A stretch of DNA of 64,000 bases. Source: Rhizobium sp. BK251 (GTDB lineage: Bacteria; Pseudomonadota; Alphaproteobacteria; Rhizobiales; Rhizobiaceae). The DNA lies in assembly GCF_004345245.1 (NCBI RefSeq), contig NZ_SLUQ01000014.1, positions 1 to 64,000 of the forward strand, read 5' to 3'. Position 1 is the stretch's first letter; every line of letters begins with the position of its first letter. The notes below the pieces were generated by a model. The model was not told where the DNA came from and made no database searches. It saw only the letters and a list, made by a program, of their open reading frames with translations. The position numbers and the translations under genes are program-made. Positions 1-64,000 of the stretch are shown piece after piece.

Positions 1-802
<802 letters not shown>

Positions 803-812
803 AGGATCTTCC

Positions 813-1517
813 TCAAAGTTCCGGCACGACGAGGTCGGCAATGGGGCCATCGACATGGAGCGGCGCGCCGGTCATGGCCCGCAATTCATCCAGGGACATG
901 GCGGCAAGCTTTTCGCGCAGGACGAACCGTCCCTTGACGATGTCGATGACGGCGTGACTCGTATAGATCCGCGTGATGCAGGCGACGCCCGTCAGCGGGA
1001 AAGTGCATTTATCGACGAGTTTCGGCTCGCCGTTCTTCGTGACGTGTTCGGTGATGACGCAGACCTGCTTGGCGCCGTGCACGAGGTCCATGGCGCCGCC
1101 GACGGCCGGCACGCCCTTGCTTCCGACACGCCAGTTGGCAAGATCGCCGTTCTGGGCGACCTGGTAGGCGCCGAGGATCGCGACGTCGAGATGACCACCG
1201 CGCACCATGGCAAAGCTGTCGGCATGGTGAAAGAACGAGGCACCGGGCTTCAGCGTCACCGCCTTCTTGCCGGCATTGATGAGATCCCAATCCTCTTCGC
1301 CGGCGGGCGGCGCCTCGCCGAAGTTCAGGATACCGTTTTCCGTGTGGAAGATCGCCTGCCGGCCCGGCGGCTGGTAGCGCGCGACCATTTCAGGAAAGCC
1401 GATGCCGAGGTTCACATAGGCGCCATCGGCAATGTCCTGCGCGGCACGCCAGGCGATCTGGGCGTTGGAGAGCTTGATGTCTTCCCGGGTGTTGATGGGG
1501 TGCGTATCGACGGTCAT
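813..1517 (-). CDS. pcaJ: 3-oxoadipate CoA-transferase subunit B
   Basis: Beta subunit (234 aa) of the CoA-transferase that moves CoA from succinyl-CoA to beta-ketoadipate. The sequence has the glycine-rich NLGIGFPEMVA segment and the ENGILNFGEAPP motif, whose glutamate (about E60) fits the catalytic residue of class I CoA-transferases. The start chosen is the ATG at 1517, four bases inside the end of pcaI (ATGA overlap). A longer in-frame extension upstream is arginine-rich and lies within pcaI, so it is not used. Its order after pcaI and before pcaF is the usual pcaIJF arrangement and implies translational coupling. Confidence 0.95.
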   Translation of the reverse strand: MTVDTHPINTREDIKLSNAQIAWRAAQDIADGAYVNLGIGFPEMVARYQPPGRQAIFHTENGILNFGEAPPAGEEDWDLINAGKKAVTLKPGASFFHHADSFAMVRGGHLDVAILGAYQVAQNGDLANWRVGSKGVPAVGGAMDLVHGAKQVCVITEHVTKNGEPKLVDKCTFPLTGVACITRIYTSHAVIDIVKGRFVLREKLAAMSLDELRAMTGAPLHVDGPIADLVVPEL

Positions 1518-2221
1518 ATGTAGGCCACTCCTGCTCGAATGAGCTCTTCCTCCTGGCGGGGATCGGCGACTTCGACCACACGGTCGACGAAGATGCCCGG
1601 CGTAACGACGTGCTCGGCATCGATGTCCCCGGCCGGCACGATCTTCGAGACCTGCGCGATGGTCTTTGCCGCCGCCATGCACATCAGCGGGTTAAAGTTG
1701 CGGGCAGCCTTGTTGTAGGTGAGGTTGCCGTAGACGTCGCCGACATGCGCCTTCACGATGGCAAAATCGGCCCTCAGCCATCGCTCCTGGACATAGTGCC
1801 TGCCATCGAATTCCGCGGTCGGCTTGCCCTCGGCAAGCTCGGTGCCGTAGCTCGTCGGTGTATAGAAAGCAGGGATCCCGGCACCGCCGGCGCGGATGCG
1901 CTCGGCAAGCGTTCCCTGCGGCACAAGCTCGAGCTCGATCTGCCCAGCAAGATATCTTTCCGTGAAAGCGCGCGGATCCGAAGAGCGCGGGAAGGAGCAG
2001 ATCATCTTCCGCACCATCCCGGCGTCGATCATGGCCGCGATGCCGATACGCCCGTTGCCGGCATTGTTGTTGATGACCGTCAGGTTCTTCGAACCCTTGT
2101 CGATCAGCGCGTGAATGAGCTCGATCGGAGCGCCCGAACCGCCAAAGCCGCCGATCATGACAGTGGCGCCATCACCGATTTCGGAAACGGCCTCTGCCGT
2201 GCTCCCGATTGTCTTGTCCAT
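1514..2221 (-). CDS. pcaI: 3-oxoadipate CoA-transferase subunit A
   Basis: Alpha subunit (235 aa) of succinyl-CoA:3-oxoadipate CoA-transferase, partner of PcaJ. It shows the CoA-binding signature of the family, VMIGGFGGSGAP, near residue 20-32, and the usual length. The ATG at 2221 is preceded by a GGAGAG ribosome site; an ATG 33 bases further upstream has none and is not used. It is the first gene of the minus-strand pcaIJF operon and is divergent from pcaR across a 179-bp gap that contains a perfect inverted repeat, which suggests protocatechuate/beta-ketoadipate control through PcaR. Confidence 0.95.
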   Translation of the reverse strand: MDKTIGSTAEAVSEIGDGATVMIGGFGGSGAPIELIHALIDKGSKNLTVINNNAGNGRIGIAAMIDAGMVRKMICSFPRSSDPRAFTERYLAGQIELELVPQGTLAERIRAGGAGIPAFYTPTSYGTELAEGKPTAEFDGRHYVQERWLRADFAIVKAHVGDVYGNLTYNKAARNFNPLMCMAAAKTIAQVSKIVPAGDIDAEHVVTPGIFVDRVVEVADPRQEEELIRAGVAYI

Positions 2222-2313
2222 GCTGGATCTCTCCTTACCCGGGATGGCGGGCACATTTCCTCCACGCCTCCAACATCACGAATAGAGCGAGGCGCCAAGG
2301 GTTGGCAAGGTTT

Positions 2314-2350
2314 TTGTGCGATATTTGACTTTTGTTCGTATATCGCACAA
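2314..2350. promoter_or_regulatory. Putative PcaR operator between pcaI and pcaR
   Basis: A perfect 11-bp inverted repeat: TTGTGCGATAT at 2314-2324 and ATATCGCACAA at 2340-2350, with 15 bp between. The right arm runs into a further partial copy (AATATCGCG). It lies between the divergent pcaIJF and pcaR genes. IclR-family PcaR proteins are known to bind inverted repeats in such promoters, so this is the likely operator for both; the binding itself is inferred. Confidence 0.7.
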
Positions 2351-2400
2351 TATCGCGCTCACGGACTTGGCGAGCGAACTGTCACGAGGGAAGCAAGGAC

Positions 2401-3156
2401 ATGCGGGAAACGGACTTCGTGAGCGGCTTCGCTCGTGGGCTGAAGGTCATCGAGGCATTCGGGGAGATGCACCAGCGCCTGTCCATCACGGACGCCGCCA
2501 AACTGACCGACCTCGACCGGGCGACTGTCCGGCGCTCGCTCCTGACCCTCGCCGAACTGGGTTATGCCGACTACGACGGCAAGTTCTTCACCCTGACGCC
2601 GAAGGTGCTCCGTCTCGGCCATGCCTATCTTGCGGCCACACCCCTTCCGGCGATCCTGCAGCCGCATCTCGACCAGCTTTCCGAGAAGGCCGGCCAGAGC
2701 GCCTCGGCTTCCGTGCTCGACGGCACCGAGATCCTCTATATCGCCCGCGCCTCGCAGCGCCGGGTGATGTCCATCAACCTGACGCCCGGCAGCCGCCTTC
2801 CCGCCTATTGCGCCTCGATGGGCCGCGTCCTGCTAGCCGGCCTTCCGGAAGGCGAAGCGCGCACTATCCTCGCCCGCACCGAACTCAAGGCGAATACGCC
2901 AAGGACCATCACCGATCCGGAGGAACTGATTGCGGAGTTCCGCCGTGTCCGCGCCCAGGGCTATGCCGTCATCGACCAGGAACTGGAACTCGGCCTCTGC
3001 TCGATCGCGGTCCCGATCGAGAACGATCGCGGCCACCTGATTGCGGCGATCAATATCGGCGCACCCGCGGCGCACACATCTGCCGCTGAAATGGTCACGC
3101 GCTATCTGCCGCTGCTGAAGGAGACCCAGGCCGCGCTCCGCCTCGTGCTGCGCTAA
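2401..3156 (+). CDS. pcaR: IclR-family regulator PcaR
   Basis: 251-aa IclR-family regulator, with an N-terminal winged helix (about residues 10-70, motif LSITDAAKLTDLDRATVRRSLLTL in two adjoining parts) and a C-terminal effector domain ending in IAVPIENDRGHLIAAINIGAP. The length and the divergent position next to pcaIJF identify it as PcaR, which activates pcaIJF in response to beta-ketoadipate in pseudomonads and is found at the same place in rhizobia. The start at 2401 follows AAGCAAGGAC; a longer frame starting at 2332 would cross the operator and lacks homology there. Its stop abuts the end of pobR on the other strand. Confidence 0.92.
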   Translation: MRETDFVSGFARGLKVIEAFGEMHQRLSITDAAKLTDLDRATVRRSLLTLAELGYADYDGKFFTLTPKVLRLGHAYLAATPLPAILQPHLDQLSEKAGQSASASVLDGTEILYIARASQRRVMSINLTPGSRLPAYCASMGRVLLAGLPEGEARTILARTELKANTPRTITDPEELIAEFRRVRAQGYAVIDQELELGLCSIAVPIENDRGHLIAAINIGAPAAHTSAAEMVTRYLPLLKETQAALRLVLR

Positions 3157-4038
3157 TCACATGCCGAGCCTCGCCCGCTCGCCGATGCGCCATGCGCGCG
3201 GCGTCTCGCCCGTCTGCTTCAGGAAGAAGCGCGAGAAATAGGCAGGATCGGCAAAGCCCAGCCGATAGCTGATCTCCTGCACGCTGCCGAAGGTGAACAC
3301 CAGTTCGCGCTTGGCCTCGTCCGTCAGCCGGCGGGTGATGAATTCATGCGCGCCCTGCCCTGTGACGGCCCTCACGATGCGATTGAGATGGGTCGGCGAA
3401 ATGCCGAGTTCGGCCGCGTAGAAGGTGGCCGGCCTATGTTCCCGCAGGTGGCGATGGATGAGGTCGTTCAACAGTTCCATCCGCCGGCCGCCCTCGTCCG
3501 CTGCCTCGCCTTCGACACTGCCGGAAAGGCGCGCGGTCAATTGCAAGGCAGCGGTGAGATGGGCTTCCAGAAGATCGGTGCGCCCTCCCCGCCGGCGGGC
3601 GAATTCCTGGCCAAGCCGCGTCAGCGTCTGCGCCACATAGGCGGCATCCGCCTCCTCCATGTCCAGCCGGGTCAGATGTGGCACGGCCAGCCACTCACCG
3701 AGGGGACTGCGGTCGCCCGGCATCGCCTTCAAATGCGAGGCAAGCACGGAGATGACAAAGCCGTCGATATCCTTGGAAAAGCGGAAGCCATGGTTCAATC
3801 CCGGCGGCATGGTGATGACAGTCTGCGGCACGATCTCGTGCCGTTCGGAGTCGAAGATCGCGTCCCCGGATCCTGCGCTGATGTACAATATCTGGAAAAA
3901 GCTCTCATGCCGGTGCAACCGGATTTCCCAGTGATGCAGGCTGCTGCGGGACGGAATCGTTTCGCAGTGCAGCCAGAAATCGGGCTTGCGCCCGGTCATT
4001 TCGCCGTAGAGCTCGTAGGTCGGAACGAATTTCGTCAT
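3157..4038 (-). CDS. pobR: AraC-family regulator of pobA (PobR)
   Basis: 293-aa AraC-type regulator. The N-terminal half is cupin-like (HWEIRLHRHESFFQILYISAGSG, a histidine-rich sensor sheet, split here only by wording). The C-terminal 100 residues hold two helix-turn-helix motifs (FYAAELGISPTHLNRIVRA and IQ-type helix near EISYRLGFADPAYFSRFF). It is divergent from pobA with 112 bp between, the arrangement of AraC-type PobR activators that respond to 4-hydroxybenzoate. The start at 4038 (MTKFVPTYEL) is taken because the upstream extension of the frame overlaps pobA and is not conserved-looking. Confidence 0.88.
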   Translation of the reverse strand: MTKFVPTYELYGEMTGRKPDFWLHCETIPSRSSLHHWEIRLHRHESFFQILYISAGSGDAIFDSERHEIVPQTVITMPPGLNHGFRFSKDIDGFVISVLASHLKAMPGDRSPLGEWLAVPHLTRLDMEEADAAYVAQTLTRLGQEFARRRGGRTDLLEAHLTAALQLTARLSGSVEGEAADEGGRRMELLNDLIHRHLREHRPATFYAAELGISPTHLNRIVRAVTGQGAHEFITRRLTDEAKRELVFTFGSVQEISYRLGFADPAYFSRFFLKQTGETPRAWRIGERARLGM

Positions 4039-6243
<2,205 letters not shown>

Positions 6244-6249
6244 CGATTC

Positions 6250-6265
6250 ATAACCTCACGATTAT
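6250..6265. promoter_or_regulatory. PcaQ box-like site upstream of pcaD
   Basis: ATAACC-TCAC-GATTAT. The published PcaQ motif from S. meliloti is ATAACC-N4-GGTTAA; the left arm is exact and the right arm partial. It is 69 bp upstream of the pcaD start and just upstream of pcaQ, the expected place for a LysR regulator acting in both directions. A second TTAACC occurs near 6292. Confidence 0.6.
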
Positions 6266-6334
6266 CAAAACACGATAAAATATCATTTTACTTAACCAAA
6301 TGACACATCCAAGCTCTCGATAGAGGAGAATCCC

Positions 6335-7144
6335 GTGCAGTTTGCCCGCATCAACGACGTAGCCATCCACTACCAGATCATCGGCGCACCCGCCGACAAG
6401 CCGGTTATCGTGTTCATCAACTCTCTGGGGACCGATTTTCGTATCTGGCGCGATGTCATCGTTCGCCTCGCCGGCGATTTCGCCATCGTCCTTTACGACA
6501 AGCGCGGCCATGGCCTTTCCGACATCGGCGAGACGCCTTACTCCATCGAGGACCACGCCTCGGATCTTGCCGGACTTTTGGACCTTCTCTCGGTCAAGGG
6601 CTCGTTCATTTGCGGCCTTTCAGTCGGCGGCCTGATCGCGCAATCGCTCTACAGCTCGCGTCCAGACCTGGTGCGCGCGCTCATCCTCTGCGACACCGCC
6701 CACAAGATCGGCACGAACGAATCCTGGAATGCCCGCATCCAAACGGTCGAGGCAAAGGGCATCGGGAGCATCGTCGACAAGGTCATGGAACTCTGGTTCA
6801 CGCCAGCCTTCCGCAGACCGGAAAACACCGAATTCGTCGGCTATCGCAACATGCTGGAACGCCAGCCTGTCGCCGGATATGTCGCCACCTGTGCGGCGAT
6901 CCGCGACGCCGACTATACAGAGGTTGCCAGGAGCATCGACGTGCCGACCATCTGCATCGTCGGCGATAAGGACGGATCGACGCCTCCGGATCTCGTGCGC
7001 TCGACGGCCAAGCTCATACCGGGGGCGCGCTTCGAGATCATCCTCGACGCCGGCCACATTCCCTGCGTCGAGCAGCCGGAAGCACTGACCGCCATCCTGC
7101 GCGCCTTCATCGACTTCGCCTCCCAGGAGAAACAGCATGAGTGA
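6335..7144 (+). CDS. pcaD: 3-oxoadipate enol-lactonase
   Basis: 269-aa alpha/beta-hydrolase that opens beta-ketoadipate enol-lactone to beta-ketoadipate. The nucleophile elbow GLSVGG places the serine at residue 96; the acid is in VGDKDGSTPP and the histidine in DAGHIPCVEQPE. The start is GTG at 6335, preceded by GAGGAGAA. It is the first gene of pcaDCHGB and overlaps pcaC by 8 bp. Control is expected from PcaQ. Confidence 0.95.
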   Translation: MQFARINDVAIHYQIIGAPADKPVIVFINSLGTDFRIWRDVIVRLAGDFAIVLYDKRGHGLSDIGETPYSIEDHASDLAGLLDLLSVKGSFICGLSVGGLIAQSLYSSRPDLVRALILCDTAHKIGTNESWNARIQTVEAKGIGSIVDKVMELWFTPAFRRPENTEFVGYRNMLERQPVAGYVATCAAIRDADYTEVARSIDVPTICIVGDKDGSTPPDLVRSTAKLIPGARFEIILDAGHIPCVEQPEALTAILRAFIDFASQEKQHE

Positions 7145-7541
7145 CCCTCACGTGCCATCCGAGCGCTACCGGCAGGGCATGGCCACGCGCCGCGCCGTTC
7201 TTGGCGACAGCCATGTGGAACGCGCGCAGTCGGCATCGACGGAGTTCGACCGCCCGTTCCAGGAGCTTATTACCGAGGCAGCCTGGGGTCATGTCTGGTC
7301 GCGGCCGGGCTGGAGCAAGCGGGACCGCTCGATCGTGACGATCGCGCTGCTCGCCGCGCTCGGCCAGGACGATGAGGTGGCCATGCACGTGCGCGCCACG
7401 GCCAATACCGGCGCCACGCGGGAGGACGTTTGCGAGGCATTGCTGCATGTCGCGATCTATGCCGGCGTGCCGGCTGCCAATCACGCGATCAAGATCGCCA
7501 AGCAGGTTTTCCAGCAGATGGACGCCGAAGAGGCGGCCTAG
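7137..7541 (+). CDS. pcaC: 4-carboxymuconolactone decarboxylase
   Basis: 134-aa protein of the AhpD-like carboxymuconolactone decarboxylase family, which decarboxylates gamma-carboxymuconolactone to the enol-lactone. The family core is visible from [23 protein letters not shown] to the C-terminal [34 protein letters not shown], described here by its ends. The length is normal for a stand-alone PcaC (not the PcaL fusion). The start overlaps the pcaD stop (ATGAGTGA), indicating coupled translation. Confidence 0.95.
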
Positions 7542-7569
7542 GCCGGCAAGTACAAGAGGGAGGCAGACC

Positions 7570-8319
7570 ATGTCTGACATTACAAACCGGAAGCCCGAGA
7601 CCGGAGCCTTCTTTGCCCGCGACCGCGCCTGGCATCCGCCAGCCTTTGCGCCGGGCTACAAGACGTCGATCCTGCGCTCGCCTCAGAAGGCGCTGCTGTC
7701 GCTGGACGGAACGATCTCCGAAATCACCGGCCCGGTCTTCGGCCATTCGATGATCGGCGAACTCGACAACGATCTCATCCACAATTTCGCCAAGTCCGGC
7801 GAGGCTGCGATCGGCGAGCGCATCATCGTGCATGGCCGCGTGCTCGACGAGCGGGCAAAGCCCGTTGCCGGTGCGCTGGTGGAATTCTGGCAGGCCAATG
7901 CCGGCGGCCGCTATCGCCACAAGAAGGAAACCTATCTCGCCGCCATCGATCCCAATTTCGGCGGCTGCGGCCGCGCGATCACCGACGAGGAAGGCCGCTA
8001 CTATTTCCGCACCGTGCGCCCCGGCGCCTATCCCTGGCCAAACGGCGTCAACGACTGGCGCCCGGCCCATATCCATTTCTCGGTCTTTGGCCACGGTTTC
8101 GCCCAGCGCCTGATCACGCAGATGTATTTCGAAGGCGACCCGATGATCTGGAAATGTCCGATCGTCAGCACGATACCGGACAAGGCAGCGATCGAGCAGC
8201 TGATCGCTCCGCTCGACTGGGGCAACACGATTCCGATGGATTCGCGCGCCTACAAGTTCGATATCGTTCTGCGTGGCCGCCGCTCGACCATGTTCGAGAA
8301 CAAGTTGGAGGGGAACTGA
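7570..8319 (+). CDS. pcaH: Protocatechuate 3,4-dioxygenase beta subunit
   Basis: 249-aa iron-bearing subunit of the intradiol dioxygenase that opens protocatechuate to 3-carboxy-cis,cis-muconate. The four Fe(III) ligands can be matched to the Pseudomonas enzyme: Y115 (GGRYRHK), Y154 (RPGAYPWP), H167 and H169 (RPAHIHF). The start at 7570 follows GAGGGAGGCAGACC; the longer frame upstream is a shadow of pcaC. The stop overlaps the pcaG start (TGATG). Confidence 0.97.
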
Positions 8320-8933
8320 TGGCCCAGGAACTCGGCTACCTCAAGGAAACCCCGTCGCAGACCGCCGGACCCTATGTCCACATCGGCCTCACCCCGAATA
8401 TCTGCGACATCGGCGGCGTATACGAGACCGATCTCGGCACGCGGATGGTCAACGACAAGACGCTCGGCGAGCGCATTACCATCAGCGGCCGCATTTTCGA
8501 CGGCGCGGGCGCACTGGTGCGCGACGCCGTCGTCGAGATCTGGCAGGCGGATAGTGCCGGCCTCTACAACAGCCCCTCCGAAATGCGCGGCACGGCCGAT
8601 CCGAACTTCACCGGTTGGGGTCGAAGCGCGACGCGGGCCGAAGACGGCGTTTACACCTTCGAGACGATCAAGCCGGGCCGTGTTCCCTTCAAGGATGGCC
8701 GCAGGATGGCGCCGCACGTCACCTTCTGGATCGTCGCCCGCGGCATCAATATCGGCCTGCACACCCGCATGTATTTCCCGGAGGAAACGGACGCGAACGC
8801 GCAGGACCCGCTGCTCGCCCGCATCGAGCATCGCCATCGGCTGGAAACGCTGATTGCGACCGGGACGGCACCCGCCTATAGCTTCGACATCCATCTCCAG
8901 GGCGAAAGGGAAACCGTCTTCCTGGACATCTGA
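8319..8933 (+). CDS. pcaG: Protocatechuate 3,4-dioxygenase alpha subunit
   Basis: 204-aa partner of PcaH. It has the same intradiol-dioxygenase fold (SQTAGPYVHIGL at the N-terminus, EIWQADSAGLYNSP, then a TFWIVARGINIGLHTRMYFPEE-type core described in part), but the positions that carry the iron-ligand histidines in PcaH are changed, as is normal for the alpha subunit. The start at 8319 overlaps the pcaH stop and follows GGAGGGGAAC. Fourth gene of pcaDCHGB. Confidence 0.96.
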   Translation: MAQELGYLKETPSQTAGPYVHIGLTPNICDIGGVYETDLGTRMVNDKTLGERITISGRIFDGAGALVRDAVVEIWQADSAGLYNSPSEMRGTADPNFTGWGRSATRAEDGVYTFETIKPGRVPFKDGRRMAPHVTFWIVARGINIGLHTRMYFPEETDANAQDPLLARIEHRHRLETLIATGTAPAYSFDIHLQGERETVFLDI

Positions 8934-8976
8934 GAATCCGCCTGCAACTGAGGGCCGGCGGAAGATAGCGAGACAA

Positions 8977-10038
8977 ATGCCAGCGTCTGCCTTCGACCAT
9001 CCGTTTCTTTCTGGCCTTCTCGGCGATGATGAAGTATCGGCACATTTTTCGGCGGAAGCCGATATCCGCGCCATGCTTGCCTTTGAAGCCGCGCTCGCCA
9101 GCTCTGAGGCTGCTGAAGGCCTCATCCCCGCCGATGCGGCGCGCCGGGTCGCGGAGGTCTGTTCCAGCTTCACCCCCGATGTCGCCGCCCTGAAATCGGC
9201 GACGTCAGCGGACGGGGTCGTTGTTCCCGAGCTTGTCAGGCAACTGCGCAAAGCCGTCGGTGGCGATGCTGCGCAGCATGTCCACTTCGGCGCGACCAGC
9301 CAAGACGCGATCGACACGAGCCTGATGCTGCGGCTGAAGCCAGTGAGCTTCCTGCTTGCAACGAGGCTCTACGCCATCATCTCGGCCTTCAACTCGCTCG
9401 AGACACGCTTCGGCAGCGAACGCCTGATGGGCCACACCCGAATGCAGGCGGCGATCCCGATCACTGTCGCGGACAGGGTGCGGGCCTGGCGCGAGCCGCT
9501 CGAAGACTATCGCGAGCGGCTGACCCTGCAGAGGTTTGCCGTGCAGTTCGGCGGCGCGGCGGGCACGCTGGAAAAGCTCGCCGACAGGGCTCCCGGCGTG
9601 CGCGCCGGACTTGCAGCCGAACTTGGGCTCACGGACGAACCGCAATGGCAGAGCCAGCGCGGCCGCATCGCAGACTTTGCCGGGCTTTTCTCGCTGATCA
9701 GCGGCAGCCTCGGCAAGTTCGGCCAGGATGTGGCGCTGCTCGCCCAGGCCGGCGAAGAGATCGAACTCGCCGGCGGCGGCAGCTCGTCGGCCATGCCGCA
9801 CAAGCAGAACCCGGTCGCAGCCGAGACGCTTGTCGCGCTCGCCCGCTTCAACGCCACCCAGCTTTCGGGCATTCACCAGGCGCTGGTCCATGAACAGGAG
9901 CGCTCCGGCGCCGCCTGGACCCTGGAGTGGCTGATCCTCCCGCAGATGGCAGTCGCAACGGCAGCTTCGCTTCGCCTTGCCGCTGAACTCGCCGCCAACA
10001 TTCGAAGACTCGGGAGCCCGATCTCGCGTAAATCATAA
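8977..10038 (+). CDS. pcaB: 3-carboxy-cis,cis-muconate cycloisomerase
   Basis: 353-aa member of the fumarase/aspartase superfamily that lactonises 3-carboxymuconate to gamma-carboxymuconolactone. The superfamily loop GSSSAMPHKQNPV and the HFGATSQDAIDTSL motif are present. The start is the ATG at 8977; an in-frame TTG at 8854 lies inside pcaG and is not used. Bacterial PcaB is often 350-450 residues, so this is at the short end and probably lacks a C-terminal extension. Last gene of pcaDCHGB; its stop codon lies within a PcaQ-like box for the next operon. Confidence 0.94.
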   Translation: MPASAFDHPFLSGLLGDDEVSAHFSAEADIRAMLAFEAALASSEAAEGLIPADAARRVAEVCSSFTPDVAALKSATSADGVVVPELVRQLRKAVGGDAAQHVHFGATSQDAIDTSLMLRLKPVSFLLATRLYAIISAFNSLETRFGSERLMGHTRMQAAIPITVADRVRAWREPLEDYRERLTLQRFAVQFGGAAGTLEKLADRAPGVRAGLAAELGLTDEPQWQSQRGRIADFAGLFSLISGSLGKFGQDVALLAQAGEEIELAGGGSSSAMPHKQNPVAAETLVALARFNATQLSGIHQALVHEQERSGAAWTLEWLILPQMAVATAASLRLAAELAANIRRLGSPISRKS

Positions 10039-10050
10039 CCTGGCGCGTAT
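10035..10050. promoter_or_regulatory. PcaQ box-like site upstream of pcaM
   Basis: ATAACC-TGGC-GCGTAT, overlapping the pcaB stop codon. It shares the ATAACC-N4-GnnTAT pattern with the site upstream of pcaD. PcaQ is known to activate the pcaMNVWX transporter genes in S. meliloti, which supports the reading. It is 115 bp upstream of the pcaM start. Confidence 0.5.
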
Positions 10051-10165
10051 GAATTGCCGTGCTTATTTCATTTTTGCATCACTGTTTTGCATGACACACT
10101 AAGATGGGGATAGTCCGGCCGCCGGAAATCGGGGCACTGCAGCGGAGCTATCAGAGGGAGGAAAT

Positions 10166-11338
10166 ATGAAACGGTTGGTCTTGGCCGCGATAGCGGCAAT
10201 CATGATGGGTGGCGCGGCCTACGCGGATACGATCAAGGTCGGTGTCGTCGGCCCGTTCTCGGGTCCCTTCGCGCTTCAGGGCAAGAATTTCAAGGCCGGC
10301 ATTGACGCCTTCATGGCGCTCAACGGCGACAAGGTCGGCGACGATACGGTCGAGATCATCTACCGCGACGTGCCGCAGGCCGATCCGGCGCAAGCCAAGG
10401 CGCTGGCGCAGGAACTCGTCGTCAAGGAGGGCGTGCAATATCTCGGCGGCTTCTACTTCACGCCGGACGCGATGGCCGTTACGCCGATACTGAAGCAGGC
10501 CAATGTTCCGCTCGTGGTTATGAATGCCGCCACGTCGGCGATCGTCACCAAGAGCCCGTTCGTGGTGCGCACCTCCTTCACCACCTGGCAGACCTCGACG
10601 CCGATCGCCAAAGTCGCCCATGATGCTGGCGTCAACAAGGTGATCTCCGTCGTCAGCGACTATGGCCCGGGCATCGATGCGGAAAACGCCTTCAAGGCCG
10701 GCTTCGAGAAGGAAGGCGGACAGGTCGTCGAGGCGATCCGCATGCCGCTTTCGACGAACGACTTCAGCCCCATCATGCAGCGTATCAAGGATTCCGGTGC
10801 GGAAGCTGTCTTCGCTTTCCTGCCATCCGGGCCGACGACGCTCGGTTTCGTGAAGGCGTATAACGAGAATGGTCTGAAGGCTGCCGGTATCAAGTTCTTC
10901 GCCCCCGGCGACCTGACGCAGGAGTCGGATCTGCCGGCGCTTGGCGACGCCGCACTCGGCATCCAGACGACCTTCCACTATGCCGTCTCCCACGATTCCC
11001 CGGAAAACAAGGCGTTCGTCGAAGCGGCAGGCAAGGCGATCGGCAATCCCGCCGAGCTCTCCTTCCCGGCTGTCGGTGCCTATGACGGCATGTATGTCAT
11101 CTACAAGATGATCGAAGCGACCGGCGGCAAGCAGGATGCACAGAAGGCCGTCGATGCCGTCAAGGGACTGGCTTGGACGAGCCCGCGCGGCCCTGTTTCG
11201 ATCGATCCGGAATCGCGCCACATCACCCAGAACATCTACCTGCGCGAAGTTGCCAAGGCTGACAACGGGACCTACTACAACAAGGAAGTTCAGACCTTCG
11301 AGAAGCAGGGTGATCCGGGCCTCGCGGCGGCCAAGTAG
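10166..11338 (+). CDS. pcaM: ABC transporter substrate-binding protein, probable protocatechuate uptake
   Basis: 390-aa periplasmic binding protein of the branched-chain amino acid (LivK) type. A signal peptide is clear (MKRLVLAAIAAIMMGGAAYA, cut after AYA), followed by TIKVGVVGPFSGPFALQGK, the start of the peripla_BP_6 fold. It is the first of five genes (binding protein, two permeases, two ATPases) immediately after pcaDCHGB. S. meliloti pcaMNVWX has the same subunit set and transports protocatechuate, so the name is given by analogy. The aromatic substrate is inferred from context; a LivK-type amino acid or amide role is the alternative. Confidence 0.8.
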   Translation: MKRLVLAAIAAIMMGGAAYADTIKVGVVGPFSGPFALQGKNFKAGIDAFMALNGDKVGDDTVEIIYRDVPQADPAQAKALAQELVVKEGVQYLGGFYFTPDAMAVTPILKQANVPLVVMNAATSAIVTKSPFVVRTSFTTWQTSTPIAKVAHDAGVNKVISVVSDYGPGIDAENAFKAGFEKEGGQVVEAIRMPLSTNDFSPIMQRIKDSGAEAVFAFLPSGPTTLGFVKAYNENGLKAAGIKFFAPGDLTQESDLPALGDAALGIQTTFHYAVSHDSPENKAFVEAAGKAIGNPAELSFPAVGAYDGMYVIYKMIEATGGKQDAQKAVDAVKGLAWTSPRGPVSIDPESRHITQNIYLREVAKADNGTYYNKEVQTFEKQGDPGLAAAK

Positions 11339-11366
11339 CAGCGCCTCGGCGGGCCTGTTGCTATAG

Positions 11367-11395
11367 GCGCCGGCGGCCATCCACGCTGCCGGCGC
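11367..11395 (+). other. Hairpin between pcaM and pcaN
   Basis: Perfect 8-bp stem GCGCCGGC/GCCGGCGC with a 13-nt loop in the 187-bp gap after the binding-protein gene, with no T-run. Such hairpins commonly protect the upstream message or weaken read-through so that the binding protein is made in excess over the permeases. Confidence 0.6.
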
Positions 11396-11525
11396 AGAAC
11401 GTCGATGCGTTGCCCGTCCGCGGGCGGGGAAGGCGATGGCTCATCTGCTCTCCCCGCTTGCCGGGAACTGTGCCGAGCAGCGCGGGGAACGCGCGACATG
11501 AAAGACAAAGCAATCGGACGGGTTC

Positions 11526-12389
11526 ATGCAAACTGTCTTCAGCATAGCAGTCGATGCCCTGGCCTACGGCATGGTGCTGTTCGTCATCTCCATCGGGCTT
11601 TCGGTGACGATGGGCCTGATGCGGGTCGTCAATCTCGCTCACGGCGCCTTCGCGATGATCGGCGGCTATATCGCCTCCTATGCTGCCCGTGACATGGGGC
11701 TAGGCTACGCCGCTGCCGTGGTACTTGCGGTCGTCGGAACGGTCGCGATCGCGATCCCGATCGAGCGCCTGCTCTACCGCCGTATCTACGGCGCCCCGGA
11801 ACTGACGCAGGTGCTGATGACGATCGGCATCACCTTCTGCATCATCGGCATCGCCAATTTCGTCTTCGGCCCGACGCTGAAGACCATCCCGCTGCCACCT
11901 GACCTGCAGGGCTCCGTCGACCTCGGCTTCCGTTCGATCGCCACCCACCGTGTCTTTGCCATCGTCTGCGGACTGCTCGTTGCCGCTCTCCTGTGGTTCC
12001 TGATCGAGAGAACCGCCTTCGGCGTCAAGCTGCGCGCCTCGGTCGACAACGCCGCCATGGCCGCCGCACTCGGCGTGCGCACCGAGATCATCTATGCCGT
12101 CAGCTTCGCTGTCGCCGTTGGCCTTGCCGCCCTCGGCGGTGTCCTCGGTGCCGAGCTTCTGCCTGTCGAACCCTATTACGCGCTGCGCTACATGGTCACC
12201 TTTCTCGTCGTCGTCTCTGTCGGCGGGGCGGGCTCCATTCCCGGTGCGCTCGTCGCCTGCCTCCTGCTCGGCGGCATCGACACGACGGGGCGCTACCTGA
12301 TGCCGGAATTCGGCGAATTCTTCTTCTACCTGGCCGTCATCGCGATCATCTGCATCTTTCCGCGCGGCCTTGCCGGAAGGCTGAAATGA
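11526..12389 (+). CDS. pcaN: Branched-chain-type ABC transporter permease (LivH-like)
   Basis: 287-aa inner-membrane permease of the LivH family. It has about eight hydrophobic segments and the family motif GLSVTMGLMRVVNLAHGAF near the N-terminus (residues about 20-40), then GGAGSIPGALVA in the C-terminal loop that contacts the ATPase. It pairs with the LivM-like product of the next gene, whose start is one base past this stop. Expected partner of the PcaM-type binding protein. Confidence 0.9.
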   Translation: MQTVFSIAVDALAYGMVLFVISIGLSVTMGLMRVVNLAHGAFAMIGGYIASYAARDMGLGYAAAVVLAVVGTVAIAIPIERLLYRRIYGAPELTQVLMTIGITFCIIGIANFVFGPTLKTIPLPPDLQGSVDLGFRSIATHRVFAIVCGLLVAALLWFLIERTAFGVKLRASVDNAAMAAALGVRTEIIYAVSFAVAVGLAALGGVLGAELLPVEPYYALRYMVTFLVVVSVGGAGSIPGALVACLLLGGIDTTGRYLMPEFGEFFFYLAVIAIICIFPRGLAGRLK

Positions 12390-12390
12390 G

Positions 12391-13395
12391 ATGGCAATGA
12401 CGATCAACACCGAAGGCCTTTCTGCTGCATCCCGCCAGAGCCGCTCGCTGCATCACGACCTGATCGGCATTGCCGTCATCATCGCGCTCGCGGCCGCCGG
12501 CTTCCTGCTCTTTCCCGACAATCTGGCGCTGTTGACGCGCATCATCGCCATTGCGCTTCTCGTTCTCTCGCTCGATCTCGTCACCGGCTATTGCGGCGTG
12601 GCGACGCTGGGTCACGCAGCGCTCTTCGGCGCCGGCGCATACGCGGCGGGCATGGCCTCGGCGCATTTCGGGGTCAACGATCCGCTGCTGATGACAGCGA
12701 TAGGGATTGCCGGCGGCGCGGTGGCCGGCCTCGTCTGCGGCCTCGTGATCCTGCGCGCCCACGGCCTGCCGCAGCTCGTGCTCTCCATCTCGCTTGTCTA
12801 CCTCTCGCACGAGTTCGCCAACAAGGCGTCCAGCTGGACAGGCGGCAGCGACGGGCTCTCTGGCATTTCGCCGGATCCCCTCCTCGGCTATTTCGAGTTC
12901 GACCTGTGGGGCCACACGGCTTACATCTTCGGCGTCGTACTCCTGCTCGTCGTCTTCGTGCTCTTGCGATTCCTTGTTCGCTCGCCGTTCGGCATGCTCT
13001 GCCGCGGCATCAAGCAGGACCCGCTGCGTATCCGCGCCATGGGCGCCTCGCCAAAGGCGACGCTCATCAAGATGTACGTGATCTCAGGCGCGGTCGCCGG
13101 CGTCGGCGGGGCGCTCAACGCGATCTCGACGCAAGTCGTGGGCCTCGACAGCCTTTCATTCACCCTCTCGGCGGAAGCGCTGGTCATGCTGGTTCTCGGA
13201 GGCACGGGCTCGCTCTTCGGGGCGCTTTCCGGCACCGTCATTTTCATGCTCTTCGAGGACTATGTCTCGGCGGCCAACCCCTTCCACTGGCTGACCATCG
13301 TCGGCGCGCTGCTGATAGCCGTCGTGCTCGTGGCACCGAAGGGCCTCTATGGCACCGCCGCCGACCTGATCGCCCGTCGCAGGGAGGCTCGCTGA
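12391..13395 (+). CDS. pcaV: Branched-chain-type ABC transporter permease (LivM-like)
   Basis: 334-aa inner-membrane permease of the LivM family, with about nine hydrophobic segments, the motif SLDLVTGYCGVATLGHAALFG and the C-terminal GGTGSLFGALSGTVIF. The start is ATG at 12391 or the ATG two codons later. Its stop overlaps the start of the ATPase gene (TGATG). The residual arginine-rich frame running across it into the ATPase is a shadow. Confidence 0.9.
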   Translation: MAMTINTEGLSAASRQSRSLHHDLIGIAVIIALAAAGFLLFPDNLALLTRIIAIALLVLSLDLVTGYCGVATLGHAALFGAGAYAAGMASAHFGVNDPLLMTAIGIAGGAVAGLVCGLVILRAHGLPQLVLSISLVYLSHEFANKASSWTGGSDGLSGISPDPLLGYFEFDLWGHTAYIFGVVLLLVVFVLLRFLVRSPFGMLCRGIKQDPLRIRAMGASPKATLIKMYVISGAVAGVGGALNAISTQVVGLDSLSFTLSAEALVMLVLGGTGSLFGALSGTVIFMLFEDYVSAANPFHWLTIVGALLIAVVLVAPKGLYGTAADLIARRREAR

Positions 13396-14159
13396 TGAGC
13401 GCCGTCTTCGAAGTCCGAAATTTAGGGAAATCCTTCGGCGGTCTCGCAGTCACGAATAATGTTTCACTTTCGCTTGCGCCCGGCGACCGGGTCGCGTTGA
13501 TCGGGCCGAACGGTGCAGGCAAGACGACCTTCGTCAACCTCGTGACCGGCAGTCTCGCGCCCGATTCCGGCGAGGTGCTGCTGGGCGGTGAATCCGTGAC
13601 AAGAACCGACGCGATCAGCCGCGTGCGCCGCGGCCTCGTGCGTTCCTTCCAGGTGACCCGCCTCTTCCAGGAAATGACACCGGCCGAACATGTCGCGCTG
13701 GCGATCCTGCAGCGGGAGGGCCGGTCCGGCCGCATGTTCGGCAACTTTCTGGCGATGCCGGCCGTCATGGCCGAGGTCGACGCTTTGCTCGCAACGCTCG
13801 GCCTGCGCGAGCACATGCACCGCAAGGTCAACGAGATTGCTTACGGCCAACAGCGGCTGCTCGAGATAGCCGTGGCGCTCGCGCTGCGGCCGAAGGTGCT
13901 GCTGCTCGACGAGCCGGCTGCCGGCGTGCCGCAGAGCGATACGGGTCGCATCGAACAGGCGCTTGCCGACCTGCCTTCCGATCTCGCCGTGCTGATGATC
14001 GAGCACGACATGGACCTCGTATTCCGGTTCGCAAGGCGCGTCATCGTGCTTGCCGCGGGCACAATCATCTTCGATGGCGCGCCCGCCGATGTCACGAAGG
14101 ACGCGCGGGTGCGCGAAGCCTATCTTGGGAGCTATGCCAATGCCAGCGACGCCGCTTGA
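13395..14159 (+). CDS. pcaW: Branched-chain-type ABC transporter ATPase (LivG-like)
   Basis: 254-aa cytoplasmic ATPase. Walker A is GPNGAGKTT (about residues 37-45), Walker B LLLDEPAAG, and the H-loop is in IEHDMDLV. The signature position reads AYGQQRLLEIA in place of LSGGQ, which is common in LivG proteins. The start at 13395 overlaps the preceding stop. Its C-terminus overlaps the next ATPase gene by 20 bp. Confidence 0.9.
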   Translation: MSAVFEVRNLGKSFGGLAVTNNVSLSLAPGDRVALIGPNGAGKTTFVNLVTGSLAPDSGEVLLGGESVTRTDAISRVRRGLVRSFQVTRLFQEMTPAEHVALAILQREGRSGRMFGNFLAMPAVMAEVDALLATLGLREHMHRKVNEIAYGQQRLLEIAVALALRPKVLLLDEPAAGVPQSDTGRIEQALADLPSDLAVLMIEHDMDLVFRFARRVIVLAAGTIIFDGAPADVTKDARVREAYLGSYANASDAA

Positions 14160-14856
14160 GGTGGAAAATCTCTCCGCCGGCTACGGGCCGACGCGGGTGC
14201 TGGAAGGCGTTTCCTTCTCGGTTCCGGCCGGGCGCCGCCTTGCCGTGCTTGGGCGCAACGGCATGGGCAAGACGACACTGCTTGCGACGCTTGCCGGCCA
14301 GACGCGACGCTACGACGGCAAGATCCGCATCGGCTCGTCCGACGTGACCGGCCTGCCCAGCGCCTCACGCGCCCATCATGGCCTCGGCTATGTGCCGCAG
14401 ACGCGCGCGATCTTCCCGACACTGACCGTCGAGGAAAACCTCTTCGTCGGGCTGAAGGGCCGGCCGAAAACGGCGCTGCAGGAGGCCTATGCGATGTTCC
14501 CGCGCCTTGCGGAACGTCGCCGGAATCTCGGCTCGCAACTTTCCGGCGGCGAGCAGCAGATGCTGTCGACCGCGCGCACCATCCTCGGCCGCCCCTCGAT
14601 CCTGTTGCTCGACGAACCGCTGGAGGGCCTAGCACCTGTCATCTGCGAAGAGTTGATGGCTGCGTTCTCGGCGCTTGCCCAGACCGGCGACATGACCATC
14701 CTTCTCGTCGAGCAGCGCATCCAGAGCGCGCTCGATTTCGCCGATCAGGTGATCATCCTCGAACGCGGCCGCCTTGCCTGGAGCGGCACGCCCGAGGCTC
14801 TCGCCCAGGACAGCGAAGCGGTCGAGCGGTTTCTGGGCGTCGGCGGGCTTCATTGA
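14140..14856 (+). CDS. pcaX: Branched-chain-type ABC transporter ATPase (LivF-like)
   Basis: 238-aa second ATPase of the importer. Walker A GRNGMGKTT, signature LSGGEQQML, Walker B LLLDEPLEGLAP and H-loop residue in VEQRIQ (the His is replaced by Gln, as is usual in LivF). Starts at 14134 and 14140 are both possible; 14140 has GGGAG at an 8-nt distance. Last gene of the transporter operon; no clear terminator is visible before the convergent small genes. Confidence 0.9.
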   Translation: MPATPLEVENLSAGYGPTRVLEGVSFSVPAGRRLAVLGRNGMGKTTLLATLAGQTRRYDGKIRIGSSDVTGLPSASRAHHGLGYVPQTRAIFPTLTVEENLFVGLKGRPKTALQEAYAMFPRLAERRRNLGSQLSGGEQQMLSTARTILGRPSILLLDEPLEGLAPVICEELMAAFSALAQTGDMTILLVEQRIQSALDFADQVIILERGRLAWSGTPEALAQDSEAVERFLGVGGLH

Positions 14857-14880
14857 AGCGACCGGCGAAGTGGGCGGTGG

Positions 14881-15180
14881 TCAACCCTCCTGGGTATTCG
14901 CCAGGATACGCAGCCGCCTGATCTCTTGCGCGCCCTCCAGGAGCGCATCAGCGACGATCACATCCGGTATGTCCATGAGGATCGAGGACATGTGCTGCAG
15001 ATCCTTGCTCACGCCACGTTCCATCGGCACGATCTTGTCCGTCGCCGCCAATACATTCCGCAATCCCTGGATCGTCGATACCGCGCGATGGAGCAACCGC
15101 CGACGTTCGACCGGCGAAAGCTTGCCGACCTGGTTTGCGGCCCGGACGAGTTCGGCGATGAAATCCGGTGGGGCCGTCAA
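14881..15180 (-). CDS. Small protein of unknown function
   Basis: 99-aa predicted cytoplasmic, largely helical protein (FIAELVRAANQVGKLSPVER at the N-terminus). I do not recognise the family. It overlaps the stop of the upstream 76-aa gene by 4 bp (ATGA), which is good evidence that both are translated as one unit. Balanced amino-acid composition also separates it from antisense shadows. The pair could be a two-gene module of regulator and effector, but no toxin or antitoxin motif is visible. Confidence 0.55.
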   Translation of the reverse strand: MTAPPDFIAELVRAANQVGKLSPVERRRLLHRAVSTIQGLRNVLAATDKIVPMERGVSKDLQHMSSILMDIPDVIVADALLEGAQEIRRLRILANTQEG

Positions 15181-15407
15181 AGCTTGGGCCTGTGCTGCCA
15201 GCCGCGATAGGTCGAGGGCACCTCGACAGCCTCATGCGCCTTGGCGAGAATCTCCAACCAGGCGCCCAGTTCGGCCGGGACTTCGTCCTCGCCGCTCTCC
15301 CATGCCTCCACCAGGGCAAGGTCGCACTGCAGCGCGCTTGCCAGGTTGATCGGCGTCCAGCGGATATGAAGCAGGCATTCTGTGAAACGAGCGGGTGTCA
15401 TCGGCAT
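15177..15407 (-). CDS. Small HTH-like protein
   Basis: 76-aa protein with a pattern resembling an XRE-type helix-turn-helix (residues about 20-40: TPINLASALQCDLALVEAWE, where ALQC...VEAWE fits a recognition helix). It is first in a two-gene minus-strand operon with the 99-aa protein. Arrangements of this size often encode phage-type or toxin-antitoxin regulators, but this one has no further support. Confidence 0.5.
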   Translation of the reverse strand: MPMTPARFTECLLHIRWTPINLASALQCDLALVEAWESGEDEVPAELGAWLEILAKAHEAVEVPSTYRGWQHRPKL

Positions 15408-15641
15408 TAACTTGTTGATCCATAAAGTCGAGCGATGGTTGCCGACAGGGCGCGATGAGTCAAGTCTGCGAGCCCGGCACGCAATCAGCCCGGCACTTTT
15501 CTTCGAAGCCAGAGAATCGAAAATTTCTTCGAAGCCCAGGAACTGGAATAGCCGACGAAGATGAATGGTGGCTGAACCGCGCTTTCAGGACGAGTTCATT
15601 CCGCCGGGCTCAAACTCCTCGCATATCTGAGGAGATAAAAG

Positions 15642-15950
15642 ATGAGAAAGCTTTTCAACACTCTCGCCATTGCGGCCCTCGGCGCAGTCATCGGGTTCAC
15701 CTCGTTTGAGCCCGCATCCGCAGCCCCGGCACCGGCACAGCGCCCGGCTGTTGCGCAACAGAACGATGTCGTCCAGGTTCGTCACTGGAGGCGTTATCCG
15801 GAGTATCGGTACGATCGGTACCCGCCCCGTCACTGGCGCTCCGATCGCTGGGAACGCCGCAACTACTGGCGGGATTCCCGTTGGAGGGAAAATCGCGAGT
15901 GGCGCCGGTATCACCGCCGGGACCGCGGCTACATATACTTCGATCTCTGA
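15642..15950 (+). CDS. Secreted small Arg/Tyr/Trp-rich protein
   Basis: 102-aa protein with a clear signal peptide (hydrophobic residues 5-20, cleavage near EPASA-AP). The mature part is dominated by Arg, Tyr and Trp in motifs such as RHWRRYPEYRYDRYPPRHW. A good ribosome site (AGGAGATAAAAG) precedes the ATG. Small exported proteins of this composition are common in Rhizobiales; no function is established to my knowledge. An envelope or nucleic-acid/heparin-like binding role is only a guess. Confidence 0.75.
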   Translation: MRKLFNTLAIAALGAVIGFTSFEPASAAPAPAQRPAVAQQNDVVQVRHWRRYPEYRYDRYPPRHWRSDRWERRNYWRDSRWRENREWRRYHRRDRGYIYFDL

Positions 15951-16076
15951 GGGCTTCAACAGGACCCTACCCGGACAAAGCCTCGGCTCCCTTGGGACTT
16001 GGAGGTCTGATCCGGAGCTGTTGCGGTTGTCGCATGCCAAGGGCTTGCGACAACCCGCCAATCGGCAGTGATGCCC

Positions 16077-16550
16077 CTACTGCCTTGTAGCTGGCAATGC
16101 CTCAGCCTTTGAGACCGTGGTAAAGTCGCGCATGCCGATGGCCCTGCCGCTTTGTGTGCTGAGCGAAAGTCTTGCGAGCGGCTCCTTGCTATGCCTCTCG
16201 ACCATCACCCGGTCCAACTCGCCTTCGCTGAAGCAATTCTCTTCCCCCCATTGCCACAGCGACAGGAGGACGACGCCAAGCCGTTCACCCTTTTCTGTCA
16301 GCACGTAGGCATTGTAGGCCGATCCCTCGCTTTCCGGCTCTGTGCGGAGAATGCCGGCGTCCACGAGCTTTTTCAGGCGAGCAGACAGTATGTTCCTGGC
16401 AAGCCCGAGGTTCTTCTGAAACTCGCCGAACCGCTTCTCTCCGCGAAACGCATCCCGAATGATCAGCAGCGACCACCAGTCACCGATGACGGAAAGCGCG
16501 CGTGCTATCCCGCAATCGAGCGCTCCCAGATCCGTCTTCTTCCCCTTCAT
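16077..16550 (-). CDS. HxlR-family transcriptional regulator
   Basis: 157-aa regulator with the HxlR winged helix: ALSVIGDWWSLLIIRDAF (residues about 18-36), RFGEFQKNLGLARNILSARLKKL and the wing GILRTEPESEGSAYNAYVLTEKG, quoted in pieces. The C-terminal extension of about 50 residues is longer than in minimal HxlR proteins. The start at 16550 follows GGAGG. It is divergent from a 143-aa NTF2-like gene, with paired repeats in the gap, so it probably controls that gene and itself. Confidence 0.88.
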   Translation of the reverse strand: MKGKKTDLGALDCGIARALSVIGDWWSLLIIRDAFRGEKRFGEFQKNLGLARNILSARLKKLVDAGILRTEPESEGSAYNAYVLTEKGERLGVVLLSLWQWGEENCFSEGELDRVMVERHSKEPLARLSLSTQSGRAIGMRDFTTVSKAEALPATRQ

Positions 16551-16562
16551 TCATGCCTCCGC

Positions 16563-16631
16563 ATTCGCAAACTTTCCAGTTGCAAAAATAAACTACCGGG
16601 CATAGCCTGTCTACCAGTTGCGAATTTAAAC
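16563..16631. promoter_or_regulatory. Repeats in the HxlR/NTF2-like divergent promoter
   Basis: Two 18-bp direct repeats, CCAGTTGCAAAAATAAAC (16576-16593) and CCAGTTGCGAATTTAAAC (16614-16631), match at 15 of 18 positions. In addition, ATTCGCAA (16563-16570) and TTGCGAAT (16618-16625) form a perfect inverted repeat. The position between divergent genes makes an HxlR operator likely; this is inferred. Confidence 0.55.
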
Positions 16632-16698
16632 CGTCTGGCGTGCGGCGCTCCGTCACGGGCCGCACGCAGGCCGTAGCGTAAAAGCCATGGGAGGAGTA

Positions 16699-17130
16699 AT
16701 GAAGTTCAACGATACAGCCCCCGTCACGGCACCCGCGGGCGGCCCTCCGCCATGGCTCGAAAAGCTGGCCGAGGATGCCACTCTCGAGGCCACGGTACTG
16801 AAGTATCCGGTCGTGGGCCGGGAAAACATCCGCGCGCTCCTGAGCCATGCGATCCGGCTCTACGAGTTTCAGGATTTCACCTACAAGGGTGATTTCGGTG
16901 ATCAATTCTTCATGGAGTCCTACCGCTCAAGCATCCGTGGCGTGCCGATCGAATGCCTGGTTGTCGTCCACATGAATGCCCTGGGCGAGGCAGACTCGCT
17001 CGTGATCAACCACCGTCCACTGGATGCAGCGCTGCTCTTTTCGGCGCTCATGTGGGAAGCTGTGGGCGATCGCTTCGGTGACCTCTATGTTACGATTCCG
17101 CAGCTCGCAGCTATGGAAGAGGCGAAGTAA
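16699..17130 (+). CDS. NTF2/SnoaL-like protein
   Basis: 143-aa protein resembling the SnoaL/NTF2-like fold: an N-terminal helix, the IRALLSHAIRLYEFQDFTYKGD segment and beta strands ending in a hydrophobic cone. The start at 16699 follows GGAGGAGTA; the ATG 12 bases upstream is less well placed. It is divergent from the HxlR regulator and 134 bp upstream of the Yellow-like gene in the same direction. The substrate is unknown; a small-molecule isomerase or dehydratase role or a non-catalytic one are all possible. Confidence 0.7.
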   Translation: MKFNDTAPVTAPAGGPPPWLEKLAEDATLEATVLKYPVVGRENIRALLSHAIRLYEFQDFTYKGDFGDQFFMESYRSSIRGVPIECLVVVHMNALGEADSLVINHRPLDAALLFSALMWEAVGDRFGDLYVTIPQLAAMEEAK

Positions 17131-17264
17131 CCATCATCTCCCTTTCGGCGGCTCCAGTTTCGACCGGGCCGGCGAAGGCAGTTCCCGGCCGCCCGCATTG
17201 CCGGGATTCGAGCGCTTCACTGGCGCTCCCTACTTCCGTACAGATCCCCATATCCGAGGTAGCC

Positions 17265-18476
17265 ATGTCCCGATACACGCCTCACCTCCTTGTTGGCCTC
17301 ATATTCGGCCTGGCGCCGTTGGCGGTTGCCCAGGACACCCCGGCAGGTAGTGGCGGCCAAGCGCCGGTTGCCGGGGCGCATGCCCCCCTGACATTGCCGT
17401 CGGATCGCCCGATCGGCACGATCGAGCCGGTCTTCGAATTTTATGACGCGATGCCGACGGGTGTCACCGTCTCGGCCAGCGGGCGCATCTTTGTGAACTT
17501 CCCCCGCTGGGGCGACGACGTGCCTTACACCGTCGGCGAAATCCGGGACGGAAGGGTCGTTCCCTATCCGGATATTGGGACGAACATCTTCGATCCGGCG
17601 CGACCGGCGGAGACGCTGAGGAGCGTGCAGAACGTCGTCGTCGATCCCCTCGACCGGCTCTGGATCGTTGATACCGGCGCCCCGCAGCTTGCCCCGCCCC
17701 TTGTCGGCGCGGCAAAGCTCGTGGCTGTCGATCCCACGACCGACAGGATCGTAAAAACGATCGTGCTGCCACCCAGCGCCGTGACATCGACGACCTACAT
17801 CAACGACGTGCGCTTCGACCTCCGCCAGGGCAAGGCCGGCTACGCCTATCTGACGGACTCGTCGTTTCGTGGGCCGGGCGGCATCATCGTCGTCGATCTT
17901 GCTAGCGGCGAAAGCTGGCGAAGGCTGACCGGAGACTATTCGACATCGCCGGACCCGACCTTCATTCCGATCGTCGAAGGCGAGCAGATGGCAACCCGCC
18001 AGACGGGCAGGCCACCGCTCAACGTCGGCTATGGCTCCAACGGCATAGCCATCTCCGCCGATGGCGCCACCCTCTACTATTCACCGCTCTCCAGCCGCCA
18101 TCTGTTTTCGGTGCCGACGCGCATATTGCGCGACCGCACGGTCGACGACGCCGCCGTCGCCCGCTCCGTCATCGATCTCGGGGAAAAGGGCGCCTCCGAC
18201 GGCCTGATGTCGGATGACAAGGGCCGGATCTATGCCGGGGACTATGAGCACAACAGCATCCGCCAGCGGGACACCGATGGGATCTGGAAGACGATCGCCC
18301 ATGACGGTCGCATTCTGTGGCCGGACACGCTCTGGGTCGCCAATGACGGTTATCTCTATTTCACGGCCAACCAGCTGCATCGCCAGCCGCCGTTCCACGA
18401 AGGAACGGACATGCGGGAGAAGCCCTATACGCTTTTCCGCCTGAAGATCGACGGAGGGCCGGTCTCGCTCAAGTGA
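17265..18476 (+). CDS. Secreted Yellow/major royal jelly protein-like protein
   Basis: 403-aa protein with a signal peptide (LLVGLIFGLAPLAVAQD) and the six-bladed propeller pattern of the MRJP/Yellow family: an early GRIFVNFPRWGDDVPYTVGE motif, DRLWIVDTG, YINDVRFD and GSNGIAISADGATLYYSPLSS. Bacterial members are exported; their substrates are mostly unknown, although the fold resembles SMP-30 lactonases. The start at 17265 is the only one that gives an intact signal peptide. It follows the NTF2-like gene in the same direction and may share HxlR control. Confidence 0.85.
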   Translation: MSRYTPHLLVGLIFGLAPLAVAQDTPAGSGGQAPVAGAHAPLTLPSDRPIGTIEPVFEFYDAMPTGVTVSASGRIFVNFPRWGDDVPYTVGEIRDGRVVPYPDIGTNIFDPARPAETLRSVQNVVVDPLDRLWIVDTGAPQLAPPLVGAAKLVAVDPTTDRIVKTIVLPPSAVTSTTYINDVRFDLRQGKAGYAYLTDSSFRGPGGIIVVDLASGESWRRLTGDYSTSPDPTFIPIVEGEQMATRQTGRPPLNVGYGSNGIAISADGATLYYSPLSSRHLFSVPTRILRDRTVDDAAVARSVIDLGEKGASDGLMSDDKGRIYAGDYEHNSIRQRDTDGIWKTIAHDGRILWPDTLWVANDGYLYFTANQLHRQPPFHEGTDMREKPYTLFRLKIDGGPVSLK

Positions 18477-18521
18477 CGGGCCGCTCTTGCCGCCATCGGC
18501 GATGACAGGACCGGGGCCGGC

Positions 18522-19343
18522 CTATCCCTTCACGGCTCCGGCGGTCATCGAGCCCGAAATCTGGCGGTACATCAGCAGACCGAGCAGCGCCGGCGGCAGG
18601 GCGCCGAGTATCATCACCGCAGAGGCTGTGCCCCACTGCACGCCGCCGCCGCTTGCCGCGAAGAAGAACGAGGCGCCGACGGTCATCGGAACAGCTCGGC
18701 TGGTCGTCAGCATCAGACCGAACAGGAATTCATTCCAGGCGGTGATGAAGCCGAAAATGAAGGTCGTCACGACCGCCGGCCGCACCACCGGTCGGATGAT
18801 CCGCAGCATGATCTGGAACGAATTCGCCCCGTCGATCCTCGCCGCCTCATCGAGTTCCAGCGGCACGTCGTTGATGGCATTGACAAGGATGACGAGTGCC
18901 AGCGGCGTATTGACGATCGTCAGGATCAGCCCGAGGCCAAGCTGCGTATCCAGGAGGCCAAGCCATTGGTACATCATGTAGAGCGGGATCGCGAAGATGA
19001 TCAGCGGCACGGCGCGCAGATTGATGACGATCGGCAGGAGCATGCGCCGCCCTGCCTCGCTTCTCGCGATCGCATAGGCCGCGGGAAATGCGAGCAGGAT
19101 CGCAAGGCAGGTGCCGATCAGCGAGGCAACGACGCTGTTGAAGAGATAGGAATAGATGTTGAAGCGGTCGGTCTGGGTGAGCACCCGGGCATAATTCTCG
19201 AGTGTCGGCTGGTTGATCCAGAGACCGGCATTGGTCGAGAGCTCGCGGGCACTCTTGAATGAGGTGACCAGCGTGACGATGACCGGAAAGTTCATCGCCA
19301 GGGCGGCGACCGCAAAGACAAGCCAGCGCAGTGCGTTCACCAT
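18522..19343 (-). CDS. Sugar ABC transporter permease (MalG type)
   Basis: 273-aa inner-membrane permease with six hydrophobic segments and the EAA loop (ELDEAARIDGANSFQIMLRIIRP, around residues 180-200; key residues EAA and G). The start at 19343 (MVNALRW) has AGGAGGACG upstream, which overlaps the end of the preceding permease gene region; the extension upstream is not used. Last gene of the nanEK-ABC operon. No ATPase gene follows. Confidence 0.9.
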   Translation of the reverse strand: MVNALRWLVFAVAALAMNFPVIVTLVTSFKSARELSTNAGLWINQPTLENYARVLTQTDRFNIYSYLFNSVVASLIGTCLAILLAFPAAYAIARSEAGRRMLLPIVINLRAVPLIIFAIPLYMMYQWLGLLDTQLGLGLILTIVNTPLALVILVNAINDVPLELDEAARIDGANSFQIMLRIIRPVVRPAVVTTFIFGFITAWNEFLFGLMLTTSRAVPMTVGASFFFAASGGGVQWGTASAVMILGALPPALLGLLMYRQISGSMTAGAVKG

Positions 19344-19345
19344 CG

Positions 19346-20212
19346 TCACGTCCTCCTGCGGCCGGCAAGCCAATTAAGACCGTAGAGCACGGCTAGCGAG
19401 GCCAGGAAGAGCACGACGGAAGCGGCAACCGCCTTGCCGATCGCGCCCTCCTTGAAGAAGGCCTGGTAGATGTAGATCGACAGCGAGGTCGTGGAGCCGC
19501 CGGCGCCGCTGCCGGTCAGCGCATAGACGTTGTCGAAGACGCGGAAGCCGTCGATGAAGCGGATGAAGAAGGCGATCATCAGCGTCGGGCGCATCAACGG
19601 CAACTCGATCCACCACAGGACCTGCAATGCAGAGGCACCATCGAGTGCCGCCGCCTCCCGCGTCTCCAGCGGGATCGCCTGATAGGCGACATAGAAGAGC
19701 AGGAATGCGAAAGGCGTCCATTGCAGCGTCTCGACGACCACGAGCGTGCGAAACGCATTGTTGACGTCGAGGAAGGCGGGGCTGTCGCCGAACCATTCGA
19801 AGAGGTAGTAGGGCACCGGCCCCGCGAATTCATGCAGCACAAGCCTGTACATCAGGCCGATCATCGCCGGGGCGACCATCAGCGGCAGCATCAGCGGCGC
19901 CATCAGGACGGAGCGCTTGGCGAGCAACGGCGCCAGGAAGATCGCGAGGAACAACCCGATCAGGCACTCGGCCAGTGCCGTCAGGATGCCGAAGCGCAGC
20001 GAGAAGAAGCTCGCCCGCCAGAAATCCCGATCCGTCAGGACCACGAGATAGTTGCCGAAGCCGGTGATGCTCGGGCTCCGCAGCGTTTCAAAACTCACCG
20101 TCGAGACGGAATAGACGAGATTGACGACGGCCGGAAAGCCGAGAAAAAGCAGCAGGAAGCCGGTGAGCGGCGCGAGATACGCACTGCCTTCGGCGCGTTT
20201 TACGATAGCCAT
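19346..20212 (-). CDS. Sugar ABC transporter permease (MalF type)
   Basis: 288-aa inner-membrane permease with six hydrophobic segments and an EAA loop (LETREAAALDGASALQVLWWIELP region, residues about 185-207). It forms the heteromeric channel with the MalG-type product, whose gene starts 2 bp downstream. Preceded by the binding-protein gene and a GC hairpin. Substrate by context: N-acetylmannosamine or a related amino sugar. Confidence 0.9.
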   Translation of the reverse strand: MAIVKRAEGSAYLAPLTGFLLLFLGFPAVVNLVYSVSTVSFETLRSPSITGFGNYLVVLTDRDFWRASFFSLRFGILTALAECLIGLFLAIFLAPLLAKRSVLMAPLMLPLMVAPAMIGLMYRLVLHEFAGPVPYYLFEWFGDSPAFLDVNNAFRTLVVVETLQWTPFAFLLFYVAYQAIPLETREAAALDGASALQVLWWIELPLMRPTLMIAFFIRFIDGFRVFDNVYALTGSGAGGSTTSLSIYIYQAFFKEGAIGKAVAASVVLFLASLAVLYGLNWLAGRRRT

Positions 20213-20231
20213 TTCGATCCGCCTGATGGGC

Positions 20232-20256
20232 CGGACGCCGGGTTTGCCGGCGTCCG
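20232..20256 (-). other. Hairpin between binding-protein and permease genes
   Basis: Perfect 10-bp stem CGGACGCCGG/CCGGCGTCCG with a 5-nt loop in the 51-bp gap between the binding-protein gene and the first permease gene. No T-run follows on the transcribed strand, so it fits a stabiliser or partial read-through element and not a full terminator. Confidence 0.65.
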
Positions 20257-20263
20257 CCTCTGA

Positions 20264-21589
20264 TTACTTCTTCAGGAGATCCTGCATGCCTGCCTTGGTA
20301 TGGGCAAGCGCATCGTCGAGGCTCTGCTGGCCGGACCAGTAGCCGGTGAATTCCTTGGCCTGCAGTTCGTAGACCGAAAGCGCATTGGCGGAGGTGGCCC
20401 CGTCCATGACATAGCCGTACTTGCTGGCGAACTCCCCGAGCTTGACGAGATCAGGGCGGTCCGAGGCCACCTTCGCGACCACGTCCGGGGTGAGCGCCGG
20501 CGAGCCGCCGCTACGGGCATAGGTCAGGGCCGCGTCTTCGGTCGCCAGCCATTTCAGGAACTTGACGGCACCTTCCTTGTTCTTGGCATTCTTGTTGAGG
20601 CCGAGACCAAGGCCATGGATATGGTCTGCACGGCCATCCGGACCTGCCGGAGGCGCAACGATGCCGGTGACTTCGGCAACCGCGGGCGATTTCTCCATGT
20701 TCGTCAGGTCGGCCGCCGCGGCATTCCACTGCAGCGCCGTCGCCGCCTGGCCCGAGCCAAAGGCCGCATTGGTTTCGGCATACTCGTAGGTCAGCGAATC
20801 CTTCGGCGAAGCGCCTGCGTCGTAGAGCGTCTTGTAGAGCTCGAGACCGGTCTTGTAGGCGTCGGAATCGACGGTCACGTTGCCGTCCTTGTCCATCCAG
20901 TCGCCTCCGTATGAGCGCGGCAGCGACTGGAAGACCATCATGTTGAACAGCAGGTTCTTCATCTGCAGCACGGTGCCATAGCGCACCGGGCTGTCGGGAT
21001 TTGCCTGCTTGGAGAAATAGAGCGCGGTCGCAGCCCAGTCGTCCCATGTCCAGCTGTCCGGATCCTTCGGCTGCAGCTCCTTGCCGAGAACCTTCTGGGC
21101 GATCTCGGAATAGGTCTTCTTCGCCGCATCGTCCTTCATCAGGGCGTCGATCAGGTCCTTGCGATAATACATGAAATGCAGCGAAAGGTCGGTCGGCACG
21201 CCATACTGCTTGCCGTCGAACTGCATAGTCTTCAACACGGATTCGCCGAAGACCTTGGCGGCATCACCGCCGAGATCGACCGGCTCCATGTACGGCGCGT
21301 AGCGGCCGATCGAATAGGTGGCGACGAGGTTGATATCGAATGCGTCGGAACCGGCCGCCATGTCGGCCTGCAGCTTGTCGAAGAAGCCGTCGCGATTGAA
21401 GAACAGGAGCTCCACCTTGTCGGGGTCGGCTGCCTGCTTGTTGTAGGCCTCGACAGTGGCGCGCAGCGCGGTTTCCTCGGAACCGCCGGGCCAGCCGAGC
21501 ACGGTGACGGTAGCATTGGCAATGCCCGGCAGGGCAACGCTCGCAAGAAGCGCCGCAAATGCCGGAAGAGATGTCCTGTTCAGTTTCAT
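20264..21589 (-). CDS. Sugar ABC transporter substrate-binding protein
   Basis: 441-aa extracellular solute-binding protein (family 1). The signal peptide is MKLNRTSLPAFAALLASVAL ending at ANA; the mature protein starts TVTVLGWPGGSEETALRATVEAY, typical for the family. The start at 21589 is chosen because it gives the signal peptide; the frame is open for another 64 codons upstream without sense. It sits between nanEK and the two permeases, so the ligand is expected to be ManNAc, sialic-acid-derived or another amino sugar. Confidence 0.9.
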   Translation of the reverse strand: MKLNRTSLPAFAALLASVALPGIANATVTVLGWPGGSEETALRATVEAYNKQAADPDKVELLFFNRDGFFDKLQADMAAGSDAFDINLVATYSIGRYAPYMEPVDLGGDAAKVFGESVLKTMQFDGKQYGVPTDLSLHFMYYRKDLIDALMKDDAAKKTYSEIAQKVLGKELQPKDPDSWTWDDWAATALYFSKQANPDSPVRYGTVLQMKNLLFNMMVFQSLPRSYGGDWMDKDGNVTVDSDAYKTGLELYKTLYDAGASPKDSLTYEYAETNAAFGSGQAATALQWNAAAADLTNMEKSPAVAEVTGIVAPPAGPDGRADHIHGLGLGLNKNAKNKEGAVKFLKWLATEDAALTYARSGGSPALTPDVVAKVASDRPDLVKLGEFASKYGYVMDGATSANALSVYELQAKEFTGYWSGQQSLDDALAHTKAGMQDLLKK

Positions 21590-21641
21590 CGTTGTTCCCT
21601 TTCTTTGTTCTATTGCTTCGATTGCTGCCCGGAGGGCGCCG

Positions 21642-23177
21642 CTACCTGCCCTCTCCCGCAAGGTCCGCTGCGCCGATGATGCCTGCGCGACCGCCGAGCT
21701 TGGCCGCGACGAGATGAGGGGTAAGGCGGGGAGAAATGCCCGCCAGATGCTGTCCAACCTGACCGAGATACCCCTCGGCAAGGCCGATGCCGCCGCCGAT
21801 GACGATCTGCTTCGGGTCGAGCATCATCTGGATGTCGCGGCAGAGCGTTGCCACCCGAAACGCCGACTGCGAGACGATCGCGCTGGCCCAGTCCGCTCCC
21901 TTGCGTGCCTCGGCGAAAACGCCGGCGGCATCCGTTTCATGGCCCGTAGCTTTGGCTTGCGCGGCCATCCAGCGACCTGAGGTTTCGTCCTCGATCGGTG
22001 CCACGCCCTGCGACGGGCTGCGGATCAGACCGAAATGGCCTGCAAGCCCGGTCAGCACCCTGCCGTTGACGACGATGCCGCCGCCGATGCCGGTGGAGAT
22101 GGTGAGGAAGACGAGATCGCCGCCCCGCCCGGCGCCGAATCTGTATTCGCCCCATGCTGCCGCCTGCGCGTCGTTGACGGCGAAGGCGGGCGCCGCGAGC
22201 AGGGCCGAAGCCTTCTCGACGAGCGGATAACGATCCGGAATGCCGAGTGTCGCAGGATTGAGGGCCGACCAGAGCCCGTTCTGGATGAAGCCGGTCACGG
22301 CAATCCCAATCCCCGTATATCGGCCGCGCCACGAGCCGGTAGCTGCGGCGAGCGCGGCAAGCCACGCATCCGGCCCCGCCTCGCGCTCGGTGGCGACAAC
22401 GATTTCCTCGATGACGTTGCTGCCCTTCACAAGCGCGGCCATCGTCTTCGTCCCGCCGATGTCGATGGCGAGCATTGTCCGGCTCCGCCCGTCACGCAGC
22501 GTAAAGGCCCTTTCGACGGTGTCGTGGAACCACGACGTAACGTGTTCGGTGCGCGTGATTGCCGAGCCGACAACCACCGCATAAGCACCTGCCCGCACAG
22601 CTTCCGCTGCCTGCTCCGGCGAGCGGATGCGACCCTCGGCAATGACGTAGGGAGTAAGCCTTCGCATCGCGGCGATGAGGGCGACGTCAGGTTCGACCGG
22701 CTCGGGTCCGCCAACATAGCCTGAGAGCGTCGTGCCGACGAAATCGACGCCGGCGGCAAGCGCTCGCTCAGCGTCCTCGAGGGAGGAGCAGTCGGCCATG
22801 GTGAGCTTGCCCTTGGCCCTGACTGCCTTGACGAGAGCCTCGACCTGCACGGGTCGGACGCGGTCGGTCGCGTCGAAAGCGACGACATCGGCGCCGGCAT
22901 CGGCGAGCGCCTCGGCATCCTCGATGAAGGGCGTGATGCGCACCGGACTGTCGTCGAGATCGCGCTTGACGATGCCGATGATCGCCGCGGCTACCTGCGG
23001 GCGCACGGCCTTCACATAGGCGACCGACTCGATCCTCAGTGCCTTCGCACCGGCATCGAGGGCCGCCTTGGCAAAACCGACGACGAAGTCGGCATTGTCC
23101 ATCGGCCCGCCGGGTACCGGCTGGCAGGAAACGATAAGGCTGTTGCTGATTTCTTCGCGCTGCACGTGACACCCCAT
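21642..23177 (-). CDS. nanEK: Fused ManNAc-6-phosphate epimerase / ROK-family kinase
   Basis: 511-aa two-domain enzyme. Residues about 5-235 are NanE, converting ManNAc-6-P to GlcNAc-6-P (VAFDATDRVRPVQVEAL, GVDFVGTTLSGY, VIAEGRIRSPEQA). Residues about 237-511 are a ROK kinase, expected to phosphorylate ManNAc (AIDIGGTKTMAALV phosphate loop, NDAQAAAWGEYRFGAG, STGIGGGIV). The ROK zinc-site cysteines (CxCGxxGC) are missing: after GLAGHFG the chain reads LIRSPSQG. The start may be ATG 23177 or GTG 23165; the latter has GGGG at a better distance. No lyase (nanA) or nagAB is nearby. It lies in one operon with the ABC importer. Confidence 0.88.
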   Translation of the reverse strand: MGCHVQREEISNSLIVSCQPVPGGPMDNADFVVGFAKAALDAGAKALRIESVAYVKAVRPQVAAAIIGIVKRDLDDSPVRITPFIEDAEALADAGADVVAFDATDRVRPVQVEALVKAVRAKGKLTMADCSSLEDAERALAAGVDFVGTTLSGYVGGPEPVEPDVALIAAMRRLTPYVIAEGRIRSPEQAAEAVRAGAYAVVVGSAITRTEHVTSWFHDTVERAFTLRDGRSRTMLAIDIGGTKTMAALVKGSNVIEEIVVATEREAGPDAWLAALAAATGSWRGRYTGIGIAVTGFIQNGLWSALNPATLGIPDRYPLVEKASALLAAPAFAVNDAQAAAWGEYRFGAGRGGDLVFLTISTGIGGGIVVNGRVLTGLAGHFGLIRSPSQGVAPIEDETSGRWMAAQAKATGHETDAAGVFAEARKGADWASAIVSQSAFRVATLCRDIQMMLDPKQIVIGGGIGLAEGYLGQVGQHLAGISPRLTPHLVAAKLGGRAGIIGAADLAGEGR

Positions 23178-23200
23178 TTCAGCATCACGATAAGACGAAA

Positions 23201-23232
23201 ATACCAGATTACAACCAGTTTATGACTGGTAT
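23201..23232. promoter_or_regulatory. Putative GntR operator upstream of nanEK
   Basis: The 54-bp gap between the regulator gene and nanEK contains an inverted repeat ATACCAG (23201-23207) / CTGGTAT (23226-23232), and within it ACCAGT-N5-ACTGGT (23214-23230). The ACTGGT half-site is the same as in the sites known for the UTRA regulators NagR/DasR. It lies 24-55 bp upstream of the nanEK start. Confidence 0.6.
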
Positions 23233-23981
23233 CATCGCTGCAGTTCGAAAACGAAATCGTAGACGTCGCCCTTGTAGCGAGTCTCGCAGTATTCGACGAT
23301 CTGCCCATCGGCCAGGAAGCAGCGCCGTTCGGTCATCAAGAGCGGCGCTCCGGGCTCGCAATGCAGCTGGCTCGCATCCTCGGCGGAGGCAGCGCGCGAA
23401 CGCATGCGCTGTATCGCCCGCTGCGGCAGGAAGCCCCGTGTCTCCAGTGCCTCGTAGAGAGAGTTGTCGACCATGTCGGGCGATGGCAGGAAGCGCACCG
23501 GCACGGCGGACATCTCCACGGCGATCGGCACGCCATCGGCAGTGCGCACCCGTCTCATGCGCACGACATTGGCATTGCCGGCGATACCAAGTGCCATCAT
23601 CTCCGTCGGCGAGGCACGGCTTATGTGCTTGGAAAGCCAGATACATCCGGGCGTCTGGCCGCGCGCGCGGATATCCTCGGAAAAGCTCGTCAGCGTCGAC
23701 AGCGACTTCTCGACCCGTGAGCCGACCTCGGTCTTGAAGCCATGCCGCCGGTTCAGGAGACCCTCCTCTTCCAGGAGAGCCAGCGCCTTGCGCACGGTCA
23801 CCCGCGAAAGCGACAGCCTTTCGGCGATCACTCGCTCCCCCGGCAGAACGGCACCGGCCTTGACCGTGTTGGAACGGATCGCCGTCTCGATCGCCGCCTT
23901 CAATCGCTTGTAGAGCGGCAAGTCCGATGCCGTCTCGCCAAGCGTGGCGCCCACCATATCGATCAAGCTGTTCGCTGCCAT
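23232..23981 (-). CDS. GntR-family (HutC/UTRA) regulator
   Basis: 249-aa regulator. Winged helix at residues about 20-90 (LPLYKRLKAAIETAIRSN, ERVIAERLSLSRVTVRKALALL), then a UTRA ligand domain ending in EYCETRYKGDVYDFVFEL. UTRA regulators usually bind a phosphorylated sugar or similar ligand; here GlcNAc-6-P or ManNAc-6-P is a reasonable guess. It is the first gene of the minus-strand operon and ends 54 bp before nanEK. ACTGGTAT-type sites lie both upstream of it and between it and nanEK, suggesting autoregulation. Confidence 0.9.
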   Translation of the reverse strand: MAANSLIDMVGATLGETASDLPLYKRLKAAIETAIRSNTVKAGAVLPGERVIAERLSLSRVTVRKALALLEEEGLLNRRHGFKTEVGSRVEKSLSTLTSFSEDIRARGQTPGCIWLSKHISRASPTEMMALGIAGNANVVRMRRVRTADGVPIAVEMSAVPVRFLPSPDMVDNSLYEALETRGFLPQRAIQRMRSRAASAEDASQLHCEPGAPLLMTERRCFLADGQIVEYCETRYKGDVYDFVFELQR

Positions 23982-24038
23982 TCCTGCTCCGTGCGCCCTG
24001 ATCCACGGAGAAATTTTCCGTGGCCCGCTTCTGGACCT

Positions 24039-24048
24039 ATACTGGTAT
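24039..24048. promoter_or_regulatory. Second GntR site upstream of the regulator gene
   Basis: ATACTGGTAT, nearly palindromic, 58 bp upstream of the regulator start. It repeats the ACTGGTAT half-site found in front of nanEK, which supports a common regulator. Confidence 0.5.
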
Positions 24049-24235
24049 TACGATTTGAAGGCAAATCACTCACGACGACCACGCAAAGATGGCCGGACCA
24101 AGTGCGAGCTGTGTATCTGGGTTGCGGCCCAGGCCCCAGTTCAATTGCACTAGGAGAACTGCTAATAGGTAGTTGCGCCGGATCGTTCCGTTAGGGACGA
24201 CTCGACCGCTGGGGCGGATGCAGGACGGGTGATCT

Positions 24236-24910
24236 ATGGGGTCGATCGCTAGTTTTCACATCAGGGACGTGATTGATCCGGGGGACGCGCTTGGCGAGAT
24301 CCTCTTTGGATTGATCATGGCACTTACCTTCACCGTCGGCTCCCGGCTTCTTTTTTCGGAGACCGGGCTGGACGTTCACGAACTAATCGTCGCGACGGTC
24401 GGCTGCAACGTCGCCTGGGGGATCATCGACGCGGTTCTCTTCACCCTCGGGACGGTCTTCTACAAGAGCCGGCGCGTGCGCGTCCTTCGCCAGGTCAGGA
24501 CGGCAAGGAGCGACGATGTTGCACTATCGGCCCTGATGAAGGAATTTCCCATCAGCGGCGAACCCCTGGTAACCGCCACGGCCGATACGGATGCGCTCTA
24601 CAGGTCCATGCTGGTCCTGGCCCGGCGAGCAGAACCCGGCAATCTCAGCCTGTCGAAGGAAGACGCCCTTGCGGCTGTCATTGTCTTTCTCCTTGTAACT
24701 GCGACAGCCCTTCCCGCAATCATTCCTTTCCTCCTCATCGACAATGCCGACCTCGCCCTGCGAACCAGCAATTTCCTGCTGATCGGGCTACTGTTCTTGA
24801 CCGGCTTCGGATGGGCACGCTTTTCCGATTCGAAGCCGCTGAGAGCGGGGATCACGATGACCTGCCTTGGGCTCGCGCTCGTTGGCATTGCAGTGGCCCT
24901 GGGTGGTTGA
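24236..24910 (+). CDS. VIT-like membrane protein
   Basis: 224-aa predicted inner-membrane protein with five hydrophobic segments: two in the N-terminal third (GEILFGLIMALTFTVGSRLLF and VGCNVAWGIIDAVLFTLGTVF) and three at the C-terminus, separated by a charged loop. The N-terminal pair resembles VIT1/CCC1 metal-transporter family proteins, but the assignment rests on short motifs. It stops two bases before the start of the cyclase gene, so the two are an operon. The 254 bp upstream carry no gene. Confidence 0.65.
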   Translation: MGSIASFHIRDVIDPGDALGEILFGLIMALTFTVGSRLLFSETGLDVHELIVATVGCNVAWGIIDAVLFTLGTVFYKSRRVRVLRQVRTARSDDVALSALMKEFPISGEPLVTATADTDALYRSMLVLARRAEPGNLSLSKEDALAAVIVFLLVTATALPAIIPFLLIDNADLALRTSNFLLIGLLFLTGFGWARFSDSKPLRAGITMTCLGLALVGIAVALGG

Positions 24911-24912
24911 GC

Positions 24913-26880
24913 ATGAAACGCCCGGGAAACGAGACCACCCAAGATAACAAGGTCGATAGGCTCGACACCTGGGCGCTGCCGCTGCGGCTGCACCTCAGCG
25001 TCATTATCCTCGGACTCTTGGCCTGCACCTCGCTTCCCCTCGTGTGGATGACCTATACGCAGGGCAAGTTCACCGCCCTGTCGACTGGCGAGGCGCAGAT
25101 GCGCCAGCTCGGGCTTCGCGCCATCGAGGACTACCACAACGTCTTCAACAGCGGATACGCCGCGATCATCACCGCCTCGGCCGTTCCGGAAATGCAGACC
25201 CCGCCACCAGCCGACCTGCAGGCAAAACAGGATTTTCTCCTGCGGGTGTTGCAGTCGACCTTTCGCATCGACGGCATCTATGCGGGCTATCCCGATGGCG
25301 GATTCGTTCAGGCCATCGATGTGGCGGCCAATCCCGATTGGCGCGGCAACCTCGACGCCCCGGCCGAGACCGCGTTTGCGCTCCGCGTGATCACCAGGAC
25401 TGCCGGCGGCCCCAATACGACCTGGACCTTCTTCGACAAGGATGCGCACCCGATCAAACAACGCAGCGACCGCGATGATCTCTTCGATCCCAGGTTCCGG
25501 CCCTGGTACCTCGCGGCCGTTGGCGCGGGCAAGACAGCGTCGGTCGGGCCCTATGTCTCGGCGGCGACCAATTCCTTGACGATGACATTGGCAACACCGG
25601 CAGGGCCTGACAATCGCGTGGCGATAGGCGCGGACGTGCTGCTGCTGACGCTCGGCGAGATCGTCAATGTCAGCACGTTATCCGGACAGGCGCGCGGCTA
25701 TGTCTTCGATCATACCGGCCGCCTGATTGTCCACTCCGACAGGCCCGTAATGGATGAGATCAGGAGACAGCTTCGCCGCGGCGCGGACCCATCACCTGCG
25801 GCCCTTGGCGAAGCGGATCCTGCCATTCCGGCGATCACGGACCTGCTGAGATCTGACGTGCGTCTGCCGGCCGGCGAGGTGATCCATTTTCCGGTGCGCG
25901 GGCGAGAGTATCTGGCGCAAGTCTTTCGTGAGGAGACCGGCGGGCTGCTGAGCGGCTACAATGTCGTGATAGCCGCGCCGCTGGACGACCTTGTCGCCCC
26001 TGTCGAAGAGATGCTGAAGCGGAATCTGGCGATCGCCGCTGCCTTCCTGGCAGCGGGCGTCCTGGCGTCAATCATCATTTCCCGCCTGATCAGCCGGTCG
26101 CTCTATGCGCTCGCCGATGAGGCCCGGCACATGGGCAACCTCGAATTCGGCAAGAGTCGCGTCTCGCACTCCTGGATATCGGAGGTCAACTCGCTGGCAA
26201 AGGCGCTGAACGCCGCCCGCGGTGCCATCAGGACTTTCTCACTCTACGTGCCGCGAGAGCTCGTGCGCAGGATCGTCATTGCCGGCCAATCGGTTGTCGG
26301 AACGGCGGCGCGGCAGGACATCACGGTGCTCTTCACCGACATCCGCGATTTCACTACCATTTCCGAGCTGCACTCGCCCGAGGAGGTCGTCGCCCTTCTC
26401 TCGACCTATTTCGAGACGCTCAACAGCACTGTCGAGCGGCACGGCGGCACGATCGTGCAATATATCGGCGATTCCGTTCTCGCGATGTGGAATGCTCCTG
26501 TGCAGGACGAACATCATATCGAGAACGCTTGCCGCTGCGCTCTTGCGATGAAGGCTGCGATCGACGCCATAAATGCTGCCAACTCTGCGGCCGGGCGCCC
26601 CGAGCTCATCACGCGCTTCGGCGTTCATACCGGTCCGGCCGTCGTGGGCAGCGTCGGAGCAGAAACACGCAGGCAGTACACCCCCATTGGCGACACGGTA
26701 AACATCGCATCGCGGCTGGAAGGCCTCAATCGCCAGTATGGGACTTCGATCCTGGTCAGCGGCGCAATCCGCGACGCGGTCGGTGACAAGTTTGAACTCG
26801 CCCCGATCGGAATCGTCAGCGTGAAGGGACGGACGGGACAAACCGAACTCTTCGAGCTCAGGGCATCGTCGCCGGCCTGA
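24913..26880 (+). CDS. Membrane Cache-domain class III adenylate/guanylate cyclase
   Basis: 655-aa signalling enzyme. A transmembrane helix at about 28-47 is followed by a periplasmic double-Cache-like sensor (LRVITRTAGGPNTTWTFFDKD, FDPRFRPWYLAAV), a second transmembrane helix near 375-400, a short HAMP-like linker and the cyclase domain. The metal-binding aspartates are D476 (VLFTDIRDFT) and D520 (QYIGDSVLAMWN); the transition-state residues N and R are in GDTVNIASRLEGL. It therefore looks catalytically competent. ATP is the more likely substrate but GTP is not excluded. The start at 24913 is two bases after the VIT-like gene. Confidence 0.9.
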   Translation: MKRPGNETTQDNKVDRLDTWALPLRLHLSVIILGLLACTSLPLVWMTYTQGKFTALSTGEAQMRQLGLRAIEDYHNVFNSGYAAIITASAVPEMQTPPPADLQAKQDFLLRVLQSTFRIDGIYAGYPDGGFVQAIDVAANPDWRGNLDAPAETAFALRVITRTAGGPNTTWTFFDKDAHPIKQRSDRDDLFDPRFRPWYLAAVGAGKTASVGPYVSAATNSLTMTLATPAGPDNRVAIGADVLLLTLGEIVNVSTLSGQARGYVFDHTGRLIVHSDRPVMDEIRRQLRRGADPSPAALGEADPAIPAITDLLRSDVRLPAGEVIHFPVRGREYLAQVFREETGGLLSGYNVVIAAPLDDLVAPVEEMLKRNLAIAAAFLAAGVLASIIISRLISRSLYALADEARHMGNLEFGKSRVSHSWISEVNSLAKALNAARGAIRTFSLYVPRELVRRIVIAGQSVVGTAARQDITVLFTDIRDFTTISELHSPEEVVALLSTYFETLNSTVERHGGTIVQYIGDSVLAMWNAPVQDEHHIENACRCALAMKAAIDAINAANSAAGRPELITRFGVHTGPAVVGSVGAETRRQYTPIGDTVNIASRLEGLNRQYGTSILVSGAIRDAVGDKFELAPIGIVSVKGRTGQTELFELRASSPA

Positions 26881-26942
26881 GGCGTTGCAGTCGCGTTCGC
26901 GAAAGCCCTGCCTCCGCGTCGCGGCAAGATGCGGCAGCGAAG

Positions 26943-27725
26943 CTAGTCGATGATGTGGTAGCCGCCGTCGATGTAGATCGTGTCGCCGGTTATCAGGCGG
27001 GCGGCATCGTGCGCCAGGAAGGCAGTTGCCATGCCGACATCATCGATCGACACGAGGCTCCGCGTAGGCGCCGTTTCCTGCGCCCTGTTCAGAAGCTCGT
27101 CGAATTCGGGGATACCCGAGGCCGCCCGCGTCGCCAGCGGTCCGGGCGAAATTGCGTGCACGCGGATGCCCTTCGGGCCGAGTTCGGCGGCGATGTAGCG
27201 CACGGCGCTTTCCAGGGCCGCCTTGGCCACACCCATCACATTGTAGTTCTTCACGACCATCTGGCTGCCGTAATAGGTCATGGTGAACAGCGTCCCGCCG
27301 CGCTTCATCAGCGGTTCGGCGAGATGCGCCATGCGTATGAACGACCAGCAGGATATGTCCATCGTTTTCAGGAACCCGTCGTGCGGCACATCGACGACGC
27401 GTCCCTGCAGCGTGTCCTTCGGCGAAAAGGCAATGGAGTGCACGAGAAAATCGAGTTCTCCCCATTCCTCCGTGATCCGCTCGAAGACAGCCTCCAACTG
27501 CCCCGGCACGGCGACATCGAGCGGCATGAAAATGGGAGCTTCGAGCTCCTGAGCCAGCGGCTCGACATAGGTCCGGGCTTTGTCGTTGAGATAGGTCACG
27601 GCGAGCTCCGCGCCCAATGCGCGGAATGCTCTCGCGCACCCCCAGGCGATCGACTGGTCGTTCGCGATGCCGACCACCAGCCCGCGCTTTCCTTCAAGAA
27701 GCTTGGCTTTTACCTCGGGAAGCAT
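26943..27725 (-). CDS. fabI: Enoyl-[acyl-carrier-protein] reductase FabI
   Basis: 260-aa NAD(P)H-dependent enoyl-ACP reductase. The cofactor motif is GLVVGIANDQSIAWGCA; the catalytic residues align as Y151, Y161 and K168 (YYGSQMVVKNYNVMGVAKAA region) with Y146, Y156 and K163 of E. coli FabI. It is last in the DUF3141-pta-ackA-fabI operon and is probably a second copy next to the housekeeping gene, as in S. meliloti where this operon is induced by phosphate starvation through PhoB. The start at 27725 drops 11 unconserved codons. Confidence 0.93.
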   Translation of the reverse strand: MLPEVKAKLLEGKRGLVVGIANDQSIAWGCARAFRALGAELAVTYLNDKARTYVEPLAQELEAPIFMPLDVAVPGQLEAVFERITEEWGELDFLVHSIAFSPKDTLQGRVVDVPHDGFLKTMDISCWSFIRMAHLAEPLMKRGGTLFTMTYYGSQMVVKNYNVMGVAKAALESAVRYIAAELGPKGIRVHAISPGPLATRAASGIPEFDELLNRAQETAPTRSLVSIDDVGMATAFLAHDAARLITGDTIYIDGGYHIID

Positions 27726-27779
27726 GTTCGATCCTCTTCTCGATCCTGGAGCTGGCAAGTGGCATCCTGCGCGATCGCA

Positions 27780-28952
27780 CTAAGCGGCGATAAGCGCGAA
27801 CGTATGCCGGGCGATCATCAATTCCTCGTCGGTCGGCACGACATAGATCGCGACCTTGCTGTCATCGGTCGACACAAGCAGTTCGCCACCATCATTCCGC
27901 CGGGCGTCGAGCGACGCTCCAAGCCAGCTGAGCTTTCCGGCTATACGCTCACGCATAACCGCAGAATTCTCACCGACACCGGCCGTGAACACGAAAGCGT
28001 CCAGCCCACCGAGCGCTGCCGCCAACGCGCCGGCATTGAGGCCCATGCGATGGACGAAATGGTCAAGGGCAAGTGCCGCGCCGGCGCTGTCGCTCGCCAG
28101 TAGATCGCGCACGTCATTGCTGATGCCGGACAACCCCTTCAATCCGGATTCCTTATAGAGCAGGTCCTGCAACTGCGCCGGCGTCATGCCATGCTGCTGC
28201 AGCAGGTAGAGAAGGACGCCCGGATCGATCTGCCCGCATCGGGTGCCCATGGGCAAGCCGTCAAGCGCCGTGAAGCCGAGCGTGCACTCTACGCTCCTGC
28301 CCTGCCAAAGGGCACACAGCGAGGCGCCGCTGCCGAGATGGGCGACGATGACGCGTCCGTTGCTGATGCCGGGTGCCACCTCGGCGAGCCTTCCCGCAAC
28401 ATATTCGTAGGACAGCCCATGAAAGCCGTACCGCCGCACGCCCTCGTCAAAGTAACGGGCGGGAATGGCATAGTGATCCGTCATCGGATCATGACCACGA
28501 TGGAAGGCGGTATCGAAGCAGGCGACCTGCACAAGCTGCGGCTGGCGCTCGAGGAGGACGCGGATTGGCGCAAGGTTGTTCGGCTGGTGTAGCGGAGCGA
28601 GCGGTGCGTACCTCTCGAGTTCGTCCACCAGGTTTTGGTCGATACGTGCCGGGCGGGTATGGTCTGGACCGCCATGGACGACCCGGTGGCCGACGGCGAT
28701 CAATCGCCCCTCCTGCCGCTCCCTAAGCCATTCGCCGACGAGACGCATGGCTGCAAGCAGATCGGGAACGTTCTCGCAGGAGTAGTTTTCATTCGCTACC
28801 CGTTCCCCGCCGGCGCTCTTGACGGTCAGGTGCGGCGCGGTGCCGATGCCCTCCATCTGCCCCTTGAGCAATCGTGCCAGCGTGCTTCCGGCGGCGAAAA
28901 CCTCGAATTTCAAGCTCGATGAACCGGCATTCACGACGAGGATCGTGTCCAT
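27780..28952 (-). CDS. ackA: Acetate kinase
   Basis: 390-aa kinase that interconverts acetyl phosphate plus ADP and acetate plus ATP. Active-site motifs are all visible: VVNAGSSSLKF, GHRVVHGG (Arg), FDTAFH, YGFHGLSY, GTRCGQIDPG (Arg), FTAGVGENSAVMR and PTDEELMI (Glu). The ATG at 28952 is used; the annotated frame could also begin at an in-frame TTG three codons earlier. It starts 5 bp after the pta stop and is 54 bp from fabI. Confidence 0.95.
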   Translation of the reverse strand: MDTILVVNAGSSSLKFEVFAAGSTLARLLKGQMEGIGTAPHLTVKSAGGERVANENYSCENVPDLLAAMRLVGEWLRERQEGRLIAVGHRVVHGGPDHTRPARIDQNLVDELERYAPLAPLHQPNNLAPIRVLLERQPQLVQVACFDTAFHRGHDPMTDHYAIPARYFDEGVRRYGFHGLSYEYVAGRLAEVAPGISNGRVIVAHLGSGASLCALWQGRSVECTLGFTALDGLPMGTRCGQIDPGVLLYLLQQHGMTPAQLQDLLYKESGLKGLSGISNDVRDLLASDSAGAALALDHFVHRMGLNAGALAAALGGLDAFVFTAGVGENSAVMRERIAGKLSWLGASLDARRNDGGELLVSTDDSKVAIYVVPTDEELMIARHTFALIAA

Positions 28953-28957
28953 GGCAA

Positions 28958-29923
28958 TCAACCGCCCTGTATTGGCGCCGTCCGGCGGCGTGCGTCGGCA
29001 AACAATACGCCAACCGCGCAGGAGGCAAGGCGCGTCCGAACCGAATCCGCCCGCGACGTCAGGATGATCGGGACGCTAGCTCCGAGAACGATTCCCGCGG
29101 CATCCGCCCTAGCCAGAAACGTCAGGTTCTTCGCCAGCATATTGCCCGCTTCGAGATTGGGAACCACGAGAATCTGCGCATGGCCGGCAACGGGTGATTT
29201 GATGCCCTTTATCGCTGCCGCCTCGGGATCGATCGCATTGTCGAAGGCGAGCGGCCCATCGAGGATGCCTCCGGTGATCTGTCCGCGTTCGGCCATCTTG
29301 CAGAGGGCGGCGGCATCGATCGTCGAAGGGATCTTCGAGCTGACCGTCTCGACCGCAGAAAGGATCGCGACCCGCGGAGTTCCGAGGCCCACCTGCGTAA
29401 ACAGGTCGATGGCGTTCTGGACGATATCGCGTTTGACATCGAGATCCGGAGCGATGTTGATCGCGGCGTCGGTGATGAAAAGCGTTTCCGAATAGGTCGG
29501 AACATCCATCACGAAGACATGGCTGATCCGCCGCGCCGTCCTGAGGCCGGTCGCGGAGGAGGTCACGGCCCGCATGAGCTCGTCCGTATGAAGACTTCCC
29601 TTCATGAGCAGTTCAGCGCGGCCTTCGCGGATGACTTCCACCGCTTTCGCCGCAGCGGCATCGCTGTGCGGCGTGTCGATCAGCTCGAGAGGCGAAATGT
29701 CGAGGTCGTGCGACTTCGCGACTGCTCTGATCTTCTCCGCCGGCCCCACCAGAATGGGCCTTATTATCCCGACCTCGGCGGCCTCGACCGCGCCCCGCAG
29801 CGATGACTCGTCGCATGGGTGGGCAACGACGGTCGTCATCGGCGGCACCTGCTTGGCCCGTTCGATCAATCGCTCGTATTTCTGATGCCGCCCGGCTTCC
29901 CCGAGATTCTCCAAATCCGACAT
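28958..29923 (-). CDS. pta: Phosphate acetyltransferase (PTA_PTB family)
   Basis: 321-aa enzyme of the phosphotransacetylase/phosphotransbutyrylase family, making acetyl phosphate from acetyl-CoA. It starts MSDLENLGEAG and shows LMKGSLHTDELMRAV, HVFVMDVPTYSETLFITDAAINIAPD and GHAQILVVPNLEAGNMLAKNL in sequence, quoted in part. ATGs at 29938, 29929 and 29923 are in frame; GGAG lies nine bases before 29923, which is preferred. No MaoC-like domain is fused. The pta-ackA pair gives an ATP-yielding route from acetyl-CoA. Confidence 0.88.
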   Translation of the reverse strand: MSDLENLGEAGRHQKYERLIERAKQVPPMTTVVAHPCDESSLRGAVEAAEVGIIRPILVGPAEKIRAVAKSHDLDISPLELIDTPHSDAAAAKAVEVIREGRAELLMKGSLHTDELMRAVTSSATGLRTARRISHVFVMDVPTYSETLFITDAAINIAPDLDVKRDIVQNAIDLFTQVGLGTPRVAILSAVETVSSKIPSTIDAAALCKMAERGQITGGILDGPLAFDNAIDPEAAAIKGIKSPVAGHAQILVVPNLEAGNMLAKNLTFLARADAAGIVLGASVPIILTSRADSVRTRLASCAVGVLFADARRRTAPIQGG

Positions 29924-29981
29924 CCGCATATGCTCCATGTTGCAAGACGAGTTCACCCGCCGGCCATCGAGTGGCCGTCGG

Positions 29982-32231
29982 CTAGTTTGCGCTGCGGACA
30001 GCCTTGACCGGCACGGGCTTCGTCGGCGGCGGCACGGGTTCGGCAAGCGGCTCTTCGGAGACATCGAAAATGCCGACGATCCTCTGCAAGCGTCGCTCGG
30101 CTTCTTCGGAAAGCGCGCCGCGTGCGTTCAGAACCTCCTGGAGAGACGAAAGCGCTCCGCGACGAACGCCCTCATCTTGCGGCAGCATGGCTGGAAGCGC
30201 GTTGACGGCCGCCTCCTCGTCGAGCAGCAACATGAGGAACTGGTCGCGGATCAACGTCTTGAACTCGGCGAGCGTCATCGCCGGCATTCCGTTCTCAGCG
30301 CGCCGCATCCGGCGTATTGCGGCAAATCCACGCTCGTCCGCTGCGCCGCTCACCATCGCGACATAAAGCAGGCTGCGCGCCAGGGACTCGCGAAGCCCGC
30401 CCTGCCCGATTCGCGCCTTGAGTTCTTCGATCTTCTCATTCAGCACCTGAAGATGCAGTGCGGTCTTGCTGGCGCGACGGTGGGGCTTGGCATCCAGCGG
30501 ATCGACGCCGACTGCTGCCTGCAGGAGTGGCGAACCATAGACCGAAAGGAAGGTCGCCTCGCTCAGCGCCTCGGTCGCACCGCGCCAGGCCTCCAGGCCC
30601 GCGATGATCTGGCTGGAGAACGCTTTTTCCAAAGCCAGGAAGGGATTTTCCGCCGCCACGGGACGGCGTTCCTCGGCCACGTCAGCGGCAAGATCCGCAA
30701 TCTGCGCCATCAGGGGATTGGCGTCGGAAAGCAATTCATATTGCAGCCTGAGCGGATGGCTCTCCCGCAGTTGCTTGGCCGCCCAATCCGGCACCATCGC
30801 CCGCACGACTGGCTGGAAGAAGGTTCGATAAAGCGCGAGATTGATTTCAGAGACCCTTGCCGCGGTCGCGAAACGGCGATCGTCAGCGGGGCTATTGCAG
30901 CCGAGCGCCCTGATGTCGTCGAGCGTCCGGGCCTCGCAGCGCATGATCCAGTTGCCCTCGACGAGGTCTCCACGGATGGTCTCGTCGGTCTTCGCCTCGA
31001 ACGTTGCTTCGTAGAGCCCCGGCGGCAGCGCGTCGATGAGGTCGATGTTGCTGGAGAATTCTCCATGCTCCTTGCGGGCAACGCTTGCCGACACGAAAAT
31101 TCCGAGATGGCCGATTGTCTCATGAACGGTGTAGACGATCGTTTGCCCATGCGAGCGCATCTCGTTCACGTCGTCATAAAGGTCCAGGATCCAGTCGAGC
31201 GCCTGTGCGGGTGGCGTGATGTTGTCACCCTTCGAGCAAAAGACGACGATCGGCGCGCGAATGTTGCGAAGGTCGATCGCCTCGCCCTTCGATGTCTGGA
31301 TGCGTCCCGCAGCGAGATTGTTGCCGACGAAGAGTTCATCCACGATGAACTGGATCTCCTCGGCATTCAGGCTGACGTGACCGCCCCACCATTGCTCGAA
31401 ACCAAGGTAGCGCGGCGCCTCCGTGTCGATCTTGGAATAGAGGGTATACTGCTTGGTCCATAAGGTGTTAGCCGGATTCTGGTTCTCGAAATTCTGCACC
31501 AGCCAGGCGCCGTCGAATTTTCCATGGCCAAGGTCGCTGACAAGCGCCGTGAGCCAGCTGCCGCCAAGCAAGCCGCCCGAATAGCGCATGGGGTATTTGC
31601 CTCTTTCCCCGGCCCAATAGGACAACGGCGCGCCGGCAATGATCAGCGACCCGAACAATTCGGGACGCATGGCAGCCAGCATCGTGACGGCCCATCCGGC
31701 CTGGCAGTTTCCGATCACGCAGGGCTTCGCATCCGCGTCAGGATGCAAGGAAATGACCTTTTCCAGAAAGATCGCTTCGGCGTGGGCAATGTCTTCGATT
31801 GTCTGCCCCGGCTCAGGTTCCGGAAGGAAGCCGATGAAGTAGCACGGGTGCCCGGCTTTCAGAGCGACACCGATCTCGCTGTCGGCCTTGAAACCACCGA
31901 TACCCGGTCCGTGCCCGGCTCTCGGATCGACGACCACGAACGGCCGGCGGGTCTCGTCAACCTCGATCCCTTCCGGCGGAACGATGCGCACAAGCGCGTA
32001 GTTGACCGGCTTCTCAAGCTTGCGCCCGTCGAGAATTACCTCTGGGGTAAAGCTCAGCACGTGCGGCGCGGTCGCTTCTGCATGTGTCCGATACTGGTTG
32101 CCCCGCATGCGTATCACATCCCAGAACAGAAGGCTGCGCTGAGCCGCGTCTACGGCATATTCGAGAGCGACGCCGGCAGGACCGAATTGGCCCGCAAGGT
32201 CAGTCGTAGGCGTGTACGAAGGATACCGCAT
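29982..32231 (-). CDS. DUF3141 protein (PHB synthase-like alpha/beta hydrolase), orfA of the pta operon
   Basis: 749-aa protein. Residues about 60-400 look like an alpha/beta hydrolase related to polyhydroxyalkanoate synthases: GNCQAGW (174-180) puts a cysteine (C176) at the nucleophile elbow, FCSKGDNITPP supplies an acid and HETIGHLGIF the histidine. The C-terminal 350 residues are helical with no recognised domain. The same order orfA-pta-ackA-fabI is known in S. meliloti. The ATG at 32231 follows AGGAGACTCAGC. The reaction is unknown; acyl-CoA handling linked to acetyl phosphate is an inference. Confidence 0.85.
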   Translation of the reverse strand: MRYPSYTPTTDLAGQFGPAGVALEYAVDAAQRSLLFWDVIRMRGNQYRTHAEATAPHVLSFTPEVILDGRKLEKPVNYALVRIVPPEGIEVDETRRPFVVVDPRAGHGPGIGGFKADSEIGVALKAGHPCYFIGFLPEPEPGQTIEDIAHAEAIFLEKVISLHPDADAKPCVIGNCQAGWAVTMLAAMRPELFGSLIIAGAPLSYWAGERGKYPMRYSGGLLGGSWLTALVSDLGHGKFDGAWLVQNFENQNPANTLWTKQYTLYSKIDTEAPRYLGFEQWWGGHVSLNAEEIQFIVDELFVGNNLAAGRIQTSKGEAIDLRNIRAPIVVFCSKGDNITPPAQALDWILDLYDDVNEMRSHGQTIVYTVHETIGHLGIFVSASVARKEHGEFSSNIDLIDALPPGLYEATFEAKTDETIRGDLVEGNWIMRCEARTLDDIRALGCNSPADDRRFATAARVSEINLALYRTFFQPVVRAMVPDWAAKQLRESHPLRLQYELLSDANPLMAQIADLAADVAEERRPVAAENPFLALEKAFSSQIIAGLEAWRGATEALSEATFLSVYGSPLLQAAVGVDPLDAKPHRRASKTALHLQVLNEKIEELKARIGQGGLRESLARSLLYVAMVSGAADERGFAAIRRMRRAENGMPAMTLAEFKTLIRDQFLMLLLDEEAAVNALPAMLPQDEGVRRGALSSLQEVLNARGALSEEAERRLQRIVGIFDVSEEPLAEPVPPPTKPVPVKAVRSAN

Positions 32232-32533
32232 GCTGAGTCTCCTGGTTCACCGCTGGTTGCGAGATCAAGGATTGCTCTGACGACATTTTCCACCTGACGC
32301 CAGCCAGGGAACGGAGCAGTCCCGCCATCAGTCACGCGCTTTCTTAGCACTTGCAGCATACCGTCATGCGGTCGGAAGCACCAACGTATTTTACGGTAGC
32401 ATACGAGTAGGTCCCACACGGCAAGGTCGGGAGACTCCAGCGCCTGGCCACGATCGCGCGCTGCTGATCCGCATATCGCTCGGCCGGCTCGAACTCTGGC
32501 GCCGAGCGGCACCACCGAACCGTCAACGCGTTT
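32232..32533. other. Gene-free region upstream of the DUF3141-pta-ackA-fabI operon
   Basis: 302 bp between the ROK regulator stop and the DUF3141 start, presumably holding the operon promoter. I looked for a PHO box (two CTGTCAT-like repeats 11 bp apart) and found none that is convincing. Two CTGACG copies at about 32276 and 32293 are 17 bp apart, which does not fit. Confidence 0.5.
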
Positions 32534-33760
32534 CTACCCGTATTGGCTCGCGGCCGGCTGAGGAGAACCTTTCCATATGGCCGAAAACCGTGGGTCGAAG
32601 GCCCGTCCGATGGGTTCGACGGCGGCGCCGAGCGCAACGGACCATGGGTCGGCGATACCGGGCTGCAGGCGCGGCAGTCTCCGGTCGCGGTGCTCTGCGA
32701 TGGAGGGCAGCAACGGATGTATCGCGTCGACCAGCCGGCTCGCCAGTCGATCCGGCGCGCCGCAGAGAATGACGGTCTGCGGATCGAAGACCGTCTCCAG
32801 CAGATGCACGCTCCAGCGCAAGTCGCCGGCAGCTCTTTCGATCCATCCAGCCATGCGCGGGTCGCCTTCTTCGGCGAGACGGTTGATGACCGCGTAGAGG
32901 TCGGGGCTGGCGGGATCGATGTCGAGATGCTGATAGAGCGAGGCGAGCGAGGCCCGGTGCTCCAGCGGAGCGGCAGGGCCGGAAGCCGAAAGCAACGCCA
33001 TGCCGATCTCCCCGGCATTGCCGTTGGCACCGCTGTAAAGCTCGCCGCCGAGGATCAACCCGGCGCCGATACCATAGCCGAGATAAAGGCAGACGGCATG
33101 GTCCAGCCCATGGGCCGCGCCGACCATGCGCTCGGCTGTGGCGCAGGCGGCAGCGTCGTTCTGCAGCCCGACATCGAGGCCGGTCCCGTCCCCCAGCGTC
33201 TCGATCAGCGGAAAGGCCTGCCAGGCCTCCATCATCCAGGGATCGTCGCCACCGCCCCCGATGCCGAAGGGTCCGGGCATGGCGACGCCCAGGCCCACAA
33301 GCCGTTCCTCCGCGCGAGCGGCAAGGCGGACGAGGTCACGACGCACCCTGGCGATCAGGTCGAGAATGGTGGCGATGCCCCTTGCCGGACCACCGCGCGG
33401 CAACACCGCCTCGGCCCGCGCGAGCACTTCGCCAACGAGATTGACCGCCAGGGCACGCGTGACGTGCCGGTCGATCTGCAGGCCGATCGCAAAGGCCCCC
33501 TCCGGTACAAGCTGGTAGGGTCGCGAGGGTTGGCCCCTGCCCTTGCGCACGACGTCCTGCGCGGTGACGAGGCCATTGCTTTCGAGCTCGTCGATAATGT
33601 TGGAGACGGCCTGCTTGGTGAGCCGCGTCGCCCGCGCCAGATCGGCCCGCGACAACGCCCCGTTGACCCTGAGCGCGTCGATCATCACGCGCCGGTTATG
33701 GGCGCTCGTGCCTTCGTGATTGGTGCCGCTCTTGGCCCGGATCGGACGTCCGTCTTTCAT
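32534..33760 (-). CDS. ROK-family transcriptional repressor (NagC/XylR type)
   Basis: 408-aa regulator. A winged helix at residues about 25-85 (LSRADLARATRLTKQAVSNIIDEL) is followed by a ROK sugar-binding domain (GLGVAMPGPFGI, LQNDAAACATAERMVG, GYGIGAGLILGGELYSGANGNAGEIG, in pieces). The zinc cysteines are absent, as in many ROK regulators. The start at 33760 follows AGAGGGAA; an in-frame TTG two codons earlier is not used. It is divergent from a sugar ABC operon, with an 8-bp-arm inverted repeat between, so it most likely represses that operon. Confidence 0.9.
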   Translation of the reverse strand: MKDGRPIRAKSGTNHEGTSAHNRRVMIDALRVNGALSRADLARATRLTKQAVSNIIDELESNGLVTAQDVVRKGRGQPSRPYQLVPEGAFAIGLQIDRHVTRALAVNLVGEVLARAEAVLPRGGPARGIATILDLIARVRRDLVRLAARAEERLVGLGVAMPGPFGIGGGGDDPWMMEAWQAFPLIETLGDGTGLDVGLQNDAAACATAERMVGAAHGLDHAVCLYLGYGIGAGLILGGELYSGANGNAGEIGMALLSASGPAAPLEHRASLASLYQHLDIDPASPDLYAVINRLAEEGDPRMAGWIERAAGDLRWSVHLLETVFDPQTVILCGAPDRLASRLVDAIHPLLPSIAEHRDRRLPRLQPGIADPWSVALGAAVEPIGRAFDPRFSAIWKGSPQPAASQYG

Positions 33761-33802
33761 GAGCAATTCCCTCTTGACTCCTATAGAATATTGAAGAACT
33801 AA

Positions 33803-33823
33803 TAAGTCAATACAGTTGACTTA
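33803..33823. promoter_or_regulatory. Putative ROK operator
   Basis: Perfect inverted repeat TAAGTCAA-TACAG-TTGACTTA in the 236-bp gap between the ROK regulator and the sugar operon, 43 bp upstream of the regulator start. AT-rich palindromes of this type are typical for NagC/XylR-like repressors. Confidence 0.65.
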
Positions 33824-33996
33824 ATAAGGAACCGAAGAGTTCCGGGGAACGCCGAGGGCCGAACAAAGGCCGGCTCAATGACGCTCCGACGAAGTGCCGG
33901 CGCCCGCGCATGCCGTGGACGCTCGCAAGACCATTGGTGACGGTTCGCGACCCGCCATCAAAACTCGCGTGAATGTCAAGAAAACTGGAGGCAGGA

Positions 33997-35232
33997 ATGT
34001 TGAAATCCTCAAGCAAGCTTTTGATGGGCGCGGCCCTCATCGGCGCGTCCTTCGCGTCGCATGCCTACGCCGAAACGACGATCAACGCGCTTTTCATGGC
34101 GCAGGCCGCTTATAGCGAAGCCGATGTGAGGGCGATGACGGACGCCTTCACCAAGGAAAATCCGGATATCAAGGTCAACCTCGAATTCGTCCCCTATGAG
34201 GGCCTGCACGACAAGACGGTGCTGGCGCAGGGCTCCGGCGGCTACGACGTCGTGCTCTTCGACGTGATCTGGCCAGCCGAATATGCCAGCAACAACGTGC
34301 TGGTGGACGTTTCTTCGCGCGTCACCGACGATATGAAGAAGGGCGTGCTGCCCGGCGCATGGACCACCGTCCAGTACGACGGCAAGTATTACGGCATGCC
34401 CTGGATCCTCGATACCAAGTACCTGTTCTACAACAAGGAAATCCTGGAAAAGGCCGGTATCAAGAACCCGCCGAAGACCTGGGAAGAATTGACCGAGCAG
34501 GCCAAGACGATCAAGGACAAGGGCCTGCTTGCCACTCCGATCGCCTGGAGCTGGGCGCAGGCGGAAGCCGCGATCTGTGACTACACCACCCTCGTCAGCG
34601 CCTACAAGGGCGATTTCCTCAAGGACGGCAAGCCGGACTTCCAGAACGGCGGCGGTCTCGATGCGCTGAACTACATGGTGTCCAGCTACGCCTCGGGCGT
34701 CACCAACCCGAACTCCAAGGAATTCCTGGAGGAGGACGTCCGCAAGGTCTTCCAGAACGGCGACGCTGCCTTCGCGCTCAACTGGACCTACATGTACAAC
34801 ATGGCCAACGACCCGAAGGACAGCAAGGTCGCCGGCAAGGTTGGCGTTGTTCCGGCTCCGGGCGTGGCCGGCAAGAGCGAGGTTTCGGCCGTCAACGGCT
34901 CGATGGGCCTCGGCGTGACGACTGCCAGCAAGAATCCCGACGAGGCGTGGAAGTACATCGCCTTCATGACCTCGCAGGCGACGCAGAACCAGTACGCCAA
35001 GCTCAGCCTGCCGATCTGGGCCTCCTCCTATGAGGATCCGGCCGTCACCAAGGGCCAGGAAGAGCTGATCGCCGCCGCCAAGGTCGGGCTCGCCGCCATG
35101 TACCCGCGCCCGACGACGCCGAAGTACCAGGAACTCTCCACCGCCCTCCAGCAGGCCATTCAGCAGTCGCTGCTCGGCCAGTCCCCGCCGGAGGACGCGC
35201 TGAAGGCCGCAGCCGAGGACAGCGGCCTCTAG
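33997..35232 (+). CDS. Sugar ABC transporter substrate-binding protein
   Basis: 411-aa family 1 solute-binding protein. The signal peptide runs from MLKSSSKLLMGAALIGASFA to HAYA; the mature part begins ETTINALFMAQAAYSEADVRAM. The motif YGMPWILDTKYLFYNKEILEKAG is characteristic of the family. The start at 33997 is set by GGAGGCAGGA and the signal peptide. First gene of a six-gene operon (binding protein, two permeases, SIS protein, PfkB kinase, ATPase); the ligand is probably the substrate of those two enzymes. Confidence 0.92.
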   Translation: MLKSSSKLLMGAALIGASFASHAYAETTINALFMAQAAYSEADVRAMTDAFTKENPDIKVNLEFVPYEGLHDKTVLAQGSGGYDVVLFDVIWPAEYASNNVLVDVSSRVTDDMKKGVLPGAWTTVQYDGKYYGMPWILDTKYLFYNKEILEKAGIKNPPKTWEELTEQAKTIKDKGLLATPIAWSWAQAEAAICDYTTLVSAYKGDFLKDGKPDFQNGGGLDALNYMVSSYASGVTNPNSKEFLEEDVRKVFQNGDAAFALNWTYMYNMANDPKDSKVAGKVGVVPAPGVAGKSEVSAVNGSMGLGVTTASKNPDEAWKYIAFMTSQATQNQYAKLSLPIWASSYEDPAVTKGQEELIAAAKVGLAAMYPRPTTPKYQELSTALQQAIQQSLLGQSPPEDALKAAAEDSGL

Positions 35233-35246
35233 GCCAACCATCGACT

Positions 35247-35272
35247 CGGGCGGCGCGAGACGCTGCCGCCCG
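35247..35272 (+). other. Hairpin between binding-protein and permease genes
   Basis: Stem CGGGCGGC/GCCGCCCG (8 bp) with a 10-nt loop in the 75-bp gap after the binding-protein gene; no T-run. Same placement as the hairpins at 11367 and 20232. Confidence 0.6.
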
Positions 35273-35307
35273 GCCTTTCCGCATTCAGTAAACCGAAAGA
35301 GCGCTCC

Positions 35308-36192
35308 ATGTCCGGCACCTGGCTGACAACCCGCGCATGGCTGTTGATGCTGCCCCTGCTCGCGGTCATGATCGCCGTCATCGGATGGCCGCTTGCCGAC
35401 ACCGTCGGCCTTTCCTTCACGGACGCCAAACTTGTCGGTACGCCCGGCAACTTCGTCGGCATCGACAACTATGTGAAGATGGTCTCCGGCAATAATTTCC
35501 AGCGCACGCTGCTGACGACGGCATGGTTCGCCATTGTCTCCGTGGCCGCCGAAATGGTGGTCGGCGTGCTGGCAGCGCTGCTCCTCAATCAGGAATTCCG
35601 GGGCCGCACGACGCTGCGCGCCCTGATGATCCTTCCCTGGGCGCTGCCGACCGTTGTCAACGCCACGCTCTGGCGGCTGATCTACAATCCAGAATACGGC
35701 GCATTGAACGCTGCCCTGACGCAGATCGGCCTGATCGACACATACCGCTCCTGGCTCGGCGAGCCCGGCAGCGCTCTCACCGCACTGATCGTCGCCGATT
35801 GCTGGAAGAATTTTCCGCTGGTGGCTCTCATCGCGTTGGCAGCCCTGCAAGCCGTTCCGCGCGACGTGACGGCGGCCGCGCTGGTGGATGGTGCCGGCCC
35901 GTTCTCGCGCTTCCGCTTCGTCATCCTGCCGCATATTGCCGGACCGCTGATGGTGGCGCTGGTGCTGCGCACGATCGAGGCTTTCAAGGTTTTCGACATC
36001 ATCTGGGTCATGACGCGCGGCGGCCCGGCCAATAGCACGCGCACGCTCTCGATCCTCGTCTACCAGGAAGCCTTCTCCTTCCAGCGCGCAGGGTCGGGAG
36101 CATCGCTGGCCCTGATCGTGACGCTGCTCGTCAGCGTCCTGGCGGCGACCTACGCGTCGCTGGTGCGCAAGGCTGCGGGGAGTGCCGCCTGA
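35308..36192 (+). CDS. Sugar ABC transporter permease (MalF type)
   Basis: 294-aa permease with six hydrophobic segments. The EAA loop is near residues 185-210 (VPRDVTAAALVDGAGPFSRF). The start codon at 35308 (MSGTWLTTRAW) follows the hairpin. Its stop overlaps the start of the second permease (TGATG), so the two are coupled. Confidence 0.92.
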   Translation: MSGTWLTTRAWLLMLPLLAVMIAVIGWPLADTVGLSFTDAKLVGTPGNFVGIDNYVKMVSGNNFQRTLLTTAWFAIVSVAAEMVVGVLAALLLNQEFRGRTTLRALMILPWALPTVVNATLWRLIYNPEYGALNAALTQIGLIDTYRSWLGEPGSALTALIVADCWKNFPLVALIALAALQAVPRDVTAAALVDGAGPFSRFRFVILPHIAGPLMVALVLRTIEAFKVFDIIWVMTRGGPANSTRTLSILVYQEAFSFQRAGSGASLALIVTLLVSVLAATYASLVRKAAGSAA

Positions 36193-37037
36193 TGGAACGC
36201 AAGAGCCCTCTCTTCACGATCTTCATCTATATCTCGGCCATCCTGCTTGCGCTCATCATCCTCGCGCCGATCCTCTGGCTCTTTGTAATGAGCATATCGC
36301 CGGCCGCCGATCTTGCCGCGAAACCGCTGCGCTGGTGGCCGCAAACGGCGGATTTCTCGCGCTACGGTGTCCTGCTATCGACCGTGGAGAACAGCGCGGG
36401 GGCCGCCTTCACCGCCTCGCTGCGCAACAGCATCACCATTGCCGGCATGGCGACCTTGGTGGCGCTGGCGCTCGCCATTCCCGCCGGCTGGGCCGTTTCC
36501 CGAACGCCATCCGTCGGCTGGTCGCTTTCGATGGTGATTGCCACCTACATGCTGCCGCCGGTCGCGCTCGCCGTACCGCTCTACCAGGGACTTGCCTATC
36601 TCGGCATGTTGAACAACGTGTTCGGCCTGGCGCTGGTCTACCTGACGATCCTCGCCCCCTTCACCACGTGGCTGATGAAATCCGGGTTCGATTCCATTCC
36701 GAAGGAGATCGAATCCGCCGCCATGATCGATGGGGCGGGCCTTTTCCAGACGCTGAAGATCATCACCCTGCCGCTCGCCATGCCTGTCATGGCGACCTCG
36801 GCACTCTTCGCTTTCCTGCTCGCCTGGGACGAATTCTTCTACGCACTGCTCTTCACCTCTGACCAGCGGGCCAAGACCCTGACGGTGGCCATCGCCGACC
36901 TGGCGGGCGGACGCGTCTCCGATTACGGGCTGATTGCCACAGCCGGCGTGCTTGCCGCCCTGCCGCCGGTGCTGGTCGGCCTCCTCATGCAACGTGCCCT
37001 GATCTCGGGACTGACTAGCGGCGGCGTCAAGGGATGA
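36192..37037 (+). CDS. Sugar ABC transporter permease (MalG type)
   Basis: 281-aa permease with six hydrophobic segments and an EAA loop (IPKEIESAAMIDGAGLFQTL, about residues 178-197). It overlaps the upstream permease by one base and the downstream SIS gene by four bases (ATGA). Partner of the MalF-type protein in the same importer. Confidence 0.92.
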   Translation: MERKSPLFTIFIYISAILLALIILAPILWLFVMSISPAADLAAKPLRWWPQTADFSRYGVLLSTVENSAGAAFTASLRNSITIAGMATLVALALAIPAGWAVSRTPSVGWSLSMVIATYMLPPVALAVPLYQGLAYLGMLNNVFGLALVYLTILAPFTTWLMKSGFDSIPKEIESAAMIDGAGLFQTLKIITLPLAMPVMATSALFAFLLAWDEFFYALLFTSDQRAKTLTVAIADLAGGRVSDYGLIATAGVLAALPPVLVGLLMQRALISGLTSGGVKG

Positions 37038-38056
37038 CCATGAACGCAAACAAACCACGCCCGGCGGGACTTGCCGCCATCGACCGCGAAATGGCACGCC
37101 AGCACGCCGATGCGCTTTCCTCGTTCGACGGTGCGGCGGAGACGGCCGCCAAGGCCGCCGCCTCGCTGAAGCGAACCCGCGCGCTGCTGCTTCTCGGCAT
37201 GGGCGGCTCCCATGCCGTCAACCGCGCCGTCGAGCCGCTCTACCGCGCGCTTGGCGTCGACGCCATCGCAGTCCCGCTCTCCGAGCAGCTGGGCCAGCCG
37301 CTTGCCCTCGAAGGGCGCACCATCTTCGTCACGTCGCAATCGGGTGAGAGCGCCGAAGTGCATCGCTGGTTCGCCGAGGCCGGCGGAACGGCGGACACCT
37401 TCGGCTTGACCCTGGAGGCCGGATCCTTCCTCGCAGGCGCCGCTCCCTCGCTGGTCGGGGCGGGCGGCACCGAGCTTGCCTTCGCGGCCACCCGCAGCCT
37501 GACGGTGACATTTGCGCTGCATCTCGCTGTCCTCGCCGCGCTCGGGGAGGATGCCGCGCCGGCTCTTGCCGTGCTGCGCTCGCCCGAGGCCGCTTCCATC
37601 GATGCAGCCCTTTCCGCCCTTGAAGGCGTCGCAAGCATCGTCACGTCGGGCCGCCGTCTGCAGGGCCTTGCCGAAGCACTGGCACTCGGCCTGACCGAAC
37701 TTTCCCGCTGCCCCTGCTTCTCGCTGGAAGGCGGACAACTGCGCCACGGCCCGATGGAAATGCTCGGCCCCAAGATCGGCGTGATCCTGTTCCGCGGCAA
37801 GGACTCGACAGCCGGGCTGGTGACAGCCATGGCCACTTCGGCCGTAGAGACGGGCGCGCCTGTCATCATCTTCGATGCCTCCGGAGAGGAGGATGTGACC
37901 GGAGCAACCACCATCCGCTTCCCGCCCGCGACGGGGCTCGCCGCGATCTTTTCCATGCTGCCGGTCGCACAGAAGCTGATGATCGCCTTCGCCGAGACTC
38001 GCGTCGAGAACGCCGGCACGCCGGTCCGCTCGACCAAGATCACCCGGAGCGAGTGA
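37034..38056 (+). CDS. SIS-domain sugar isomerase/deaminase/deglycase
   Basis: 340-aa protein with two SIS domains. The first has LLLLGMGGSHAVNRAV and the phosphosugar loop SQSGES; the second has FSLEGGQLRHGPMEMLGP, whose RHGP motif is shared with GlmS isomerase domains, AgaS and FrlB. It sits directly before a PfkB kinase in a sugar-uptake operon. FrlB-type deglycases plus FrlD-type kinases act on fructosamine (Amadori) 6-phosphates, and AgaS-type deaminases act on amino sugars. Which applies here cannot be told from sequence alone. Confidence 0.85.
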   Translation: MTMNANKPRPAGLAAIDREMARQHADALSSFDGAAETAAKAAASLKRTRALLLLGMGGSHAVNRAVEPLYRALGVDAIAVPLSEQLGQPLALEGRTIFVTSQSGESAEVHRWFAEAGGTADTFGLTLEAGSFLAGAAPSLVGAGGTELAFAATRSLTVTFALHLAVLAALGEDAAPALAVLRSPEAASIDAALSALEGVASIVTSGRRLQGLAEALALGLTELSRCPCFSLEGGQLRHGPMEMLGPKIGVILFRGKDSTAGLVTAMATSAVETGAPVIIFDASGEEDVTGATTIRFPPATGLAAIFSMLPVAQKLMIAFAETRVENAGTPVRSTKITRSE

Positions 38057-38985
38057 TGCGTCCGCTAGCAGTCGTCGGCAACGTCAACATCGACCTCATC
38101 CTCGGTCCTGCCGCGCCCTGGCCGAAGGCGGGCACCGAGATCATTGTCGATCACGACGAGCTGCGCGTCGGCGGCGCGGCCGGCAACAGCGCCCTCGCCT
38201 GGGAGGCGCTTGGTGTCGACTTCGCTATTGCGGCCAATATCGGCGACGACCAGTTCGGTCGCTGGTTGAAGGAAAGCTTCGGCCACCGCGCCGAGAAGTG
38301 GCCGGTTCGCCCCGAAGGCACGACGCTTTCGGTCGGCATCACCCATCCGGACGGCGAGCGGACCTTCTTCACCACACGCGGGCACCTGCCGCGCTTCAGC
38401 CTGGAAGACGCCCTTTCCGCCCTCGACGGCAACGCGCTGCAGGGTGGCTATCTCCTCCTCTGCGGCTGTTTCCTGACCGACGACCTGACGGCACGCTACG
38501 ACGCCTTCTTCGACTGGGCCGATAGCAACGGTATCGCCGTAGCGCTCGACACCGGCTGGCCGCTCGACGGCTGGACGGAACGGAATCGCGAGGCGACCCG
38601 CGGCTGGCTCTCGCGTTCGGCCATCGCCCTGTTGAACGAGGTGGAATCGAACGCACTTGCCGGTTCGGACGATCCGGCCGAAGCCGCGCGCACGATCCAG
38701 GCCCACATGCCGGCCGGCGCGACCGTCGTGGTCAAACGCGGACCGGATGGCGCAATCGCAATCGGGCCGGATGGCGCTCTGTTGTCAGCTGCCGCACCCG
38801 CCGTAAAGGTGATCGACACGATCGGCGCGGGTGACGTCTTCAATGCCGCCTTCCTCGCCGCGCTCGCGGCGGGCAAACCGCTTTCGGAAAGCCTTGCCGC
38901 CGGCACGAGGATCGCTTCACGCGCCATATCTACACTGCCCCGCAGCTACGACGGGATTTCGATATTCGAGGACACTAAGCGATGA
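38056..38985 (+). CDS. PfkB-family carbohydrate kinase
   Basis: 309-aa ribokinase-family kinase. N-terminal VVGNVNIDLILGPA and LRVGGAAGNSALAWEALG are the first PfkB signature; DTIGAGDVFNAAFLAAL is the second, with the catalytic aspartate in GAGD. The start at 38056 overlaps the SIS stop (TGATG). It probably phosphorylates the imported sugar or sugar-amine to make the substrate of the SIS enzyme. FrlD/FraD-like fructosamine kinases belong to this family, as do ribo-, fructo- and adenosine-type kinases. Confidence 0.9.
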   Translation: MRPLAVVGNVNIDLILGPAAPWPKAGTEIIVDHDELRVGGAAGNSALAWEALGVDFAIAANIGDDQFGRWLKESFGHRAEKWPVRPEGTTLSVGITHPDGERTFFTTRGHLPRFSLEDALSALDGNALQGGYLLLCGCFLTDDLTARYDAFFDWADSNGIAVALDTGWPLDGWTERNREATRGWLSRSAIALLNEVESNALAGSDDPAEAARTIQAHMPAGATVVVKRGPDGAIAIGPDGALLSAAAPAVKVIDTIGAGDVFNAAFLAALAAGKPLSESLAAGTRIASRAISTLPRSYDGISIFEDTKR

Positions 38986-40052
38986 GCGCGCTGGAAATCC
39001 ATGACATCCGCAAGACCTATGGCGACGTCGAGACGCTGAAAGGCATCAACATCGCCTTGGAGAGCGGTGAATTCCTGGTGCTGCTCGGGTCCTCCGGCTG
39101 CGGCAAGTCCACGCTCCTGAACATCATCGCGGGCCTCGCCGAGGCGAGCGGCGGCGACATCCAGATCGGCGGGAGGTCTATCCTCGGTGTACATCCGAAG
39201 GACCGCAACATCGCCATGGTCTTCCAGTCCTACGCCCTCTACCCGAACTTGACGGTGCACCGGAACATCGGCTTCGGCCTCGAAATGCGCAAGGTGCCCA
39301 CCGCCGAGCGCGAAAAGGCTGTGCGTGAGGCCGCCCGCCTGCTGCAGATCGAGAACCTGCTCGACCGCAAGCCGAGCCAGCTTTCCGGTGGCCAGCGCCA
39401 GCGCGTCGCCATCGGCCGGGCATTGGTGAGAAAGCCCGACGTCTTTCTCTTCGATGAGCCTCTGTCGAACCTCGACGCCAAGCTGCGCATGGAGATGCGC
39501 ACCGAGCTAAAGCGCCTGCACCAGATGCTGAAGACGACCGTGGTCTACGTCACCCACGACCAGATCGAGGCGATGACGCTCGCGACGCGCATCGCCGTCA
39601 TGCGCGACGGACGTATCGAACAGCTCGGCACGCCGGAGGAAATCTACGATCGCCCGGCAACGCTCTATGTTGCAACCTTCGTCGGCGCGCCGCCGATGAA
39701 CCTCCTCAAGGTCACGGCAAAGGGCGGACGCCTGGCGCTGGAGGGCACCGACGAAACGCTGCCCTTGCCCACCCGCTTCGCCGGCCGGCTTGACGAGGGT
39801 CGCCCGCTGGTTCTCGGCCTGCGCCCGGAATTGCTCAAGCTTCATGGCGCCGGTCCCTCGATTGCCGCGACTGTCGACGTGGCAGAGCTCACCGGTCCGG
39901 AGCTCGTAGTCAGCGCCAGCGCCGGTTCGCAGCGCCTCATGGCTTGCCTGCCACCGCGCACCCGGCTTCTCCCGGGTGAGGCCCTGCGCCTTTCCTTCGA
40001 AGAGGAGGCGATGCACCTCTTCGACCCGGAAAGCGGCGTGAGCTGCCTCTGA
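38982..40052 (+). CDS. Sugar ABC transporter ATPase (UgpC/MsmK type)
   Basis: 356-aa ATPase with complete motifs: Walker A GSSGCGKST, Q-loop VFQSYALYPN, signature LSGGQRQRV, Walker B FLFDEPLSNLD, H-loop VTHDQIEAM, then a C-terminal TOBE/OB domain from about residue 240. ATPases of this type are often shared between importers, so this one may also serve the amino-sugar system at 18.5-21.6 kb, which has none. It overlaps the kinase gene by four bases and closes the operon. Confidence 0.93.
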   Translation: MSALEIHDIRKTYGDVETLKGINIALESGEFLVLLGSSGCGKSTLLNIIAGLAEASGGDIQIGGRSILGVHPKDRNIAMVFQSYALYPNLTVHRNIGFGLEMRKVPTAEREKAVREAARLLQIENLLDRKPSQLSGGQRQRVAIGRALVRKPDVFLFDEPLSNLDAKLRMEMRTELKRLHQMLKTTVVYVTHDQIEAMTLATRIAVMRDGRIEQLGTPEEIYDRPATLYVATFVGAPPMNLLKVTAKGGRLALEGTDETLPLPTRFAGRLDEGRPLVLGLRPELLKLHGAGPSIAATVDVAELTGPELVVSASAGSQRLMACLPPRTRLLPGEALRLSFEEEAMHLFDPESGVSCL

Positions 40053-40370
40053 CCGGCAGTCCTGAAAACCAACTCGGCTTCGAACCTGATGCAGCACTTG
40101 AGTTCGGGCGGCGTTTGAACCGTCCTGAACCGCAGAGGTCATGGTCCGTCGGGGCGACGAACCCGCCGCGCTGACCGACAGCTATCGAGACTGATTTCCG
40201 CCCCGCCTTTCCAGCTGGAGAGACGGCAACGGCATTCCCGTCACCTCGTCCAGTCGTGGGGGTACTGCAATGGGGATCGGTTCTATTTGGAAATCAAGGC
40301 AGCGCCGTCGCGGAAACCCGCGCCAACGGGCGCCTCGACGTTTGACCGGCTGCGGCGATCGAGGAGGCGG
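40053..40370. other. Gene-free region
   Basis: 318 bp between the sugar operon and the convergent small-gene cluster. I see no gene, no clear terminator and no repeat; the frame open here on the plus strand (from about 40287) is basic and looks like noise. Confidence 0.5.
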
Positions 40371-40550
40371 CTACTTCACATGCTTCTTCAGCGAATGGGC
40401 CTGGGCTTGAGCCAGGCGCAGCGCCCGGAGTTCCTGGGTCTTCTTCTCCCGTGCGGCAACCTCCGCCGCCGTGATCTGCTTGGCGATGCTGCCAGCCTGC
40501 TCGGCCGCGAGCTTAGCAGGCTTGAAGAATTCTTCCTTCGTGGCTGTCAT
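40371..40550 (-). CDS. Small Ala/Lys/Gln-rich helical protein
   Basis: 59-aa protein (MTATKEEFFKPAKLAAEQAG at the start), predicted mostly alpha-helical, charged, with a Lys/His-rich end (HSLKKHVK). The ATG at 40550 follows GGAGGAAGAG. It lies 56 bp downstream of rpsU in the same direction and may be cotranscribed with it. I do not recognise a function; small basic proteins of this kind are found near cold-shock genes in rhizobia. Confidence 0.6.
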   Translation of the reverse strand: MTATKEEFFKPAKLAAEQAGSIAKQITAAEVAAREKKTQELRALRLAQAQAHSLKKHVK

Positions 40551-40606
40551 CTCTTCCTCCAGTTCGTGCCGCAAGGGAGATCGAAAACGCGACTCCTCGA
40601 CGCCCG

Positions 40607-40846
40607 CTAGCGGGCGGCAAAGACTTTCTTCTTCGGCGCGGGCAACAGGCCCTCGCGCTGCAGTTGCTTGCGAGCCGCCTTGCGTGCCCGGCGAATAGCC
40701 TCGGCTTTTTCCCGAACGCGCTTTTCCGAGGGCTTTTCGTAGGCGCTACGCGCCTTCATTTCACGAAACAACCCTTCGCGCTGCATCTTCTTCTTCAGCG
40801 CCCGAAGCGCTTGGTCCACATTGTTGTCTCTGACGAATACTTGCAA
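40607..40846 (-). CDS. rpsU: Small-subunit ribosomal protein bS21
   Basis: 79-aa ribosomal protein S21: [20 protein letters not shown] and the basic tail [22 protein letters not shown] are diagnostic. The start is a TTG at 40846 preceded by GGAGATAC; no ATG fits, because the frame upstream belongs to another gene and lacks homology. S21 of alphaproteobacteria often exists in more than one copy. It sits with two cspA genes, which suggests a role in adjusting translation after temperature or growth changes. The 94-aa gene ends 26 bp upstream. Confidence 0.93.
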
Positions 40847-40872
40847 AGTATCTCCTTCTCCGGCTCGCGCCG

Positions 40873-41157
40873 CTATTTTCTGGTTTTGATGGCACTGGGG
40901 TTGATCCATGAGGACACCGAAGCAGCGGGCCGTGAGCGCTCCTTCTTTCCAGTGGCGGTTGAAAGTTCGTTGTCGATCTCGGCCTCTGTTATGCGTCGTT
41001 CGCAATTCTCATCGTCGAACCGTATGCGATACTGCGCCATACCATAGGTTTCCGGAAGTACCGAAAGAATACGGCACGGGCGCTCCGACTTGGGGCTACG
41101 AAGCCCACCGGTCTTGAGGAAGACCGAGTCGCCGACCGAATACAGATGCCTCGGCAT
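40873..41157 (-). CDS. Conserved-looking small protein upstream of rpsU
   Basis: 94-aa protein beginning [18 protein letters not shown], with a beta-rich N-terminal half that resembles an SH3/KOW-like barrel ([20 protein letters not shown]) and a charged C-terminal tail. An SH3-like fold next to rpsU would suit RNA or ribosome contact, but this is only a structural impression. Composition and the ATG at 41157 support a real gene; the in-frame extension upstream is arginine-rich noise. Confidence 0.65.
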
Positions 41158-41269
41158 GTAATTCTCCAATATGGCAAGAATAAAGGCCGGTGCACTATCG
41201 CGACCTTCTGTCATCATCGCCCCAAGGCGTACCGGCCCACTCGTGGCCACGCGGGGAAATGTCAGAGAT

Positions 41270-41479
41270 TCAGGCCGCCCGTAGGTTGTCCGCCGAGCTT
41301 TTGCCCGAGCGCTTGTCCTGCACGATGTCGAAGCTGACCTTCTGGCCCTCGGCAAGAGCGCGCAGTCCAGAGCGCTCTACCGCAGAAATGTGGACGAAGA
41401 CGTCCGCACTTCCGTCGTCAGGCTGGATGAAACCAAAACCCTTCGATGCATTAAACCACTTTACGGTGCCGGTATTCAT
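41270..41479 (-). CDS. cspA: Cold-shock protein (CspA family), copy 1
   Basis: 69-aa single-domain nucleic-acid chaperone. RNP1 (KGFGFI) and RNP2 (VFVHIS) are intact within [19 protein letters not shown] and the rest of the fold. It is nearly identical to the copy at 42229, differing at about nine positions. The ATG at 41479 follows AAAGGGAATCCT. The two copies point towards each other's upstream side (this one minus, the other plus), with 749 bp of mostly gene-free DNA between. Confidence 0.95.
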
Positions 41480-42228
41480 AGGATTCCCTTTCAATCGCTC
41501 GTCACCCGGTCAACAGCGACCCGGCAACAAAAATCGACGTTGAGAGGAGATCTGAGAGGGCCGCAAGGCTCGGACAAAAGTCGTCAGCAAAGTTCGATCG
41601 TGCCAATATAAACACCGACGGCGATAAAGCAATGACGGCCGGCACTTTATCGTGGGCCAGCCGTATCATCCGTTCGACCAACAGCAGTCCTCCGCTGCCG
41701 TGATGCCTGCGGACCCATCGATAAACGCGCCCACCATTGCGAATTTTCCTCTGAACGAGAGGACGACGGAATGGGTGAACACATCGTGGGCGATTCGTGT
41801 GTCGGGTCCATAAAAGTCGCTCGAGATGATCTTGATCCCGCATGGGAGCGAGAGCCCATACAGCTTCCCGGGCGTGCGGCTCTTTGGAATTCGCAATGAT
41901 GACTGAAGGCTGGGACGGCGACTGAAACACGCCATACGTCATCGAGGATTTTCGCGGCCGGATTGGCCGTTAGCCCCCGCCTGTGACGGTCGCGCCGCCC
42001 CGATTCTGCCTTGGAATGAGGCGCGGGACGGGCGATGCGGATCGACAAATATCCGTCGGCGGCTTGCTAAATCCACGCTTTGCGCCTATCGTTTTGCATC
42101 GATCTTGTTTGATGATCTTTGTTTGCGCGGAGGCGCCACGAATTTCCCTTTCAACTTCGGTCTAAAATACTGCCTCGTGACTTTACGCGGCAGCACCTAA
42201 ACTTATGTACGATCCAAGGGAAATCGCC
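41480..42228. other. Region between divergent cspA genes, with one doubtful ORF
   Basis: 749 bp that must hold both cspA promoters and their long 5' untranslated leaders. The only frame with protein-like composition is minus 41666-41935 (89 aa, containing GIKIISSDFYGPDTRIAHDV and FAMVGAFIDGSAGITAAED). It has no good ribosome site and I do not recognise it. A 146-aa frame overlapping it (41502-41942) is arginine/proline-rich and looks spurious. Confidence 0.4.
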
Positions 42229-42438
42229 ATGAATACAGGCACGGTAAAGTGGTTTAATGCATCGAAGGGCTTTGGCTTTATCGAAACGGATAATGGCTCT
42301 GCCGACGTATTCGTTCACATCTCCGCCGTTGAGCGCGCGGGTCTGCGTGGACTTTCGGACGGTCAGAAGGTCACCTTCGACATCGTTCAGGACAAGCGCT
42401 CTGGCAAGTCGTCCGCAGATAATCTGCGTGCCGTCTAA
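42229..42438 (+). CDS. cspA: Cold-shock protein (CspA family), copy 2
   Basis: 69-aa CspA paralogue with intact RNP1 and RNP2 motifs. Residues 1-18 and the last 20 are almost the same as in copy 1, so this is a local duplication or a kept pair. The ATG at 42229 follows CCAAGGGAAATCGCC. A strong terminator follows at 42492. Confidence 0.95.
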
Positions 42439-42491
42439 TGTGTCTGCTCACTCTTGACCACAGATGTGCTGGCAGGGTGACGACAACAGAA

Positions 42492-42520
42492 AAAAGGCCG
42501 GTCTGACCGGCCTTTTGCTT
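42492..42520 (+). terminator. Rho-independent terminator after cspA copy 2
   Basis: Stem AAAAGGCCGGT / ACCGGCCTTTT with a CTG loop, followed by GCTTTT. The A-run before and T-run after allow it to act in both directions, so it may also end transcription of the minus-strand gene at 42601-42861. Confidence 0.9.
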
Positions 42521-42600
42521 TTCTAGGCCAAGCAGAGTGAGCCGCGCCGGGCTCGGTTGTTCCTTTGCTCACGGCAAGAAGCTTTGCGCCGGGTGTATCC

Positions 42601-42861
42601 TCATATGCGCCGCTGTGGCGGCGAAGCCCGTGCTGACGACATCCTCCGTGGCGGCCGGCCAAGACGCTTGCGTAGCTCGCTCGCGAGTTCGTCCGCCGAG
42701 GTCATTCCACCTTGGAACAAGTGGATCAGGAGAAATGCAGCTGCATTGAATGTGCGAGGCTGCTCAAGAAGGAGGTCGGCATTGTAGCCGGCACCACTGA
42801 GAACGCCCTGAATCATGTTCAGATCATCGCTTGTAACAGCCGCGCGGAGCGTGGAAGACAT
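42601..42861 (-). CDS. Small protein with structured leader (copy A)
   Basis: 86-aa protein beginning MSSTLRAAVTSDDLNMIQGV, with AGYNADLL and AAFLLIHLFQGGM, then a basic C-terminus (RKRLGRPPRRM). The pattern (S/D)xxMIxxxLxxAGY is shared with the 61-aa protein encoded divergently at 43227, and the 50-nt leaders of the two genes are alike. The ATG at 42861 has an excellent ribosome site (AAAGGAGGGCGTT). Function unknown. Confidence 0.7.
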   Translation of the reverse strand: MSSTLRAAVTSDDLNMIQGVLSGAGYNADLLLEQPRTFNAAAFLLIHLFQGGMTSADELASELRKRLGRPPRRMSSARASPPQRRI

Positions 42862-42911
42862 AACGCCCTCCTTTCGGTCGAGGTTAGGGTGGCAACCCTC
42901 AACCAGCAGCG
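42862..42911 (-). promoter_or_regulatory. Conserved hairpin leader of the 86-aa gene
   Basis: The 50 nt upstream of the start match the leader of the divergent 61-aa gene at 42 of 50 positions without gaps. Both contain GGTTGAGGGT and ACCCTAACC separated by 3-4 nt, which can form a stem just before the ribosome site GAAAGGAGG. A translational switch or RNA thermometer is possible. Confidence 0.6.
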
Positions 42912-43176
42912 ACTGAGAACAGCTGCTGATCCAGTCACCATGCGCCTGCCCGGCATGGAAAGCAACGCGACCGGCAAAAGCCGAGGCAAAATCGCACTGG
43001 CCTGCCGAGCTGCCGATGACCCCCAACGGCGCCTCACCGACCACATCCACCGTCAAGAGATAGTAAATTGTGCTGAGGAAAAGCTCGCGACGAAACGCCG
43101 CCAATTGACCTTGATTGATTAATTGCCAAAGAGGGCTGCGAAGCGCATTCTGACTGCCTCAGAAGCCAAGTCCGGG

Positions 43177-43226
43177 CGCTGCTGGTTGAGGGTCCCCACC
43201 CTAACCTTGACTGAAAGGAGGACCGG
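43177..43226 (+). promoter_or_regulatory. Conserved hairpin leader of the 61-aa gene
   Basis: Second copy of the 50-nt leader: CGCTGCTGGTTGAGGGT, a short loop, then CACCCTAACC and GAAAGGAGG, ending at the ATG of 43227. The mismatches with the other copy fall mainly in the loop and in the last five bases. The stem is kept. Confidence 0.6.
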
Positions 43227-43412
43227 ATGTCTTCCAATGCCAATCAGGTGGATTTTCGCTCATCCGATACGCAAATGCTGCGCGAAATCCTGAAGAAGGC
43301 CGGCTACGTCACATCCAGGATGGAGCCGCTTGCGGGTCCGCGATGCGAAGCATCACAATCCCTGCTGCTGCGGTTCAAGACAGGGATACTGTCCGAGCTG
43401 CGCGAGCGATAG
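43227..43412 (+). CDS. Small protein with structured leader (copy B)
   Basis: 61-aa protein: DTQMLREILKKAGYVTSRME, then a hydrophobic LLLRFKTGILSELRER end. It is a diverged paralogue of the 86-aa protein at 42601 with the second half shortened. The start has a GAAAGGAGGACCGG ribosome site. Predicted cytoplasmic and helical; function unknown. Confidence 0.65.
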   Translation: MSSNANQVDFRSSDTQMLREILKKAGYVTSRMEPLAGPRCEASQSLLLRFKTGILSELRER

Positions 43413-43544
43413 TCGCGGCGCCTGATATTCCATATGGATAGCGAAAAGATGCGAACGGCAGGCAGATGCCTCCGGCAAGTTCGCTGACCTGCCGTCAACA
43501 ACTAAGCCAGAAGTTTCTGCCGAATGATAGCGGCGACGCAGGGA

Positions 43545-43790
43545 TCATCGACCCGGCGTTTCGGAGGAAGCTGATTTGCCGCTCTTTCGCTTCGCCTTGG
43601 TCGCAGTCTTGGCCTTGTCGGCTTCCAGCGCTTCACTTGCAAGGCGCGCTTGGCGCAGCCTTTCGCTCTTTGCGTCGGTGCGTGCGCGCTCTTGCTCTAT
43701 GATTTCCCATGCGGCGTCATTTGTCGCCCTTGCTGTTTTTTCGCTTTTTGACAGCGTCCGCTGTTGCTCGTCAGCTGCACGTAATTTCAT
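43545..43790 (-). CDS. Small charged coiled-coil-like protein
   Basis: 81-aa protein rich in Lys, Arg, Glu and Ala (RTDAKSERLRQARLASEALE), probably one long helix with a disordered Lys/Ser-rich tail (KSGKSASSETPGR). The ATG at 43790 follows AGGGGAATCAGG. Its leader (43791-43885) contains a terminator-like hairpin and resembles the leader of the 56-aa gene at 44064. Function unknown. Confidence 0.6.
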   Translation of the reverse strand: MKLRAADEQQRTLSKSEKTARATNDAAWEIIEQERARTDAKSERLRQARLASEALEADKAKTATKAKRKSGKSASSETPGR

Positions 43791-43885
43791 CCTGATTCCC
43801 CTGACGATAAAAATAAAAAAGGCCGGGGCAAAAGCGCACCGACCTTCCTCATAATCGCTTACCTACCAATGCCAGTACATCCGTG
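43791..43885 (-). promoter_or_regulatory. Leader with terminator-like hairpin (81-aa gene)
   Basis: On the minus strand: a 5' part ACGGATGTACTGGCAT, the block AGCGATT, then the stem GGTCGG / CCGGCC followed by T6-A-T5, ending 18 nt before the start codon. A transcript of the gene must pass this hairpin, so it could be an attenuator, or the terminator of an upstream small RNA. A tiny frame MYWHW lies at its 5' end. Confidence 0.5.
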
Positions 43886-44063
43886 GTCAAGGTCATAAGC
43901 CATTACAACATTGCGAGCGACAGATACTTTCCAGCGCTCACCAGCAATGCCGCTGAAGTGAGATATAGTGAGCCATTGTGGTTAAAACAAGTCGCCGGCT
44001 TTGCCGCGCCGCTCGCCGTTAGGAGTTTTTATCTTGAGACGCGAGCAATCGCGTGGCTGCGGC

Positions 44064-44234
44064 TTATTTTCCTCGGACAGGCCGACGTGTCTTCTCGCCC
44101 TTGCCCTTGGAGGATGATGTCTTGGCATCGAGCGACTGGCCGAAATTGGTTCCACCGAGGTGACCGCCGCCGCTGGTGTTGGCCACCTGGCGCCGGGCTC
44201 TCGATAGCAGGATGTCGGCATCCGTCTTCTTCAT
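44064..44234 (-). CDS. Small basic Gly/Ser/Lys-rich protein
   Basis: 56-aa protein read directly from the minus strand: MKKTDADILLSRARRQVANT, then SGGGHLGGTNFGQSLDAKTS and a Lys/Arg-rich tail ending RRPVRGK and TAA. The other two frames over the same DNA (44029-44316 and 43982-44221) are arginine/proline-rich shadows. The ribosome site GGAGAAGCGTT precedes the ATG at 44234. Size, charge and flexible composition suggest nucleic-acid or ribosome binding, but no family is recognised. Confidence 0.65.
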   Translation of the reverse strand: MKKTDADILLSRARRQVANTSGGGHLGGTNFGQSLDAKTSSSKGKGEKTRRPVRGK

Positions 44235-44317
44235 AACGCTTCTCCGTCTTCAAACAAAAGAGGCCGGGGTTGACCCGACCTTCTTCAATCGCTGTCCCGA
44301 GTGCCAATACGTCCATG
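44235..44317 (-). promoter_or_regulatory. Leader with terminator-like hairpin (56-aa gene)
   Basis: Minus strand: ATGGACGTATTGGCACT, block AGCGATTGAAGAAGG, then a 7-bp stem GGTCGGG / CCCGGCC (44262-44280) with a five-base loop, followed by TCTTTTGTTTG. Order and sequence blocks match the leader at 43791-43885, so the two genes probably share a mode of control. Confidence 0.5.
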
Positions 44318-44515
44318 GATAAATAGGTTCACAGATCTCATCTTCTAGAGCTCCGCACGTCTTCAGTAGCGTCCTTGCCTCTGCGCCTATCGTGTCGGAT
44401 GTCGAAGCCAACCGCAGCCAAGCTCCGCGCCGCTAAGCAACTCTTTGCGAAACTTTACTGGCATCGGAGGCCGGTGCGGATCACGCTTGACTCGACGGAT
44501 CAACCGGAGGCCGAA

Positions 44516-45445
44516 ATGAGCGCGTCCAGGATCGCTGAAGTCCATCAAGCCCCGAGCTTCGCCATGTCATCAGAAGCGAGTGCGACCAATGTTGACGCCC
44601 CGACCCGGTACCTCACGGTGGGAGAACACACATATGCCTTCAGGCGCTTCGGCGGAGGCACCGGCCTCCCGCTGCTTTTCCTCCAGCATTTCACGGGAAC
44701 GCTCGACAACTGGGATCCTGCGGTCACCGATCCGCTCGCCTCCGGCCGAGAAGTCATCCTCTTCGACAATTCGGGCGTTGGCCGCTCCTCTGGCGACACA
44801 CCGCGAACGATCGGAGAGATGGCCAAGCACGCGCTTGCATTCCTCGACGGCTTGGGTCTGAGCAGCTGCGACGTCCTCGGATACTCGCTTGGCGGGATGG
44901 TCGCTCAGCAGATGGCACAGGATCGGCCCTCTGTCTTTCGACGGATCATTCTGGTGGGCACGGCTCCACGGGGCGGCGAAGACATCATGCGCATCGAGCG
45001 GCCCAATCTTTCCAAATACTTCAGCGACCCGACCCTCAAGGGATACGCGATCCTGCAGAAGATCTTCTTCACGCCCTCACCGGCGAGCCAGGCCGCCGGC
45101 GGCGCCTTCATTGGAAGGCTCGCGCAAAGGACGTTGGATCGCGAACCTCCCTCCGGCCCCCAAATTGCCTTGGCCCAGATCGCCGATTTTCGCGAGTGGG
45201 AGAGATATAGCGGCGAGCGCTTTGCCGATCTGAAGAACATTCGCCAGCCCACGCTCGTCATCAACGGCGTGCACGACGAGATGATCCCCGTCAGGAACTC
45301 ATACTGGTTGAGCGAAAACCTCCCGAACGCGGTTCTCCTCACCTATCCCGACGCCGGGCACGGCTCCCTCTTTCAATATCACGAGTCCTTCACAAGGCAG
45401 GCGACAGCATTCCTCGCGTCGGACGCTCGGTTCGCTCCTTACTGA
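44516..45445 (+). CDS. Alpha/beta hydrolase
   Basis: 309-aa hydrolase. The nucleophile elbow is GYSLGG, the acid is in NGVHDEMIPV and the histidine in DAGHGSLF; an oxyanion-type segment LFLQHFTGTLDNWDP precedes. Similar to epoxide hydrolase/haloperoxidase-type proteins; the substrate cannot be predicted. The start at 44516 follows CCGGAGGCCGAA; a further in-frame ATG at about 44564 is possible. It stands alone between the small-gene cluster and the regulatory region. Confidence 0.82.
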   Translation: MSASRIAEVHQAPSFAMSSEASATNVDAPTRYLTVGEHTYAFRRFGGGTGLPLLFLQHFTGTLDNWDPAVTDPLASGREVILFDNSGVGRSSGDTPRTIGEMAKHALAFLDGLGLSSCDVLGYSLGGMVAQQMAQDRPSVFRRIILVGTAPRGGEDIMRIERPNLSKYFSDPTLKGYAILQKIFFTPSPASQAAGGAFIGRLAQRTLDREPPSGPQIALAQIADFREWERYSGERFADLKNIRQPTLVINGVHDEMIPVRNSYWLSENLPNAVLLTYPDAGHGSLFQYHESFTRQATAFLASDARFAPY

Positions 45446-45881
45446 CGGGCAATGCGGCTTCGGCCAAAACAAGACGGATGTGCTCACCTTGTGGCACGCC
45501 GGCGTTCTGATTGCCGGCCGCCGTACAAGGTGGAATATGCCCTCGGACCAACACCTAAGTACAATCGACACTCACCCAACAATACAATATCATGTCAAAA
45601 TAACCAGAGAATGATCGACAGTATTCTATCAGCGCGAGTAATGCATAACACGTCATACTCGCATGATGATACTTAAGAAAAACGAAGACATCGCCCCAAT
45701 AGAACACCAACCGCCTGTACTGATATTAATGTATCGAGTTGCGCATCAAAATCAGGCGCTTTTAAATCGAAATACCTCGACGCAAATAAATCTTGTCTGC
45801 GCTGCAGATAAACAGCTCAGAAGATTGTTGCGCTCATTAGATAGGTAGCAGTAACCCGACTAGACGATTGGCGCGCCGCTT
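45446..45881. other. AT-rich gene-poor region
   Basis: 436 bp with visibly lower GC than the surroundings. It carries the first copy of a 43-bp repeated element (45552-45594). A 61-codon frame at 45663-45848 has no ribosome site and no recognisable sequence, so I do not call it. Low GC together with a damaged downstream gene suggests acquired or degraded DNA. Confidence 0.5.
45552..45594 (+). repeat. 43-bp element, copy 1 (upstream of the winged-helix/ATPase gene)
   Basis: Begins CACCTAAGTAC and ends CAATATCATG; 33 of 43 positions are identical, without gaps, to the element at 47920-47962. The ends are the most conserved parts. It precedes the regulator at 45882 by about 290 bp and looks like a shared promoter with an activator box. 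Confidence 0.6.
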
Positions 45882-47852
45882 ATGCGGTTTCTCTTCGAGA
45901 AGATGCCGAATGGCAGTTTTTTCGGAGCGGGATCAACGTGCAAACCGGGAGTTTGCATGCAACCGGCGGCTCTCGCTGGACAGAAACTGCGGTTTATAAT
46001 CGAAGGCTGCTGTAAATTGAAAACCGGCGACATCATCCATTTCGGCCCTTTCCGCCTGATCCCCTCAGAACGATTGCTTCTTACGGGTGACGGACCTGTT
46101 GCGATCGGCGGCCGGGCACTCGATATTCTGATTGCCCTGGTCGACAAGGCAGGCAGCATTGTTAGCAAGCGAGAGCTTACGGATCTTGTCTGGAAAAATG
46201 TCACGGTCGAAGACGTCAATCTTCGGACTCAACTCTCCGTCCTCCGGCGAGCCTTGGGGGACGGCCAGGAAGGGGTCCGATACATCATCAACGTTCCGGG
46301 AAAGGGCTATAGCTTCGTAGCACGGGTTCGGCGCTCCAACGCGCAGGATGTTGCCCGGGATGCCGCGCCGGATGTCAATGCATTGCGCAGCAAGATACCA
46401 TCGCTGCCGGGCCTCTTGGTTGGCCGGACCGATACTGTCTCGCAATTGTCGTCGCTGCTCATGTCGCGGCGTTTCGTTAGCGTGATCGGGCCTGGAGGTA
46501 TCGGCAAGACGACTGTCGCCGTGGCCGTAGCCCATTCGCTGAGTCAGCGGTTCGGCAGCGGTGCCATGTTCTTTGTCGATCTATCCTCGATTGGTGCGAC
46601 CGACGACGTCCCGACCGCCGTCGCCCAAGCACTCGGCTGCTTTTCGGACGGATGGGATCCCGAATCCGAGATCCTGAGCTTTCTGGCGGAAAGGCACACT
46701 CTTCTCGTTATCGACAACTGCGAGCATGTCATCGACGCCGCCGCGTCTCTCTGCGAGCGCCTTTTTCTCACGGCACCGACGGTGCATCTTCTGGCGACCA
46801 GCCGCGAGGCCCTGCGCGCCGAAGGTGAAAATGTCCATTTCCTGGCAGCGCTCGAGTGCCCTTCGGAGAAAACGCCTAATGCTCGCGAGGCCCTCGCCTC
46901 GACCTCCGTGCAGCTTTTTATCCATAGGGCGGCGTCCTGCGGATATTGCACTGAATTGAGTGACGACGACGCCCCGATCGCTGCGCATATTTGCCGGCGC
47001 CTGAATGGCATTGCGCTGGCCATTTCGATCGTTGCCAGTCGCGTTGCGACCTATGGCATCCGCGGAACCGCAGACCTTCTCGACGACGATACCGATCTCA
47101 CATTGAGGGGATGCAGGAGCGCCGCGCCCCGACACCAGACGCTGCAATCCATGGTCGACTGGAGCTTCGAGACATTGTCGGAAGCAGAGCAGAAAATCCT
47201 CTGCAAACTATCCGTATTCGCCGGCGAATTCACACTGCATGCAGCGCAGGCGGTCGCCGGGGACCCCGGCGATGCATCAGATTCGATCATCAAGACAATC
47301 GTCAGCCTGGTCGACAAGTCACTCATCTCGATATCTGCCAAGCGTGAGGCGACGATCTACAAGCTGCTCAACGCGACGAGGGCTTATGCGGCGCGCAAGC
47401 TTGCGCAAGGCGACGACGAGGAAGAGGCGGCAAGAAGACATGCGGGCTATTACATCGACTTCCTGGCGTCGGCCGTTGAAGTCCACACTTCCCACGACGT
47501 CACCGTTGTCTCCTCCTATGCGCCGCATCTGGACAATATTCGCAAGGCGCTGACGTGGAGCTTTTCCAATCCGGCTTATCTTCTCATGGGCGTCGATCTG
47601 GCATGCGCTGCGGCGCCGATATTGCTCCGGCTCTCGCGGTTTGATGAGTGCGAATATTGGTGTCGGCGCGCCTTGGGAGCACTAAGGGAGGCTGATCGGG
47701 GCACGCCGCGGGAGCGGCGGCTTCAAGAAGCCTTTGCCATGTCTCGCAGCTGCTCGCAGAGGAGCGATCGAACGGCGATCACGTATAGGCCACGAGGCCG
47801 GGGCCCCGGAGACGCCGGGATGCCGACTTTCCTGTCGGAGGCGATTGCCTAG
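45882..47852 (+). CDS. Winged-helix/NB-ARC-like ATPase regulator, probably truncated
   Basis: 656-aa protein. Residues about 48-150 form an OmpR/CadC-type winged helix (IHFGPFRLIPSERLLL, SIVSKRELTDLVWKN, YIINVPGKGYSFVARV). Next comes an STAND-type ATPase: Walker A GPGGIGKTT, Walker B LLVIDNCEHV, then helical repeats. Relatives are about 900-1000 residues with a long TPR-like end. Here the chain stops soon after RRLQEAFAMS, in a tail (RSCSQRSDRTAITYRPRGRG) with frame-shift-like character; another frame briefly reads LLAEERSNGDHV, which fits the family better. The start is uncertain (45882, 45903 or later). Likely a damaged regulator. Confidence 0.7.
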   Translation: MRFLFEKMPNGSFFGAGSTCKPGVCMQPAALAGQKLRFIIEGCCKLKTGDIIHFGPFRLIPSERLLLTGDGPVAIGGRALDILIALVDKAGSIVSKRELTDLVWKNVTVEDVNLRTQLSVLRRALGDGQEGVRYIINVPGKGYSFVARVRRSNAQDVARDAAPDVNALRSKIPSLPGLLVGRTDTVSQLSSLLMSRRFVSVIGPGGIGKTTVAVAVAHSLSQRFGSGAMFFVDLSSIGATDDVPTAVAQALGCFSDGWDPESEILSFLAERHTLLVIDNCEHVIDAAASLCERLFLTAPTVHLLATSREALRAEGENVHFLAALECPSEKTPNAREALASTSVQLFIHRAASCGYCTELSDDDAPIAAHICRRLNGIALAISIVASRVATYGIRGTADLLDDDTDLTLRGCRSAAPRHQTLQSMVDWSFETLSEAEQKILCKLSVFAGEFTLHAAQAVAGDPGDASDSIIKTIVSLVDKSLISISAKREATIYKLLNATRAYAARKLAQGDDEEEAARRHAGYYIDFLASAVEVHTSHDVTVVSSYAPHLDNIRKALTWSFSNPAYLLMGVDLACAAAPILLRLSRFDECEYWCRRALGALREADRGTPRERRLQEAFAMSRSCSQRSDRTAITYRPRGRGPGDAGMPTFLSEAIA

Positions 47853-47919
47853 AGGCCGTTCGAACTTCCGCGAACTGCTGTAGCGTAGCACGGCGGGGTT
47901 GCGCGCTGGTAGAGGCCGA

Positions 47920-47962
47920 CACCTAAGTACTATCGACGCCCACGCGCGACTGCAATACCATG
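47920..47962 (+). repeat. 43-bp element, copy 2 (upstream of the large kinase gene)
   Basis: CACCTAAGTAC at 47920-47930, ATCGAC, then CAATACCATG at the end. Same length and order as copy 1. It lies about 200 bp upstream of the start at 48164, in the 311-bp gap after the truncated regulator. Confidence 0.6.
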
Positions 47963-48163
47963 CGCCCACACCTTCAAGACCCGCGAGAAAGGCTGGCAGA
48001 GCCGGACGATCGAATCGTTAGCAGGGACGAGGAGAGAAACGCCTTAGGGAACCGCGTCTCTCCGAGGCTTTGAGTGCGTGTTTTGGACCTCTGCTTGCCA
48101 TTTCTACCAAGGATTTAGTCGCGGCTGTAAAAGATCGGGTCAGCATTGGGATGCGGGGGCACG

Positions 48164-51100
48164 ATGAAACAGCATTCAGGCTATCGGTTCGAAGTCTTGC
48201 GACCAAGTGCGGATTTCACGTTGTATCGCGGGTACGCGGCCGGCGAACCGCCGGTACTTGCCCTGGCACTCACCGAACAGCAAGCGTCTTCCCGGAACTA
48301 TGAACGCCTCGCGCATGAGACCCAGATCGCGTGCGACCTTGAATCTGCCTGGGCCGTTTGCCCGATAGCTCTCACGCGCCATGAAGGTGTAGACATGCTC
48401 CTTCTCGAGGATCGCGGCGGCGAACCTCTGGATGTCGTGCTCTTTCAAAAAGACAGACCATGCGATTTGATCTGGTTGCTGGAAGTCGCCACGAGCATGG
48501 CCGCCGCCGTAAGCCAGATGCACAAGCGCGGCCTCATTCACAGGGACATCAAGCCGGCCAACCTCATCCTCGACAATGGACGAATTCGCCTGACCGGATT
48601 CGGCCTCGCCTCGAGGCTGCGAGGCGAGTCGCATGCTCCCGCGCCAACGGATGTCATTGCCGGCACGCTCGCCTACATGGCCCCCGAGCAAAGCGGCCGC
48701 ATGAACCGTTCGATTGACGCTCGAAGCGACCTCTACTCGCTGGGAATCAGCCTATACGAGCTCTTTACGGGGGAATTGCCTTTTACGGCCTCAGAGCCGG
48801 TGGAATGGATGCATTGCCATGTCGCACGGCAGCCCCTGCCACCCAGCGCGAGAGTTCACAGCCTCCCTCCCGTTATCGACGCGATTGTCCTGAAGCTCCT
48901 CGCCAAGAATCCCGAAGAACGATACCAGACAGCCGCAGGGCTGGAAGCAGACCTTCACCAATGCCTTGAAGACTGGGCCACACGAGGCGAAATCGAGAAC
49001 TTTCGGCTCGGCCAGAAGGATGTCTCGGATCAACTGGCCATTCCCGAAAAGCTTTATGGGCGTGACGCCGAGATCGAGGTTCTGTTTGCGGCGGCGAAGC
49101 GTGCAGCGATCGATGGCACCTGCGAGGTGGTGTTCGTGTCGGGTTACTCCGGCATAGGAAAATCGTCGTTCGTCAACGAACTTCACAAGATGCCGGTGCC
49201 GGCACGCTGCCTGTTCGCAACCGGCAAGTTCGACCAATACAAGCGCGATATCCCGTACGGCACGCTGGCACAGGCGCTTCAGGCACTCGTGCGTCAGCTG
49301 CTTAACAAGAGTGACTTGGAGCTCGCGCGCTGGCGCGAGGAACTGCTTTCGGCGCTGGGGTCGAACGGGCAGTTGATGGTGAACCTGATCCCCGATCTCT
49401 CTCTTTTGATCGGTGAGCAACCGCCAATACCCCAGGTCGATCCACAGAGCGCGCAGGCTCGATTTCAGGCGGCGTTCCGCGGCCTTCTTGGTGTTTTCAC
49501 CAAACCGGAACATCCGCTCATCCTGTTTATCGATGATCTACAGTGGATGGACGCGGGCACGCTTGAGCTGTTGGAGATTGTCGTCACCGATCCCGAGACA
49601 CATCATCTCATGGTTGTTGGCGCCTACCGGGATAACGAGGTCGGTCCCAGGCATCCCTTGTCCATCACCATTGATGCGATCCGCTCCAAGCGAGGCTCAA
49701 TTGCCGAGATCGCCCTCAAGCCGCTTGGAGCCCCTCATCTGGCGCGCCTTTTCGCCGATACCTTGAATTCGAATGTGCGGCGGACAAACCAGCTGGCCGA
49801 GCTCGTGCTGGAGAAGACGGAAGGCAATCCATTCTTCGCGATACAATTTATTGTCGCATTGACCGACGAGGGACTACTCACATTCGATCAAGAGCACGCA
49901 ACCTGGCAATGGGATATCGAGCGGATTCAGGCAAAGGGCATCACCGACAACGTCGCTGACCTGATGGCCTCGAAGTTGAACCGCCTATCCGCCGGTACGC
50001 AGAAAGCCTTGCGCCAGTTGGCCTGCCTGGGGAACTCCGCGGATATTCAAACAGTTGCACGTGCGTGGGGAAGCTCGGAGGATGGCGTTCGCCTGACACT
50101 GCAGGAGGCCGAGGAAGCGGGCTTGATACACCTCCTGGGCGACTCCGTTGTTTTCTTGCACGACCGCGTCCAGGAAGCAGCCTACTCGCTCATTCCTGAA
50201 AGTGAGCGACCGGAGATGCATCTGCAAATTGGCAGAAGGCTCCTGTCGGTCGCCTCGCCGGCCGAACGCGACGAAAGAATCTTCGAGATCGTCAACCAGT
50301 TCGAAAGAGGCACAACGGCTATCGAGTCTGATTCCGAGCGAGGGCTGGTGGCCGGACTCAATCTCACGGCGGGGAAGCGCGCCAAAGGTGCAAGCGCATA
50401 TGCCTCCGCACATGCATATTTTGCCGCCGGGCGGGCGTTGCTGGGTCAAAGTGCTTGGGAACTGCAGTACCAGTTGGCCTTCGATCTGGAGCTGCAACAG
50501 GCAGAGTGCGAAATTGTCGGCAACGAGCTTGTCGCTGCAGAGCACCGGCTCGCCTCGCTGTCTGAACGGGCTGTTGACCTCGCGGATCAAGCCGACGTCG
50601 TCTGCCTTGCCGTATTGCTCTTTTTTACCACAGGCAGAAGCGAACGCGCCGTGGAGGTCGCACTCGGCTTTCTCTCGCAGGTCGGCATCGCGTGGTCACC
50701 GCATCCGAGCGAAACGGACGTACAGCTCGAATACCTAGAGATGCGAAGAAAACTGGCTGACCAAGCCATTGACGAGCTCATCGACCTGCCAAGCATGAGC
50801 GATCCGAGCTGCATCGCCACCATGTCCGTGCTGATGGAGCTGTTTCCCGCTGCCTATGCCGTCGATAGGTATCTGATGGAACTCGTGCTCCTGCGTATGA
50901 CGAACCTCAGCCTCGACTACGGCAACTGCGAAAGCTCAAGCGTTGCCTACTCCGCCTTGAACATGGCGCTGGGCTCGCATTTTTCGGACTATTCGACCGC
51001 CTTCGGCCTGGGCGAACTCGGCTGCCAACTGGTGGATCGCCGCAGTGCCGACCGCTACCAGGCGCGGGTTTATTCCTGCTTTGCAGCGTTCACGATGCCA

Positions 51101-53698
51101 TGGATCAAGCATATACCCCTCTGCCGGCCGATGATGACACGCGCGTTCGAGATCGGCAGCGCCATGGGCGACAAGGCTTTCGCCGCCTATAATTCCAGAA
51201 ACCTCATGACCCATCTGCTGGTCTCCGGGAGGCCGCTTGCCCAGGTTCAGCGAGAGGCCGAACAGGCGCTGGCGTTCGCCAGGAGAATTGAGCTCGGAAT
51301 TCCCGCGGAGCGTTTCTTCGGACAGCTCGATCTCATCCGAAAGCTCCGCGGCGTCGCCGCGGAAGACGGATTCGACGCGGAATGGGCCAGCCAGGATATC
51401 GAGGGACACCCGGGCCTGGCCATGATGGTGTGCTACCACTGGGTTTTCAGGCTGCAGGAACGCTTCTTTGCTGCGGATTTTCCCGCGGCCCTGGAGGCGG
51501 CCGAAAGGGTGGAAGGAATTAGATGGACCATGCGGTCGTCCATCGAGGAAGCCGAGTATGATTTCTATGCGGCCCTCTCGTGCGCAGCCGCAATCGACAA
51601 GGACCCGGAAGAGCAACGCCCGCAACGCTTCCAAGCTATCTCGAAACACTACGAGCGGATTTGCCTCTGGGCAGAAAATTGCCCCGAAAACTTTGCCAAT
51701 CGACGTGCCTTGGTGGGCGCCGAAATGGCGCGGCTCGAAGGTCGCGAAATCGAGGCTCAATATCTCTATGAGGAGGCCGTACGGCTCTCGCGCGAGCATG
51801 GCTTCCTTCAGAACGAAGCGCTCGCCAACGAGCTCGCCGGCGAATTCCATGCGGCGCGCGGCCTTGAAACCATTGCGTTCGCCTACCTCCTCAATGCGCG
51901 TAGCTGCTATGAACGGTGGGGCGGTTCGGGTAAGGTCAGGCAGCTTGATGCCCGCTACCCGAAACTGAGGCCGCGCGCATCCGCGCATCACTGGGTGGAT
52001 ACGATCGACGCGCCGCTGGCCCAACTCGACGTAGAGACCGTGGACAAGGCCTCTCAGACCCTCTCCAGCGAAATGGTCCTGCCCAGCCTGCTCGAAAAGC
52101 TCATGCGCCTGGCTGTTGAACACGCGGGAGCCGAGCGCGGACTCCTCATTCTTCTCCATGACGGCGAGCCGCATGTCGAAGCGAATGCCACAACGGGCCG
52201 GGGCAACGTAGAGGTCGTGGTCGAAAGGTCACCTGTCACCCCGTCCACCCTTCCCCTGTCGGCGCTCCAATATGTGCTGCGCACCCACGAACGGCTGGTC
52301 CTTGGTGATGCCTCTGTTCAGGGCCTGGATCCGGACGACGAATACCTGCGTGGCAACAAGCCCCGATCCGTTCTCAGCCTCCCGATTTTCAAGCAGACCG
52401 ATCTCATAGGCGTGCTCTATCTGGAGAACAACCTTACCGCGCACGCCTTCACCAACGACAGAGTGGCTGTACTGGATTTCCTGGCGTCTCAAGCGGCGAT
52501 CTGGCTGGAGAATGCCCGGTTATATTCCGACCTGAAAAGAAACGAGACATGGCTGCGGGAGGCGCAACACCTCAGCTTGACCGGCAGTTGGTATTGGTGC
52601 GTGAATACGAACAAGATTGAGTTTTCGGAACAGATGTACCGCATCTATGAGCTCGACCCGACGGTGCCGCTAACGCCGGAGCTGATCCAAGGCCGCATCC
52701 ATCCGGAAGATCGTCCGCTCATGTACGAGATGGTCGAGATAGCCCGCGGACCTGCCACCGATCTTGACTATCTCTTCCGGGCGCAGATGCCGGATTCTTC
52801 CATCAAGCACCTGCACATGGTCGCCCACGGAGCCCGCGACAAGGACGGCGAGTTGGTCTACGTCGGGGCGATCCAGGATATAACGGCGCGCTACCGGGCC
52901 GAGGAGGCCCTCAGCAAAGCCCGGTCCGAGCTCGCGCATGTAACGCGCGTGACGACGCTTGGCGTCCTGACGGCGTCAATCGCGCACGAGGTCAATCAGC
53001 CGCTTCTGGGCATCATCACGAACGCCAGTACCTGCCTCAGGATGCTGGCCGCCGACCCGCCTAATCTCGACGGCGCGCGCAGGACGGCCGAACGCTCGAT
53101 CAGAGATGGCCACCGCGCGGCGGACGTGATCAAGCGGTTGCGCGCGCTGTTTGGCAAGAAGGGCACGTCGACCGAACTCGTAGACCTGAACGATGCGGCA
53201 CGAGAGATCATAGCGCTCTCTTCCAGCGAGCTTCAGCGAAGCGGCGTCATTCTGCAGTCCGAATTTGTCGGAGGTCTGCCGCCTGTGGTCGGCGATCGCA
53301 TTCAGCTTCAGCAGGTAATACTAAACTTGCTCCTGAACGCATCGGACGCCATGCGGGACGTATGCGATCGTCCGAGAAGATTGCTGGTCCGAACGGCGCT
53401 GGACGGCCCCGATGGTGTGAGACTTGCCGTCCAGGACGCAGGTATCGGCGTTGCCCCGGAGGCTGTCGAGCGGCTCTTCGAGGCGTTCTACACGACCAAG
53501 GAAGACGGGATGGGGATGGGGCTCTCTGTCAGCCGGTTTATTGTAGAGAGCCATCATGGTCGCCTGTGGGCGGCCGCCAATGATGGCCCTGGATGTACTT
53601 TTTCTTTCTCCATTCCACGCGCAGATAGCGATGCCATGCCGAGCCGGGCCTCAGGCCCTGTTCGTTCAGCTTCCAAGACGAACGGCGGTGTGTCATGA
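48164..53698 (+). CDS. Serine/threonine kinase-like / AAA ATPase / GAF-PAS histidine kinase fusion
   Basis: 1844-aa cytoplasmic signalling protein. Order of domains: protein-kinase-like (about 1-270; HRDIKPANLIL catalytic loop, but TGFG in place of DFG, and no clear VAIK lysine); AAA-type ATPase (Walker A GYSGIGKSS at 327-335, Walker B LILFIDDLQWMD); a long helical repeat region; GAF (about 1310-1450); PAS (about 1470-1580); histidine kinase with H1608 (SIAHEVNQPL) and an ATPase lid GMGMGLSVSRFI. The HRD aspartate is present; the TGFG form is, as I recall, frequent in this subfamily. Start ATG 48164 after GGGGGC. It is followed within 10 bp by a response regulator. Confidence 0.92.
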   Translation: MKQHSGYRFEVLRPSADFTLYRGYAAGEPPVLALALTEQQASSRNYERLAHETQIACDLESAWAVCPIALTRHEGVDMLLLEDRGGEPLDVVLFQKDRPCDLIWLLEVATSMAAAVSQMHKRGLIHRDIKPANLILDNGRIRLTGFGLASRLRGESHAPAPTDVIAGTLAYMAPEQSGRMNRSIDARSDLYSLGISLYELFTGELPFTASEPVEWMHCHVARQPLPPSARVHSLPPVIDAIVLKLLAKNPEERYQTAAGLEADLHQCLEDWATRGEIENFRLGQKDVSDQLAIPEKLYGRDAEIEVLFAAAKRAAIDGTCEVVFVSGYSGIGKSSFVNELHKMPVPARCLFATGKFDQYKRDIPYGTLAQALQALVRQLLNKSDLELARWREELLSALGSNGQLMVNLIPDLSLLIGEQPPIPQVDPQSAQARFQAAFRGLLGVFTKPEHPLILFIDDLQWMDAGTLELLEIVVTDPETHHLMVVGAYRDNEVGPRHPLSITIDAIRSKRGSIAEIALKPLGAPHLARLFADTLNSNVRRTNQLAELVLEKTEGNPFFAIQFIVALTDEGLLTFDQEHATWQWDIERIQAKGITDNVADLMASKLNRLSAGTQKALRQLACLGNSADIQTVARAWGSSEDGVRLTLQEAEEAGLIHLLGDSVVFLHDRVQEAAYSLIPESERPEMHLQIGRRLLSVASPAERDERIFEIVNQFERGTTAIESDSERGLVAGLNLTAGKRAKGASAYASAHAYFAAGRALLGQSAWELQYQLAFDLELQQAECEIVGNELVAAEHRLASLSERAVDLADQADVVCLAVLLFFTTGRSERAVEVALGFLSQVGIAWSPHPSETDVQLEYLEMRRKLADQAIDELIDLPSMSDPSCIATMSVLMELFPAAYAVDRYLMELVLLRMTNLSLDYGNCESSSVAYSALNMALGSHFSDYSTAFGLGELGCQLVDRRSADRYQARVYSCFAAFTMPWIKHIPLCRPMMTRAFEIGSAMGDKAFAAYNSRNLMTHLLVSGRPLAQVQREAEQALAFARRIELGIPAERFFGQLDLIRKLRGVAAEDGFDAEWASQDIEGHPGLAMMVCYHWVFRLQERFFAADFPAALEAAERVEGIRWTMRSSIEEAEYDFYAALSCAAAIDKDPEEQRPQRFQAISKHYERICLWAENCPENFANRRALVGAEMARLEGREIEAQYLYEEAVRLSREHGFLQNEALANELAGEFHAARGLETIAFAYLLNARSCYERWGGSGKVRQLDARYPKLRPRASAHHWVDTIDAPLAQLDVETVDKASQTLSSEMVLPSLLEKLMRLAVEHAGAERGLLILLHDGEPHVEANATTGRGNVEVVVERSPVTPSTLPLSALQYVLRTHERLVLGDASVQGLDPDDEYLRGNKPRSVLSLPIFKQTDLIGVLYLENNLTAHAFTNDRVAVLDFLASQAAIWLENARLYSDLKRNETWLREAQHLSLTGSWYWCVNTNKIEFSEQMYRIYELDPTVPLTPELIQGRIHPEDRPLMYEMVEIARGPATDLDYLFRAQMPDSSIKHLHMVAHGARDKDGELVYVGAIQDITARYRAEEALSKARSELAHVTRVTTLGVLTASIAHEVNQPLLGIITNASTCLRMLAADPPNLDGARRTAERSIRDGHRAADVIKRLRALFGKKGTSTELVDLNDAAREIIALSSSELQRSGVILQSEFVGGLPPVVGDRIQLQQVILNLLLNASDAMRDVCDRPRRLLVRTALDGPDGVRLAVQDAGIGVAPEAVERLFEAFYTTKEDGMGMGLSVSRFIVESHHGRLWAAANDGPGCTFSFSIPRADSDAMPSRASGPVRSASKTNGGVS

Positions 53699-53708
53699 GG
53701 GGTTCCAG

Positions 53709-54080
53709 ATGACGGATCGTTTGCTGATATCGATCGTCGATGACGACCAATCCGTTCGGGAGTCGCTACCGGATTTGGTGAGCGAATTCGGCTATGCCGT
53801 GCAGGTATTCTCCTCCGCCGAGGATTTCCTCAAATCTCATTGGAGGGCCAAGACCAAATGTCTCATTCTCGACATCGCAATGCCGGGCATGTCCGGGCCT
53901 GATCTCCAATTGGAGCTTAAACGTCGCGGCTCGAGCATTCCCATCATTTTCATTACCGCACACGGTGATGAGTTGATCCGGCCGCAGGTGATGGAACGCG
54001 GCGCAGTCGACTGCTTGTTGAAGCCTTTCAGTGACACGGCCTTGCTGGGAGCCATCAATGCCGCCTTTCGAGAAGGCTGA
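53709..54080 (+). CDS. Single-domain response regulator (FixJ-type receiver)
   Basis: 123-aa receiver with no output domain. Acidic pocket DDD at 11-13, phospho-acceptor D55 (CLILDIAMPGMSG), the switch residue in FITAHGD and the lysine in LLKPFSD are all present. The start at 53709 is 10 bp past the histidine-kinase stop and follows GAGGGG. It may act as a phosphate sink or relay between the large kinase and the LuxR-type regulator that follows. Confidence 0.92.
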   Translation: MTDRLLISIVDDDQSVRESLPDLVSEFGYAVQVFSSAEDFLKSHWRAKTKCLILDIAMPGMSGPDLQLELKRRGSSIPIIFITAHGDELIRPQVMERGAVDCLLKPFSDTALLGAINAAFREG

Positions 54081-54152
54081 GCGGTCCACATATTGTGCAA
54101 AATGGTCTAGTATCAATTCGGTGAATTCGATCGCGGATGGAGGTGGCCGCCA

Positions 54153-54773
54153 ATGTCCGAAGCCGTGCCCGTTGTGTTCGTTGTCGACGACGACATTTCC
54201 GTCAGAGAATCGTTGGAAGAACTCATCATTGTCGAAGGTTGGAAGGCAAAGATATTCGACTCTGCGGAGGCGTTCCTGTCGCACCCCCGGGAAGCCGTTC
54301 CAAGTTGCCTGATTTTGGATGTCAATCTTCCGAAGCTCAACGGCCTGGATGTGCAAAAGCTCGTCGCGCCGGATCGGATCGAGATGCCGATCATTTTCAT
54401 CACGGGATACGGCGATGTGCCGACGACGGTCCAGGCCATGAAGGCAGGAGCCGTTGAGTTTCTGACAAAGCCATTCAGCGACGAGGTGTTGTTGGCCGCC
54501 ATTCGGGACGCAATAGATCGTAGCAGCAGCGCGATCGATGGCGAGCACGAAATGCAGCAGCTGAGAGACTGCTACTCTTCGCTGAGCAACCGAGAGCGTG
54601 AGGTAATGGCGCTGGTGACGTCCGGGCTCATGAACAAGCAAATCGGCGGCAAACTCGGAATAAGCGAGACAACGGTAAAGGCACACCGCGGCCGGGTGAT
54701 GCGAAAGATGAAAGTGGACTCCCTTGCGGATCTGGTAACCCTGAACGCAAAACTCGGCCTGGCAACGTCCTAG
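54153..54773 (+). CDS. FixJ/LuxR-type response regulator
   Basis: 206-aa regulator. Receiver at 1-125 with DDD (12-14), D56 (CLILDVNLPKLNG), FITGYGD and LTKPFSD; LuxR helix-turn-helix at about 140-200 (LSNREREVMALVTSGLMNKQ, then IGGKLGISETTVKAHRGRVM). Good ribosome site GGAGGTGG. It is the DNA-binding output of the module with the large kinase and the receiver protein. Targets are unknown; the secretion genes and the 43-bp elements nearby are candidates. Confidence 0.93.
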   Translation: MSEAVPVVFVVDDDISVRESLEELIIVEGWKAKIFDSAEAFLSHPREAVPSCLILDVNLPKLNGLDVQKLVAPDRIEMPIIFITGYGDVPTTVQAMKAGAVEFLTKPFSDEVLLAAIRDAIDRSSSAIDGEHEMQQLRDCYSSLSNREREVMALVTSGLMNKQIGGKLGISETTVKAHRGRVMRKMKVDSLADLVTLNAKLGLATS

Positions 54774-55073
54774 TGGGCTTCGTCGTGCGAGCCGGAATGC
54801 GGCGGCGGCCTCCTTACTTCAGGTTTAAGAAAGAAGATATCCACAACTCGAGGGAACACTTAAAGTGGTAGAAAGGCTCCTGGCCGACCTCGCCTGATTT
54901 CATCAAAATCTGGGTACTATCTTAGGGCTTGCAATACACCCTGCATCGCCCGCAAGGGGGCTCTCATAAAGGCTCTCTCGGATCGGGATTAATCCTGAAT
55001 TTATCATGACATGACGCGGGAACAGGAATAATATACGCAAGGTTTGATTGCAGAAGACTCTGGGGGGCGCAAC
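54774..55073. other. Intergenic region before the third regulator
   Basis: 300 bp without a gene. It contains GTACTATC (54914) and TGCAATAC close together; both strings also occur in the 43-bp element copy 2, but with different spacing, so I do not call a third copy. A GGGGGG ribosome site lies at the end. Confidence 0.4.
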
Positions 55074-55841
55074 GTGTCCATCAGTTTAGAAACGAAGCGC
55101 CGATCCGGGCGTAATGGACCATCTGTAATCGTTATCGAACATTCCACTCTTGCACGTACAACGATAGTAAAACTTCTCGAGCGGGAACTTGCCGGGTGGA
55201 ATTTTATCGATATGGTCTCGACCGAGAGTCTCGATATGGCCCTTGGCAAGGACGTGCGTCTTATCGCCCTGGATCTGGCGGGTAGAAGCATAGCAAGCCA
55301 CAGCCTGCGCGATGACCTGGCGGCTATTGCCGGACGCTTTCCCGAAGTGCCGATCGCGCTGCTTGCGAGCACCGATGATGCCCTGATGGCGTCCCAAGCC
55401 TTGCAAATGGGCATCCGTGGTTTCTTCACGACGTCCATCCCGATTGAGGTCGCCCTTGCCGGTCTGCGACTGGTCCTCGCAGGCGGCATATTCTGTCCTC
55501 ACCCGCTAGGCGCTCTTGCGAGCCACTCGGAGGGACAAATCAAAGCCCAGTCTGGCAGCGAGAAAGTCACGGCTGACCGTACGCATCACACCGAGTTTAC
55601 GCCTCGGGAAGCGGCCGTGCTTGCCGAGCTGCAGTGCGGCTGCTCGAATAAGGTGATCGCGGGAAAGCTTAACCTGTCGGACCATACGGTCAAAATGCAT
55701 CTGCAGCATATTATGCGCAAGTTGCAGGTCCAAAACAGGACCGAAGTGGTCGCGCGACTGGGATCCACGGCATTCAATGGGCAGGATATAGGTGATCTGG
55801 CTACACCCGATCCCTGGACGCTTTCTCAAGCATCTCGCTGA
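55074..55841 (+). CDS. LuxR-family regulator with degenerate receiver
   Basis: 255-aa protein starting at GTG 55074 (GGGGGGCGCAAC upstream); a TTG at 55044 is also in frame. The receiver-like half begins VIVIEHSTLARTTIVKLL, with no acidic pair at the pocket, although an aspartate occurs in LIALDLAG. The LuxR helix-turn-helix is clear: FTPREAAVLAELQCGCSNKV, then GKLNLSDHTVKMHLQHIMRK. It is therefore probably not phosphorylated in the usual way. Its last 14 codons overlap the end of an IS3 orfA remnant, so the C-terminal tail (PDPWTLSQASR) may come from the insertion. Confidence 0.82.
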   Translation: MSISLETKRRSGRNGPSVIVIEHSTLARTTIVKLLERELAGWNFIDMVSTESLDMALGKDVRLIALDLAGRSIASHSLRDDLAAIAGRFPEVPIALLASTDDALMASQALQMGIRGFFTTSIPIEVALAGLRLVLAGGIFCPHPLGALASHSEGQIKAQSGSEKVTADRTHHTEFTPREAAVLAELQCGCSNKVIAGKLNLSDHTVKMHLQHIMRKLQVQNRTEVVARLGSTAFNGQDIGDLATPDPWTLSQASR

Positions 55842-56079
55842 GTGTCGCCGCCGTCAGCATGGCCTCGGCCAACAGCTTTTTGAGCTTCTGGTTTTCTTCC
55901 TCCAGCGCTTTCAGACGTTTGGCGTCGAAGCCAGCATTCTTGAACTGCAGGGATTGCCAGCGGTAAAATGTCGGCTCGCTGATCGCGTGTCTGCGGCATA
56001 CATCGCTGACCGTCAGCCCCGCCCGGTGCTCCCGAAGAATATCCATGATCTCATCATCATTGAATTTTTTCTTGCCCAT
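55801..56079 (-). pseudogene. IS3-family transposase OrfA remnant
   Basis: 92-aa OrfA (MGKKKFNDDEIMDILREHRA, HTH with ISEPTFYRWQSL, and the leucine-zipper segment RLKALEEENQKLKKLLAEAM). No OrfB is present on the downstream side; the frame ends EKASRDRV in the tail of the LuxR gene. The sequence TGCAGTGGCCCC at 56112, 33 bp upstream, resembles rhizobial IS3 termini. This is the left end of an element whose other part is lost. It cannot transpose by itself. Confidence 0.75.
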
Positions 56080-56193
56080 TGGCGCCCCCCTTCGAAGAAT
56101 TCGAGCAGGAATGCAGTGGCCCCGGGGAGGAACGGAAGAGCCAATCTGCATTCGCATTTGTATCGCATGCGCAGCAGCCCGCTGCAGCATCTT

Positions 56194-57627
56194 TCAATCC
56201 TCGCGAAATGCTCTGTTGAAGCTATCGAGAAGCGGTCTCAGTGCGTAGAGCGCCACACTGGTTTTTCCCGTCTCGATCATTGTCTGGGCGGGCATGCCGG
56301 CAACAAGCTCCACATCCTTCATTTTTGCCAGGCGCTCGTCGGTCACATGGATCGTCGCCGCGTAATAGGGTTGGCCGGTTTGCTTGTCGACAAGACGGTC
56401 GGCCGAAACATATTCCACTATGCCCCTGAGAAGCGGAACGCGCCGTTGACTGTATGGGAGGAGATGAACCTGAGCTTCGAGCCCCGAATGAACGAGATTG
56501 ATATCCTCCGGCCGGACGTTCGCCGATACCACGAGACGGTCGTCGCGCGGCACAAGATCCACAAGCGGTTCGCCCGCACCGATGACGCCGCCTGCCGTAT
56601 GGATGCGAAGGTCCATGATCAGGCCATCTTGGGGTGCCCGGATCTCGGTCCTTGTAAGCTGGTCATTGATTGCCCGCAAACGCTCATCCAGTTGCATGAC
56701 CTGGCTTTCCGTGTCCCTCAGGCTCTGGGCGACTTCGTCCAGTCGATCGCTTCGCAGCTTCACGAGATAGGCCTCCGATTCATTGATCACCTGGTGCGCG
56801 CGGGAGATCTGGGCTTCCACTTCGCCAAGCTGGCCACCGATGTCGGCTCTTTCCCGCTGCAGATTGAGAAGCCTGCTCTTCTTCTCAAGCCCCTTGGCAT
56901 TGAGCGTCGTGACGGTTTCCAGTTCCTGCCGTGAAATTTCGACCCTGTCGACCAGCGCCACCTTCTGCGCGCCGAGCCCGACGATTTCCTGTTCCACCTG
57001 CTTCATTTTTTCCTGCGTGATCGCAATCTCGGACTGCATCACCTGACGCCGCGTTTCGAATATCCGCCGCTGCCCGCTGATGACGGTGCTGACGAATACG
57101 CTGTCATTCGCTGCCGCCAGAAGATCCCGGGGATAGGTGATTTGGTCACGACCCTCCAGTTCTGCGACCAGGCGGCTGCGCCTGGCCTCGGCGTCCCATA
57201 GCTGACCCTGGATGCTGTCGCGCTCCGAGCGTGATTTCGTGTCGTCGAGTTTGATCAGGACTTGTCCGGAGGTAACGACATCGCCGTTCTTGACGAGGAT
57301 TTTCCGGACGATGCCGCCTTCCAGATGCTGGATGGTCTTGCGGTTGGATTCAGGCTCGACGACGCCCGATGCAATCGCAGCACTATGAAGTGGCGCGAGC
57401 GCCGACCATGCCCCGAAACCGATTATAAAGAAGCAGATCAACAGGTTCCCGGTCCAAACAACCGCGCGCAGCCTCGACATCGGCGAGGCCGCAGCCAGTA
57501 CAATGGCGTCGCCGCCATATGACGGCGAATAATCGAGAATTTTCCCGACCGGATCCGCTCCCTGATTGAATTTGTTCGACCGAACATTGAGCTTCGTGGA
57601 ACCAGTGTCGATATGAGCAAGGGACAT
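56194..57627 (-). CDS. Type I secretion membrane-fusion protein (HlyD/PrtE type)
   Basis: 477-aa periplasmic adaptor. One transmembrane helix (about 58-78, AVVWTGNLLICFFIIGFGAW), a lipoyl half-motif (GVVEPESNRKTIQHLEGGIV), a long coiled-coil hairpin (about 150-330) and the beta-barrel part (TEIRAPQDGLIMDLRIHTAG). The length fits PrtE/HlyD proteins. It starts 15 bp after the ABC gene and links it to a TolC-like outer-membrane channel that is not in the window. Confidence 0.93.
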   Translation of the reverse strand: MSLAHIDTGSTKLNVRSNKFNQGADPVGKILDYSPSYGGDAIVLAAASPMSRLRAVVWTGNLLICFFIIGFGAWSALAPLHSAAIASGVVEPESNRKTIQHLEGGIVRKILVKNGDVVTSGQVLIKLDDTKSRSERDSIQGQLWDAEARRSRLVAELEGRDQITYPRDLLAAANDSVFVSTVISGQRRIFETRRQVMQSEIAITQEKMKQVEQEIVGLGAQKVALVDRVEISRQELETVTTLNAKGLEKKSRLLNLQRERADIGGQLGEVEAQISRAHQVINESEAYLVKLRSDRLDEVAQSLRDTESQVMQLDERLRAINDQLTRTEIRAPQDGLIMDLRIHTAGGVIGAGEPLVDLVPRDDRLVVSANVRPEDINLVHSGLEAQVHLLPYSQRRVPLLRGIVEYVSADRLVDKQTGQPYYAATIHVTDERLAKMKDVELVAGMPAQTMIETGKTSVALYALRPLLDSFNRAFRED

Positions 57628-57642
57628 TTCGTTGGATCTCCC

Positions 57643-59358
57643 TTATGTTCCTGTCGGCGCCGGCGGCTGGAGATAAGTCTCGAATATCTGCTCGCTTTCT
57701 CCGACGGCATCGACGGTTCCGTTGCGCATGATGGCGATTTTGTTCGTGACTGGGAGAATTCCCATGCGATGGGTAATGATGACCACCATCATGCCCCTGG
57801 AGCGCATCTGCCCGATCGCGTTGAACAGCCTGCGTTCACCGTCGTAGTCCAGGCTCGAATTCGGGTCGTCGAGCACCACCAGGCAAGGGTTTCCATAGGC
57901 TGCTCGCGCCAGTCCGAGCTGCTGGCGCTGGGCCCGCAGCAGCAGACCTCCCCCTTCGCCGATATCGGTCTCATATCCTTGTGGCAGCCGCATGATCGTG
58001 TCGTGCAGTCCGACGAGCTTGGCCGCCTCGATCGCCTTGCCGGGATCTGCGCCGTCGAGCCGGCCGATGACATCCTTCACGGCACCGCCAAACAATTCGA
58101 TATCCTGCGGGAGATATCCGACGTGGCGCACGCCGCCGCAGAGACGCAGGGCGGATATGTCGACCCCGCCAAGGAGCGCGCATCCGCTCGTCGCGGGCTG
58201 AACGCCCGCCATGATCCGCCCCAGCGTCGACTTGCCGGACCCCGATGGGCCGATGAGCGCTATGCAATCGCCGGGAGCCAACCGCAGATTGACGCCTCTC
58301 AATATGGGCCGATCAGTGAACGGCAGCGTATATCCGACATTCTCGAGTATGAGGCCAGTGGCCTCCGGTATGGGTATCATCCGAACTTCGTCCTGCGACG
58401 CGACGGCGATCAACATCCGATTGAGACGATTGTAGGCGTTGCGTGCAAAGGCGAAGGAGCGCCACGCGCCGATCGCGCCTTCGACCGGTGCGAGGCCACG
58501 GCCAAGCAGGAGGCTCGCGACGAAAATGATCCCTGGGCTGCTGCCATCCTCCAGAACAAGCCACGTAGCCGCCCCCATCATCACGATTTGCGTCAGCGTT
58601 CGGATGGATTTCGATATTCCGACTATGATCTCGGTCCGGCGCATAGCGTTATCCTGCGCCCTCCTTGCCGATTCGGCATCGCGATAGACAAGCTGTGCGG
58701 CGCCATCCTGCATCCCCATTGCGCGGATGACCTGAAGGTATTTCAGGGCGGTGGCGAACCTAAAATAGCTCCTGGAGAGCGCAAGATTCGCTTGCGCCAG
58801 CGGTCTTCGCGTTGCCAATTCAGTCAGGATCGCAAGCAATAAAAGGGCGACCGCGCAGAAGAGTCCAATCGCTCCAAGCACTGGATGAACGAGGAAGAGC
58901 AGCAGGAGGAATACCGGAGCCCAAGGCACGTCGAACAGGAGGGAACTCGCCGGCGAGTCGAGAAATTGGCGCAGCGCGGCAAGATCCCTGTAGCAGTCCG
59001 CGGCCGCGACGGCATCGGTGCTTGCACCATATTCAAACGACGCGGTGAGAACCACGGGGCGCAGGCGGTGATCCAGCCAACTCCCGATACGGAAAAGCGC
59101 TGCCCTACGCACGATGTCCAGCATGGAGCCCACCACGACCGCCACGGCGATGATGAGCGTCAGCATCACCAGCGTGTCAGCGCTGCGGCTCGACAGGACG
59201 CGATCGTAGATCTGCAGCAGGTAGATGGAAGGAGCGAGCAGGAACAGATTATAGCCGCAGCTATAAAGGAAAACCAAGCCGAAAGCTCCGAAACAGGCCC
59301 GAAGGGCCACAGCCAGATGCGTCGGAGGCCGGTGCAATTGGGCAGGGTTCGTTGTCAT
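57643..59358 (-). CDS. Type I secretion ABC exporter (PrtD type) with altered ATPase motifs
   Basis: 571-aa half-transporter. The N-terminal membrane domain has about six helices (first YNLFLLAPSIYLLQIYDRVL) and no peptidase or C39-like domain. ATPase part: Walker A GPSGSGKST (370-378), Q-loop YLPQ, H530. Two motifs deviate: the signature is LLRAQ (473-477) where LSGGQ is expected, and the catalytic glutamate after Walker B is aspartate (VVLDDPNSSLD, D498). It may hydrolyse ATP slowly. Encoded upstream of the adaptor and downstream of two glycine-rich protein genes. Confidence 0.92.
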   Translation of the reverse strand: MTTNPAQLHRPPTHLAVALRACFGAFGLVFLYSCGYNLFLLAPSIYLLQIYDRVLSSRSADTLVMLTLIIAVAVVVGSMLDIVRRAALFRIGSWLDHRLRPVVLTASFEYGASTDAVAAADCYRDLAALRQFLDSPASSLLFDVPWAPVFLLLLFLVHPVLGAIGLFCAVALLLLAILTELATRRPLAQANLALSRSYFRFATALKYLQVIRAMGMQDGAAQLVYRDAESARRAQDNAMRRTEIIVGISKSIRTLTQIVMMGAATWLVLEDGSSPGIIFVASLLLGRGLAPVEGAIGAWRSFAFARNAYNRLNRMLIAVASQDEVRMIPIPEATGLILENVGYTLPFTDRPILRGVNLRLAPGDCIALIGPSGSGKSTLGRIMAGVQPATSGCALLGGVDISALRLCGGVRHVGYLPQDIELFGGAVKDVIGRLDGADPGKAIEAAKLVGLHDTIMRLPQGYETDIGEGGGLLLRAQRQQLGLARAAYGNPCLVVLDDPNSSLDYDGERRLFNAIGQMRSRGMMVVIITHRMGILPVTNKIAIMRNGTVDAVGESEQIFETYLQPPAPTGT

Positions 59359-59463
59359 TATCAGATCTCGGCGCTCTCGAGACTGAGAAGGCGACGGGTG
59401 GTTCAGCCGGTCGAGAAATTATGAGGATCGCCGGCCGGCGCCGGCGGTCCTCGCTGCCGGAAC

Positions 59464-60054
59464 TCATGAGCCCAGATGGTGGAGATCAATGGTTCCGAAC
59501 GAATTGTCGAAATGGTCCAAAGCATTGCTGACGCTTGTGGTCTCGGTTTCGGTATGCGGGTTGGTATGCATCAGTGCCGTCGCAATGTACCCGCCCACGG
59601 CCACCGCGTTGTTGCCGCCATTACCGCCCATGCCGGCGATGATCGTGGCACTCTGATCGGCGACCTGTGTGTTGGTCTGCGTTGCAACCGTCTGTGCGGC
59701 TACGGAGACTGCATCAGTACCGCCAGTGAGACCTTGGTTGCCGTTGGATGCGGCATTGCCGCCAGGGCCGCCAGATCCGGTGTTGGAGTTGATGCCGGCC
59801 AGGGTGCCGCTCAGCCCTTGAGCAAACCCGCCGGGTCCGCCGCCACCGGCCTCCCAGTCCGCGTGCTGCCAGAAGTGGCTCCCGTTGTGCACGTCGGTGT
59901 CTGCGCCATAGACTTTCTGTGTATTCTCTAGGTACGCAGTCGGCTGGTAGAAAATATCGCCATGGTTGTAGCCATTGCCACCATTGCCGGCACTCGCATC
60001 GCCGGCGTCGGAGTGATTGAGTTGGACTGTGTCGGATAGTGTCGGAATGGGCAT
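59464..60054 (-). CDS. Glycine/asparagine-rich protein, probable type I secretion substrate
   Basis: 196-aa protein without signal peptide (MPIPTLSDTVQLNHSDAGDA). It is very rich in Gly, Asn, Ala and Thr: GNGGNGYNHGDIFYQ, GGGGPGGFAQ, GMGGNGGNNAVAVGGY. The C-terminus FGTIDLHHLGS ends in a short hydrophobic/small-residue tail, as type I secretion signals often do. There are no RTX nonapeptides (GGxGxDxUx). It is 105 bp upstream of the ABC gene on the same strand, so export by that system is likely. It shares the AGMGGNGG/GNGGNG pattern with the 363-aa protein upstream. Confidence 0.75.
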   Translation of the reverse strand: MPIPTLSDTVQLNHSDAGDASAGNGGNGYNHGDIFYQPTAYLENTQKVYGADTDVHNGSHFWQHADWEAGGGGPGGFAQGLSGTLAGINSNTGSGGPGGNAASNGNQGLTGGTDAVSVAAQTVATQTNTQVADQSATIIAGMGGNGGNNAVAVGGYIATALMHTNPHTETETTSVSNALDHFDNSFGTIDLHHLGS

Positions 60055-60326
60055 AGCGTGACTCCTCTGCGTCGTTCTGTCCGTATCTCCCACGGCCGGA
60101 CACCCGGCATATCATTGCCAGGCAAGTTACCGCGATTAAATGGTGCGCGCGAACGTGCTCGCGAACTAGCTAGATATTCGGGGACGTCCCTTTGGCTGGG
60201 TATGTTCGGGGGAGGATGTATCCACGCTAAGGGACAGATGACCGTATCCGGCGCTCACCTCGCCGCGCGGGTCGAAACGCGGGAAATCAGGGAGTAGCAA
60301 TGCTTCGGTGATAGCGTTGCCAAGCC
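60055..60326. other. Intergenic region between the two glycine-rich genes
   Basis: 272 bp with no gene. It contains the perfect palindrome GGGACGTCCC at 60181-60190 and a nearby GCTAGCTAG-like stretch. It may hold the promoter of the 196-aa gene or the end of the upstream transcript. Confidence 0.4.
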
Positions 60327-61418
60327 TCAGGCCTGCAGGCTGTGCAGAATATCGTCCACCAGCGCGGAGTGAGCATCCGAAAGATTGCCTTCGCCGCCAT
60401 GACCGCCAATGCCGCCCGCCTGCAGTGTATGCTGGTCATAGAGAACGTGGTCGATCTGTTGGGCGTCCGCGGTGCCGCCGGCCGGAACGGCGATGTTGAT
60501 GGGGTGGTAGTAGCCGACGTTGACATCGACCATGCTGCCGTTCGAATACCCCGATCCGCCGCCTCCACCGACGCCCGCGCCAGTGAAAATCGTGTCGGAC
60601 GACAAGTTGAAGCTGCCCCCGTCGCCGCCGATGCCTGCGATTTGCATGCCGCCCTGAAGGAATTCCACGTTGTTGGTCTGGTGGGCCTCGGCCGCGCCGC
60701 CCGCTGCACCGACCGCAATGTTGATCGGAGAGAAGATGGCCACATTCACGTCGACCATGCTGCCGATGAAGGTGCCGTTGCCGCCATGACCGGCATAGTT
60801 GTCGCCCGTGAAGGTCAAGGAAGTCCCGTGGCTCTCAGGTGCGCCGCCGCCCGCAAAATTGTGATCTCCGCCAGAACCACCCACGCCGCCGATCTGGGTC
60901 GCCCCTTGCAGGAACATGGCGTTATTGCTTTGCTCCGCATGGGCCGTCGAACCCGGACCAAAGGCCACGGCGGTATTGACGGGGGCGAACACGGCGGTAT
61001 CCGTACTGACAAGACCGCCATAGAATATGCCGTTGCCGCCGCTTCCCGCGTGATTGTAAGACTCTCCGCCACCATCAACAGCAATATTGCCGCTTCCGCC
61101 GTGCCCGCCCATGCCGGCCATCTCGACAGCATGCTGGTTGATAAGGGCATCATTTCCTTGATAGGCATCTGCCGATGAATGAGGGCCTGCGATGGCGGCG
61201 TTGGATGGCACGAAGACGGCCAAGGTATTGCTGCCGATGGTGCCAATGCTCATTCCGTCGCCGCCGCTTCCCGCCGAATTGTGGCTGGAATCCTGTGCGA
61301 ACTCGAGCGGAAGCCATGTGGGAACGAGAGCCAGATGCCCTGCATTGGAACTGGAGAGCAGGTTTTGGCTGGAGCTCGCGCTCGGCGCCTCTTCTGACAG
61401 GGGACGATTTTCCGCCAT
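60327..61418 (-). CDS. Repetitive glycine-rich protein, probable type I secretion substrate
   Basis: 363-aa protein without signal peptide. After a 45-residue head it has four imperfect repeats, at about 46-111, 122-187, 208-271 and 284-345. The shared plan is AGxGGNG, G(x)xVxxxxAVFxPxNxAV, then QxNNxxFLQG and AGxGGxGG. The tail LVDDILHSLQA is short and amphipathic. The regular Gly turns and beta-prone strands suggest a solenoid, reminiscent of PE-PGRS-type architecture but without PE domain. It lacks RTX calcium repeats. The neighbouring exporter is the likely route out of the cell; a surface or biofilm role is inferred. Confidence 0.78.
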   Translation of the reverse strand: MAENRPLSEEAPSASSSQNLLSSSNAGHLALVPTWLPLEFAQDSSHNSAGSGGDGMSIGTIGSNTLAVFVPSNAAIAGPHSSADAYQGNDALINQHAVEMAGMGGHGGSGNIAVDGGGESYNHAGSGGNGIFYGGLVSTDTAVFAPVNTAVAFGPGSTAHAEQSNNAMFLQGATQIGGVGGSGGDHNFAGGGAPESHGTSLTFTGDNYAGHGGNGTFIGSMVDVNVAIFSPINIAVGAAGGAAEAHQTNNVEFLQGGMQIAGIGGDGGSFNLSSDTIFTGAGVGGGGGSGYSNGSMVDVNVGYYHPINIAVPAGGTADAQQIDHVLYDQHTLQAGGIGGHGGEGNLSDAHSALVDDILHSLQA

Positions 61419-61892
61419 CGCCGTCTCTCCATTCTGCCCCAAGCGTGAGCCCCGCTAGCACGCGGGAAATATCGCCCGATACTGAACCCCCATTGTGTAG
61501 CCAGTCGACGAAAAAAAAGAGCCTGCAATTCGTCTACGCCCGTTCGGCTAGTACGGCAGCCATTTGACGATCAGACCATTCGAATGTGGCTATACGCAAA
61601 ATGTGGGGATGCCCCGTTCAAAACCACCGCCGCTTTCTGACCGTTCGTCTTCCGCCGATACCGCGTCATTCAGCACCAAGCGGAATAGGTACTCGTGTCT
61701 GAGCAACCACTGCATTGGATGCCCTTGACGCATTGGCATGGGGATTTTCCCGGCCGGGGGTTTCGTTTGGCCTCCATCCGCAGTATTCCCGGCAATCCGT
61801 TTTCAGAGCTAGGTTGGCTGCGATTCCCGCGAAGAATGCCTTCGGGAGTTGCCGCCCTGCCACCGCGGCGTTGCGAATCCTGGAGATTAAGT
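61419..61892. other. Gene-free region upstream of the repeat protein
   Basis: 474 bp. The promoter of the glycine-rich genes must lie in the left part. An A-run (61510-61520) is the only striking feature. Frames open here on both strands look like noise. Confidence 0.4.
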
Positions 61893-62099
61893 GTGGAAAT
61901 GATCGCGATTTCGGAACTCACCGCCGAGACCTACTATTGGGCGAGACGCAGGGGCGAAACCGATTGGCAGGTGGTTCGCATCTCGACTGTGTTTGGTGCG
62001 AGCAAGGACTACTGGACCGTCGCAAGGACGGGAACGGACATTCACAACATGCCGGAGGAGTACGACTTCCTGGCCGAAGTGCGTCGTCCGACAGGTTGA
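61893..62099 (+). CDS. Small protein of unknown function
   Basis: 68-66 aa depending on the start (GTG 61893 with GGAG seven bases upstream, or ATG 61899). It reads MIAISELTAETYYWARRRGE, then TDWQVVRISTVFG and DYDFLAEVRR-like strands; it looks like a small mixed alpha/beta protein. The frame extends upstream but without protein-like composition. No function can be assigned. The 250 bp after it hold nothing I recognise. Confidence 0.6.
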   Translation: MEMIAISELTAETYYWARRRGETDWQVVRISTVFGASKDYWTVARTGTDIHNMPEEYDFLAEVRRPTG

Positions 62100-62349
62100 A
62101 GCAGCGTCTATCGTTTCGGATGAACTCGGCGCCTTCACTCGAGGAAACCGTTTGGGTCTTCTCGCGGCAAACCGGTCAGTTCATGCCACAGGACACCCTT
62201 GCCAGGGGAATGCCGGCCTCCCGCCGCCGGTGGACTGCCACTCTTCCTCGCGCTGCATGAAGCATGTCGATTTCGTCATGCGACCAGCTGAAGCGTACCA
62301 GCAGGCGCTCTTGGCCGGATGGGCAGTGCGAAAGACAAGTGGAGCCCGC

Positions 62350-63522
62350 CTAGCGGACCCCCAGTTCCTGATCGACGAGCGACAGCCAGTACTTCATGCC
62401 GTAGGCAAGCGCCTTGTCGTTGAAGTCATAAGCCGGATGGTGAAGATAGGCGCTGTCGCCGTTTCCAATCAGGATGATGGCTCCGGGGCGTTGCTGGAGC
62501 ATATAGGAAAAGTCCTCCGCGCCCATCGACTGGGCATAGTTGCTGTCCACCCTGCCCTCGCCGGCCACTCGCTCGGCGGCCGATACGGCAGTCCTGGTCT
62601 TCTCTGCATCATTGACGGTCACCGGATAACCCGGCATCCAGGTGATCTCGGCCTCCGTTTCGAAAAGCTTGGCCGTCATTGCCACGATGTCGCGAAAGCG
62701 CTGTTCCACGGCCTTGCGCGTGTCCGGCTTCATCGTGCGAATGGTTCCTCCGATCTGGGTCGACGCCGGAATGACATTGAGGGCGCGATCGTTTCCGCCA
62801 CTCATGTAGGTCACCGAGACGACGACCGGATCAAAGGGGTCGGTGAACCGCGAGGCAATCGACTGAAGCGCCGTGATCAGGTGGGCGCTGACCAGGACCG
62901 GATCGCGGGTCAGGTTCGGGGACGCCGCGTGTCCGCCCCTCCCGTTGATCGTCACCAGGAAACGGTCGGCACCGGCCATGAACGGACCGCTGCGGATAGC
63001 GAAGGAGCCGACGTCGACACCGGGCTCATTATGCATGCCGTAGACTTCCTCGATACCGAAACGGTCGAGCAGTCCCTCCTGGATCATCACGTGCGCGCCG
63101 CCGCCGCCCTCCTCGGCCGGCTGAAAGATCAGCACGACCTTGCCGGTGAAATTCCGATTGGCGGCAAGACACTTCGCAGTGGCAAGAAGCATTGCGGTAT
63201 GTCCGTCATGGCCACAGGCATGCATCCGGTTCGCGATCTTCGACGCATATGGCAGATTCGTTTGCTCCGACATCGGCAGCGCGTCCATGTCGCAGCGAAG
63301 GCCGATCGTCTTTCCCGGTCCCTTGGAACCGTTGATGATCGCGACCACACCGGACTTGGCGATACCGGTCACGATTTCATCGCAACCGAATTCCTTGAGC
63401 TTCTCGGAGACGAAGGCGGCCGTGTTCGGCAGGTCAAACAGAAGTTCGGGATATTGGTGGATCTGCTGCCGCCAGGCTTTGGCTTCCTCAGCCACCGCTT
63501 CAATATCAAAGTGCAAGGTCAT
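62350..63522 (-). CDS. M20-family amidohydrolase (hippurate hydrolase type)
   Basis: 390-aa zinc/manganese peptidase-family enzyme that removes acyl groups from amino acids. Metal and catalytic motifs: RCDMDALPM, MHACGHDGHTAMLL, FQPAEEGGGGAHVMI, and the dimerisation-domain histidine in GRGGHAASP; GAEDFSYML is the last metal motif. The start at 63522 is preferred; the frame upstream is basic and unlikely. Usual substrates of relatives are N-acyl amino acids or indole-acetyl conjugates, which would fit a plant-associated bacterium, but this is not shown here. Confidence 0.9.
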   Translation of the reverse strand: MTLHFDIEAVAEEAKAWRQQIHQYPELLFDLPNTAAFVSEKLKEFGCDEIVTGIAKSGVVAIINGSKGPGKTIGLRCDMDALPMSEQTNLPYASKIANRMHACGHDGHTAMLLATAKCLAANRNFTGKVVLIFQPAEEGGGGAHVMIQEGLLDRFGIEEVYGMHNEPGVDVGSFAIRSGPFMAGADRFLVTINGRGGHAASPNLTRDPVLVSAHLITALQSIASRFTDPFDPVVVSVTYMSGGNDRALNVIPASTQIGGTIRTMKPDTRKAVEQRFRDIVAMTAKLFETEAEITWMPGYPVTVNDAEKTRTAVSAAERVAGEGRVDSNYAQSMGAEDFSYMLQQRPGAIILIGNGDSAYLHHPAYDFNDKALAYGMKYWLSLVDQELGVR

Positions 63523-63728
63523 TTGTGGTCTTTCAAAAATGCGCCGGCTGATTTGCCGTTTCTCCACTCGGATGGGTTTCCGAGCTCGGCCTAAATTGAA
63601 CCGGCCTCTTCCTAGTCGCAGCAAGGCACGCCATGCGCTCGCTTGGCGGGCCCCGATGCGATTGCGCGATACGCGATCATCACGCGGCGCCGTGTTTGTT
63701 AGAACGCAATTCCTGCTTCCGCAAGGAT

Positions 63729-63875
63729 GATGCAACTCTCTCCGGAGGGAGTGCTACGGGCCGAGGTGTCGGTCTCGGGGCAGCGACTGGTGCAGCGCTG
63801 GGCAATACGGCTATCGGCTTAGCCGTTGGCGTTCCAATGAGAACTTCCATCGCCGCCCTATATCGGAAGATATAG
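63729..63875 (+). pseudogene. Glycine-zipper lipoprotein-like fragment
   Basis: The frame ending at 63875 reads GGSATGRGVGLGAATGAALGNTAIGLAVGV followed by a charged end, given here only as its pattern of small residues every third to fourth position. This is a glycine-zipper segment as in small outer-membrane lipoproteins, but the lipoprotein signal and upstream part are missing. A gene remnant is more likely than an intact gene. After 63875 to the window end I see nothing. Confidence 0.3.
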
Positions 63876-64000
63876 GCCAGGCCGCATCGACCACGGCGCA
63901 CTACCTATATTCGACAAGCGTCTATCTTTATTGGGCAATTTCCGAAATCGCCTTCCTGCGTAAATTAGTAAATCGAGATAATGCGCGAGACAGGGAGCGG

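Follow-up and report, generated by a model that had tools for sequence, protein, structure and literature searches.

The window, that is, the whole analysed stretch of 64,000 nucleotides from Rhizobium sp. BK251, carries two divergently oriented small genes, each of which is preceded by a promoter-like sequence and a structured leader that extends into the first codons:

42601-42861, minus strand: small gene 1, 86 aa (MSSTLRAAV...), soluble family with a DLxM...AGY motif, from the translation
42850-42931, minus strand: structured leader of gene 1 including the first codons, covariance-model match of 69.5 bits
42922-42928 (3' arm at 42904-42910), minus strand: P1 of the gene 1 leader, 5' arm CAGCAGC, from alignment and covariation
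42882-42901, minus strand: P2 hairpin of the gene 1 leader, TGAGGGT...ACCCTAACC
42853-42871, minus strand: ribosome-site/start-codon hairpin of gene 1, GGAGGGC...GTCTTCC
42937-42965, minus strand: promoter-like sequence of gene 1, TTGCTT, 17-nt spacer, CATGGT
43106-43118, plus strand: operator-like box TGACCTTGATTGA, upstream of the gene 2 promoter
43123-43151, plus strand: promoter-like sequence of gene 2, TTGCCA, 17-nt spacer, CATTCT
43157-43238, plus strand: structured leader of gene 2 including the first codons, covariance-model match of 73 bits
43160-43166 (3' arm at 43178-43184), plus strand: P1 of the gene 2 leader, 5' arm CAGAAGC, with one mismatch
43187-43206, plus strand: P2 hairpin of the gene 2 leader, TGAGGGT...ACCCTAACC
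43217-43235, plus strand: ribosome-site/start-codon hairpin of gene 2, GGAGGAC...GTCTTCC
43227-43412, plus strand: small gene 2, 61 aa (MSSNANQVDF...), short sub-family

Gene 1 is matched by a paralogue in its own genome (P0003, E 4.5e-13, protein search), while relatives of gene 2 were found in 30 plasmid records, 26 of them from Agrobacterium. As the sequence-only reading of this DNA had stated, the 50 nt upstream of the two start codons (43227, plus strand; 42861, minus strand) agree at 42 of 50 positions in an ungapped comparison, and every other 50-mer of the window stays below 30 of 50 matches with the plus copy. The stem and the ribosome site that it had placed in the shared leader are both present in the window copies, and the strong divergence described for the proteins is borne out by only 22 identities in a global alignment of the 61-aa and 86-aa products. 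The likeness of the leaders exceeds the original 50 nt, reaching upstream to P1 and the promoter and downstream into codons 2 and 3. Single leader fragments ending at the start codon have an unremarkable folding energy (z -0.4 to -0.6), so the case for the leader rests on the comparison of related sequences. A third leader of the same genome was found by DNA search at G000:C7:398052, upstream of the paralogue P0003, which is 96 aa long; this protein is matched in 90 of 148 genus genomes, its own included, and the leader precedes the gene in all 30 loci taken from there (L004-L033).

Three hairpins and a putative pseudoknot

Alignment A3 consists of 32 leaders, taken from 34 non-redundant ones of which two were set aside, one because the leader is lost and one for its degenerate P1. 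RNAalifold, unprompted, folded A3 into three hairpins, namely P1, P2 and a hairpin of ribosome site and start codon; the structure was set by hand to seven pairs in P1 and six in P2, with a GGGC/GCCC pseudoknot added. In A3, 94.4% of the cells pair and two-sided changes occur in 8 of the 24 pairs. The covariation amounts to 0.154 against 0.105, and none of 500 shuffles reached the observed value by any of five measures.

A covariance model (R1) was built on these 32 copies and then run on new genomes. The 87 matches from loci outside the genus (83 distinct; alignment A5) show two-sided changes in all seven P1 pairs and in 5 of 5 P2 pairs. Covariation in A5, an alignment fitted to the R1 model, which favours the observed covariation, is 0.265, compared with 0.157 in shuffles, and none of 500 shuffles reached the observed value; sliding the pairing partners by 1-3 columns as a control gave scores of at most 0.114. 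The covariation result of the genus set (A4, 81 matches) agrees with that of A5, its scores again being reached by none of 500 shuffles. The covariation search proposed in the earlier reading has thus yielded further copies with compensatory changes in the stems, and such changes, by which a structured cis-regulatory leader can be judged, are present in A3, A4 and A5 alike. Comparative analysis shows that the 5' part of the leader folds as P1 and P2.

The GGGC/GCCC pseudoknot pairs in 96-97% of cells, but its letters hardly vary and give almost no covariation, with two-sided changes in one cell each of A3 and A4 and none in A5. The single two-sided change of A3 is the minus copy of the window. 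In one viral-contig copy the letters are replaced, as seen by eye, by GGGU/ACCC, and in two more copies of the same group GGGC is kept opposite AACC, which breaks the pseudoknot. Judged from its conservation, with few compensatory changes, the pseudoknot probably forms. The window copies are atypical in this respect: GGGC is kept in the plus copy only, GCCC is altered in both, and the pair GGTT/AACC would be able to lengthen P2.

Predicted ribosome-site pairing, promoter and proposed control

In the third hairpin, the ribosome site GGAGGAC pairs with GUCUUCC of the start codon and codons 2 and 3. Across A3, A4 and A5, 98-100% of its cells pair with few changes, and covariation therefore tells little about this almost invariant hairpin. 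Among 264 distinct leader-plus-gene sequences, which stem from related and hence not independent genes, TCT stands at codon 2 in 257 and TCC at codon 3 likewise in 257; further downstream in the same genes, TCT accounts for 210 of 1784 serine codons. Because the collecting pattern demanded TCN at codons 2 and 3, AGC and AGT were uncountable among the 264. The A4 and A5 model matches, collected free of the TCN condition (n = 168), have TCT in 154 and TCC in 161, the R1 model itself favouring these letters. The Met-Ser-Ser start looks to be set at the nucleotide level, and it seems to be the RNA, not protein function, that determines how unrelated proteins begin. The covarying stems, the near-invariant serine codons 2 and 3 and the unrelated downstream proteins (see below) uphold the earlier suggestion that selection acts on the RNA leader.

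The mean probability that the ribosome site is unpaired was predicted to be 0.034-0.037, compared with 0.15-0.17 with shuffled flanks, for the first 60 of 166 non-redundant leaders at 10-42 C and with the pseudoknot outside the model; shuffled leaders likewise hide the ribosome site in large part in this prediction. A temperature or translation-linked switch had been proposed from the sequence. Its translation-linked half is retained as the most likely role, since the predictions have the ribosome site base-paired; its temperature half has no direct support, as the predicted pairing hardly changes between 10 and 42 C. This flat accessibility, again with the pseudoknot outside the model, together with the lack of any Rfam match on a leader, makes an RNA thermometer rather improbable, in which the third hairpin would melt or refold with temperature and so control translation directly, even though the ribosome site is paired with the start region, a G-U pair is retained and cold-shock genes lie nearby. 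Heat melting of the ribosome-site hairpin was likewise rejected as a candidate, no temperature effect being predicted.

ROSE and fourU RNA thermometers govern access to the ribosome site, as is proposed for the rhizobial leader. The putative thermosensor in the Agrobacterium cspA 5' UTR, as outlined in part of PMC3738593, shares with the rhizobial leader the idea of ribosome-site control and a cold-shock connection. Unlike all of these, the rhizobial leader has a predicted accessibility that is independent of temperature, lacks an Rfam match, carries an extra and probably pseudoknotted 5' domain, and does not stand before cspA in the window. Compact pseudoknot riboswitches of the SAM-II type are small pseudoknotted 5' leaders near the ribosome site, which the rhizobial leader, with its probable pseudoknot, resembles. 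In comparison with SAM-II of alpha-proteobacteria, as covered in part of PMC1273637, no metabolic genes were seen downstream of the rhizobial leader, which has no known ligand and no Rfam match.

The promoter was derived from 110 upstream regions (119 collected minus near-duplicates). Counted from the leader start, the -35 side has T-34 in 83, T-33 in 98, G-32 in 77 and C-31 in 66 of the 110, and the -10 side has G-14 in 80, C-11 in 71, A-10 in 79 and T-6 in 75, which can be read as hexamers TTGCnn and CAnnnT separated by 17 nt, at a fixed distance from the leader and present in both window genes. Given this fixed spacing, the transcript would begin with the first leader bases, and we infer that the leader, which lies directly before the start codons, is transcribed from this promoter as a 5' UTR. 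A TGACCTTAATTGA-like box (at most two mismatches) was found upstream in 18 of the 264 leader genes, the window plus gene among them. Judging by its number, SMa0022 might correspond to the leader gene at about 12.5 kb on pSymA. The 5' UTR region of SMa0022 was increased upon rpoE2 overexpression, with no matching rise of the coding region, according to part of PMC3616915.

A 5'-terminal stability element would display most of the features cited here for translational control: P1 near the mRNA end, together with P2 and the pseudoknot, would block 5'-end-dependent decay, and the third hairpin would be secondary in these short mRNAs. The promoter position, which sets the mRNA start at P1, the covariation of P1 and P2 and the occurrence of one leader on otherwise unrelated short mRNAs are all consistent with it. 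However, it leaves the near-invariant codons 2 and 3 and the conserved stretch from P2 to the start codon unexplained, and we consider it unlikely, if more plausible than a thermometer.

Our preferred reading, to which we assign a probability of roughly 55% on the strength of sequence comparison and predicted pairing, is that the leader acts in cis to control the translation of a set of small-protein genes in Rhizobiaceae and is closed by default. The mRNA would begin at the first nucleotides of the leader, the 5' part would fold as P1 and P2, probably with the GGGC/GCCC pseudoknot, and the third hairpin would pair the strong ribosome site with codons 2 and 3 around the start codon. In this default state ribosome loading would be blocked, as the predicted pairing suggests. 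The third hairpin might be opened by a trans factor common to these genes, such as an RNA-binding or cold-shock protein, or else by a ligand that the P1/P2/pseudoknot domain reads, and the small proteins would thereby be switched on together. Translational control is favoured over transcriptional control because the aligned leaders have, by eye, no terminator-like U run.

Downstream proteins and range of the leader

With the first three residues removed, the 264 leader-gene proteins fall into 21 clusters by single linkage, the largest of which holds 206 proteins, including the window plus protein, and may chain unrelated groups; 14 clusters are single-member, some of which the collecting pattern may have picked up by chance. 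The window minus gene is missing from the 264 because its loop lacks the GGGC required by the pattern; its tie to the family is the match to P0003. Thirty short peptides with a single hydrophobic stretch, many with a GWLW end, form one group, which appears membrane-like by eye. A BON domain (PF04972, E 1.6e-9, one member scanned) was detected in a two-member group, the leaders of which both match the model (E 4.4e-16 and 1.1e-15). Pfam gave no match for the other six of the seven further leader genes scanned or for 33 main-family members (A6), and neither Pfam nor NCBIfam matched three own-genome proteins including gene 1. When the main family was compared by sequence with solved structures, only two weak matches were obtained (best E 0.02). 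AlphaFold predicts for it a low-confidence three-helix bundle (mean pLDDT 67.7, pTM 0.45), with which Foldseek retrieved four PDB matches at E <=10 and none at 0.001. As far as these comparisons reach, the same leader is found in front of unrelated proteins, namely a soluble family, membrane-like peptides and a BON-domain protein, and the genes that share this RNA element form a candidate regulon, most of whose small proteins are uncharacterised.

At one locus (L175, 1465, minus strand), an 11-aa ORF follows the leader, and 114 nt further along lies a DUF982-like gene (by eye); DUF982 genes are annotated near other leaders too. In three genera, the leader precedes a similar 24-aa ORF (L170 at 1149, plus strand; L188 at 12175, minus strand; L178 at 1455, minus strand), which is possibly a micro-protein or a leader peptide.

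The covariance model gave five leader matches in the own genome at E <1e-4. The leader was detected in 112 of 148 genus genomes (E <=0.01), in 68 of 297 genomes and 32 of 109 genera of the family sample (E <=0.001), and in 9 of 297 genomes of the order sample (E <=0.001), comprising the own genome, three of the genus, three of the family and two outside the family. A pattern scan gave at least 120 stretches; the names among the 80 listed include Rhizobium, Sinorhizobium, Agrobacterium, Neorhizobium, Pararhizobium, Pseudorhizobium, Ciceribacter, Mesorhizobium, Brucella and Falsochrobactrum, as well as one bin assigned to Bacteroidia in which no leader surrounds the pattern match. Two copies are present on pSymA of S. 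meliloti 2011, one on pAt of A. fabrum C58 and four on p42f of R. etli CFN42, so the controlling signal is directly testable in model strains.

Rfam 15, run on the window and 20 loci, reached its gathering threshold with ar35 and tRNA only and with no leader, and it gave no match on any leader in five loci at E up to 1; a search of the open-licence literature found no paper on this leader. Within the genomes compared, the leader is a conserved, uncatalogued element in root-nodule bacteria and their relatives. Orphan cis-regulatory RNA motifs, such as those of Weinberg et al. 2010 (in part of PMC2864571), are likewise conserved, covarying 5' leaders with no known function; the rhizobial leader differs in having no Rfam 15 match, in reaching into codons 2 and 3 and in fronting small proteins that mostly lack a Pfam match.

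Many leader copies sit in clusters, and the three own-genome paralogues compared are related, as would be expected if the leaders were alike merely through recent gene duplication and had no shared function. The compensatory changes in the stems, the spread over the genera sampled and the unrelated downstream proteins make this explanation extremely improbable.

Tandem leaders 100-160 nt apart were seen at two loci (L160, L161) with undetermined bases nearby and may be an assembly artefact. The pattern was also present in 18 stretches of IMG/VR viral contigs (L365-L382), which may be either provirus or host flank; all 18 match the model at E <=0.1, and one match runs off the locus end.

Cold-shock genes and ar35

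In 20 of 118 leader loci (924,364 bases), 21 pattern matches to csp genes were counted, and the own genome (6.69 Mb) has 11 CSD matches, two of which lie in one frame. At this density about 1.5 csp genes would be expected in the leader loci, which puts the observed number about 14 times higher, for loci that are related and not independent and with two counts made by different methods. The cold-shock neighbourhood pointed out earlier stands as a statistic, which in itself reveals no mechanism. It is a tentative thought, clearly less probable than control by a default-closed element, that promoter, pseudoknotted receptor and start-codon hairpin make up one mobile cassette; this would be a new class of Rhizobiaceae regulatory RNA, through which a single signal acting on translation, possibly cold or general stress, would govern otherwise unrelated small stress proteins, with RNA structure dictating Met-Ser-Ser.

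The sRNA ar35 (Rfam RF02346, 114.8 bits) is encoded at 43812-43954 on the minus strand and adjoins leader genes in several other genus genomes as well; its core was found in 35 of 121 sources searched, window included. SmelB053, which appears to belong to the ar35 family, has relatives tied to the 3' UTRs of cold-shock genes in 29 of 33 cases, as reported in part of PMC3927594. SmelB053 and ar35-like RNAs are, like the leader, rhizobial, tied to cold shock and found in the same neighbourhoods, but they are 3' UTRs or free sRNAs with a terminator and differ from the leader in sequence.

The near-invariant sequence around the start codon and the ar35 genes beside some leader copies would suit a leader targeted by a small RNA that acts in trans and either opens the ribosome site or blocks it. 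A target site, however, has no need of stem covariation, and the complementarity of ar35 and the cspA 3' UTR to 146 leaders does not exceed chance: shuffles were at least as good in 34, 26 and 36 of 40 cases for three ar35 stretches and in 20 of 40 for the cspA 3' UTR. Both were rejected as leader partners, and we rank a small-RNA target between the stability element and the thermometer in likelihood. The cspA 3' UTR of the window (42439-42521, plus strand) contains an ar35-like core followed by a terminator-like hairpin, and a weaker second ar35-like stretch lies at 44250-44320 on the minus strand, upstream of a 56-aa ORF (44064-44234).
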